Under the pieces are notes generated by a model. The model saw only the letters and a program-made list of their open reading frames with translations, did no database searches and was not told where the DNA came from. Shown piece after piece: positions 1-38,870 of a stretch of DNA of 38,870 bases. This stretch comes from Gammaproteobacteria bacterium (GTDB lineage: Bacteria; Pseudomonadota; Gammaproteobacteria; UBA6429; Thiohalophilaceae): the NCBI GenBank assembly GCA_022712915.1, contig JAFLJQ010000187.1, forward strand, positions 1 to 38,870. The letters run 5' to 3'. Every line of letters starts with the position of its first letter. Positions within the stretch are counted from its first letter, which is position 1. A program made the position numbers and the translations under genes.

Positions 1-1
1 G

Positions 2-1000
2 GATGGTTTAACCAGGAAGGTATTTGCCCGCTATCCTGAACATCTTAATCGACTTGTGCACTGCATTCGTGCCAAACACTATTCAATCCGGACTGAACAA
101 TCTTATCTTGGCTGGCTAGTGAGGTTTATTCAGTTTTATGACATGAAAGACCCGGCCAGCTTGTCCGAGGGGGATATTGGTAAATACCTGGATTATCTGG
201 TGGTTCGTCGAAATGTGGCCAGCAGTACTCAACAACAAGCATTGAACGGACGGGTGTTTTTTTATAAGCAGGTACTTGAGAAAAATGTCGACCATATTGG
301 TCACTATAGCCATTCAAAGAAACCAAAACGATTACCGATTGTTTTGACCCGAGAGGACGTTAATACCATTTTTTCTAATATACAGAGCCCAACACGGCTG
401 TTAATGGCAAGCCTGTTGTATGGCTGCGGTATGCGCCTCATGGAGTGCATTAGGCTGCGTATATTGGATATCGATTTTGGTTATCAACAAATATTCATCC
501 GTAATGGGAAAGGAAAAAAGGATCGTATCGTGCCTTTGTCCTCCAAATTAATTGAACCCCTGACTCAGCAAATAGAATATGTAAAAGGTTTGCATGATGA
601 AGATTTACATAATGGTTTTGGCAGCGTTTATCTGCCTGGTGCATTAGCACGTAAATACCAGCATGCTCCAAAGGAGTTGAAATGGCAGTATGTCTTTCCA
701 GCCTCAAAAATTTCTACCAATCCACGCTCCGGTATATCGCAACGACATCATTATCATGAATCCGGGTTACAAAAGTATATCAAGCAGGCGGCCGAAGTAG
801 CAGGGATCCATAAGCGTGTAAATTGTCATGTGTTTCGCCATTCCTTTGCCACCCACCTGCTTGAATCCGGCTACGACATCCGCACGGTGCAGGAATTACT
901 GGGACATGCCGATGTATCGACAACCATGATTTACACTCACGTTCTTAATAAACCGGGTGTGACTGTTATCAGTCCTTTAGATATGCTGGTTACAACATAA
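2..1000 (+). CDS. intI: Integron integrase (IntI-type tyrosine recombinase), 5' end outside window
   Basis: Site-specific tyrosine recombinase that would insert and excise gene cassettes at attI/attC. The frame is open from base 2, so the protein starts upstream of the window; a GTG at 56 is internal, because the residues before it continue the N-terminal SAM-like domain. The core-binding domain ([13 protein letters not shown]) is followed by the catalytic domain. All catalytic residues are visible: R in [10 protein letters not shown]-x-x-R in [12 protein letters not shown] in LLGHADV and the nucleophile Y in TMIYTHV. The insert [15 protein letters not shown]...WQYVFPAS...RSG, placed before the HxxR motif, separates IntI from XerC/D. 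It looks intact apart from the missing start. In integrons attI lies on the 5' side of intI, so any cassette array should be to the left of the window. It converges on the flagellar block. Confidence 0.93.
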
Positions 1001-1082
1001 AAATTATAAGACGAATAAACATTGAAGGGAAAAAGCCAGAAATTACACTCAACGAACCCCATTAAACCATTTTTAGGTTTTC

Positions 1083-1120
1083 TTTGCGCCCTCTGCGCTC
1101 TTTGCGTTAAATTGAGGGCG
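1083..1120. terminator. Hairpin between convergent intI and DUF2802 gene; TTTGCG-type repeat
   Basis: CGCCCTC (1087-1093) and GAGGGCG (1114-1120) form a perfect 7-bp inverted repeat with a 20-nt loop. It lies in the 167-bp gap between two genes that converge, where a two-way terminator would be expected. No clear U-tract follows on either strand, so termination is only inferred. The stretch also holds TTTGCG, CTGCG and TTTGCG at about 9-bp steps (1083-1106), a pattern that resembles a dispersed repeat. Confidence 0.35.
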
Positions 1121-1167
1121 TAGTTAAGTGCTAGATATAATAAGAATAGCGAGTAACAAAAAATGCA

Positions 1168-1608
1168 TCAAGCTGTTTGATCAAGCCTGTGCATCAAAGC
1201 AACAAGTTCTGCTTCAGACTCACTGATGCCACAAACGTCTACCAGTTCGTTTACATCAGCACCGTGTTTGACCATGTTGATGGCTTGTTCATAGGGTTGA
1301 TTGGCTGAGTCGTAGATATCCAGCTGTTCTTGCCGTTCAGCCGTGCGTCGTTGCCGACGTTCAAGTTCAAGTACACGTTCACCCACTCCTATCGCGGCCG
1401 CCGTGATGGCGCGGATGTCTCGTTGCAGGCCCTTTATTTCATGCAAGTGTTTAACAAAATTTCGTCGTCCACGAATCATTAACAAGGATGACAGCAGGAA
1501 AACCAGCACACTCACCGCCAGCACAACCCATACGGTGTTCACACCAAACAATCCATTTGTTAACCAGGATGGGATATCAGTCAAGTTCATATCAGAGAGA
1601 TCCGACAT
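1168..1608 (-). CDS. DUF2802 membrane protein at the end of the che operon
   Basis: A 146-residue protein with one N-terminal membrane segment (about residues 25-46), a charged coiled-coil-like stretch (about 50-100, rich in R, E, Q) and a C-terminal helix-turn-helix-like end (DVNELVDVCGISESEAELVALMHRLDQ). This matches the DUF2802 family, which usually follows cheW in polar flagellar clusters of gammaproteobacteria; its function is not established. The ATG overlaps the stop of the preceding 53-codon gene as TAATG, so translation is probably coupled. It is the last gene of the block. Confidence 0.8.
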   Translation of the reverse strand: MSDLSDMNLTDIPSWLTNGLFGVNTVWVVLAVSVLVFLLSSLLMIRGRRNFVKHLHEIKGLQRDIRAITAAAIGVGERVLELERRQRRTAERQEQLDIYDSANQPYEQAINMVKHGADVNELVDVCGISESEAELVALMHRLDQTA

Positions 1609-1769
1609 TATACGTACTCATCAATATGTGCAGGTTCATCATCATCCTTGTTACGATCATCCTCTTGCTCCTGTTGTGGTGGTTGTCTTTTGGGCGTCGG
1701 TTTACGATCCTTAACGGCAGATGTTGGCCACACAGGTCCTATCGGTTTAATATCGTTGATTCCGGCCAT
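1608..1769 (-). CDS. Small 53-residue hydrophilic protein between cheW and DUF2802
   Basis: ATG at 1769-1767, 53 codons, stop TAA overlapping the next start (TAATG). It starts MAGINDIKPIGPVWP, continues with a Lys/Arg/Pro/Gln-rich middle (KDRKPTPKRQPPQQ) and ends with an acidic tail closing in HIDEYV. It has no membrane segment or signal peptide. The exact fit between cheW and the DUF2802 gene, the coupled stop/start and the non-random composition argue for a real gene. I do not recognise the product. A short Pro- and charge-rich peptide in this place could be a partner of the chemotaxis array or of the DUF2802 protein; that is inference from position only. Confidence 0.6.
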   Translation of the reverse strand: MAGINDIKPIGPVWPTSAVKDRKPTPKRQPPQQEQEDDRNKDDDEPAHIDEYV

Positions 1770-1793
1770 AGCGCATCGTTAAGCGTCCAACAA

Positions 1794-2273
1794 CTATATA
1801 CTGGCGACTTCCTCCCATTCTTCATCCGTCAAGAGTCTTTCCACATTCACCAGAATAAGTAATTCATCTTCTTTGTTACACACACCCTGAATGAAACGTG
1901 AACTATCATCGTTACCCAAATTGGGGGCGCTCTCTATTTCAGTGGTATGCAGATCAACAACTTCGGCAACACTATCAACGAGAATTCCCACAACCTGTTC
2001 ATTTTCAGTTTCGATAATCACAATGCGAGTTGAATCATCCGACTCTTTCTCGGGTAAGCTGAAACGCTTACGTGAATCAATCACCGTCACCACATTGCCG
2101 CGCAGGTTAATGATGCCCATAACATAATCTGGGGCACCTGGCACTGGGGCAATATCACAGAGACGCAAGACTTCCTGTACCTGCATCACCTGGATGCCAT
2201 ATTTCTCATTTTCAAGAAAAAAAGTGACCCATTGTGTAATTGGATCATTTTCAAGTTCTGCATTTTCACTCAT
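1794..2273 (-). CDS. cheW: Chemotaxis coupling protein CheW
   Basis: Adaptor that links chemoreceptors to the kinase CheA in the signalling array. The whole protein (about 159 residues) is one CheW domain: QWVTFFLENEKYGIQVMQVQEVLR, then GAPDYVMGIINLRGNVVTVIDSRKRF, typical of the family. The ATG at 2273 is chosen because GGGAG lies 5 bases ahead of it; an in-frame GTG two codons upstream (2279) is too close to that site. It is the last recognisable che gene of the operon, 24 bases ahead of a 53-codon gene. A CheW-like domain also forms the C-terminal part of the preceding gene. Confidence 0.95.
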   Translation of the reverse strand: MSENAELENDPITQWVTFFLENEKYGIQVMQVQEVLRLCDIAPVPGAPDYVMGIINLRGNVVTVIDSRKRFSLPEKESDDSTRIVIIETENEQVVGILVDSVAEVVDLHTTEIESAPNLGNDDSSRFIQGVCNKEDELLILVNVERLLTDEEWEEVASI

Positions 2274-2311
2274 ACCCACTCCCGTCGGGTTTATAACGTT
2301 TATCTTAAAAT

Positions 2312-2348
2312 CGCCAAAATTATGGCGTCTATTCCAGTTATAAACTGG
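2312..2348 (-). other. Two adjacent hairpins between parP and cheW
   Basis: In the transcript, CCAGTT/AACTGG (2334-2348, 3-nt loop) comes first, then CGCCA/TGGCG (2312-2327), followed by a short run of four U. The second could act as a weak attenuator or as an RNA-processing site that sets CheW apart from ParP levels. No function is shown by the sequence alone. Confidence 0.35.
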
Positions 2349-2377
2349 TAAGCTGCATATTCCGTACCAGCCTAAGC

Positions 2378-3079
2378 CTATTCAACATCGGCAAGCATGT
2401 CTGACAATATTTTTGCCGTCGACCGAGCATCCAGCACGACAATCATCTCATCCAACATAGTTCCTGCCAGCCATTGCCGCCGAGTTCGGGTACTGCGCCA
2501 GTTGACACGGGTCGGTTGGATGCTGATCACTTCATGCACCGCATCAACGGCCAGCCCCCATTTAGCCTGTTCAATGAGGATGATACGCGTTACCCGTTGA
2601 CCAGCCGGTGTCTGGATCATGTTATCAAACTGGCTTCCAGCAAAAACTAGCCTTGTGGTATCAACCACTCTGACTGACTGACCATCATGTTGATAATAGC
2701 CAAGAAAAAGTCCGTTGTCCGATGAACCTTGCAGCTGTTCTACTTGCCACTCGACGACCCCTCCTAATTCGGTTAACGGGATAGCAAGTGACAACTCCCC
2801 GACTTTAAAGACCATGGCCTGAAATGGTTGCAGCCCCCAGTCTGGTAAAACCGGGATACGCCCGTCATCCATGAACAACGGTATTGTAGTGCCGAGATCA
2901 ACGGATTCAGATAATGCCGTTACTGTTGGCTCAATATCCGCCCTCAAACCAGAATCTAGCAATAGTTCATCTGCGTGTTCTTCTGGGGAAAGATGGGTAT
3001 CATCCACATCTTCGGTCAGCAGATCATCCAGAAAATTGCTCAGCGCGGCCTGTTGATCGGCTAATAAGTGTTGTGTCAT
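2378..3079 (-). CDS. parP: ParP-like CheW-domain protein, polar array anchor
   Basis: Protein of 233 residues with a low-complexity acidic N-terminal half (about 1-85, rich in D/E/L) and a CheW-like domain from about residue 90 (FQAMVFKVGELSLAIPLTELGGVVEW ... RIILIEQAKWGLAVDAVHEVI). In Vibrio and Pseudomonas the equivalent ParP couples the ParA-type ATPase ParC to CheA and keeps the arrays at the cell pole. The gene begins right after the parC stop (3080), as expected for a pair. I use the name because both architecture and position fit. Confidence 0.82.
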   Translation of the reverse strand: MTQHLLADQQAALSNFLDDLLTEDVDDTHLSPEEHADELLLDSGLRADIEPTVTALSESVDLGTTIPLFMDDGRIPVLPDWGLQPFQAMVFKVGELSLAIPLTELGGVVEWQVEQLQGSSDNGLFLGYYQHDGQSVRVVDTTRLVFAGSQFDNMIQTPAGQRVTRIILIEQAKWGLAVDAVHEVISIQPTRVNWRSTRTRRQWLAGTMLDEMIVVLDARSTAKILSDMLADVE

Positions 3080-3880
3080 TTACGAATTCACCAGACGTAA
3101 GTGGTTTTGCTTGTTTTGTTGCAATTCTTTGAGCAAATCCACATAAGCCAGGGCCCCTCTGGCTTTAGGCTGCATGGTCGTTAAGGGTTGGCCTCGACTA
3201 CTCGCCTCCCGAAATTGCGTATCAATGGGAATAATCGCTTCAGCCAGATAATCACGATAAAGCTGGCGTAACATTTCCAGGCTGTCCAGTGCAGCCCGGG
3301 TACGGCGATCAAACATGGTCGCGACTATGGTGTAGTCTAGCTGACCTTTGCGTGATTTTATGATCATCTCCAGAGTATGCATCATTCTCTCCAGCCCTTT
3401 GAGCGCCAGATACTCCGTCTGCACAGGCAAAACCAGGTGCTCACAGGCCGCAAGGGCATTCACCATGAGAATCCCGAGTAAAGGTGGGCAGTCGATCAGG
3501 ACATGATCAAATCTATCTGACTGGGTGTGTAGTGCCTGCTTTATTACCAGTCCCTTGCCCTTTTGAGCCCCTAATTGACGGTCAATCGTCACCATGGCCG
3601 TCGAGGCAGGTAATAAACTCAAGCCATTGACACTGGTCGGTAACAAAATGCTTTCCGTGATTTGTTTCAAATTCACCGCAGGTGCCTGGAATAACTGATA
3701 GATGCTTTTTTCTAGCGTATCCGGATCCTGACGAAAATAGGCCGTCATCGAGCCATGAGGATCCATATCCACCAGTAATACCCGCTGTTGCTCACGTACC
3801 AGCTGACCGGCAAGATTGACCGCCGTGGTGGTTTTACCCACCCCCCCTTTTTGATTCGCGACTGCCCAAATCTTCAACAA
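3080..3880 (-). CDS. parC: ParA/MinD-type ATPase ParC for polar chemotaxis arrays
   Basis: A 266-residue ParA-family ATPase with deviant Walker A NQKGGVGKTTTAVNLAG near the N-terminus, the DMDPHG switch I region and IDCPP (Walker B). It sits directly ahead of parP, which identifies it as ParC (the Soj-like protein of polar flagellar clusters) and not as a chromosome-partitioning ParA; no parB is nearby. No ATG is available: the start is TTG at 3880 or the adjacent TTG at 3877, with GAGG 5 or 8 bases upstream. A MITE-like element lies just upstream and separates it from motD. Confidence 0.88.
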   Translation of the reverse strand: MLKIWAVANQKGGVGKTTTAVNLAGQLVREQQRVLLVDMDPHGSMTAYFRQDPDTLEKSIYQLFQAPAVNLKQITESILLPTSVNGLSLLPASTAMVTIDRQLGAQKGKGLVIKQALHTQSDRFDHVLIDCPPLLGILMVNALAACEHLVLPVQTEYLALKGLERMMHTLEMIIKSRKGQLDYTIVATMFDRRTRAALDSLEMLRQLYRDYLAEAIIPIDTQFREASSRGQPLTTMQPKARGALAYVDLLKELQQNKQNHLRLVNS

Positions 3881-3962
3881 TACATCCTCACACCAGCGGT
3901 AAACTCAATATTCATAAATACTTCTATAAAATGAGCATTTTTCGTGCCATATATGCACTTAA

Positions 3963-4128
3963 TTAAGGGCGCTTCTATAAATAGTGATTTTTTTGTGAGA
4001 GCAAGGAAGCGCCGCGCGGAGAACCGCAGTGTATATGGGAGACATGAGAACAAGGTGCCGTCCAGGTGTTCGAGCACGGCGCTGACGCCGCTATCGCGTA
4101 AAAAGTGCATTTATAGAAGTGCCCTTAA
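3963..4128. mobile_element. MITE-like element with 20-bp terminal inverted repeats
   Basis: Left end 3963-3982 and right end 4109-4128 are inverted copies with one mismatch in 20 (TTAAGGGC, one variable base, CTTCTATAAAT). The inside is GC-rich (GCGCCGCGCGG, GCACGGCGCTGACGCC) between AT-rich flanks, has no plausible coding frame and can fold into several hairpins. TTAA at both ends may be part of the repeat or a target duplication. A degenerate further copy of the left end (CTTCTATAAAATGAGC) lies outside it at about 3920-3935, which hints at an older nested insertion. It fills the motD-parC gap, the only large gap inside the motor/array operon. It has no transposase and would need one in trans. 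Confidence 0.7.
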
Positions 4129-4174
4129 ATAAGGTTTAAAATAATACACCTATACCACTAGGTTTGTTCAATTT

Positions 4175-4963
4175 TCACTCAATATCAAGTATCCGACGCG
4201 AATTTTGGTCTGCCAGAATCACCACCACCACGCGACGGTTCTCCCGTCGACCTTTTTGAGTCGTATTCGTCGAAAGGGGCCGATGCTCACCATAACCAAT
4301 GGCCGAGAGACGTGATGGCTTGATCCCCCCTTTGGTAAACAGGTGTACAACACTGGCGGCACGATGGGCCGACAGTTCCCAATTAGAGGGAAACCGCTTG
4401 GTGGTAATCGGGATAGTATCGGTATGTCCTTCGACTTGAATAATATTGGGCAAGGGCTTGAGTACCCCGGCCAAAGCATTGAGCGGTTCATAAGCATCAT
4501 TTTCCAACACTGAACTGCCAGTATCGAACAAGATACTGGTATTGATCTGGATTTGAACCCATCGATCGTTGTGATCAATTTTAATTAGCTTCTTATCCAC
4601 CAGAGGTTTCAGATTTTCGATCAATTGCCCAGCAATCTTCGCCATGGCCTTTTTGCTGGCTTCATCTTCTGACTTGGGTTTGACTGGCTTTTTCTCCGGT
4701 GTCACAACCAGAGTCGGCTCTGATACCAACGTTTTGGGTTCTTTACCAATCTGTATCGGTTTACCACTGACTTCTTTATTCTTAAAAATTTTAACCAATG
4801 ATTCGGTCATTTGTTTATATTGACCTTCGTTCTGCATGCTAAAGGAATACATCACCACAAAAAAAGCAAACATCAGGGTGATGAAATCCGCATAGGAGAT
4901 CAACCAACGATCATTGGAATCCTGTTCTTCCGGTAGATGACGATAACGGTGACGTCGTTTCAT
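4175..4963 (-). CDS. motD: Flagellar stator protein MotD (MotB family)
   Basis: 262-residue stator subunit. It has one membrane helix near the N-terminus (WLISYADFITLMFAFFVVMYSF) carrying the ion-binding Asp (D26), a Lys/Pro-rich periplasmic linker (about 85-110) and a C-terminal OmpA-like peptidoglycan-binding domain (VEGHTDTIPI ... NWELSAHRAASVV ... GRRENRRVVV). It follows motC by 12 bases, the standard MotA/MotB-type pair. Its place in the che operon, apart from motAB at 24.6-26.5 kb, marks it as the MotCD set of Pseudomonas-type motors. Downstream, a MITE-like element separates it from parC. Confidence 0.93.
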   Translation of the reverse strand: MKRRHRYRHLPEEQDSNDRWLISYADFITLMFAFFVVMYSFSMQNEGQYKQMTESLVKIFKNKEVSGKPIQIGKEPKTLVSEPTLVVTPEKKPVKPKSEDEASKKAMAKIAGQLIENLKPLVDKKLIKIDHNDRWVQIQINTSILFDTGSSVLENDAYEPLNALAGVLKPLPNIIQVEGHTDTIPITTKRFPSNWELSAHRAASVVHLFTKGGIKPSRLSAIGYGEHRPLSTNTTQKGRRENRRVVVVILADQNSRRILDIE

Positions 4964-4975
4964 TATGCCATCCTG

Positions 4976-5716
4976 TTAACCGATAAAACCGTGTAGCTTT
5001 ATTTCTATATTATTGGGATTTTCACCTTCCGAGATAGCCACCACCCCTTCGACGATCAATTCACGAAATTGGGTAAAGCGCTGGATATGTGCCTTGAGTT
5101 TATTGGCTATGGGAAAAAAAATTAGATTTGCCGAACCTACGCCATAGATGGTGGCAACAAAGGCAATGGCAATGCCATCACCCAACTTGGAAGGATCAGT
5201 CAGGTTACCCATGACCTGGATTAAACCCAATACTGCACCAATAATTCCAATGGTCGGACTATAACCGCCCATACTCTCAAAGACTTTAGCACACTGTATA
5301 TCACGGAGTTCGCGGTTACTAATTTCAATATCGAGGATACTGCGTATATTTACCGGGTCATTACCATCCGCAACTAGCTGAATACCTTTATAGGCAAACT
5401 CATCAACACCCGTGTCATCAACATGTTCCAGTCCTAACAAGCCATCCTTGCGTGCAATCCGGCTCCACAGCAAGATCTCATCGATCATGCCTTGAATATT
5501 GACGCGTGGTGAGACAAACACCCAACCGACCATCTGTAAGGAACGTATAAAGGTACGAAAGGGCGTCTGTACCATCACCGCACCCAATGTCCCCCCAAAC
5601 ACAATCAGCATGGCAGGCCCATTAAATAATGTCGCAAGTTGCCCCCCCTCAAGATGTTGACCAAATAGAATAGCGCCAATACCGACAATCAATCCGATGA
5701 TAGTCAGTAAATCCAC
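4976..5716 (-). CDS. motC: Flagellar stator protein MotC (MotA family)
   Basis: 246-residue MotA/TolQ/ExbB-type membrane protein with N-terminal helices (LLTIIGLIVGIGAILFG and MLIVFGGTLGAVMVQT), a cytoplasmic loop (about 85-150) and the C-terminal helix pair (YSPTIGIIGAVLGLIQVM ... GIAIAFVATIYGVGSANLIFFP). It forms the ion channel with MotD. The start is GTG at 5716, next to the cheB stop (5718); an ATG overlapping that stop is out of frame and ends after three codons. The cheB-motC-motD order is that of Pseudomonas. Confidence 0.93.
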   Translation of the reverse strand: MDLLTIIGLIVGIGAILFGQHLEGGQLATLFNGPAMLIVFGGTLGAVMVQTPFRTFIRSLQMVGWVFVSPRVNIQGMIDEILLWSRIARKDGLLGLEHVDDTGVDEFAYKGIQLVADGNDPVNIRSILDIEISNRELRDIQCAKVFESMGGYSPTIGIIGAVLGLIQVMGNLTDPSKLGDGIAIAFVATIYGVGSANLIFFPIANKLKAHIQRFTQFRELIVEGVVAISEGENPNNIEIKLHGFIG

Positions 5717-5717
5717 A

Positions 5718-6839
5718 TCACACCCGTTCGACTATTTGCAAACCAATTTGATCGATGTCCAACACTTCATCTGTCAAACCGGCATCAACAACGGCAGCGG
5801 GCATCCCATATACCACACAGCTTTGCTCATCCTGCGCCCACACTTCAGAACCGTGGGTTTTAAGTTCACGACAACCTTCCCGCCCATCGGCTCCCATACC
5901 GGTCATAATAATCGCCAGAGTATTGTTCGGAAAAACTTTTGATACAGATCGAAAGGTAATGTCAACTGAGGGCTTATAGGTCAGGCTAGGTTCGCTCTCT
6001 TCAATATTGATAAAGGCCCCACTACTATTTTCCTTAATGAGCATTTGCTTGCCACCAGGGGCCAGCAATGCCACGCCAGGTTCAAGGCGATCACCATCTT
6101 GTGCTTCCTTGACGGTAATAGCACATTGCTGATCGAGGCGTTGTGCAAAGGTAGGCGTAAATGTTGCGGGCATATGTTGCACGATAATGATGGGCAAGGG
6201 AAAATTAGCTGGAATCTTGGATAATACATTTTGCAATGCCACTGGGCCACCGGTTGAAGTACCAATCGCAACCAGATTAATCTTGCTATGTCGATGACGT
6301 ATAATTGTATGTTTTGCTGCAACCGGTATGGCCTTTTTTTCTTTTACAAGGCTTGTCACTTTTGGTGTGGCCGTCGGTTTTGATGTAACTGTCAGTTTTA
6401 CTCTTATGGCCGGTGCAACAGTTGCCGGTTTTAATTTTGATACAGGAGTACGGGCAACGATTTTGACCCGTTCACATAACAACACGCGTGCCTCATCAAG
6501 ATCCTTGGCAATATCCTGAAATCGTTTGGGTAAAAAATCCAGTGCACCAGCATCAAGCGCATCAAACGTGGATTGAGCCCCTTCTGTCGTCAAGGATGAA
6601 AACATAATAATCGGCGTTGGCTGTTCTGCCATAATCCGCCTGGTCGCCTCAATACCATTCATACCCGGCATTTCAATATCCATGGTAATAACATCCGGCT
6701 TGAGTTGCTTGACCAGGGTGATGGCTTCTTCCCCGGTATGGGCATAACCAACCACTTCAAGCATCGAATCCAGGCTGAGCATTTCACCAATGCGACGACG
6801 AAAAAAACCGGAATCATCAACAACCAGAACCTTAATCAT
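5718..6839 (-). CDS. cheB: CheB, chemoreceptor glutamate methylesterase/deamidase
   Basis: 373-residue enzyme that removes methyl groups from chemoreceptors for adaptation. The receiver domain (1-120) has the acidic pair D8/D9 and phospho-acceptor D54 (ITMDIEMPGMNG). A Thr/Lys/Val/Ala-rich linker (about 130-185) follows, then the esterase domain with the expected triad: S195 (GTSTGG), H222 (VQHMP) and D318 (GMGADG). The linker is long and of low complexity. The gene lies 63 AT-rich bases behind cheA and runs into motC. No cheR is in the window, so the methyltransferase must be coded elsewhere. Confidence 0.96.
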   Translation of the reverse strand: MIKVLVVDDSGFFRRRIGEMLSLDSMLEVVGYAHTGEEAITLVKQLKPDVITMDIEMPGMNGIEATRRIMAEQPTPIIMFSSLTTEGAQSTFDALDAGALDFLPKRFQDIAKDLDEARVLLCERVKIVARTPVSKLKPATVAPAIRVKLTVTSKPTATPKVTSLVKEKKAIPVAAKHTIIRHRHSKINLVAIGTSTGGPVALQNVLSKIPANFPLPIIIVQHMPATFTPTFAQRLDQQCAITVKEAQDGDRLEPGVALLAPGGKQMLIKENSSGAFINIEESEPSLTYKPSVDITFRSVSKVFPNNTLAIIMTGMGADGREGCRELKTHGSEVWAQDEQSCVVYGMPAAVVDAGLTDEVLDIDQIGLQIVERV

Positions 6840-6902
6840 ATCGGCACCTGAAATTTATTATTTTATATTTATTGTTATTAATCATTTTACTGTTAATTTC
6901 AT

Positions 6903-9278
6903 TTAAGCCGCATGTCTTACATATTGGTGTATGAGACCCGGTATATCGAGAATAAGAGCAATACCGCCATCACCAGTAATAGTCGCCCCTGCCAAACCCT
7001 CGGTACCATGCAACAAGGCACCCAGCGGTTTAATCACCACTTCTTCCTGGCCAATCAGTTCATCCACAACAAAGCCGATTTTCTGGTTACCAACATGCAC
7101 AATAACCACATGTCCCTCTTTCGGTAACGCGGCATTCGCTTGTCCTTTTACCAACCAATGATTCAAATAAAACAAAGGCAAGGTGCGGCCACGGACAACC
7201 ACACATAACTGGTTATCCACCACATTGGTTTTGGTTAAATCGAGATGAAAAATTTCATTCACGCTGACCAGCGGCAAAGCAAACAATTGCTTCTCAAGTT
7301 GCACCATCAACGTCGGCATAATAGCCAGGGTCAACGGCAACTTAATTAAAAGACGACTGCCCTTACCCAACTCAGACTCAATTTCAACGGTGCCATTTAA
7401 CTGGGCAATGCGCGTTTTAACCACATCCATGCCAACACCTCGACCTGAGATATCAGAAATTTCTGCCTTAGTCGAAAAGCCCGGGGCTAAAATCAGACCG
7501 TACGCATCGCTATCAGTCAGGCGCGCTGCGGCATCGGCATCCATCATGCCTTTTTCAACCGCTATCTCACGTAGCCTATTGGGATCCATTCCTTTGCCAT
7601 CATCCTCAATAACCAACAGGATATGGTCACCTTCCTGTTCAGCCTTGAGCAAAACACGGCCTTCCCGTGGTTTTCCAGCCGCTTCCCGTTCATCTGGCAT
7701 TTCAATACCGTGATCGACTGCATTTCGTACCAGATGCACCAATGGATCGGCCAGAGCATCCACCAGGTTTTTATCGAGATCAGTATCCTCGCCTTCCATT
7801 TCAAGTTTGATTTCTTTTTTCAGATTGCGTGCAATATCACGTACCACACGGGGAAAACGACCAAACACCTTTTTAATAGGTTGCATGCGCGTTTTCATTA
7901 CCGACATCTGCAAGTCAGTTGTCACCAGATCCAAATTGGCAACAGCTTTGACCATTTCCTCATCGCCCAGGTTGGCACCCAGTCGACCAATACGATTACG
8001 CACCAATACCAGTTCACCCACCATATTCATAATGTCATCCAGGCGCTTAGTATCCACGCGTACTGTGGTTTCTGCCTGGGATGCAGATTTATCTTTGGAT
8101 GCAGCAGTCGATTTGGCTGGTCTGACGACAGGAATGTCACCCGATTTAACCTCTGCCGCAATAGTTTGCATTGCCTCAGGTGAACTCACAGGGGTTTGCT
8201 CTGTCGGAGCAACATCATCAGCAACTCCAGTAACGGCAGGTTTAGCAGTAAATTGTCCCTTGCCATGAATATCATCCAGTAGCTGATCAAACTCCTTGTC
8301 CGAGATTTCATCAGTTGCAACCGCTTTGGTGGTCGGTTGCGAAGCTACTGGAGTGGCTGTTTTTGATGCCGCAGGATTAAATTGTCCTTTACCATGAATA
8401 TCATCCAGCAATTGATCAAATTCACCTTCGCTAATCTCATCACTGGATGCGGTGGAACTAACCGGTGCAGGGATATCTGACGATGGCTTACCAATAAGAT
8501 TGCCTTTGCCATGAATATCATCCAGTAATTGATCGAATTCATCTTCACTAATCTCGTCACTGGATGCTGTGGAACTAACCTGCGCAGAGGCAGCTTGCTG
8601 CGGTTTACCGATGAACTTGCCTTTGCCATGTATTTTATCAAGTATTTGATCAAACTGTTCATCCGTAATGTCTTCAGGATCCGTTGCACTTGCACTACTT
8701 GCTGCATTGACAGGTATATCCGCATCAGGGTTCTGTAAAGCCTTGAGTAATAAATCAAACTCTTCATCAGAAATATTTTCCCCACCACCCACAATGGTGT
8801 CGCCAGAAAGAATATCCTCAACAGGCTGTGGTGGGGCAGCTTGAGCAGGTTCAACTTGCACGGTAAGGGATGATTCAGCCACCGGAGCTGCAACAACAAC
8901 TTCACCTTTAATGATTCTTGTCAACCCGGATAACAGTGCTGGCTCTGCGTGTGGCGGTTCATCACCATTGCGCAAACACTCAAATTGTTCATTCAACACA
9001 TCGAGTACCGGCAACATAGTATCCATTAGTGTTGCATCAACAGAGCGTTCACCGTTTCTTAGCAGGTTGAATACGTCTTCAGCCGAGTGGCAGATTTCCA
9101 CCATTTGCGGGATCTCAAGAAAACCGGCGCCGCCTTTGATAGTGTGAAAACCTCTGAACACGGTATTGAGCATGTCCATATCATCCGGGCTATTTTCGAG
9201 ATCAACAAGCTGTTCGTTCAGCTGCTCAAGAATCTCACCGGCTTCAACAAGAAAATCCTGTAATAATTCTTCATCCAC
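6903..9278 (-). CDS. cheA: Chemotaxis histidine kinase CheA with repeat-rich linker
   Basis: 791-residue kinase that takes signals from receptors via CheW and phosphorylates CheY and CheB. Domains: P1 (1-105) with phospho-His H45 in FHTIKGGAGFL; a long acidic/Ala-rich linker (about 130-400); P3 dimerisation (about 403-470); P4 ATPase with LVRNAVDHGIE, EDDGKGMD, GFSTK and GRGVGMD; P5 CheW-like (about 650-785). There is no recognisable P2 CheY-binding domain; its place is taken by five copies of a motif ISDEEFDQLLDDIHGKG. In Vibrio a linker domain of CheA (LID) binds ParP, and parP is in this operon, so the repeats are the natural candidate docking site. That link is inference. Confidence 0.96.
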   Translation of the reverse strand: MDEELLQDFLVEAGEILEQLNEQLVDLENSPDDMDMLNTVFRGFHTIKGGAGFLEIPQMVEICHSAEDVFNLLRNGERSVDATLMDTMLPVLDVLNEQFECLRNGDEPPHAEPALLSGLTRIIKGEVVVAAPVAESSLTVQVEPAQAAPPQPVEDILSGDTIVGGGENISDEEFDLLLKALQNPDADIPVNAASSASATDPEDITDEQFDQILDKIHGKGKFIGKPQQAASAQVSSTASSDEISEDEFDQLLDDIHGKGNLIGKPSSDIPAPVSSTASSDEISEGEFDQLLDDIHGKGQFNPAASKTATPVASQPTTKAVATDEISDKEFDQLLDDIHGKGQFTAKPAVTGVADDVAPTEQTPVSSPEAMQTIAAEVKSGDIPVVRPAKSTAASKDKSASQAETTVRVDTKRLDDIMNMVGELVLVRNRIGRLGANLGDEEMVKAVANLDLVTTDLQMSVMKTRMQPIKKVFGRFPRVVRDIARNLKKEIKLEMEGEDTDLDKNLVDALADPLVHLVRNAVDHGIEMPDEREAAGKPREGRVLLKAEQEGDHILLVIEDDGKGMDPNRLREIAVEKGMMDADAAARLTDSDAYGLILAPGFSTKAEISDISGRGVGMDVVKTRIAQLNGTVEIESELGKGSRLLIKLPLTLAIMPTLMVQLEKQLFALPLVSVNEIFHLDLTKTNVVDNQLCVVVRGRTLPLFYLNHWLVKGQANAALPKEGHVVIVHVGNQKIGFVVDELIGQEEVVIKPLGALLHGTEGLAGATITGDGGIALILDIPGLIHQYVRHAA
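8241..8777 (-). repeat. Five-fold repeat within the CheA linker
   Basis: Five units lie at about CheA residues 168-183, 203-224, 242-265, 279-300 and 324-346. The core is I-S/T-D/E-x-E/Q-F-D-Q-L/I-L-D-D/K-I-H-G-K-G followed by F or L. The first unit is divergent (LLLKALQ, no HGKG). The spacers are Ala/Ser/Thr/Pro-rich, and two of them share SSTASSDEIS, pointing to recent duplication. Each unit would form a short amphipathic acidic helix. Confidence 0.85.
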
Positions 9279-9303
9279 CGGTTTTGTCCCTGTGCACCCT
9301 TAA

Positions 9304-10053
9304 TTAAAATCCTAAACTGGAAAGCAAATCATCCACTTCGTCCTGACCTGAAACCAGATTGCTCTCAGTATCAACGCCAGGTACAGCCGGACCGGTTGCT
9401 TCAATGGAATGATCATCCTTTGTTTTTTCAAAATCTACCTTGATATGGCCACCGGCCAATTTCACCAGATTAACCAGATTGGTTTCAACATCTTCAACCA
9501 GACCAATAACCCGTTTAATGATCTGGCTGGTTAGATCCTGAAAATCCTGAGCCATTAAAATCTCATTGAGTTTTGAACGGAGTTCTTTAACCTGACCCGT
9601 ATTGCCTTCAAGAAACTGGTCTATCAATAAACTCAGCTCACGAAATTCCTGTACATTCATGTCACGCTGTACAAATCGACGCCATTTTTCATGCAAGTTA
9701 CTGGAATTGGTCGTAACACTGTCACAAATAGGCAAAGATTCTTCCACTGCCGTCAGCGTTCTATTGGCCGCATCATCAGTCATTTTAATGACATGCCTGA
9801 GGCGGGAACGGGCATCGGGAATTTCTGCCTGGGCAAGATTGATGAGCTTGTCATCCTTGCCAAAGGCCGTAATGGAATCATGCAATTCGCGTGTCAGTTT
9901 ACCCATTTCCTGATACAACTCGGTCTCACGAATACGGGTTAACTCATCTAAGACCTCTCGTGCGCCGTTCTCATCACCCCGTTCAAGACAGGCCAGAAGA
10001 TCTTTGCTGCGAGCAATATTATCGTCTGAAATCAGTTTGTTTTCTTCGAGCAT
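9304..10053 (-). CDS. cheZ: CheZ, CheY-P phosphatase
   Basis: 249-residue phosphatase that ends the CheY-P signal. The long helical hairpin contains the catalytic signature AQDFQDLTSQ: D173 and Q177 correspond to D143 and Q147 of E. coli CheZ. The extreme C-terminus DEVDDLLSSLGF is the conserved CheY-binding peptide, joined by a flexible linker (about 210-235). It lies 15 bases behind cheY and 25 bases ahead of cheA. Presence of CheZ is typical of gammaproteobacterial flagellar chemotaxis. Confidence 0.95.
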   Translation of the reverse strand: MLEENKLISDDNIARSKDLLACLERGDENGAREVLDELTRIRETELYQEMGKLTRELHDSITAFGKDDKLINLAQAEIPDARSRLRHVIKMTDDAANRTLTAVEESLPICDSVTTNSSNLHEKWRRFVQRDMNVQEFRELSLLIDQFLEGNTGQVKELRSKLNEILMAQDFQDLTSQIIKRVIGLVEDVETNLVNLVKLAGGHIKVDFEKTKDDHSIEATGPAVPGVDTESNLVSGQDEVDDLLSSLGF

Positions 10054-10068
10054 CGTGTCATCCCATTA

Positions 10069-10452
10069 TCAACCAACACGTTCGAAGATTTTGCCCATTT
10101 TTTCCTTCAGAGTAATGGCTGTAAATGGTTTAACAATGTAACCATTCACACCGGCTTCCGCTGCCTCCACAATTTGTTCACGTTTTTGTTCTGCCGTTAC
10201 CATCATAACCGGTAAGCCACTCAGCTTATCATCTGCACGGACTTCCCTTAAGAGTTCAATACCGGTCATACCAGGCATATTCCAGTCGGTAACAAGGAAA
10301 TCTATACCACCCTTTTTTAATATCGGTATTGCAGTGTTACCATCATCCGCCTCAACGATATTCATAAATCCCAAGTCATTCAGCAGATTTTTAATAATAC
10401 GCCTCATGGTAGAAAAATCATCCACAACAAGGATTTTCATATTCGTATCCAC
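10069..10452 (-). CDS. cheY: Chemotaxis response regulator CheY
   Basis: Single-domain receiver that binds FliM when phosphorylated and changes motor rotation. Acidic residues D11/D12, phospho-acceptor D56 ([11 protein letters not shown]), T86, Y105 and K108 (YIVKPF) are all present. The start is taken as GTG at 10452, because GGAGGAG lies 4 bases ahead; the ATG four codons later ([14 protein letters not shown]) matches the usual Pseudomonas N-terminus but has a weaker site. A sigma-28 promoter lies about 90 bases upstream, so cheY is probably the first gene of the late operon. Confidence 0.95.
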
Positions 10453-10543
10453 AACGCTCCTCCAGTATCAAACCTCAGGTGTTTCTGCACAGCTCTATAT
10501 TGCTCTTACCATACTAAATATAATGGACAGTCTTACTTAATCA

Positions 10544-10570
10544 ATATCGGCTTATTGAAAAAAATATTTA
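10544..10570 (-). promoter_or_regulatory. Sigma-28 (FliA) promoter for cheY operon
   Basis: Read on the minus strand: TAAATATT, 11 bases, GCCGATAT. The E. coli FliA consensus is TAAAGTTT-N11-GCCGATAA, so the -10 matches 7 of 8, the -35 starts TAAA and the spacing is exact. It overlaps the last codon and stop of fliA and ends about 90 bases ahead of cheY. FliA would therefore drive the chemotaxis genes that follow its own. Confidence 0.8.
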
Positions 10571-11302
10571 ATTCTCAGCACCTAAGCGATGCCCCAGGCG
10601 CGCCTGTAATCGAATAACGGCTTGACTGTGAATTTGACTGACACGGGATTCACTCACCCCCATGACCGCACCAATTTCACGTAAATTTAATTCTTCATCA
10701 TAATAAAGGGCCATCACCAACCGCTCGCGTTCAGGCAACGTCGCAATCGCATCTGATAACAAACGTTGCATATCTTCACGTTGCAAACCATCAAGAACAC
10801 CGGGGGCATTATCTGACATCGTTTCAAGGATGGACTCATCACCGATCCCCATGTCTTCAAAACTAAGAACCTTGTGATAACTATTATCCTGAAGAATTTT
10901 GTAATATTCCGGTAAGGACATCTCCAGCGTTTCTGCAATTTCAGTATCACGAGCATCACGACCAACATCATTTTCTATCGTACGCACGGCCTCAGCCACC
11001 ATACGGGCCTTACGATGTACCGAACGCGGTGCCCAATCATTCTTACGTATCTCATCTAGCATAGAGCCACGAACACGGATACCGGCATAGGTCTCAAAAC
11101 TCGCTCCCTGACGCTCATCATAGTTGCGCGCCGCTTCCAACAGGCCAATCATGCCGGCCTGTATCAAGTCTTCGAGCTGCACACTGGCGGGCAAACGGTT
11201 AATCAAATGACAGGCAATTCGTTTTACCAATGAAGCGTGTCGTTCAACCATTTCATTATGGCTGGCAGGCTGGGTTGCTCTATACATGGCTAGGCCATTC
11301 AT
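10568..11302 (-). CDS. fliA: Flagellar sigma factor FliA (sigma-28)
   Basis: 244-residue sigma factor for late flagellar and chemotaxis promoters. Region 2 (LVKRIACHLINRLPASVQLEDLIQAGMIGLLEAARNYDERQGASFETYAGIRVRGSMLDEIR in outline), region 3 (WAPRSVHRKAR) and the region 4 helix-turn-helix (ELNLREIGAVMGVSESRVSQIHSQA) are complete. The ATG overlaps the fleN stop (ATGA); a second ATG six codons in is possible. Sites that fit its specificity occur in the window before cheY and motA and, less well, before the HDOD gene. Confidence 0.96.
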   Translation of the reverse strand: MNGLAMYRATQPASHNEMVERHASLVKRIACHLINRLPASVQLEDLIQAGMIGLLEAARNYDERQGASFETYAGIRVRGSMLDEIRKNDWAPRSVHRKARMVAEAVRTIENDVGRDARDTEIAETLEMSLPEYYKILQDNSYHKVLSFEDMGIGDESILETMSDNAPGVLDGLQREDMQRLLSDAIATLPERERLVMALYYDEELNLREIGAVMGVSESRVSQIHSQAVIRLQARLGHRLGAEN

Positions 11303-12189
11303 GGCATTACCTCCGCATTTTTATTTTGTATATTTGCTTGAATTAATCGCTCAACAAAAAACTCCAGATGACCACCGGCCATCTTTGGCACCGGCCACTT
11401 GCACACTTTTTCTGTGAGCGTCTTGTATGCAGTCGCCGCCTTACTACGAGGAAAGGCCTCAACCACTGCACGCTGCTTTCTAACGGCTTTGATAACATAA
11501 TCGTCATAAGGGATGTGTCCAATGTAATCCAATGTCACGTCTAAAAAACGATCCGTTACCCTTACGATATTCTCATAAACTAATCTGCCTTGTTGTGCGC
11601 TTTTTGTCATATTACTCAGAATTCTGAAACGATGGATGCCATACTCACGGTTGAGTAGTTTGATCAAGGCATAGGCATCAGTAAGCGATGCCGGTTCATC
11701 ACAGACCACCACCACCACCTCCTGCGAAGCACGGCAAAAACTAGTGACACCTTCAGAAATTCCCGCTGCGGTATCAACTATCAACATGTCAACATTCATG
11801 CTCAATTCACTAAAGGCATGAATGAGTCCAGCATGCTGTGCAGGGGTTAATTGCGCCATATCCTGAATACCTGAGGATGCAGGAATAATCTTTATTCCAT
11901 ATGGCCCTTCAATCATGACCTCTTCAAGCGTCATCGCACCATCAATCACATCACGCAAAGTATGTTTAGGATAGATACCCAGTAACACATCAATATTGGC
12001 CAGACCCAGGTCTGCATCAAACAAAATGACATCTTTACCCGATGCAGCGGCTGACATGGCCAGATTGACCGACACGTTCGTCTTGCCAACACCGCCTTTA
12101 CCACCTGTTACTGCGATCACTTGTACCGGATGAGGATTGAACATACGTTTAAGTCCTGAAGCCTGATTATTTATTCCCATATCAACCAT
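11299..12189 (-). CDS. fleN: Flagellar number regulator FleN/FlhG (MinD-type ATPase)
   Basis: About 296-residue MinD-like ATPase that limits flagellar number, in Pseudomonas by acting on FleQ, and works against FlhF. Walker A is AVTGGKGGVGKTNVSVNLAM, followed by LFDADLGLANIDVLLGI and the DTAAG motif. The frame is open further upstream (to 12249), but that part lies inside flhF and looks non-coding (MVWQMMSPSHWLWAEWW). I take the ATG at 12189, overlapping the flhF stop; the ATG at 12180 is as likely. It overlaps fliA by 4 bases. Confidence 0.93.
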   Translation of the reverse strand: MVDMGINNQASGLKRMFNPHPVQVIAVTGGKGGVGKTNVSVNLAMSAAASGKDVILFDADLGLANIDVLLGIYPKHTLRDVIDGAMTLEEVMIEGPYGIKIIPASSGIQDMAQLTPAQHAGLIHAFSELSMNVDMLIVDTAAGISEGVTSFCRASQEVVVVVCDEPASLTDAYALIKLLNREYGIHRFRILSNMTKSAQQGRLVYENIVRVTDRFLDVTLDYIGHIPYDDYVIKAVRKQRAVVEAFPRSKAATAYKTLTEKVCKWPVPKMAGGHLEFFVERLIQANIQNKNAEVMP

Positions 12190-13549
12190 GAGCCTGAGCC
12201 ACCATTCCGCCCAGAGCCAATGAGAGGGACTCATCATCTGCCACACCACCAGACAGATGCTGCATTATCGAAACTGCCCGACTCACTAAACCGTGTGCTC
12301 TGGCTGGGTGAATATCTTCGGGGACCTTTTGCCCATCGTTAAAATAGGCAACGGGCAATTTACTTTCGATAGCCACCGAAAGCGCCCCACCCAGACTGGT
12401 GGTTTCATCAACCTTGGTTAAAATACAACCAGCCAATGATAGTGCTTTAAAACCTCGCATAACATCATTCAACACGCCACGCTGATTATTGGTGGCCATG
12501 ACCAGATAAGGTTGTACCCGCCGATCCCCCTCTCTTAGCATGGCCAATTGATCATTCAACTGCATATCACGTGAACTCATACCCGCCGTATCAATTAACA
12601 CAAGTTCCTTATTACTGAACTTGCGCAAGGCCACTTGTAACTCTTCCAAATTAGCCGTAATACTGATAGGGGCACCCATAATCCGTGCATAACTACGTAA
12701 CTGTTCATGTGCACCGACACGATAGTTATCGGTCGATATGAGCGCAACCTTACCCTTTCCATGACGCAAGATATAACGCGCCGCTAATTTAGCAGCAGTC
12801 GTCGTCTTGCCCACACCTGTGGCTCCGACCAATGCAATGACGCCACCCTGCTCTATAATATCATCACTTTGAACAGGTATTTGGTGTGATAACTCACCCA
12901 GTGCCATACGCCAGTTATGCTCAAAGTCATCACTTTCCTTAACCTGCTCTGAAATACTCCTTGCCAGAGTCGGGCTTAAACCCAGCCCAATCAGGCGTTG
13001 CAGCATGCGCGCGCGCAAAGGGTGGTAGCGAGTCTCATTGCCCCAGGCTAGACCAGATAATTGATTAACCAGTAAACCACGCAATGATTTAAGTTCACTA
13101 CGCATTTCAGAAATGGCTGGCTCTTGCTGTTGGTTGATGAAAAGTTTGTCGTACTTCGAACTATCCTTGTGGACTTTTTGATGGGGCACATTCGTAACAG
13201 CCGATTCCGGAATATGACGGCTAAGTTTGACATCATTCCATATTTCTTCGCGTGAAATTTTTCTTTCCCCTTCCGGTTCAATAACGGAAACATCCTGTTC
13301 TCCGTTAACATCGATATGTGAAACGTTTTTTTCGTCAGCTACATCAATTTCTGCTGCAGTTTCAATTGCAGCTTTTGAGCTCGTAGGATTGTTCGCCAGC
13401 AAGCTGTCATCATAATCTATTGCCGCAACAATCTCGATACCACCTTCAACGCGTTTGTTTGACAAAATAACCGCATCAGGTCCCATGCTCTCACGAACCT
13501 TGAGAATGGTACGACGCATATCTGCAGCAAAAAATCTTTTAATCTTCAT
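12182..13549 (-). CDS. flhF: Flagellar placement GTPase FlhF
   Basis: 455-residue SRP-type GTPase that marks the pole where the flagellum is built. An N-terminal basic motif (MKIKRFFAADMRRTILKVRESMGPDAVILS) and a variable acidic linker (about 60-150) are followed by the NG domain: GATGVGKTTTAAKLAARY (G1), DTAGMSSRD (G3), TKVDE (G4). It overlaps fleN at its stop and lies 51 bases behind flhA. Presence of flhF with fleN is the main sequence argument for polar flagella. Confidence 0.95.
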   Translation of the reverse strand: MKIKRFFAADMRRTILKVRESMGPDAVILSNKRVEGGIEIVAAIDYDDSLLANNPTSSKAAIETAAEIDVADEKNVSHIDVNGEQDVSVIEPEGERKISREEIWNDVKLSRHIPESAVTNVPHQKVHKDSSKYDKLFINQQQEPAISEMRSELKSLRGLLVNQLSGLAWGNETRYHPLRARMLQRLIGLGLSPTLARSISEQVKESDDFEHNWRMALGELSHQIPVQSDDIIEQGGVIALVGATGVGKTTTAAKLAARYILRHGKGKVALISTDNYRVGAHEQLRSYARIMGAPISITANLEELQVALRKFSNKELVLIDTAGMSSRDMQLNDQLAMLREGDRRVQPYLVMATNNQRGVLNDVMRGFKALSLAGCILTKVDETTSLGGALSVAIESKLPVAYFNDGQKVPEDIHPARAHGLVSRAVSIMQHLSGGVADDESLSLALGGMVAQAHG

Positions 13550-13600
13550 ATTCGCCTCATAACCCAGCCTGAAACAAAAACTATTTCTTTCTCAGTAACT

Positions 13601-15706
13601 CTATGATGCAACCGGGGTCGCCTGCCCCACTGTTGCAACTATCCTGATCTGTTTATCGCTTGGAATCTCGTTATAAGACAGAACATACATCGATGAAATG
13701 GTGTGTCTTACAAAGCGGGACAACATGGTACGCAATATGGCCGGTACCAGCAAAATGGCGGGGCGGCCACCTTGTTCCTGTTCTCTGGCACTTTCCAGCA
13801 ATGCCTCATGTAAACGTTCCGCGAGACTCGGTTCAACGCCTCCACCAATCCCATCAGAGGCCTGCAAGGTATGATGCAACAACTGTTCCAATTCAGGAGA
13901 CAGGGTGATCACCGGCACCTCGGTGGCCATGCCATTGATTTGCTGGATAATTGAACGTGCCAGAGACACCCGCACCGAGGCCAGCAACACGTCAGGCTCT
14001 TGACTCCGGCTACCATGTTCCGCCAAGGTTTCGGCAATAGAGCGAATATCCCGAATCGAAACCCCTTCTTCCAGCAGGCCTTGTAGAACCTTAACAATAA
14101 CCCCCAGCGTCAGGGTATCAGGCACAAGATTTTCAACCAGCTTCGGTGCCACCTTCGCCAGTTGATCAAGAATATGCTGCACCTCTTCATGGCCTAACAG
14201 TTCATGTGCATGACTTTGTACCAATTGACTGAGATGAGTCGCGATAACGGTATTGGCATCAACCACGGTATAAGCCATAGTCTGGGCCTGATCACGTTGT
14301 GACGGCTCAATCCATACCGCTTCCAGTCCAAAGGCTGGATCATGTCCTTCAATCCCCTCCAGGGTGCCAAACACCTGACCAGGATTAATAGCCATTTCCC
14401 GATCCGGGTAAACCTGCGCCTCACCCACGGTTACGCCCATCAAGGTAATGCGATAAGAGGTGGGCGTCAGATCCAGATTGTCACGAATATGTACTGGTGG
14501 CACGAGGAAACCCAGTTCCTGAGAGAGTTTTTTACGCACGCCTTTAATGCGCCCCATCAATTCACCGCCCTGGGCTTTATCCACCATGGGAATCAAACGG
14601 TAACCCACTTCCAGGCCAATGGCATCAACGGGACCAACATCATCCCAGGTCAAATCACGAACTTCCGTTTCCTGTTTTTCAGACTGGACATTCTGTTCCT
14701 CGACTACTTTAGCTTTGCCTGATTTATGCCTATATATAAGGTAGGCCGCTCCACCACTGATAAAAGACAAACTCAAAAAAGCCACATTGGGCATGCCAGG
14801 GATCACACCCATAAGGCCTAATACACCCGCCGATACCGCCAGTGAGCGCGGGTTACTGAACATTTGTTGCAGAACCTGCTCACCCATATTCTGCGTGGTG
14901 GAGACACGGGTAATAATAATACCGGCCGCCGTCGACAATAACAGGGCCGGAATTTGCGCCACCAAGCCATCCCCAATCGTCAGCAGTATGTAATAACGTG
15001 CGGCATCGGAGATGCTCAAATCATGTTGCAGCGTGCCGATAGACAGACCACCAATAATATTAATCATCAAGATCAGGATCCCGGCAATGGCATCACCCCG
15101 CACAAACTTACTGGCACCATCCATGGAACCATAAAACTCAGCTTCATCACTGATCTCCTGACGGCGACGACGGGCATCATCCGGTTCAATCAAACCGGCA
15201 TTCAAATCGGCATCAATGGCCATTTGTTTGCCGGGCATGGCATCCAGAGTAAAGCGGGCACTCACTTCAGAGATACGTGTAGCACCCTTGGTTATCACCA
15301 CAAAATTGATAATCACCAGGATCATAAAAACAACCAGACCAACGGCGTAATTACCACCAATAACAAATTCACCAAAGGCCTTAATCACTTGCCCAGCCGC
15401 ATCAGGGCCATTATGCCCTTCCAACAACACAACACGTGTAGATGCGACATTCAGCGCCAGACGTAATAAAGTGGTAATCAATAACACCACCGGAAACAAA
15501 GCAAAATCAAGTGGCCTCAAGGTGTAGACCGTGACCAGCAAGATCACCAGTGCCAAAGCAATGTTAAAGCTGAACAAGATATCGAGGAAAAAGGGGGCCA
15601 GGGGCACCACAATCATGGCCAACATCAACAACATAAGGATGGGCGCACCCAATCCAGAACGCATAACAAACTTGATTCTTTCCAATGCTACATTTTGCTC
15701 AGCCAT
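13601..15706 (-). CDS. flhA: Flagellar export gate protein FlhA
   Basis: About 701-residue core of the flagellar type III export apparatus. The N-terminal half has eight predicted membrane helices with the FHIPEP signature region (SARFTLDAMPGKQMAIDADLNAG, shown in outline); the cytoplasmic half binds chaperone-substrate complexes (DLTPTSYRI, PGQVFG...). Length is normal for the family. ATG at 15706 is preferred to the adjacent TTG; GAGG lies 10 bases ahead. It follows flhB by 22 bases. Confidence 0.96.
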   Translation of the reverse strand: MAEQNVALERIKFVMRSGLGAPILMLLMLAMIVVPLAPFFLDILFSFNIALALVILLVTVYTLRPLDFALFPVVLLITTLLRLALNVASTRVVLLEGHNGPDAAGQVIKAFGEFVIGGNYAVGLVVFMILVIINFVVITKGATRISEVSARFTLDAMPGKQMAIDADLNAGLIEPDDARRRRQEISDEAEFYGSMDGASKFVRGDAIAGILILMINIIGGLSIGTLQHDLSISDAARYYILLTIGDGLVAQIPALLLSTAAGIIITRVSTTQNMGEQVLQQMFSNPRSLAVSAGVLGLMGVIPGMPNVAFLSLSFISGGAAYLIYRHKSGKAKVVEEQNVQSEKQETEVRDLTWDDVGPVDAIGLEVGYRLIPMVDKAQGGELMGRIKGVRKKLSQELGFLVPPVHIRDNLDLTPTSYRITLMGVTVGEAQVYPDREMAINPGQVFGTLEGIEGHDPAFGLEAVWIEPSQRDQAQTMAYTVVDANTVIATHLSQLVQSHAHELLGHEEVQHILDQLAKVAPKLVENLVPDTLTLGVIVKVLQGLLEEGVSIRDIRSIAETLAEHGSRSQEPDVLLASVRVSLARSIIQQINGMATEVPVITLSPELEQLLHHTLQASDGIGGGVEPSLAERLHEALLESAREQEQGGRPAILLVPAILRTMLSRFVRHTISSMYVLSYNEIPSDKQIRIVATVGQATPVAS

Positions 15707-15728
15707 CAACTACAGACCTCTTGGTTAA

Positions 15729-16859
15729 TTAATATTGCATATCATCGGGAATGGGCAAATTACCCATTTTTAAATCACCCCGTTGTTGCCAGCCACGTTT
15801 TCGTTTTAACTGGAATATATAAGCAAGCACCTGTGCCACAGCCAGATACAAGCTATGCGGAATGGGGTAATCTATTTCAGTGGTATAATGAAGTGCACGG
15901 GCTAAAGGTGGTGCAGTCACAATCGGGACATTATGTTCACGTGCAATGGCTCGAATCTGAAAGGCAATAAGATCAACACCCTTGGCAACCACAACAGGGG
16001 CATCCATTGCGTTTTGATCGTACTTGAGTGCAACTGAATAATGTTCTGGGTTGGTAATGATGACATCGGCCTTGGGCACTTCAGCCATCATGCGTTGCTG
16101 GGCAATGTCACGTTGCATCTTGCGTACCCGACCACGGACTTCAGGATTACCCTCCGTATCCTTGTTTTCATCCTTTACTTCCTGGAAGGTCATTTTCAGT
16201 TGTTGTTTGTGATCCCATAACTGAAACGGCACATCAACCAGCGCAATCAATGTCATGGTAGAGCCAATCACCAAAAAGGCCATCACTAACAACTCGGCCG
16301 TATGAGCCACGCCCTGTTTAACAGGCTCATCACTCAGCCCAAGGTACTCACCCGCTTGATTATAAAGATAGATAATCGCAACCAAACCAATAAGAATAAA
16401 CTTGAGTAAGGCCTTTAACAGTTCAATCAATCCGCGCCAGGCAAAAATTCTTTTCACTCCCTTAATCGGATCAAGCTTCTCCCATTTAAATGCAATGGCC
16501 TGACCACTAATGTTGATACCTCCCCCCAGAAAAACAGGCCCCATCAAGGCAGCCACCACCATGACAATAAAAAATGGGGTAATGATACCAAGGGCATCAA
16601 GTATCGCGCGTTTGAACAAGACAGGCATGGCCGTGGGATCAAAAATTTGTTCCCGTGTGAGAGTCAATGACGTCTTAACCAGCGTCATCATTTCTGTCGC
16701 AAAATACGGGCCCAAAAACCACATTGCACCACCTGATAACATGAGCATTAACAGCGTGTTGAGTTCCCTGGAATTAGCTATCTGCCCCTTTTCTTTCGCC
16801 TGTTGCAGGCGTCGAGGCGTCGCCTGTTCAGTGCGTTCCTGTGCGGCCTTCTCTGCCAT
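15729..16859 (-). CDS. flhB: Flagellar export switch protein FlhB with NPEH motif
   Basis: 376-residue export protein that switches substrate specificity from rod/hook to filament. It shows the basic N-terminus (ERTEQATPRRLQQAKEKGQI), four membrane helices and the cytoplasmic domain. Self-cleavage normally occurs between N and P of NPTH; here the motif is NPEH (residues 270-273, bases 16052-16041) in IITNPEHYSVALKYD. N and P, the cleavage pair, are kept, but Thr is replaced by Glu. The start overlaps the fliR stop by one base. A C-terminal tail of about 25 residues (KRGWQQRGDLKMGNLPIPDD) extends past the core domain. Confidence 0.95.
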   Translation of the reverse strand: MAEKAAQERTEQATPRRLQQAKEKGQIANSRELNTLLMLMLSGGAMWFLGPYFATEMMTLVKTSLTLTREQIFDPTAMPVLFKRAILDALGIITPFFIVMVVAALMGPVFLGGGINISGQAIAFKWEKLDPIKGVKRIFAWRGLIELLKALLKFILIGLVAIIYLYNQAGEYLGLSDEPVKQGVAHTAELLVMAFLVIGSTMTLIALVDVPFQLWDHKQQLKMTFQEVKDENKDTEGNPEVRGRVRKMQRDIAQQRMMAEVPKADVIITNPEHYSVALKYDQNAMDAPVVVAKGVDLIAFQIRAIAREHNVPIVTAPPLARALHYTTEIDYPIPHSLYLAVAQVLAYIFQLKRKRGWQQRGDLKMGNLPIPDDMQY

Positions 16860-17644
16860 CAGGGCACCCCCATACCTAACAAATATTGCAACAAATGATA
16901 GACACGATTAAACATGGCATTGCTATTGGGTACAATGCTCGGCAAGGTGAGTAAAATAACGGCAAAGCCCAGCATCATGGTGATCGGAAAACCGATAGCA
17001 AAAATATTCAATTGCGGTGCGGCCCTTGTCATAATGCCAAAGGCCATATTCACCACTAACAAGGATGCAATGGCAGGCAAGGCAATACCCACCGCACCGG
17101 AGAATATCATGCTGCCCCAGGTCACCACTTGCCAGAAATCATCCGGTACCAAGCCCTTATCTGAAATCGGAATGTAGTGAAAACTATCCGTGAGTACCTC
17201 GATCATTACCAGATGGCCATCCAGACCAAGAAAGACTAGTAAAACCATCAAAACATATAGCTGACTGAGAACCGGTGCCTGAGTACCATTTTGCGGATCC
17301 ACCATCAATGAAAAACCCAGCCCCATTTGCAAGGCAACTATCTGACCGGCAGTAATAATGGCACTGACAACCAATTGCAGTGAAAACCCCATCAACACAC
17401 CAATCAAAACTTGTTGAATAACAATCAACACGCCAGTTGGACTCAGGGCATCAACTGACGGAACCATCGGTGAAACAATAGGCGCAACTACAAAAGTGAT
17501 CGTCAGAGCAAAGCCTAAACGAATACGAGCAGGAACTGGTTTTGATCCAAATAAGGGGGCAGACATAATCAAACCAGAAATTCGAAATAAAGGCCACATA
17601 TAAGAACCTACCAAGGCCGTTAACTCAGCACCACTGATAACCAT
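16859..17644 (-). CDS. fliR: Flagellar export protein FliR
   Basis: 261-residue membrane protein of the FliPQR export gate. Several hydrophobic segments and family-typical stretches are visible (MWPLFRISGLIMSAPLFGSK near the N-terminus, QQVLIGVLMGFSLQLVVSAI, GLGFSLMVDPQNG). It lies 4 bases behind fliQ and shares one base with flhB. Length is normal. Confidence 0.95.
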   Translation of the reverse strand: MVISGAELTALVGSYMWPLFRISGLIMSAPLFGSKPVPARIRLGFALTITFVVAPIVSPMVPSVDALSPTGVLIVIQQVLIGVLMGFSLQLVVSAIITAGQIVALQMGLGFSLMVDPQNGTQAPVLSQLYVLMVLLVFLGLDGHLVMIEVLTDSFHYIPISDKGLVPDDFWQVVTWGSMIFSGAVGIALPAIASLLVVNMAFGIMTRAAPQLNIFAIGFPITMMLGFAVILLTLPSIVPNSNAMFNRVYHLLQYLLGMGVP

Positions 17645-17648
17645 GGCA

Positions 17649-17918
17649 CTAACCTATAAGATAAGGGATGTCATGAATAAGCGTTGTCGTGTACTCCAAG
17701 ATCAAACGCAACATCCATGGGCCGGCAGCCATCAATGTCACCAGCGTTATAATCAGTTTAGGAATAAAGCTTAATGTCATTTCATTGATCTGCGTAGCCG
17801 CCTGAAACATACTGACTAGCAAACCCACTAGCAGTGCCGGTATCAAGGTAATCAAGGTCAAGATCAAAATCACTTCAAGTGCCTGCTGAAAGATCGTTAC
17901 CACACTATCAGGGGTCAT
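17649..17918 (-). CDS. fliQ: Flagellar export protein FliQ
   Basis: 89-residue, two-helix membrane protein of the FliPQR gate. The pattern LITLIPALLVGLLVSMFQAATQINEMTLSFIPKLI is characteristic of FliQ (shown as the family core). It is spaced 9 bases from fliP and 4 from fliR. Length is normal for the family. Confidence 0.95.
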   Translation of the reverse strand: MTPDSVVTIFQQALEVILILTLITLIPALLVGLLVSMFQAATQINEMTLSFIPKLIITLVTLMAAGPWMLRLILEYTTTLIHDIPYLIG

Positions 17919-17927
17919 AACGATTTC

Positions 17928-18683
17928 CTATACGTAGAAACTGGAGGCCAGTGTACCAATCACAATATTCCAGCCATCCACCAGCACAAATAGCATAATT
18001 TTGAATGGCAAGGAGATAATCATCGGTGACAACATCATCATACCCATGGACATCAAGACACTGGACACAACCAGATCAATAATCAAAAAGGGTATAAATA
18101 ATAAGAACCCAATTTGAAATGCTGTCTTCAGCTCACTGGTAACAAAGGCTGGCAATAAGATTGATAGAGGCACATGTTGCGGTGATTCAATATCCTTTCT
18201 ACCGGAGATCCTGGCAAACATGGCAATATCATTCTCTCGAGTCTGACCGAGCATAAAAGTTTTTATTGGCTCACTGGCCTTTTCAATAGCATTTTCAAAA
18301 TTGAGCGTTTCATTCATGTAGGGTTCTACTGCATCCTGATAAATACGTTCGAATACTGGCGCCATAATAAAAAATGTCAGAAATAATGCCAGACCAACAA
18401 TAGTTTGGGATGAAGGGGCCTGCATTAAACCAATGGCCTGTCGAAGAATCGACAGCACAATAACAATCCGAGTAAAGGAGGTCATCATGACCAGCGCCGC
18501 AGGGATGAACGTCATTGCCGTCATCAAGGCCAGGACCTGAATACTTAGGCTATAGGTCTCATTACCATCAGGCCCTTTTGTTACTGTAACGGCCTGCAAT
18601 CCTGTTTGTGCCATGACGCTATCAATGGGGAAAAAACTGCATAGCAACACAAAAAACATAGACCATAAGCCTGCGCTCATCAT
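17928..18683 (-). CDS. fliP: Flagellar export protein FliP
   Basis: 251-residue gate protein with an N-terminal cleavable signal ([20 protein letters not shown], likely cleavage before QTG). The helices follow ([48 protein letters not shown]). The end [19 protein letters not shown] is typical of FliP. Two ATGs stand side by side at the start (18683, 18680); the first overlaps the fliO stop. Confidence 0.95.
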
Positions 18684-19126
18684 TTTGTCTTACCTTGTAT
18701 AACCGACTGTAAACGATCGGCAAAACTCATCCCGCCATCCGTCTTGTTGTTACCCATATCAACGGATTGTTCCAAAACATGTAAGGTGCGAATCTGCCCT
18801 GGTGCCAGGCCAATCAATAATTGTTTATTACCAACCTGTACCAATACAATGCGTTCACGCTGACCGAGAGACAATCCACCCAAAATACGCAAAGCACCAT
18901 GAGATACCTGTTGAAAACTACCCATACGGCGAATAAACCAGGCCATGCCAAAAATAAGCCCCAGCACAAATAACAAACCGAGAAACATTTGGAGGAAATC
19001 TCCCGCACCCACCGGTTCAGAGATTAAAGGGCCAGGCATAGTTTTACCAACCTCGGCCAATACAGGAACACTCCAAATCAACATAAGAGCAATATTAATT
19101 TTTTTAAAAATTTGTCTCATATTCAT
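18680..19126 (-). CDS. fliO: Flagellar biosynthesis protein FliO
   Basis: 148-residue membrane protein that helps FliP assemble. An N-terminal signal-like segment (about 8-24) is followed by a second membrane helix ([21 protein letters not shown], about 44-64) and a short cytoplasmic domain with [25 protein letters not shown], the conserved FliO stretch. It overlaps fliN by 4 bases and fliP by 4 bases. Confidence 0.92.
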
Positions 19127-19572
19127 TGAAGTTTTTTCACTCGTTCGACCGGACTAATTACATCAGTAAGACGAATACCAAACTTTTCATTCACCACAAC
19201 AACCTCACCGTGCGCTATCAAGGTACCATTGATTAATACATCCAATGGTTCACCGGCCAGACGATCAAGTTCGATTACCGAACCCTGATTTAACTGCAAC
19301 AGGTTTCGAATACTAATCTTGGTTTGGCCAATTTCCATTGAGATGACAACGGGCACATCCAGAATGACATCAAGATTAAATTCTTCATCACCAGGTATCC
19401 CATCATCCTGCAGATTTTGCAGACCAGCCGGACTCGCCTCTCCACCCGCTTCTTCAAGTGCATCAGCCCATTCATCCGTTGTAGCTTGATCATTCTGTAA
19501 TGTAGATGCATCCGGGCTGGCTTGTTCCCCCTGAATAACATCTGCATCTTGAGGTGTATCTGTATCACTCAT
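19123..19572 (-). CDS. fliN: Flagellar motor switch protein FliN
   Basis: 149-residue C-ring protein. A low-complexity acidic N-terminus (about 1-65, D/E/A/Q-rich) precedes the SpoA-type domain (NLDVILDVPVVISMEIGQTKISIRNLLQLNQGSVIELDRLAGEPLDVLING, in outline). It works with FliM and FliG in torque switching. The start overlaps the fliM stop (ATGA). Confidence 0.96.
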   Translation of the reverse strand: MSDTDTPQDADVIQGEQASPDASTLQNDQATTDEWADALEEAGGEASPAGLQNLQDDGIPGDEEFNLDVILDVPVVISMEIGQTKISIRNLLQLNQGSVIELDRLAGEPLDVLINGTLIAHGEVVVVNEKFGIRLTDVISPVERVKKLQ

Positions 19573-20594
19573 GTATCAACTCCCGCCGCAATAAGTGCAC
19601 GTGTGGCTTCGTTTGGATTAATAGGTTTTTCAATTCGTTTTGTCAGTTTGATGGCAACATTGTCACCACTTTGTCCATAGATCCCTCGATATATAGGAAT
19701 GCCTTCAGCACGCACTATGACCGTTTCAGGCATATCAATCGGTATCACATCACCTTCCTTAAGTTTGAGAATATCGCGTACTTTTAATTTGACTTGTGCC
19801 AAGGCCGATTGAAGATCCAACTCTGCTGCCTTAAAGTCTTCACGCAAAGCAACCGCCCATCGATCATCTTTATCAACCCGATCACTTTGCACACCGGCAT
19901 CAAGCAGTTCACGAATCGGTTCCAGCATGGCATAAGGCAAGACCACCTGAAACTGCCCTCCACCACCATCCAGTTCAACATGAAATGAACTGACCACAAC
20001 CACTTCTGTTGGACTCACAATGGTCGCAAACTCAGGATTAAGTTCCATATTCAGAAACTCAAACTGTACCGGTACAACAGGCCGCCATGCCTCCGTCAAA
20101 TCATTAAATGCATGATTCAAAACTAACGAAATAATACGCTGTTCAGTTGCCGTCAGATCCCGTCCTTCAATCTTGGCATGACGACCTGTACCACCAAAAA
20201 AATTATCGACAATAATAAAAACCAGTTTTGGATCAAAGACACACAGAGCCGAACCTCGCAATGGATGGATCTTGACAATATTCAAGCTGGTTGGAACAAA
20301 CAAACTATGAATGTATTCGGTGAATTTCAACATTTGCACTCCTCCCACAGATATTTCAGCAGAGCGACGCAACATATTGAACATGCTTACCCGGAAATAA
20401 CGTGCAAAACGTTCATTGATCATTTCCAGGGTGGGCATGCGACCGCGTACAATGCGGTCCTGGCTGGCAAAGTCATATATAGAAACACTACCATCAGCTG
20501 AAGACATGTCCGTTTGAGTCTGGACATCACCACTATCAACGCCATGTAACAGGGCATCAATCTCATCTTGAGATAAAAGGTCATTTACGGCCAC
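19569..20594 (-). CDS. fliM: Flagellar motor switch protein FliM
   Basis: 341-residue C-ring protein that receives CheY-P. The N-terminal LLSQDEIDALLHG is the CheY-P-binding peptide. The middle CheC-like domain and the C-terminal SpoA domain (LKLKEGDVIPIDMPETVIVRAEGIPIYRG, in outline) follow. The start is GTG at 20594 with GAGG 4 bases ahead; no better ATG fits. It lies 11 bases behind fliL. Confidence 0.96.
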   Translation of the reverse strand: MAVNDLLSQDEIDALLHGVDSGDVQTQTDMSSADGSVSIYDFASQDRIVRGRMPTLEMINERFARYFRVSMFNMLRRSAEISVGGVQMLKFTEYIHSLFVPTSLNIVKIHPLRGSALCVFDPKLVFIIVDNFFGGTGRHAKIEGRDLTATEQRIISLVLNHAFNDLTEAWRPVVPVQFEFLNMELNPEFATIVSPTEVVVVSSFHVELDGGGGQFQVVLPYAMLEPIRELLDAGVQSDRVDKDDRWAVALREDFKAAELDLQSALAQVKLKVRDILKLKEGDVIPIDMPETVIVRAEGIPIYRGIYGQSGDNVAIKLTKRIEKPINPNEATRALIAAGVDT

Positions 20595-20605
20595 AGTTCC
20601 TCACC

Positions 20606-21103
20606 TTATTGCATAATAAACATTGTAAAATAAACAGCTTCGATACCTGGAGCTTTAGGATTAGTCCCCAGAACTTCCTGCACCTTGGCCAGGACATCAG
20701 CACGTAACTTTTCTTTACCCACCAAAGTTCTTAGTTCACTGTATTTTTGGCCACTCAATAACAACAGAATCTGATGACGCATAGCCGGCATGTTTTGCAC
20801 AGCCTGATCAAGATATAATTGCTGTCTGGCCATGAGTTGAATTTCAAGCTGGATATAATTGACTTCTTGCTCAGCGGTAAAATTCACAATGAATTCAGGT
20901 TCCAGCTTCAAATAGAGAGTCGGGTTTATCTCTGCCAGTTCTTTTTTCTTGTCCTCATCCGTTTTTTCCAGTGCACCAGAGAAATAGAGCGTAGCCCCGA
21001 CAGAACCGCCAATCAGTAATATGGCTACAACGATCATGATGATCATCTTTCCGGGACCGGATTTTTTTTCTTCCTCGTCGAGGTTGAGTTCGTCTCTTGC
21101 CAT
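20606..21103 (-). CDS. fliL: Flagellar basal body-associated protein FliL
   Basis: 165-residue single-span membrane protein that supports stator function. After an acidic/basic N-terminus (DELNLDEEEKKSGPGK) comes one helix (about 20-43) and a periplasmic stomatin-like domain (YLKLEPEFIVNF ... VNYIQLEIQLMARQ). It is the first gene of the block, about 37 bases downstream of the transcript start expected from the sigma-54 promoter. Confidence 0.94.
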   Translation of the reverse strand: MARDELNLDEEEKKSGPGKMIIMIVVAILLIGGSVGATLYFSGALEKTDEDKKKELAEINPTLYLKLEPEFIVNFTAEQEVNYIQLEIQLMARQQLYLDQAVQNMPAMRHQILLLLSGQKYSELRTLVGKEKLRADVLAKVQEVLGTNPKAPGIEAVYFTMFIMQ

Positions 21104-21150
21104 CGTGTTCTATATCCAATTCACAGATAATGTTATGTGTATACATAGTT

Positions 21151-21166
21151 AGCAAAACGTATGCCA
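21151..21166 (-). promoter_or_regulatory. Sigma-54 (RpoN) promoter for the fliL operon
   Basis: Minus strand TGGCATACGTTTTGCT: the -24 GG and -12 GC are exactly 10 bases apart, and the -12 TTGCT fits the consensus TGGCAC-N5-TTGCA/T. It lies 48 bases ahead of fliL. In Pseudomonas the same operon depends on RpoN with the enhancer protein FleQ; fleQ is not in the window. Confidence 0.8.
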
Positions 21167-21329
21167 CAAGGCTGTGAATTTAGAACTTAATAAAATCAAT
21201 CAGTTAGACGCTGCATAGCCCATGTCGTCAATGACTTGACGTGCATTTAAATGCCAGATCCAAGAAAAAGATGTCAAGAGTGTGACGGGTGGACGAGAGA
21301 CCAGGCCGAGCAGGAACTGGAGCCCGGAT

Positions 21330-21355
21330 TAGAACGTAGGGCTAGAACGTAGAGC
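21330..21355. repeat. Two 13-bp tandem repeats at the end of orn
   Basis: TAGAACGTAGGGC (21330-21342) and TAGAACGTAGAGC (21343-21355) differ at one base, and a third partial unit (TAGAA) touches the orn stop codon. They lie in the 257-bp gap between fliL and orn, which also has a 12-bp palindrome GCATTTAAATGC (21243-21254) and a CGTCAA/TTGACG hairpin (21226-21241). No gene is seen in the gap. Confidence 0.7.
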
Positions 21356-21360
21356 TAGAA

Positions 21361-21918
21361 TTAATCAGGGAGTTTTATAAAATGTTCACGGTAATAGACC
21401 AACTCACGGATGGAGTCACGAACATCGTCCAGGGCCAGATGACTACCCTGCTTGTCATAACCTCTATAAATTTTTGGAGACCAACGCTTTGCCAGTTCCT
21501 TGAGGCTACTAACATCAAGGTTGCGATAATGAAAAAAGACCTCCAGTTCAGGCATACAACGGGCCAGAAAACGGCGATCCTGACAAATGCTATTACCACA
21601 CATCGGCGAACTACCCGCTGGAACGTATTGGCGCAGAAATTCAATCGTTTTTTGTTCTGCTTTGACTTCTGTGGTCGTGCTGTTTTTGACCCGCTCCACT
21701 AAACCTGACTGTCCGTGTTGTTTGGTATTCCAGTCATCCATTTTCAGGAGCACATCATCGGCTTGGTGAATGGCCATAACCGGCCCTTCCTCGAGGATAT
21801 TCAGATTTGCATCGGTGACGATGGTTGCAATCTCAATAATCACATCATTCTGCGTATCCAGACCCGTCATTTCGAGGTCAATCCAAATCAAATTATTTTT
21901 ATCTTGTGTCATAACCAT
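21361..21918 (-). CDS. orn: Oligoribonuclease
   Basis: 185-residue DEDDh 3'-5' exonuclease that degrades 2-5-nt RNAs, including pGpG from c-di-GMP breakdown. First acidic motif IDLEMTGLD (D14, E16), then [11 protein letters not shown] and the final [10 protein letters not shown] with the DEDDh-type His. Length is normal. ATG at 21918 or 21912 (two codons later) are both possible. It is divergent from the M48 gene, with 84 bases between the starts. Confidence 0.97.
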
Positions 21919-22002
21919 TTGTCTATAATTAACTTGCCATGCATTCTACCAGACGCTAACCTCCATTGCCTATGAAGCAGAACAAATGAGGACATATTCA
22001 TC

Positions 22003-23247
22003 ATGCAGTTGGTAACCACGATATTTATAGTGGCATTAATTTTGGCATTTATGCTGGAATTCTGGCTTGATCAGCGGCAAATAAAACATGTGCTGATCAA
22101 CCGCAAACAGGTTCCCGATGATTTTGCCGACCGCATTTCTCTCGAAGAACATCAAAAAGCCGCCGATTATACCGTCGCCAAAACCCGTTTTGGCTCAGTG
22201 AACCAAGTTGTCGGTGTATTTATCCTACTAGCATGGACCTTGGGCGGTGGGATCGATGCGCTGGACCAAGTATGGCGATCATTCGCATTCAACAATATTT
22301 TAACCGGAGCAGGCGTCATGCTGAGTGTCATGCTGATTTCCGGACTTATTGAACTGCCCCTGTCTGCCTATCGCACCTTTAATATAGAACAGCATTATGG
22401 CTTTAATAACAGCAATTTTTCACTTTTCATCAGTGACATACTAAAACAAACCGCACTCAGCCTCATCATCGGCGCTCCAATCCTTTTGGTTATTCTCTGG
22501 CTGATGCAACACATGGGGGACATGTGGTGGTTATACGTCTGGGCGGTGTGGATGGGCTTCAGCCTGCTAATGTTATGGGCCTATCCGTCCTTTATTGCCC
22601 CTATATTTAACAAATTTTCACCACTGGAGAATAGTGATTTACGTACACGCATCGAGAACTTGTTAAAGCGTTGCGGTTTCACCAGTAATGGCATTTTTAT
22701 CATGGATGGTTCAAAACGCTCCAGTCATGGCAATGCCTACTTCACCGGTCTTGGTAAGAACAAACGTATTGTCTTTTTTGATACCCTGCTCAAGTCACTC
22801 GAGCCGGAAGAAACTGAAGCTGTACTGGCCCATGAACTCGGCCACTTTAAACATAAACACATCCAGAAACGTATTGTCTCCATGGCCATTATGACACTAA
22901 TTGGACTTGGCATTCTGGGCTTTTTAATGCAACAGGCAAGTTTCTATTCAGGGTTGGGTGTATCACAGCCATCACAATATGCGGCACTTATTCTGTTTAT
23001 GATGGTAACCCCCCTGTTCAGCATCTATCTGCAACCGATGTTCTCCTGGTTCAGCCGCAAACATGAGTTCGAGGCCGACGCCTTTGCCGCTGAGCAAAGC
23101 AATGCTGCGCATCTGATTCAAGCTCTGGTCAAGCTATACAAGGAAAATGCCAGCACCCTGACACCAGATCCACTATATTCAGCCTTCCATGACTCACACC
23201 CCCCTGCCCCGGTACGCATCGCCCACTTAGCAACAAGTGGCAGCTAA
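22003..23247 (+). CDS. M48 family membrane metallopeptidase (Ste24/CAAX-protease type)
   Basis: 414-residue integral membrane zinc protease. About six hydrophobic segments flank the active site. The zinc motif HELGH is at residues 277-281 (AVLAHELGHFKH), and a third ligand Glu lies in HEFEADAFA. The region YPSFIAPIFNKF and GSKRSSHGNAYFTGLGKNKRIVFFDTLL are typical of Ste24-like members (longer than HtpX). GAGG is 8 bases ahead of the ATG. It starts a cluster with phhB and rsgA. Its bacterial substrates are not known; quality control of membrane proteins is a reasonable guess. Confidence 0.9.
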   Translation: MQLVTTIFIVALILAFMLEFWLDQRQIKHVLINRKQVPDDFADRISLEEHQKAADYTVAKTRFGSVNQVVGVFILLAWTLGGGIDALDQVWRSFAFNNILTGAGVMLSVMLISGLIELPLSAYRTFNIEQHYGFNNSNFSLFISDILKQTALSLIIGAPILLVILWLMQHMGDMWWLYVWAVWMGFSLLMLWAYPSFIAPIFNKFSPLENSDLRTRIENLLKRCGFTSNGIFIMDGSKRSSHGNAYFTGLGKNKRIVFFDTLLKSLEPEETEAVLAHELGHFKHKHIQKRIVSMAIMTLIGLGILGFLMQQASFYSGLGVSQPSQYAALILFMMVTPLFSIYLQPMFSWFSRKHEFEADAFAAEQSNAAHLIQALVKLYKENASTLTPDPLYSAFHDSHPPAPVRIAHLATSGS

Positions 23248-23273
23248 AACACGGTATCCAGTATCTGATAAGT

Positions 23274-23558
23274 ATGCGATTGAATGAAAAACAGGTTCAT
23301 GAACAATTATCAGAGCTGGAGGGTTGGCAACTGGATAAAAATAAACTCTGCATCTGGCAGGATTTCAAATGTAAAGACTTCTACCAGACCATGACCTTCG
23401 TTAATAAAGTTGCTGATATCGCCCATACAGAGGATCACCACCCTGATATGGAAATCGGCTATAATCACTGTATGATTAGATACACAACTCACTCATTGAG
23501 TGGGCTGAGTGAAAAAGATTTTATTTGTGCACGGCACATTAACGCACTAAAAAACTGA
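23274..23558 (+). CDS. phhB: Pterin-4a-carbinolamine dehydratase
   Basis: 94-residue protein that dehydrates the carbinolamine form of tetrahydrobiopterin after aromatic amino acid hydroxylation. The signature HHPDMEIGYNHCMIRYTTHSLSGLSEKDFICAR carries the catalytic His cluster (shown in outline: EDHHPD, YN, THS, GLS). No phenylalanine hydroxylase gene is in the window. It lies 26 bases behind the M48 gene and 10 ahead of rsgA, so probably one operon. The ribosome site is weak. Confidence 0.93.
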   Translation: MRLNEKQVHEQLSELEGWQLDKNKLCIWQDFKCKDFYQTMTFVNKVADIAHTEDHHPDMEIGYNHCMIRYTTHSLSGLSEKDFICARHINALKN

Positions 23559-23568
23559 TATCCACTTC

Positions 23569-24534
23569 ATGTCGAAACGCAAACTCACCAAACTTCAGCA
23601 AACAAGGATAAAACAACAACAGGAGCAAGCGACAGTAACCGCTTCCGGTCAGCATGCCATCGTCACAGCCAACCGTGGCAAGACGGTGATTATTGAGGAT
23701 CAGGCACAACAAACCTTTATCTGCAACATAAGACAGAATATCGACACCCTGGTATGCGGTGACCATGTCATCTGGCAACAGCAGGATGAGACGACAGGCG
23801 TTGTCCTGGCTCTGGAGCCACGCACTAACTACCTTGCCAGACCTGATCGGCGCGGTCAGGCCAAAGTGGTTGCAGCCAACATTGATCAACTCATGATTGT
23901 CTCCGCCGTCAAACCTGCCCTCAATACTCGCTTGATCGATCGTTATCTGGTGGCAGCCGAACTTTCCGACATCACCCCGCTGATTGTATTTAATAAAATC
24001 GATCTACCTGACAAGATCAAAATGAATGATTTTCAGGAACAACTGTCAATTTATACTGAACTTGGTTACCAGGTTGTTTTTACCAGCGCAAAGCAAGACA
24101 AGGGAATCAGTGACTTACAATCAATTTTAGTCGATAAAATCAGTGTTTTTGTTGGCCACTCCGGTGTCGGAAAATCATCCATCATTAATGCCTTGTTGCC
24201 TGAATCACCCGCAGAAGTTGGCGAAATTTCTGACAGTACACAAAAGGGCCGCCATACAACAACTCTCGCCCAGCTCTATCACCTGCCTAATGGCGGAAAT
24301 CTTATTGACTCACCAGGTATTAGGGAATTTGGACTCTGGCAGGTCAAACTACAGCAGGCCGCTGAAGGTTTTATAGAATTCAGACCCTATCTGAGACATT
24401 GCCGTTTTCGTGACTGTCTGCATGAAGAAGAACCGGGTTGCCGTATTCTAGAAGCCGTTAAAGAAGGGAAAATCACTGATATGCGCTGGGATAGTTACCG
24501 ACGAATCATGGACTCACTAAGAGAGGCTCCATAA
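23569..24534 (+). CDS. rsgA: Ribosome small-subunit maturation GTPase RsgA
   Basis: 321-residue circularly permuted GTPase that checks late 30S assembly. An OB-fold region (about 30-90) is followed by G4 NKID, then G1 GHSGVGKSSIINAL and G3 DSPGIREFG, the permuted order specific to this family. A C-terminal zinc knuckle (CRFRDCLHEEEPGC) closes the protein. The N-terminus is rich in Lys and Gln. It is often next to orn in gammaproteobacteria, as here (divergent, two genes apart). Confidence 0.96.
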   Translation: MSKRKLTKLQQTRIKQQQEQATVTASGQHAIVTANRGKTVIIEDQAQQTFICNIRQNIDTLVCGDHVIWQQQDETTGVVLALEPRTNYLARPDRRGQAKVVAANIDQLMIVSAVKPALNTRLIDRYLVAAELSDITPLIVFNKIDLPDKIKMNDFQEQLSIYTELGYQVVFTSAKQDKGISDLQSILVDKISVFVGHSGVGKSSIINALLPESPAEVGEISDSTQKGRHTTTLAQLYHLPNGGNLIDSPGIREFGLWQVKLQQAAEGFIEFRPYLRHCRFRDCLHEEEPGCRILEAVKEGKITDMRWDSYRRIMDSLREAP

Positions 24535-24658
24535 CCGCAACTTACCGGTCAACATCCAATGCAAGGCGCGGCTCTTTAAAATATCAAACAAAACGCCACT
24601 GTTTAAGGCCTTATGCCAGGACAAATCAAATCAATGGATAGACAAAAAGTCGGATCAC

Positions 24659-25597
24659 TTATTTAATCTTCTTATCCAGATTGTTTTTAATATCCTCTAC
24701 CTTAACTTCTCCTTTGCCTTCATGAATTTGTATCGCCTCTTCGGCTTCCTTATTTAATACTACGATGGCAATACGGCGGTTAATTGGATTACGCGGGCGT
24801 TTTTTATCAAACAGTACTGAACTGGCCAGACCGACAACACGGGTAATTTTTTCCTGCTTGGTACCCCAACGTTGCAACTCCCTGCGTGCGGCATTGGCAC
24901 GATCGGTTGACAATTCCCAGTTGGTATACAGCACCTTACCTGCATAATCTTCATCATAATATTCACGATAATAATTTTTTCTAAAAGGTTTAGCATCAGT
25001 GTGGCCACTAATGGCAATACTGTTTGGTACCGTATTAATAATTTTAGCAAGGTCACGCAAAATCTTTTTTGTATAAGGTTTTAACTGTGTCCCCCCCATG
25101 GCAAACATGGGACGGTTCTTTTTATCGACAAGCTGAATACGTAAGCCCTGCGGGGTAATATCCAGCAATAATTGATCTTTGAAAGGTTTGAGCGCCTGAC
25201 TTTTGTCAACCGCCTTTTTCAACTCAACCAACATATCATCAAGTCGTTTTTTATCTTCATCTTTATTGATAACAACCGTTTTCTGTTTTTTAGGTTTAAC
25301 CTCTTCAGGCTGTTTCTTTTTTTTCTCACCCTTGGCAATCTCAAGTGCTCCCCCCAGTTTAATCATACTCCGGCTCGCCCCACCCGGCCCCTGGATACCC
25401 GTTGGATTCTTAAAATAATCAGAGATACCTTCTCGTGTTACTTGTGTTGTTTGTGACAATAACCATAACAACAAAAAGAAAGCCATCATGGCTGTTACGA
25501 AATCGGCATAGGCCACCTTCCAGGCACCGCCATGATGTGCATGGCCCCCTTTCTTGATTTTCTTAACGACAATGGGCTGTTTTTTATCAGTCGGCAT
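24659..25597 (-). CDS. motB: Flagellar stator protein MotB
   Basis: 312-residue stator subunit. The single helix holds the ion-binding D32 (VAYADFVTAMMAFFLLLWLL). A plug-like stretch (QVTREGISDYFKNP), a Lys/Glu-rich linker (about 85-120) and the OmpA-like domain (ISGHTDAKPF, NWELSTDRANAARREL, NRRIAIVVL) follow. The N-terminus KKIKKGGHAHHGGAWKVAYADF is that of classical MotB. It lies 25 bases behind motA. Confidence 0.96.
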   Translation of the reverse strand: MPTDKKQPIVVKKIKKGGHAHHGGAWKVAYADFVTAMMAFFLLLWLLSQTTQVTREGISDYFKNPTGIQGPGGASRSMIKLGGALEIAKGEKKKKQPEEVKPKKQKTVVINKDEDKKRLDDMLVELKKAVDKSQALKPFKDQLLLDITPQGLRIQLVDKKNRPMFAMGGTQLKPYTKKILRDLAKIINTVPNSIAISGHTDAKPFRKNYYREYYDEDYAGKVLYTNWELSTDRANAARRELQRWGTKQEKITRVVGLASSVLFDKKRPRNPINRRIAIVVLNKEAEEAIQIHEGKGEVKVEDIKNNLDKKIK

Positions 25598-25622
25598 GAT
25601 GTATCTTCGGGCTTAGACGTTA

Positions 25623-26486
25623 TTACGTCTTTTTACCCGCCGCCTTAACATGTTCTTCCAACTCCAGAAATCCAGGGCGAAGATGAGGTGATATAGCTTT
25701 ACGACCAAACTCTACAGCAATCTGCGGGGTGTACCCATTCAAGGTACTCATGATGCAAGCTTTACTGCACATCAAAAAACTTGATTCTTCTTCTGCCCTT
25801 GATTTCATGGCGTTAGCAATGGGTGAGGCAAAACCATAGGCCAACAATACACCAAGGAAGGTTCCCACCAAAGCCGCACCAACATGCATACCAAGCACCT
25901 CCGGTGGTTCACTAATATAACCCATGGTGATCACCACGCCCATTACCGCAGCCACGATACCAAAAGCTGGCAAGCCATCAGCAACAACCTGTACGGCCAT
26001 GCTAGGTGCTTCTGCTGCATGATGATGAGTATCCAATTCAAGATCCATGAGATTTTCCAGCTCAAAGGCATTCATATTGCCCCCCACCATGAGACGTAAA
26101 TAGTCCGTTATAAAATCCATGGCATGGTGATTTTTGCGTATATCAGGATAAGCTTTAAAAATTTCACTCACATGGGGCTCTTCAATATCACTTTCCAATG
26201 ACATCAAGCCTTCCTTACGCGCCTTGGCAAATAATAGATACAACAATGTAAGTAAGTCCATATATAATTTTTTGTTGTATTTACTGCCTTTGAATAAACC
26301 AAATGAATCTTTAAAAACAGCACTAATAACATGGCCGGGGTTGGCAACAATAAAAGCCCCAAAAGCACCCCCTCCAATGATAATTAATTCAAATGGCTGC
26401 CACAGGGAGATCAGTTTGCCGTGCGCACCTACATAGCCGCCAAAAATACAGCCTATAACAAGGATAAGACCAACTGTGAATTTCAT
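25623..26486 (-). CDS. motA: Flagellar stator protein MotA
   Basis: 287-residue, four-helix stator subunit close to E. coli MotA in length (295). Visible: N-terminal helix pair, the cytoplasmic loop with KARKEGLMSLESDIEEP (conserved Arg and Glu for rotor contact), and the last two helices (AFGIVAAVMGVVITMGY, HVGAALVGTFLGVLLAYGFASP). A sigma-28 promoter is present 54 bases upstream. With motC/motD the cell has two stator sets. Confidence 0.96.
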   Translation of the reverse strand: MKFTVGLILVIGCIFGGYVGAHGKLISLWQPFELIIIGGGAFGAFIVANPGHVISAVFKDSFGLFKGSKYNKKLYMDLLTLLYLLFAKARKEGLMSLESDIEEPHVSEIFKAYPDIRKNHHAMDFITDYLRLMVGGNMNAFELENLMDLELDTHHHAAEAPSMAVQVVADGLPAFGIVAAVMGVVITMGYISEPPEVLGMHVGAALVGTFLGVLLAYGFASPIANAMKSRAEEESSFLMCSKACIMSTLNGYTPQIAVEFGRKAISPHLRPGFLELEEHVKAAGKKT

Positions 26487-26539
26487 TATGCTACATTACC
26501 CTCAACACACGTGTTTCCTGTCTATATGCATATATGCCC

Positions 26540-26566
26540 TTATCGTCCCTTTGAAATAAAAACTTA
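26540..26566 (-). promoter_or_regulatory. Sigma-28 (FliA) promoter for motAB
   Basis: Minus strand TAAGTTTT, 11 bases, GACGATAA. Compared with TAAAGTTT-N11-GCCGATAA, the -10 matches 7 of 8 and the -35 six of 8, with exact spacing. It lies 54 bases ahead of the motA start, a usual leader length. It lies in the divergent gap shared with the HDOD gene. Confidence 0.7.
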
Positions 26567-26614
26567 AATCAGCCAAACAAATGATTAATGACTGTTGCAA
26601 TCCGCCATTAACAT

Positions 26615-26641
26615 TCAAGATACGGCTATAAATACCCGATA
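26615..26641 (+). promoter_or_regulatory. Possible sigma-28 promoter for the HDOD gene
   Basis: TCAAG, 15 bases, CCCGATA, about 100 bases ahead of the HDOD start. It resembles the FliA consensus (TAAAG-N14-GCCGATA) but has one extra spacer base and one -10 mismatch. If real, the HDOD protein would belong to the flagellar regulon. Confidence 0.35.
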
Positions 26642-26744
26642 GTTAATCATTCAGGAATGACCTGATATAACATCACACACAAATTATAATGTTTAATGTG
26701 ATAAAACAGTATCTAACAAGGACTTACAAAATCGGTAATTGACG

Positions 26745-28196
26745 ATGCAAGAAAGTATGGAAAACTGGATAGACCGATTTGGGGAAACCCCAATCCCTGT
26801 TCTTGGCCACACCATCAACAAACTTGAAAAACTATGCAATGAAGATTTACCCATTCAAGATCTGGTTGAACTAGTAGAAACTGACCCAGGTCTTACCGTG
26901 CAATTAATTCGAACTTGCAGCACATCTTCACACGGGCGCCTTAAAGCTGAAGTCACATCGGTGCAACAAGCATTAATGATGCTAGGGGTAGAACGTCTAA
27001 AAAAATTGCCTGAGACTTTACCCACCGTCGAAAAAACACTACATGGCACAGCACAGCAACATTTATTAAAAACATTTTCAACCGCAAATCATGCCTCCAG
27101 ACAATCAATGGTCTGGGCCAAACTACGTAGAGACATGATGCCTGATGAAGTGACGGCTGCTACTTTACTTCACTTCATTGGTGAAATGATGATATCGACC
27201 TATGCACCTGATTTAATCAAAAAAATTTATAAAATGCGCAAAGAAGATCACATTGCATCAGAAGAAGCTCAATACATTGTATTGGGTTTTACATTTGATC
27301 AACTTTCAATAGAGATTGCTGATCGCTGGCATCTGCCTTCATTGGTCATAGAAGCACTTCATGCCGAAAATGCGAGACATCCCCGCTCCTACAGCATTAT
27401 GCTCGCCGTACAATTAGCCCGACATGCGACATTTGACTGGTACAGTGAAAAAATGCATAAACTATATGAAGAAGCTGCAGAATGGCTTGATGAACCCATG
27501 AGCGTATTAATTAAAGAAACACATCAACTTGCTGTAACCGTTGCACATGATACTAAATTTTATAATGTCACACCCGCTGCCGCTCTGTTATTGATGGGTC
27601 CTACTGCAACAGACTCACAGGAAAATAAGGAATTTTCTACAGCCAGTATTGATAAACACACCGGCATTTGTCTCATACCACAACTTTATGTAATGAAAGA
27701 TGTTGTTAATAAACTTAAAAATCTTCCGGAAGATACAAAAACCTTACACGAAATCATCAAGCTCACAATACAAGGCTTGCATGATGGTGCAGGACTAAAC
27801 AGAGTCGTCTTTGCCATTTATGACAAAACACAAAATGCACTAAATGCCTACTCAATTGTGGGTGCAGATAATAATCCGATATTCGGCCAGTTTCATATCA
27901 ACATGGATCAAAAAAATCTGTTTTATTTTATGTCCAGAAAAATACAGGCCGTATGGATAAATGATACAAACCGCGAGGAATATGCACCACTTATACCCGA
28001 GGAACTAACAAAATTAATTCAAACAAATAGTTTTTTCAGTATGTCAGTTGTATTAAACAAATCACTATACGGTTTATTTTATGCGGATAGGCACACTACA
28101 GACTGCCGTCTGGATAAGAGAACTTATAATTACTTCAAGGCTATTTGCATGCAAAGTATTCAAACCATACAACGTATGCCCACCTTGCAACAATAA
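26745..28196 (+). CDS. HDOD domain protein with C-terminal GAF-like domain
   Basis: About 483 residues. The N-terminal HDOD domain (about 15-210) has the family pattern IPVLGHTINKLEKL ... LVELVETDPGLTVQLIRTC ... VTSVQQALMMLGVERLKKL. The HD metal-binding pair is not seen, as usual in HDOD. The C-terminal third (about 330-470) reads like a GAF sensor (GLNRVVFAIYDKTQNALNAYSIVG ... SFFSMSVVLNKSLYGLFYADR). Such proteins link signals to motility or c-di-GMP in many gammaproteobacteria; the ligand here is unknown. The start is ATG 26745, since the TTG two codons upstream has no better site. It is divergent from motAB. Confidence 0.85.
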   Translation: MQESMENWIDRFGETPIPVLGHTINKLEKLCNEDLPIQDLVELVETDPGLTVQLIRTCSTSSHGRLKAEVTSVQQALMMLGVERLKKLPETLPTVEKTLHGTAQQHLLKTFSTANHASRQSMVWAKLRRDMMPDEVTAATLLHFIGEMMISTYAPDLIKKIYKMRKEDHIASEEAQYIVLGFTFDQLSIEIADRWHLPSLVIEALHAENARHPRSYSIMLAVQLARHATFDWYSEKMHKLYEEAAEWLDEPMSVLIKETHQLAVTVAHDTKFYNVTPAAALLLMGPTATDSQENKEFSTASIDKHTGICLIPQLYVMKDVVNKLKNLPEDTKTLHEIIKLTIQGLHDGAGLNRVVFAIYDKTQNALNAYSIVGADNNPIFGQFHINMDQKNLFYFMSRKIQAVWINDTNREEYAPLIPEELTKLIQTNSFFSMSVVLNKSLYGLFYADRHTTDCRLDKRTYNYFKAICMQSIQTIQRMPTLQQ

Positions 28197-28402
28197 ATTT
28201 CAGGGCTAGCTGGAGACCTTTGCCTATATTTATTTTTTCTTATAAAGGATCTTGTGCCACGTAACCAGAGATAACATACATGGTGGTACCAATATCGCAA
28301 AAGGTCGTGGATGAACCGTAGTAATTGGGTGAAAATGATAGAGGGCATTTTAAGCTAATTTTCAACATCGTATCGAGAAAAATTTTAATACAAAGATCTC
28401 TA

Positions 28403-28999
28403 TTAAAGTTCGACACGCCCATTAAAGGCATGAGATAAAGTAGTACTGTTAACATACTCCAGCTCTCCTCCTATAGGCACGCCATGGGCAATACGTGTCG
28501 CCTTAATGCCGCGTGTACTGGCCATTTCCGCAATATAATATGCTGTAGCCTCCCCTTCTACAGTAGGGTTAGTTGCGAGAATCAGCTCAGTAATGATCCC
28601 TGCATCCAGCTTCTTGGCCAAAATATCTAGCCCAAGTTCAATTGGACCAACCCCATCAAGGGGTGAAAGATGCCCCATTAAAACAAAATAGACTCCGCGG
28701 TATCCCGCCACTTGTTCAATGACCTGCACATCAGCGGGTGATTCCACAACACAAATAACCGACTGATCCCGACCCCGATTATTGCAGATATCACAAACTG
28801 TCTTTTCACTCAGGGTTCGGCATTGCTCGCAATTTCCGATCTGCTCAATAGCTTCGAGCAGATCATGAGCCAACTGGCTGGCCCCTTGCCGATTATGTTC
28901 CAGCAAATGATAAGCCATGCGTTGTGCTGACTTGGGACCCACACTAGGTAAACAGCGCAGGCTTTCAATCAAACGATTTATCAGTGAGCTGCCTGTCAT
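28403..28999 (-). CDS. recR: Recombination protein RecR
   Basis: 198-residue DNA-repair protein that loads RecA with RecO/RecF at gaps. Helix-hairpin-helix ([24 protein letters not shown]), C4 zinc finger ([17 protein letters not shown]), Toprim domain ([17 protein letters not shown]) and the C-terminal conserved [25 protein letters not shown] are all in order. It follows ybaB, as in most proteobacteria. The 206 bases between its stop and the HDOD gene hold no recognisable feature. Confidence 0.97.
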
Positions 29000-29022
29000 A
29001 CAAATTCAATATAAGTATTTAG

Positions 29023-29340
29023 TCAGAATGGCAATTTAAAGCCAGGCGGTAAATTCAGGCCAGCACCCAATCCGGAAAATTGATCCTGACTCTGAGCTTC
29101 AATCTGACGAACAGCATCATTTACTGCAGCAGCCAACAAATCTTCCAGCATTTCCTTGTCATCCATCACACTATCATCAATATTGACGCGCTTCAGATCA
29201 TGCCGGCCAGTCATCACAACCGACACCAGGTTACCACCGGCATTACCGGTCACTTCCAGTTTAGCGATATCTTCCTGGGCCTTTTGCATCTTTTCCTGCA
29301 TCTGCTGGGCCTGTTTCATTATGTTACCTATGCCTTTCAT
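29023..29340 (-). CDS. ybaB: YbaB/EbfC nucleoid-associated protein
   Basis: 105-residue DNA-binding dimer of the YbaB/EbfC family. It has a long N-terminal helix rich in Gln, Met and Lys ([20 protein letters not shown]), then [26 protein letters not shown], and ends in [11 protein letters not shown], as usual. It sits between dnaX and recR, the conserved order. Confidence 0.95.
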
Positions 29341-29388
29341 TTATTTATCCTCTCGAATTTTATAAATAATGGGTTAATCAATTAATTT

Positions 29389-30993
29389 TTAATCTACAGG
29401 CTGGATGGCGTTTTCATCCACTGTAGCATTAAAAGTCTCAATAATATTCTGCACAGTGGCATCTTGCTTTATGGCCTGTTCCGCTGTTTCCTGTCTTGCC
29501 TGTTTTTTACGAACAGCTTGCTCTGCCGGTGTGTCTAATGAGGACTTTTCAAGGTTAATCGATAAACGAATGGATCGACCACAAGATTCAGATAAAACTT
29601 CCTGTAAGCGCGCCTGACGATCTTTCGTATACAGATATTCATTGGCCGGATCCAGAACAAGCTGTATTGCTGCTGCTTCCTTATGTTTGATTACACAATG
29701 CATGGCCAACTGTTTTAATACACCAACAATATCTAGATTTTCAACTATCATGGCCCAATCATCCCCACCACCACTATCCACCACTTTTGTAACAACGATT
29801 TGTGGTTTAAGCTCCTTAACTACCTGTTTCACTGGCATATGAGGTTCACGAATCTCGCTCAGTTTTTCAGGTGTTTTTTTTTCCGGGGTCATATAATCGG
29901 GCCTAGTATCAGCCGGTCGAAAAGCCAACATACGCAGCAAGACCATCTCCAGGCCGGTGCGAGGATCCGGCGCCAGATTCAGATCACGGCGGCCAACCAG
30001 CCCTATCTGGTAATACAACTGGACATCTTCAACGGATAAAATTTCTGCAAAGCTAGTTAAACGATCTTTATCCCCCATGGCCTCATCATAGGCCGAAGGT
30101 ACCTGCTGCAGAATTGCAATATGATGCAGAGCCGTAATCAATTCTGCCAAAACATCACCATAATCAGGCACCTGAGTAGATAATTCCTGTACCTGCTGCA
30201 ACAAAGCACAGCCATTTGCATCCGCCAACGCCTGTACAAGTTCATATACGTAAGTCTGTTCGATAGTGCCGAGCATACTGCGGACTTCGCTGTCCAACAA
30301 CTTGCCTGCACCAAAGGCAATGGCCTGATCCAACAGGCTCAAGGCATCACGCATACTGCCATCAGCCGCATGGGCCAATTGGTTCAAGGCAGCCGGTTCC
30401 GCCTCCAAACCTTCTTCCTTCACTAGATACTGCAAATGTCCCTGGATCATATCTTGTCCCAGACAACGCAAGTTGAATTGCAGGCAACGGGACAAAATAG
30501 TGACCGGCAACTTTTGCGGATCCGTCGTCGCCAATAGAAATTTTACATGAGGAGGTGGTTCTTCCAGCGTTTTCAACAAAGCATTAAAACTGTGATTGGA
30601 GAGCATATGTACCTCATCAATGAGGTAAACCTTGAATCGACCTCGCGCTGGGGCATACTGGACATTATCCAGCAGGTCTCGAGTATCCTCGACCTTGGTA
30701 CGAGAGGCGGCATCCACTTCAATCAGATCAACAAAACGACCTTCATCGATCTCCCGACAGGCGGAACAAATCCCACAGGGAGAAGAACTGACACCCTGCT
30801 CACAATTTAGGGATTTAGCCAGAATTCGAGCAATGGTGGTTTTACCCACGCCCCGCGTACCGGTAAATAAAAAAGCATGATGCACTCGATCGGTATCCAG
30901 TGCATTGATCAGGGCACGCAAGACATGCTCCTGTCCTACCATTTGCGAAAAATTTTTGGGCCGCCATTTTCGGGCCAGAACCTGATAGCTCAT
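29389..30993 (-). CDS. dnaX: DNA polymerase III tau/gamma subunit
   Basis: 534-residue clamp-loader ATPase. Walker A GTGTRGVGKTT-type motif (GTRGVGKTT, K51), zinc-binding Cys C64, C73, C76, C79, Walker B LIDEVHML and SRC sensor motif in domains I-II. Domain III ends near residue 360, and the rest is the tau-specific part that contacts the polymerase and helicase. Codons 371-374 contain nine A in a row (29874-29882), with a stop five bases behind the run in the -1 frame, so a shorter gamma form of about 375 residues is likely. ffs lies upstream. Confidence 0.96.
   Translation of the reverse strand: MSYQVLARKWRPKNFSQMVGQEHVLRALINALDTDRVHHAFLFTGTRGVGKTTIARILAKSLNCEQGVSSSPCGICSACREIDEGRFVDLIEVDAASRTKVEDTRDLLDNVQYAPARGRFKVYLIDEVHMLSNHSFNALLKTLEEPPPHVKFLLATTDPQKLPVTILSRCLQFNLRCLGQDMIQGHLQYLVKEEGLEAEPAALNQLAHAADGSMRDALSLLDQAIAFGAGKLLDSEVRSMLGTIEQTYVYELVQALADANGCALLQQVQELSTQVPDYGDVLAELITALHHIAILQQVPSAYDEAMGDKDRLTSFAEILSVEDVQLYYQIGLVGRRDLNLAPDPRTGLEMVLLRMLAFRPADTRPDYMTPEKKTPEKLSEIREPHMPVKQVVKELKPQIVVTKVVDSGGGDDWAMIVENLDIVGVLKQLAMHCVIKHKEAAAIQLVLDPANEYLYTKDRQARLQEVLSESCGRSIRLSINLEKSSLDTPAEQAVRKKQARQETAEQAIKQDATVQNIIETFNATVDENAIQPVD
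29874..29882 (-). other. A9 slippage / frameshift site in dnaX
   Basis: Codons read GAA AAA AAA ACA CCT. A -1 shift, or one extra A by RNA polymerase slippage, gives GAA AAA AAA AAC ACC TGA and ends the protein at residue 375. Loss of one A also ends it within five codons after the run. Thermus thermophilus makes gamma by slippage on A9 and E. coli by frameshifting on A6G. No strong upstream ribosome-like site or downstream hairpin is seen, so slippage in transcription fits better. Confidence 0.6.
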
Positions 30994-31097
30994 TAGTATT
31001 CAACCGGTCTTGAAATCTGAATCTATTTTAACCCGATGCACTGCCTGCCACACTCATCCACACCGGAACAGCTGACATCCTGCCATCATAATAATAG

Positions 31098-31212
31098 GGT
31101 GGCAACCTGTACCAGCCAGGCCTCGGCACCCGAATCCACCGCTGCGGCTGCTCCCTTCCAGGCCTGACCGGGTTCACGGTATATCGTCGCGAGGAGACCA
31201 ACACAGGTCACC
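31098..31212 (-). ncRNA. ffs: 4.5S signal recognition particle RNA
   Basis: The conserved apical loop of bacterial SRP RNA is read on the minus strand: GGTCAGGCCTGGAAGGGAGCAGCC, closely similar to GGTCAGGTCCGGAAGGAAGCAGCC of E. coli (given here for comparison in outline). The ends pair: GGTGACCTGT at the 5' side with ACAGGTTGCCACC at the 3' side, giving a rod of about 115 nt. It lies upstream of dnaX, as in Pseudomonas. Exact ends are estimated from the pairing. Confidence 0.92.
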
Positions 31213-31564
31213 ATAATCATATTTAAATCAATTAGTTAAACGAATCAAAAGTACACTTACATTTGATTCCAGAGTATACGCATCTCAGCAGGAACTGACC
31301 AGAGGCAAACTCACCATATCATTCCACACTAGATTAAAATAACCGGTAAACCCTGGAAAATATTTTCTGTTGAGGAAGAATCGGGACAATCGACTCAAAC
31401 TCAACAAATAAGGATAACTCGTACTTCTAGCCACCAGTAGTATTCACCCTCAAATCACTCGGTATCAAGCCCAGCTTACATCTAAATCTAAGGCTTCAAA
31501 TATTTAACGAATACGGAGCATAGTAAATTTAAGGTGAGGCAGGCTCAAAAACCTGCTTGATAGA

Positions 31565-31654
31565 TGGCGGAGAGAGAGGGATTCGAACCCTCGATAGGGA
31601 TAAACCTATACACACTTTCCAGGCGTGCTCCTTCAACCACTCGGACATCTCTCC
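31565..31654 (-). tRNA. tRNA-Ser(GGA)
   Basis: 90-nt cloverleaf with CCA encoded. Acceptor stem GGAGAGA/TCTCTCC, discriminator G, D-arm after TGTCCGAGTGG, anticodon GGA in CCTGGAAAG, a long variable arm typical of class II serine tRNA and T-loop GGTTCGAATCC. The sequence is close to E. coli tRNA-Ser(GGA). A short CAGG/CCTG hairpin follows (about 31540-31556). No integrated element is seen at its 3' end. The 350 bases towards ffs hold no recognisable gene. Confidence 0.96.
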
Positions 31655-31902
31655 TGTATTTCCAGCCTAACCGAACCTGACCATTACATCTTATGGCTAC
31701 CCCAGAAAGCGCGCAAGATTAAACCAGTTAACACAGAAGCGCAAATCCAACGGCTAATGAATTTGCCTGACAAGTCTTAAATTTAAAAAACGGCCAACAG
31801 CAGCATTGCAATATGCTCAATGTAACTGTCGGATTTATTTACACTGTTATACGTAAAAAACATAAATTTGTACCGCCTTTATCGATACTTTAAGGATAAA
31901 AC

Positions 31903-31918
31903 TGTGATTCATTTCACA
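31903..31918 (+). promoter_or_regulatory. CRP/Vfr-type binding site
   Basis: TGTGATTCATTTCACA is an exact match to the TGTGA-N6-TCACA core of CRP-family sites. A TATAAT begins 8 bases behind it, and a perfect TTGACA lies 30 bases further. If transcription uses TTGACA with a -10 near 31972, the site is centred about 73 bases ahead of the start, an activating position. No CRP gene is in the window. Confidence 0.6.
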
Positions 31919-32028
31919 TATGTCGGTATAATGTCAATTATTGAGAAATTGACATCTTGAGCTTTTAAAGCAATAACAGATAATGAAATGACAAGTATTT
32001 TCGCTGGGGAATAAGCAACAAAAGTATG

Positions 32029-32131
32029 TGGTGTATTTAGCCAGAAGGCTGGCATTTAGAAAGAGTACAAACGCTCACAGGTAGACACCAAATTTCAGAG
32101 GGTCGAAACTGACAGTTGTTTGCAATACCCC
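32029..32131 (+). ncRNA. Candidate structured RNA / leader ahead of mltF
   Basis: Stem TGGTGT (32029-32034) with ACACCA (32085-32090) encloses a 5-bp hairpin GCCAG-AAGG-CTGGC (32040-32053) and a 4-bp hairpin GAGT/GCTC (32063-32076), a three-way-junction shape. Next to it, GGGT (32100-32103) can pair with ACCC (32127-32130). I could not match it to the c-di-GMP-I, glycine or guanidine riboswitch consensus. It could be a leader element of mltF or a separate small RNA. Helices are short, so this is a hypothesis. Confidence 0.3.
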
Positions 32132-32363
32132 ACCAATTCTTACGGGATAAATATAATATTTGTTATTAATCAAGATGATACAGATTATCAAAGGAAATAA
32201 TTATCACCTTATTTTTTATAATTGATTAATGGTTGTGTTACAATGCCGATAATTAAAAATATGAAGCATAATACATGTTCAGAAGTGGCCCAGAAGACTA
32301 TTTTGAGCCAAAGCTAACAAGGAGGGTAGGACTATTTTTACTGTCGCGATTAGTATCTGGAGT

Positions 32364-33794
32364 ATGCAAAAGAGCGCATTTAGCATCGCGCTCAGCGGTA
32401 TAGTATTAACTGCATTTATCATAAATGTCAGTGCCCCCCCGCGCACTCTACTTGAACGTGTCAAAAAATCTGGAGAAATCCATGTCCTGACACGTAATGC
32501 CGCCACAACCTATTATGAAGGTTCTCAGGGACCCTCTGGCCTCGAATATGATTTAGTGAAAAAATTTGCCGAATATCTGGATGTGGATCTGAACATCAAG
32601 ATACGTGATAACCTAAATGATATTATCTCCCAAATTGAAAAAGGTACGGTCGATTTTGCCGCTGCGGGTCTAACTGTAACGGAAGAACGCCAAAACCGTA
32701 TTCGCTTCACAACACCATACCAACAGATTACCCAGCAAGCGGTATACAATACCAACAATAATAATATTGAAAAACGACCACGCAAACTGGCCGATCTGAT
32801 GGGAAAAAGAATTAATGTGCTGGCCAATAGCAGTCATGTCGAACAACTAAGTCAACTCAAACTCAAATACCCCAAGCTTAGCTGGACTGAGAGCAAAAAC
32901 ACCGATAGCTCTGAATTACTGGATATGGTGGCCAACAAGTTAACTGATTTTACCATTGCTGATTCCAATGAAGTCACCTTGTATCGTCGCTACCATCCTG
33001 AGCTGCGCGTCGCGATGAATATCAGCAAAGAACAACCCTTGGCCTGGGCCTTTGCCAAAGGGTCCGACGACAGCCTGTATAAAGAAGCCCAGAACTTCAT
33101 GGCCCACATGAAAAAGACGGGAGAACTGGCACACTTAATCAAGCGCCATTATCACCACGCCAGTAAATACCAATACTCAGGCACCAACACATACCTGTCA
33201 AAAGTACGTAGCCGCCTGCCTCGTTACCAGAAAATGTTTGAAACAGCTGCACGAGAAAATAAACTCGACTGGCGTCTAGTGGCGGCCGTGGCCTATCAGG
33301 AATCACATTGGAACCCTCATGCTGTCTCACCTACTGGCGTACGAGGCATAATGATGTTAACCAACAACACAGCCAGGCAACTAGGCGTTGTTGATCGAAC
33401 GGATCCTAAGGAAAGTATTTTTGGTGGTGCCCAGTATCTTAGAAAAATGGTTGATAAGGTTGCGACAAGGTACGGACTGGAAGAGCCTGAACGTACCTGG
33501 TTTGCCCTGGCCGCTTATAATGTCGGTTTTGGCCATCTCACGGATGCCCGCATGTTGACCAAACTACGTGGCGACAACCCTAACAAATGGACCGATGTGA
33601 AAGAAACCCTGCCATTACTACGTCAGCGCAAATGGTATAGTAAAACCCGTTATGGTTATGCGCGTGGTAATGAGCCCGTCAAATATGTCGAGTCGATTCG
33701 CAGTTATTACGATATCCTGAACTGGTATCTGGATAACGGAAAACCAAAGATTGCCGAACGTTCGATCCTGGCGTTTAAATCATCGGCATTATAA
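32364..33794 (+). CDS. mltF: Membrane-bound lytic murein transglycosylase F
   Basis: 476-residue enzyme that cleaves peptidoglycan with formation of anhydro-muramic ends. N-terminal signal/anchor (SAFSIALSGIVLTAFIINVSA), then a type 3 solute-binding-like domain (about 35-265: SGEIHVLTRN, GLEYDLVKKFAEYL, DFAAAGLTVTEERQ) and the SLT domain with catalytic E313 (AYQESHWNPHAVSPTGVRGIMMLT). It matches E. coli MltF in order but is shorter at the C-terminus. The ATG has GGAG only one base ahead; a strong AAGGAGGG lies about 38 bases upstream, so the true start is uncertain. A terminator follows. Confidence 0.94.
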   Translation: MQKSAFSIALSGIVLTAFIINVSAPPRTLLERVKKSGEIHVLTRNAATTYYEGSQGPSGLEYDLVKKFAEYLDVDLNIKIRDNLNDIISQIEKGTVDFAAAGLTVTEERQNRIRFTTPYQQITQQAVYNTNNNNIEKRPRKLADLMGKRINVLANSSHVEQLSQLKLKYPKLSWTESKNTDSSELLDMVANKLTDFTIADSNEVTLYRRYHPELRVAMNISKEQPLAWAFAKGSDDSLYKEAQNFMAHMKKTGELAHLIKRHYHHASKYQYSGTNTYLSKVRSRLPRYQKMFETAARENKLDWRLVAAVAYQESHWNPHAVSPTGVRGIMMLTNNTARQLGVVDRTDPKESIFGGAQYLRKMVDKVATRYGLEEPERTWFALAAYNVGFGHLTDARMLTKLRGDNPNKWTDVKETLPLLRQRKWYSKTRYGYARGNEPVKYVESIRSYYDILNWYLDNGKPKIAERSILAFKSSAL

Positions 33795-33815
33795 GAAAGT
33801 AAATATTAAATAAAT

Positions 33816-33843
33816 AAAGGCCCAAATCAGCGGGCCTTTTTTT
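33816..33843 (+). terminator. Rho-independent terminator of mltF
   Basis: AAAGGCCC (33816-33823), an 8-base loop and GGGCCTTT (33832-33839), continuing into a run of seven T (33837-33843). It lies 22 bases behind the mltF stop. Confidence 0.93.
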
Positions 33844-33883
33844 ATGACAAATTGAAAACAGATTAATTCACTATCATCTCTGC

Positions 33884-36020
<2,137 letters not shown>

Positions 36021-36240
36021 AAATCCTCTCAAACGGTCATCATATCGGGAAATAGCGGGATTATATCACGCCCCTGCCGTGAAAATACGACACAAATGGG
36101 GAGAATCTGGTGTTACCCACCTCTCGACATGCAAGATGAATAAAGTTCTGTTTTGTTATGCACATAAAGTATAAATGTATTATTATTTATTGAGTTTTTA
36201 TCGGTTCTGAGTAACAAGATTGATAACCTTTGTAAGCCAT

Positions 36241-36296
36241 ACCGTTGATAAACCACTTTATGTATTTCCTGTATTTTTAGCGCGACTATCAACGGT
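36241..36296. promoter_or_regulatory. 10-bp inverted repeat just before the LtaS-like gene
   Basis: ACCGTTGATA (36241-36250) and TATCAACGGT (36287-36296) are perfect inverse copies 36 bases apart. The right arm ends 7 bases before the ATG, where a ribosome site should be, and no purine-rich site is seen. In RNA the arms could pair and cover the start; in DNA they could be an operator. The rest of the 283-bp gap to guaA is AT-rich, without a gene. Confidence 0.5.
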
Positions 36297-36303
36297 CTAA
36301 TTT

Positions 36304-38262
36304 ATGATACCCAAGCAAAATGCCTATATTCGAATTGCCCTGATCATAGGGGTATTCCTTGCGCTGTTTTTTATTGGCCGACTCGCCCTGTTTATCATCT
36401 ACAACAACAATTTTTCAGAACTTAGCCTCAACCAGATCCTGTTCGGCTTTATCCATGGTATACGCTTCGATGCTTCCATCATCATCACCTTTATCGGTAT
36501 CCCGCTATTGTTCATGTGCCTGCCACACCGCTGGGCCGCTTCCCGTATTTGGCAAGGTCTGATCCTCTGGTTTGCCTATCTGGTATTGATAGGCTTCACG
36601 TTTCTAATGATCGGCGATTTGATCTATTTTGGTTTTGTACAGCGCCATGCCGGGCCTGAGATCACCCTGATCACGGGTGACATGGAACTGATGCTCGACA
36701 TGTTGTTAAATGAACACCGAATCGCGCTCATTATTTTTGTCGTGGCCACCATAACCGGTGGCTTATTTTGGCGAAGGCTGTTTATAAAAAAAATGGCCAC
36801 ACCACAAAGGTCCCTGCCACGTTACGGCATGATCGTAATAATGTTTTTGGCCATCATCATCATCGGCCGTGGTGGACTACAATACAAACCCGCCCGTATT
36901 TCTGACGCCTTTATAAGCGGTTCAACGGCATCCGGCTATCTTACCCTGAATGGGCCCTTTGCTATTTTTCACTCGGCACGTGGCACCCGCCCCGTAACAA
37001 AAACATTTATGCCACAGCCTGAGGCAGTAATGCTACTGCGCCAGCAAATCACCACACCCAATGAAAAATATATCGATGATGATTACCCCCTGCTTCGAAC
37101 AGCGGCTGTCCATCCCAATGCAAAAACCAATAAACCCAATGTCGTCATTTTCCTGCTAGAAAGTTGGGATGCCATTCATCTGGATTATTTCAGAAAACAA
37201 CAAGGACTCAAGCCTTACTCTGTCACACCCAACTTTGATGCACTAGTAGAAAAAGGCAGACTGTATACCCACTTCTATGCCGCAGGTATGCGCAGCATGG
37301 ACGGCATCGCCGGTATCCTGGCCGCCATCCCCACCCTTCCCGGCACACCCTACATCGGCACGGGTATGGCGCAAAACCGTTTGTCTTATCTGGCCGAGTT
37401 TGCCAAAGAGCAAGACTACTCCACCTTGTTCCTGCAAAGTTCAAAACGAGGTTCATTCCGTCTGGACTCCGTTGCCGCCAAGGCCGGTTTTGAAACCTAC
37501 CTGGGCGCAGAAGACATCTTACCCGCACATAAAAATGTACCCGAGAAAGAAAAATGGGGCGTATGGGACTACTCCACCTTTATGATGGCAGGCAAACTTT
37601 TTGCGGAACAACAGAAACCTTTTCTGGGATTTATTTTTTCATCCAGCACCCATAACCCCTGGCGCGTACCGGCAAAACAATGGCAGAAATTTCCCGAACG
37701 CAATGAACAAAATAAATACCTGAACAGCCTCTATTATTCTGACTGGGCACTCGGCCAATTCATGGCCGAGGCTAAAAAACATCAATACTTTGATAACACG
37801 ATTTTTATTATTACAGGTGACCACATCAGTGGCTTTGAGATGAAACAAAACCACCTTCCCAGTCGTTATCATATCCCATTATTAATCGTTGGCCCCGGCA
37901 TCAAACCGGGTCTTGATCACCGCATTGGCAGTCAACTAGACATCACCCCGACCGTAATCGACATAGCCAACTGGAAAACAACACACAGCAGTGTAGGTCG
38001 TTCTTTATTTGACAATACAGATATAAAACGGCGTGCCGCACTCGGCATCAATGGCCACATCGTTGACATTATTCAAGACAAAAGCTGGTTATCCCACAAC
38101 CTGAAACAACGGCTGGATGCACACATAGGCAATAAAAATATAACAACAGATAAACTGGAAAAACAACTACTCGCCACCCATCAAGTCGTCATGAAGGGGA
38201 TTCTGGAAAATAAAATTTATCGTAAAATACCACAAAAGACCGCAAGCATTTCACCAAAATAG
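36304..38262 (+). CDS. LtaS/sulfatase-family membrane phosphotransferase
   Basis: 652-residue inner-membrane protein: about five N-terminal membrane helices (roughly 8-30, 45-70, 85-108, 138-156, 174-190), then a large periplasmic alkaline-phosphatase-type domain. Metal site residues fit the family: E286 (FLLESWD), the nucleophile position S331 (GMRSMDGIAG; Thr in LtaS), and the GDH motif (FIITGDHISG). Gram-negative members transfer phosphoglycerol or phosphoethanolamine to glycans or lipids; the substrate here cannot be told. Single gene, preceded by an inverted repeat. Confidence 0.85.
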   Translation: MIPKQNAYIRIALIIGVFLALFFIGRLALFIIYNNNFSELSLNQILFGFIHGIRFDASIIITFIGIPLLFMCLPHRWAASRIWQGLILWFAYLVLIGFTFLMIGDLIYFGFVQRHAGPEITLITGDMELMLDMLLNEHRIALIIFVVATITGGLFWRRLFIKKMATPQRSLPRYGMIVIMFLAIIIIGRGGLQYKPARISDAFISGSTASGYLTLNGPFAIFHSARGTRPVTKTFMPQPEAVMLLRQQITTPNEKYIDDDYPLLRTAAVHPNAKTNKPNVVIFLLESWDAIHLDYFRKQQGLKPYSVTPNFDALVEKGRLYTHFYAAGMRSMDGIAGILAAIPTLPGTPYIGTGMAQNRLSYLAEFAKEQDYSTLFLQSSKRGSFRLDSVAAKAGFETYLGAEDILPAHKNVPEKEKWGVWDYSTFMMAGKLFAEQQKPFLGFIFSSSTHNPWRVPAKQWQKFPERNEQNKYLNSLYYSDWALGQFMAEAKKHQYFDNTIFIITGDHISGFEMKQNHLPSRYHIPLLIVGPGIKPGLDHRIGSQLDITPTVIDIANWKTTHSSVGRSLFDNTDIKRRAALGINGHIVDIIQDKSWLSHNLKQRLDAHIGNKNITTDKLEKQLLATHQVVMKGILENKIYRKIPQKTASISPK

Positions 38263-38455
38263 ATCCCGGTGACATCACCACTGTCCGATTAAAAAATGAT
38301 ATTCCCTCGTTCCCATGCTCCAGAGATTATGAAAGTATTGTTACCATATTTTTTTGCCCTACATGTATGCTTATTTCGAGCCTCTTGCTTTTAGATGATG
38401 CCTTTTATTGTTTTATGCGTACTCATGGGCATTATTTCGAGTAAATAGGAGCCTA

Positions 38456-38705
38456 TCAAGCTATTGCTGCCTCTACAGCCATTCTTGTCTTCAAAGCACA
38501 ATACGCCCTGAAGGCTTCAAGCCCGATGATTCGGATAACGCGCATCAAGTTGTAGCCCAACACCATGATGCTCATCTCACCTCGCACCTTGCTAAATCCA
38601 CGTACCAGGAAGTGATCCCATCCAAACCAGCGTTTCAGGGTACCAAAAGGATGCTCAGCCAATCCAGAACGACAACACATCATTTCCTTGCCTTTGTGTT
38701 CCATT
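38456..38705 (-). pseudogene. 3' remnant of an IS1182-like transposase
   Basis: C-terminal 82 residues or so of a DDE transposase: MEHKGKEMMCCRSGLAEHPF, then GTLKRWFGWDHFLVRGFSKV and the closing MVLGYNLMRVIRIIG. The EHPFGTxKR and LxYNLxRV patterns are those of IS1182-family enzymes. Homology breaks at 38705, where an IS66-type end begins, so the gene was cut by that insertion. The left part of the old element ends somewhere in 38263-38455; I could not fix its terminal repeat. Confidence 0.8.
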
Positions 38706-38870
38706 GTAAGCGTCAATTTACCCCCACCTTATCCAATTGAATTATCTTAAAGTAGCGTAAGCATTTTTCAAGAAGGAGAAATGTGATGAAAAGACGAACA
38801 GAAGTACAGTGGCAGACATTGTTTATTGAGCAAGCGGACAGTGGTTTAACAGTCGAGGCGTTTTGTAAAG
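38706..38870 (+). mobile_element. Left end of an IS66-family insertion sequence
   Basis: Begins with GTAAGCGTCAATTTACCCCC; the GTAAGCG start is typical of IS66 ends. The break in the IS1182-like frame falls exactly before it. A first gene with the tnpA character starts 80 bases inside. The 8 bases before it (38698-38705) should be repeated at the far end, outside the window. Confidence 0.8.
38786..38870 (+). CDS. tnpA: IS66 accessory protein TnpA, 3' end outside window
   Basis: First 28 codons only: MKRRTEVQWQTLFIEQADSG then LTVEAFCK. This is the N-terminal helix-turn-helix part of the small IS66 accessory protein (typical pattern: basic start, EW/QW, EQxxSGLxxxAFC). AAGGAGA lies 7 bases ahead of ATG 38786; the ATG at 38781 meets a stop at once. 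It reads off the window. Confidence 0.8.
   Translation, partial: MKRRTEVQWQTLFIEQADSGLTVEAFCK

Follow-up and report, generated by a model that had tools for sequence, protein, structure and literature searches.

A run of nine adenines in dnaX of a gammaproteobacterium is a probable transcriptional slippage site for the gamma subunit

INTRODUCTION

The general role of the gamma subunit in bacteria has long been disputed. The Gammaproteobacteria are a class known for ribosomal frameshifting in dnaX, and transcriptional slippage on a run of nine A residues (A9) was reportedly found in dnaX of Thermus thermophilus by Larsen et al. in 2000. Two papers describe the Thermus system as one in which gamma is produced by slippage, with stop codons in both nonzero frames (PMC5009743) and with a dnaX run of 9 A's (PMC3711429). 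In Escherichia coli dnaX, the same papers describe a -1 ribosomal frameshift at A_AAA_AAG, with a Shine-Dalgarno (SD) sequence and a stem-loop (PMC5009743, PMC3711429), and Vibrio and Neisseria are also given as having a ribosomal site (PMC3711429). Transcriptional realignment has been proposed for a GeneTack cluster of split dnaX genes, among them those of Chlorobium and Chloroherpeton, in which the run has 7 to 10 A's (PMC3711429). In Blochmannia dnaX, a poly-A frameshift is located in the part specific to tau and has been interpreted as correction rather than as a means of making gamma (PMC3017870). Runs of at least nine A's or T's make enterobacterial RNA polymerase slip in either direction, and slippage on the run of Thermus dnaX also takes place in E. 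coli (PMC6260861). According to a 2012 review, most bacteria outside the enterobacteria and Thermus have no frameshift signature in dnaX (PMC3290774). By title and abstract, the literature on dnaX slippage, of which coverage was partial, contained no A9 gamma site in Gammaproteobacteria.

Here, we describe such a run in a stretch of 38,870 nt (the window; GCA_022712915.1, contig JAFLJQ010000187.1) of a genome termed G000. Coordinates are positions of the window, and all dnaX features and neighbors given by them lie on the minus strand.

RESULTS

dnaX of the window and its A9 run

The dnaX coding sequence (29389..30993) was identified from its open reading frame and from NCBIfam and Pfam matches. 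It encodes tau, of 534 amino acids, in a single open frame, and its product scored 808.8 bits against NCBIfam model PRK07994.1 (cutoff, 613). The next gene downstream is ybaB/ebfC (29023..29340), which is followed by recR (28403..28999). Pfam placed domain III at residues 235 to 357 and the alpha-binding tau domain V at residues 394 to 530. The motif closing domain III, RMLAF (residues 356 to 360; 29920..29934), was used as the anchor. The A9 run (29874..29882) lies in the short linker between the two domains; it reads GAA AAA AAA ACA and begins in the 11th codon after RMLAF. The original prediction had put it at codons 371 to 374, where domain III ends, and indeed it sits there, behind RMLAF and Pfam domain III; the interval given, 29867 to 29883, extends past the run far enough to include the -1 stop.

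One A added to the run gives E K K N T and then the TGA of the -1 frame (29867..29869), 2 codons on, with a predicted gamma of 375 residues, estimated at about 41 kDa. One A removed (or two added) gives E K K H L K N and then the TGA of the +1 frame (29859..29861), 4 codons on, with a predicted gamma of 377 residues. The immediate stops that had been claimed for both shifted frames are therefore true by sequence: the -1 frame does end after Asn-Thr at 375 residues, and the other one, said to stop within a few codons, ends after His-Leu-Lys-Asn. An in-frame A_AAA_AAG is not present at the site, and none of seven SD-like motifs was found at 18 to 5 nt upstream of the run. The nearer 48 nt downstream showed no excess folding (-7.7 kcal/mol; z = -0.52), and the 60-nt downstream stretch gave -13.2 kcal/mol (z = -1.41); all hairpin z values were derived from base shuffles, not dinucleotide shuffles.

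Like T. thermophilus dnaX, as published, the window gene has one open tau frame, an A9 run behind domain III, and stops in two frames. Unlike the Thermus gene, it is gammaproteobacterial, and the sites are patchy within one family; gamma from slipped mRNA has been reported for Thermus, whereas here it is predicted from sequence. With E. coli dnaX, by its published description, it shares a truncated gamma (predicted here) comprising domains I to III, but it lacks A_AAA_AAG, an SD-like motif, and a notable near hairpin and has stops in both frames. The contrast with the E. coli site holds because the first two elements are missing and folding is ordinary. As in split dnaX of Chlorobium and Chloroherpeton, there is a poly-A run of the kind proposed for transcriptional realignment, but tau, which requires the shift in the split genes, is the unshifted product of the window gene.

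The run in the genus and family

A search of 58 related genomes gave a match at E ≤ 0.001 in 56; in several of these, there were only weaker, partial matches, which were taken for clamp-loader paralogues. At E ≤ 1e-20, dnaX was recovered from 29 of 40 genomes of the family. Both other members of the genus keep the run at the same spot, as A9 in G001 (CAA AAA AAA ACA) and as A10 in G002 (AAA AAA AAA ACA). Among the three genes, the linkers are 39 to 55% identical at the amino acid level, compared with 88 to 90% for domains I to III, and the codons of shared lysines are identical in 6 of 11, 9 of 14, and 10 of 15 cases. Homologs interrupting the run with synonymous AAG codons had been named as refuting the prediction; the alignment of relatives did not refute it in the genus, since both congeners keep A9 or A10 even though their lysine codons agree in only 55 to 67% of cases. 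In the GC-richer G002 (75% complete), the dnaX run is one of three A10 runs in the genome.

Outside the genus, the family runs are those of G010 (A10) and G059 (A9). Runs of at least nine A's (A≥9) numbered 5 in 2,900 nt of the 29 family dnaX genes (100 nt per gene, from RMLAF) and 0 in the other 44,863 nt; three of the five belong to one genus, lysines in the linker favor A runs there, and 24 of the 29 genes have no A≥9. Beyond the first 100 nt from the anchor, the sequence that follows in the family genes (14,104 nt) contained no A≥9 and three A8 runs. In 80 named dnaX loci, there was likewise one A≥9 in the 8,000 nt from the anchor and none in 134,456 nt elsewhere.

A tree was built from 36 DnaX sequences, of which 29 belong to the family. 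On this tree, the label A9 or longer needs 5 changes, at least 3 of which are forced by well-supported branches. The window genus, G010, and G004 form one group (support, 91/91); support along the backbone is weak. G059 is placed separately, and its near relatives have A8 (G036) or no run of eight or more (G015 and G034). Since G034 and G015 have no such run, either the sites are gained and lost rapidly or some of them are dispensable. The gene of G004, the sister of G010, has two A8 runs (locus L004). They lie 125 and 173 nt downstream of the point where RMLAF starts, and after both of them the -1 frame stops within 2 codons; this pair is possibly a displaced or decayed site.

Occurrence in the class

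In the class-wide survey, 369 genomes from 272 genera were searched for A≥8 at 10 to 70 nt behind a literal RMLAF, and dnaX was confirmed by tblastn. The pattern matched in 19 genomes, and 18 of the matches were dnaX (4 with A8, 12 with A9, and 2 with A10); the 14 genomes with A≥9 are spread over 10 genera. The reversed control pattern matched in 1 of the 369 genomes at A≥8 and in 17 at A≥6. A wider scan for A≥6 gave 43 genomes: the 18 with A≥8 in dnaX, 13 with A6 (n = 8) or A7 (n = 5) in dnaX, and 12 unconfirmed as dnaX. One genome of the A6-A7 group, G069, has an additional A8 slightly outside the reach of the scan. From A6 to A10, the dnaX runs thus number 8, 5, 4, 12, and 2, with no steady fall. 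A9 outnumbers A8 at the dnaX site by 12 to 4 (8 to 4 by genera), whereas genome-wide in G000, A8 is about six times commoner than A9. We left out 17 of 216 loci that had no dnaX match by tblastn (L287, L302, L307, L310, L312, L313, L316, L319, L324, L325, L327, L328, L330, L334, L335, L342, and L344). Since only runs 10 to 70 nt after a literal RMLAF were seen, the survey gives a minimum figure and would not detect the E. coli site, located farther downstream of RMLAF.

Chance level of A9 in the window genome

Both strands of G000 (4.24 Mb) contain 95 A nine-mers and 718 A eight-mers, from which 531 A8, 90 A9, 1 A10, and 1 A11 runs are derived. The fall beyond nine is steep, and runs of ten or more are almost missing. 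From the density, about 6e-4 A≥9 runs are expected per given 60-nt sense stretch. At the other A9 places there were 79 distinct runs, 38 of them sense and within open frames 150 codons long or longer, and in 3 of these 38 control frames both shifted-frame stops were within 4 codons, as in dnaX. The two stops of the window gene, taken alone, were not significant (P ~0.12 by synonymous resampling). The A9 observation is real, yet alone it is not decisive and could be due to chance; it becomes more than chance because of the comparative results in relatives. A filter described in PMC1088944 calls for proof of avoidance when more than 20 genes carry A9 or T9; under this filter, the tolerance of G000 for A9 in 38 other open frames weighs against the slippage reading.

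Stops in both shifted frames

For the stop codons, we collected 19 dnaX genes with A≥9, chosen by run length alone, some of them from congeners: 14 from the class survey (window included), 4 more from the family, and 1 from the named collection. As the null, synonymous codons behind the run were resampled 2,000 times with each gene's own usage. The mean distance to the stop was 4.3 codons in the -1 frame, 4.7 in the +1 frame, and 6.95 in the worse of the two, compared with resampled means of 11.2, 13.7, and 20.2; the 2,000 resamplings never gave values this low. When each genus was represented by a single gene (n = 13), the distances were 4.4, 3.6, and 6.2 codons, the last against 19.7 in the resampled set (0 of 2,000). 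An alternative null, built from other positions in the same linkers, had the same outcome for the 19 genes. Early stops in both frames are thus a significant property of the A≥9 dnaX genes as a group.

In 18 control genes with A6 or A7, the -1 stop was early (P = 0.0125), but the +1 stop was not (P = 0.59), and the worse one gave P = 0.07. These controls were hand-picked and not exhaustive, comprising G003, 12 of the 13 other class genomes, G020, and 4 named loci; in one of them, L315, the longer A8 run was the one scored. Five A8 genes were intermediate, with weakly early stops at 14.0 and 5.2 codons and P = 0.0445 for the worse one. For ribosomal -1 shifting, a -1 stop is enough; two-way slippage requires a stop in each shifted frame.

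Hairpins, SD-like motifs, and A_AAA_AAG sites

For comparison with the A≥9 genes, we took the 14 A_AAA_AAG sites that occurred in the initial 260 nt of the distinct linkers collected; one locus, L294, belongs to both groups. Downstream folding had a mean z of -0.02 in the 19 A≥9 genes and of -1.13 at the 14 A_AAA_AAG sites (one-sided Mann-Whitney P = 0.012). Values of -1.5 or lower occurred in 3 of 19 and 7 of 14, respectively (Fisher P = 0.057), single A≥9 sites being variable, and SD-like motifs were present in 2 of 19 and 5 of 14. Four of the 19 A≥9 genes (L281, L282, L283, and L288) also hold an in-frame A_AAA_AAG and, since both elements are present, could use either mechanism.

Two linkers of the same family, L010 (G003) and L012 (G020), combine an in-frame A_AAA_AAG with a GC-rich hairpin of 7 to 8 bp, and their -1 frame stops after 2 codons. 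The hairpins reach -15.5 and -13.8 kcal/mol (z = -1.96 and -2.65, respectively; over 60 nt, -1.31 and -0.74). By these sequence features, the two sites are of the E. coli type.

DISCUSSION

The A9 run of the window gene is probably a programmed transcriptional slippage site that gives rise to the gamma subunit, as in T. thermophilus. RNA polymerase copying the run would yield a mixed mRNA population. Messages with 9 A's, or with 9 plus or minus 3, would encode tau, with or without one lysine gained or lost; those off by a number that is not a multiple of three would run into a stop within 2 or 4 codons and encode gamma, that is, domains I to III without the alpha-binding C-terminal part. The observed basis of this reading consists of the run, its place, the stops in two frames, the keeping of the run in the genus, the group-wide stop signature, and the lack of a group-wide hairpin excess; from it, we infer that the polymerase of the organism slips at A9 and that gamma both accumulates and serves in the clamp loader. 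The original prediction of a Thermus-like A9 design in place of the E. coli A6G site is supported by the keeping in the genus, the two-frame stops, the absence of A_AAA_AAG and SD-like motifs, and ordinary folding. Against slippage speak the 24 of 29 family genes without A≥9, the 38 other A9 frames, the nonsignificance of the window stops taken alone, and the somewhat early stops of the A8 genes.

Alternatively, tRNA-Lys could slip on the in-frame A_AAA_AAA during translation and the ribosome could terminate after Asn-Thr, the E. coli outcome from a weaker heptamer. We consider such -1 frameshifting unlikely. The heptamer is in frame, the -1 stop is only 2 codons off, and the 60 nt behind the run fold slightly better than shuffles (z = -1.41), but there is neither an SD-like motif nor a notable hairpin in the nearer 48 nt (z = -0.52). 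The in-frame A_AAA_AAG in 4 of the 19 A≥9 genes makes both mechanisms possible there, and A_AAA_AAG sites with hairpins do occur in the same family (G003 and G020); the window site, however, offers A_AAA_AAA, a heptamer at which shifting in E. coli is much weaker than at A_AAA_AAG (PMC5009743). Moreover, ribosomal shifting leaves the near +1 stops of the group unexplained, and G000 has a separate tRNA-Lys(CTT), which also argues against it, though this is of little predictive value.

It is improbable that the run is simply neutral, an A-rich piece of a disordered linker that contains lysines, with coincidental stops. Its restriction to one position, its keeping throughout the genus, the excess of A9 over A8 (12 to 4), and the two-frame stops would all be unexpected, even if 24 of 29 family genes do without A≥9 and 3 of the 38 other A9 open frames of G000 have stops as close; furthermore, an A9 in an essential gene should also invite replication slippage. 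Slippage at the DNA level, i.e., phase variation that generates gamma-only cells, is very improbable. Such a cell would be without tau, and the assembled frame was open through the run in all 19 A≥9 genes, over 30 codons. Tau alone is reportedly essential in E. coli, going by the title of Blinkova 1993. What favors phase variation is that A9 can be hypermutable (PMC1088944).

If gamma is made by transcriptional slippage here, the design would be of a known kind; what appears new, as far as sequences tell, is its scattered occurrence in Gammaproteobacteria, beside A_AAA_AAG sites with hairpins in the same family. We lean, with some reserve, toward the view that a short DnaX is worth keeping in this class and that lineages swap, at one location after domain III, A9 or A10 slippage sites (two-frame stops and no hairpin) and -1 ribosomal sites (A_AAA_AAG and perhaps CTA_AAG in Pseudomonas, with a hairpin and a -1 stop). 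Such an exchange of two devices, if true, would contradict the published view (PMC3290774) that dnaX is without a frameshift signature in most bacteria other than enterobacteria and Thermus. The recurrence of a frame-losing site just after domain III, through two different mechanisms, would argue at the sequence level for selection of the short form, and relatives with and without the site are natural pairs for testing the role of gamma.

Lysine tRNAs

In PMC5009743, the possession of two lysine tRNAs is suggested as a correlate of slippage, Thermus having both. G000 has tRNA-Lys(TTT) and tRNA-Lys(CTT), at positions 1501 to 1576 in each of loci L172 and L173. The tRNA-Lys(CTT) pattern matched in 126 of the 369 class genomes but in only 2 of the 14 A≥9 survey genomes (G000 and G167). 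In 30 chosen genomes, a wider tRNA-Lys pattern found any tRNA-Lys in only 16 and none in 14, and absences are therefore largely uninformative. A lysine tRNA rule for slippage was not supported: both species were also found in the A_AAA_AAG genomes G003 and G020, and only TTT was seen in five A9 genomes (G105, G236, G339, G151, and G267) with this wider pattern, which left 14 of 30 genomes blank.

A CTA AAG element in Pseudomonas dnaX

In 22 loci (L068, L072, L075, and L078 to L110), selected on CTA AAG alone, an in-frame CTA AAG about 50 nt behind the RMLAF of dnaX is followed by a 9-bp hairpin. Twenty of them are labeled Pseudomonas (all 20 so labeled in the collection), and two are labeled Gammaproteobacteria. 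P. aeruginosa dnaX yields only tau in recombinant E. coli, according to PMC3290774. The element resembles a site for -1 frameshifting on A_AAG. Pairing in the hairpin is preserved where one or both arms have changed: 8 of the 9 base pairs form in every one of the 21 distinct sequences, and the ninth forms in 20. Each of the 22 loci has a -1 stop at a distance of 5 or 10 codons.
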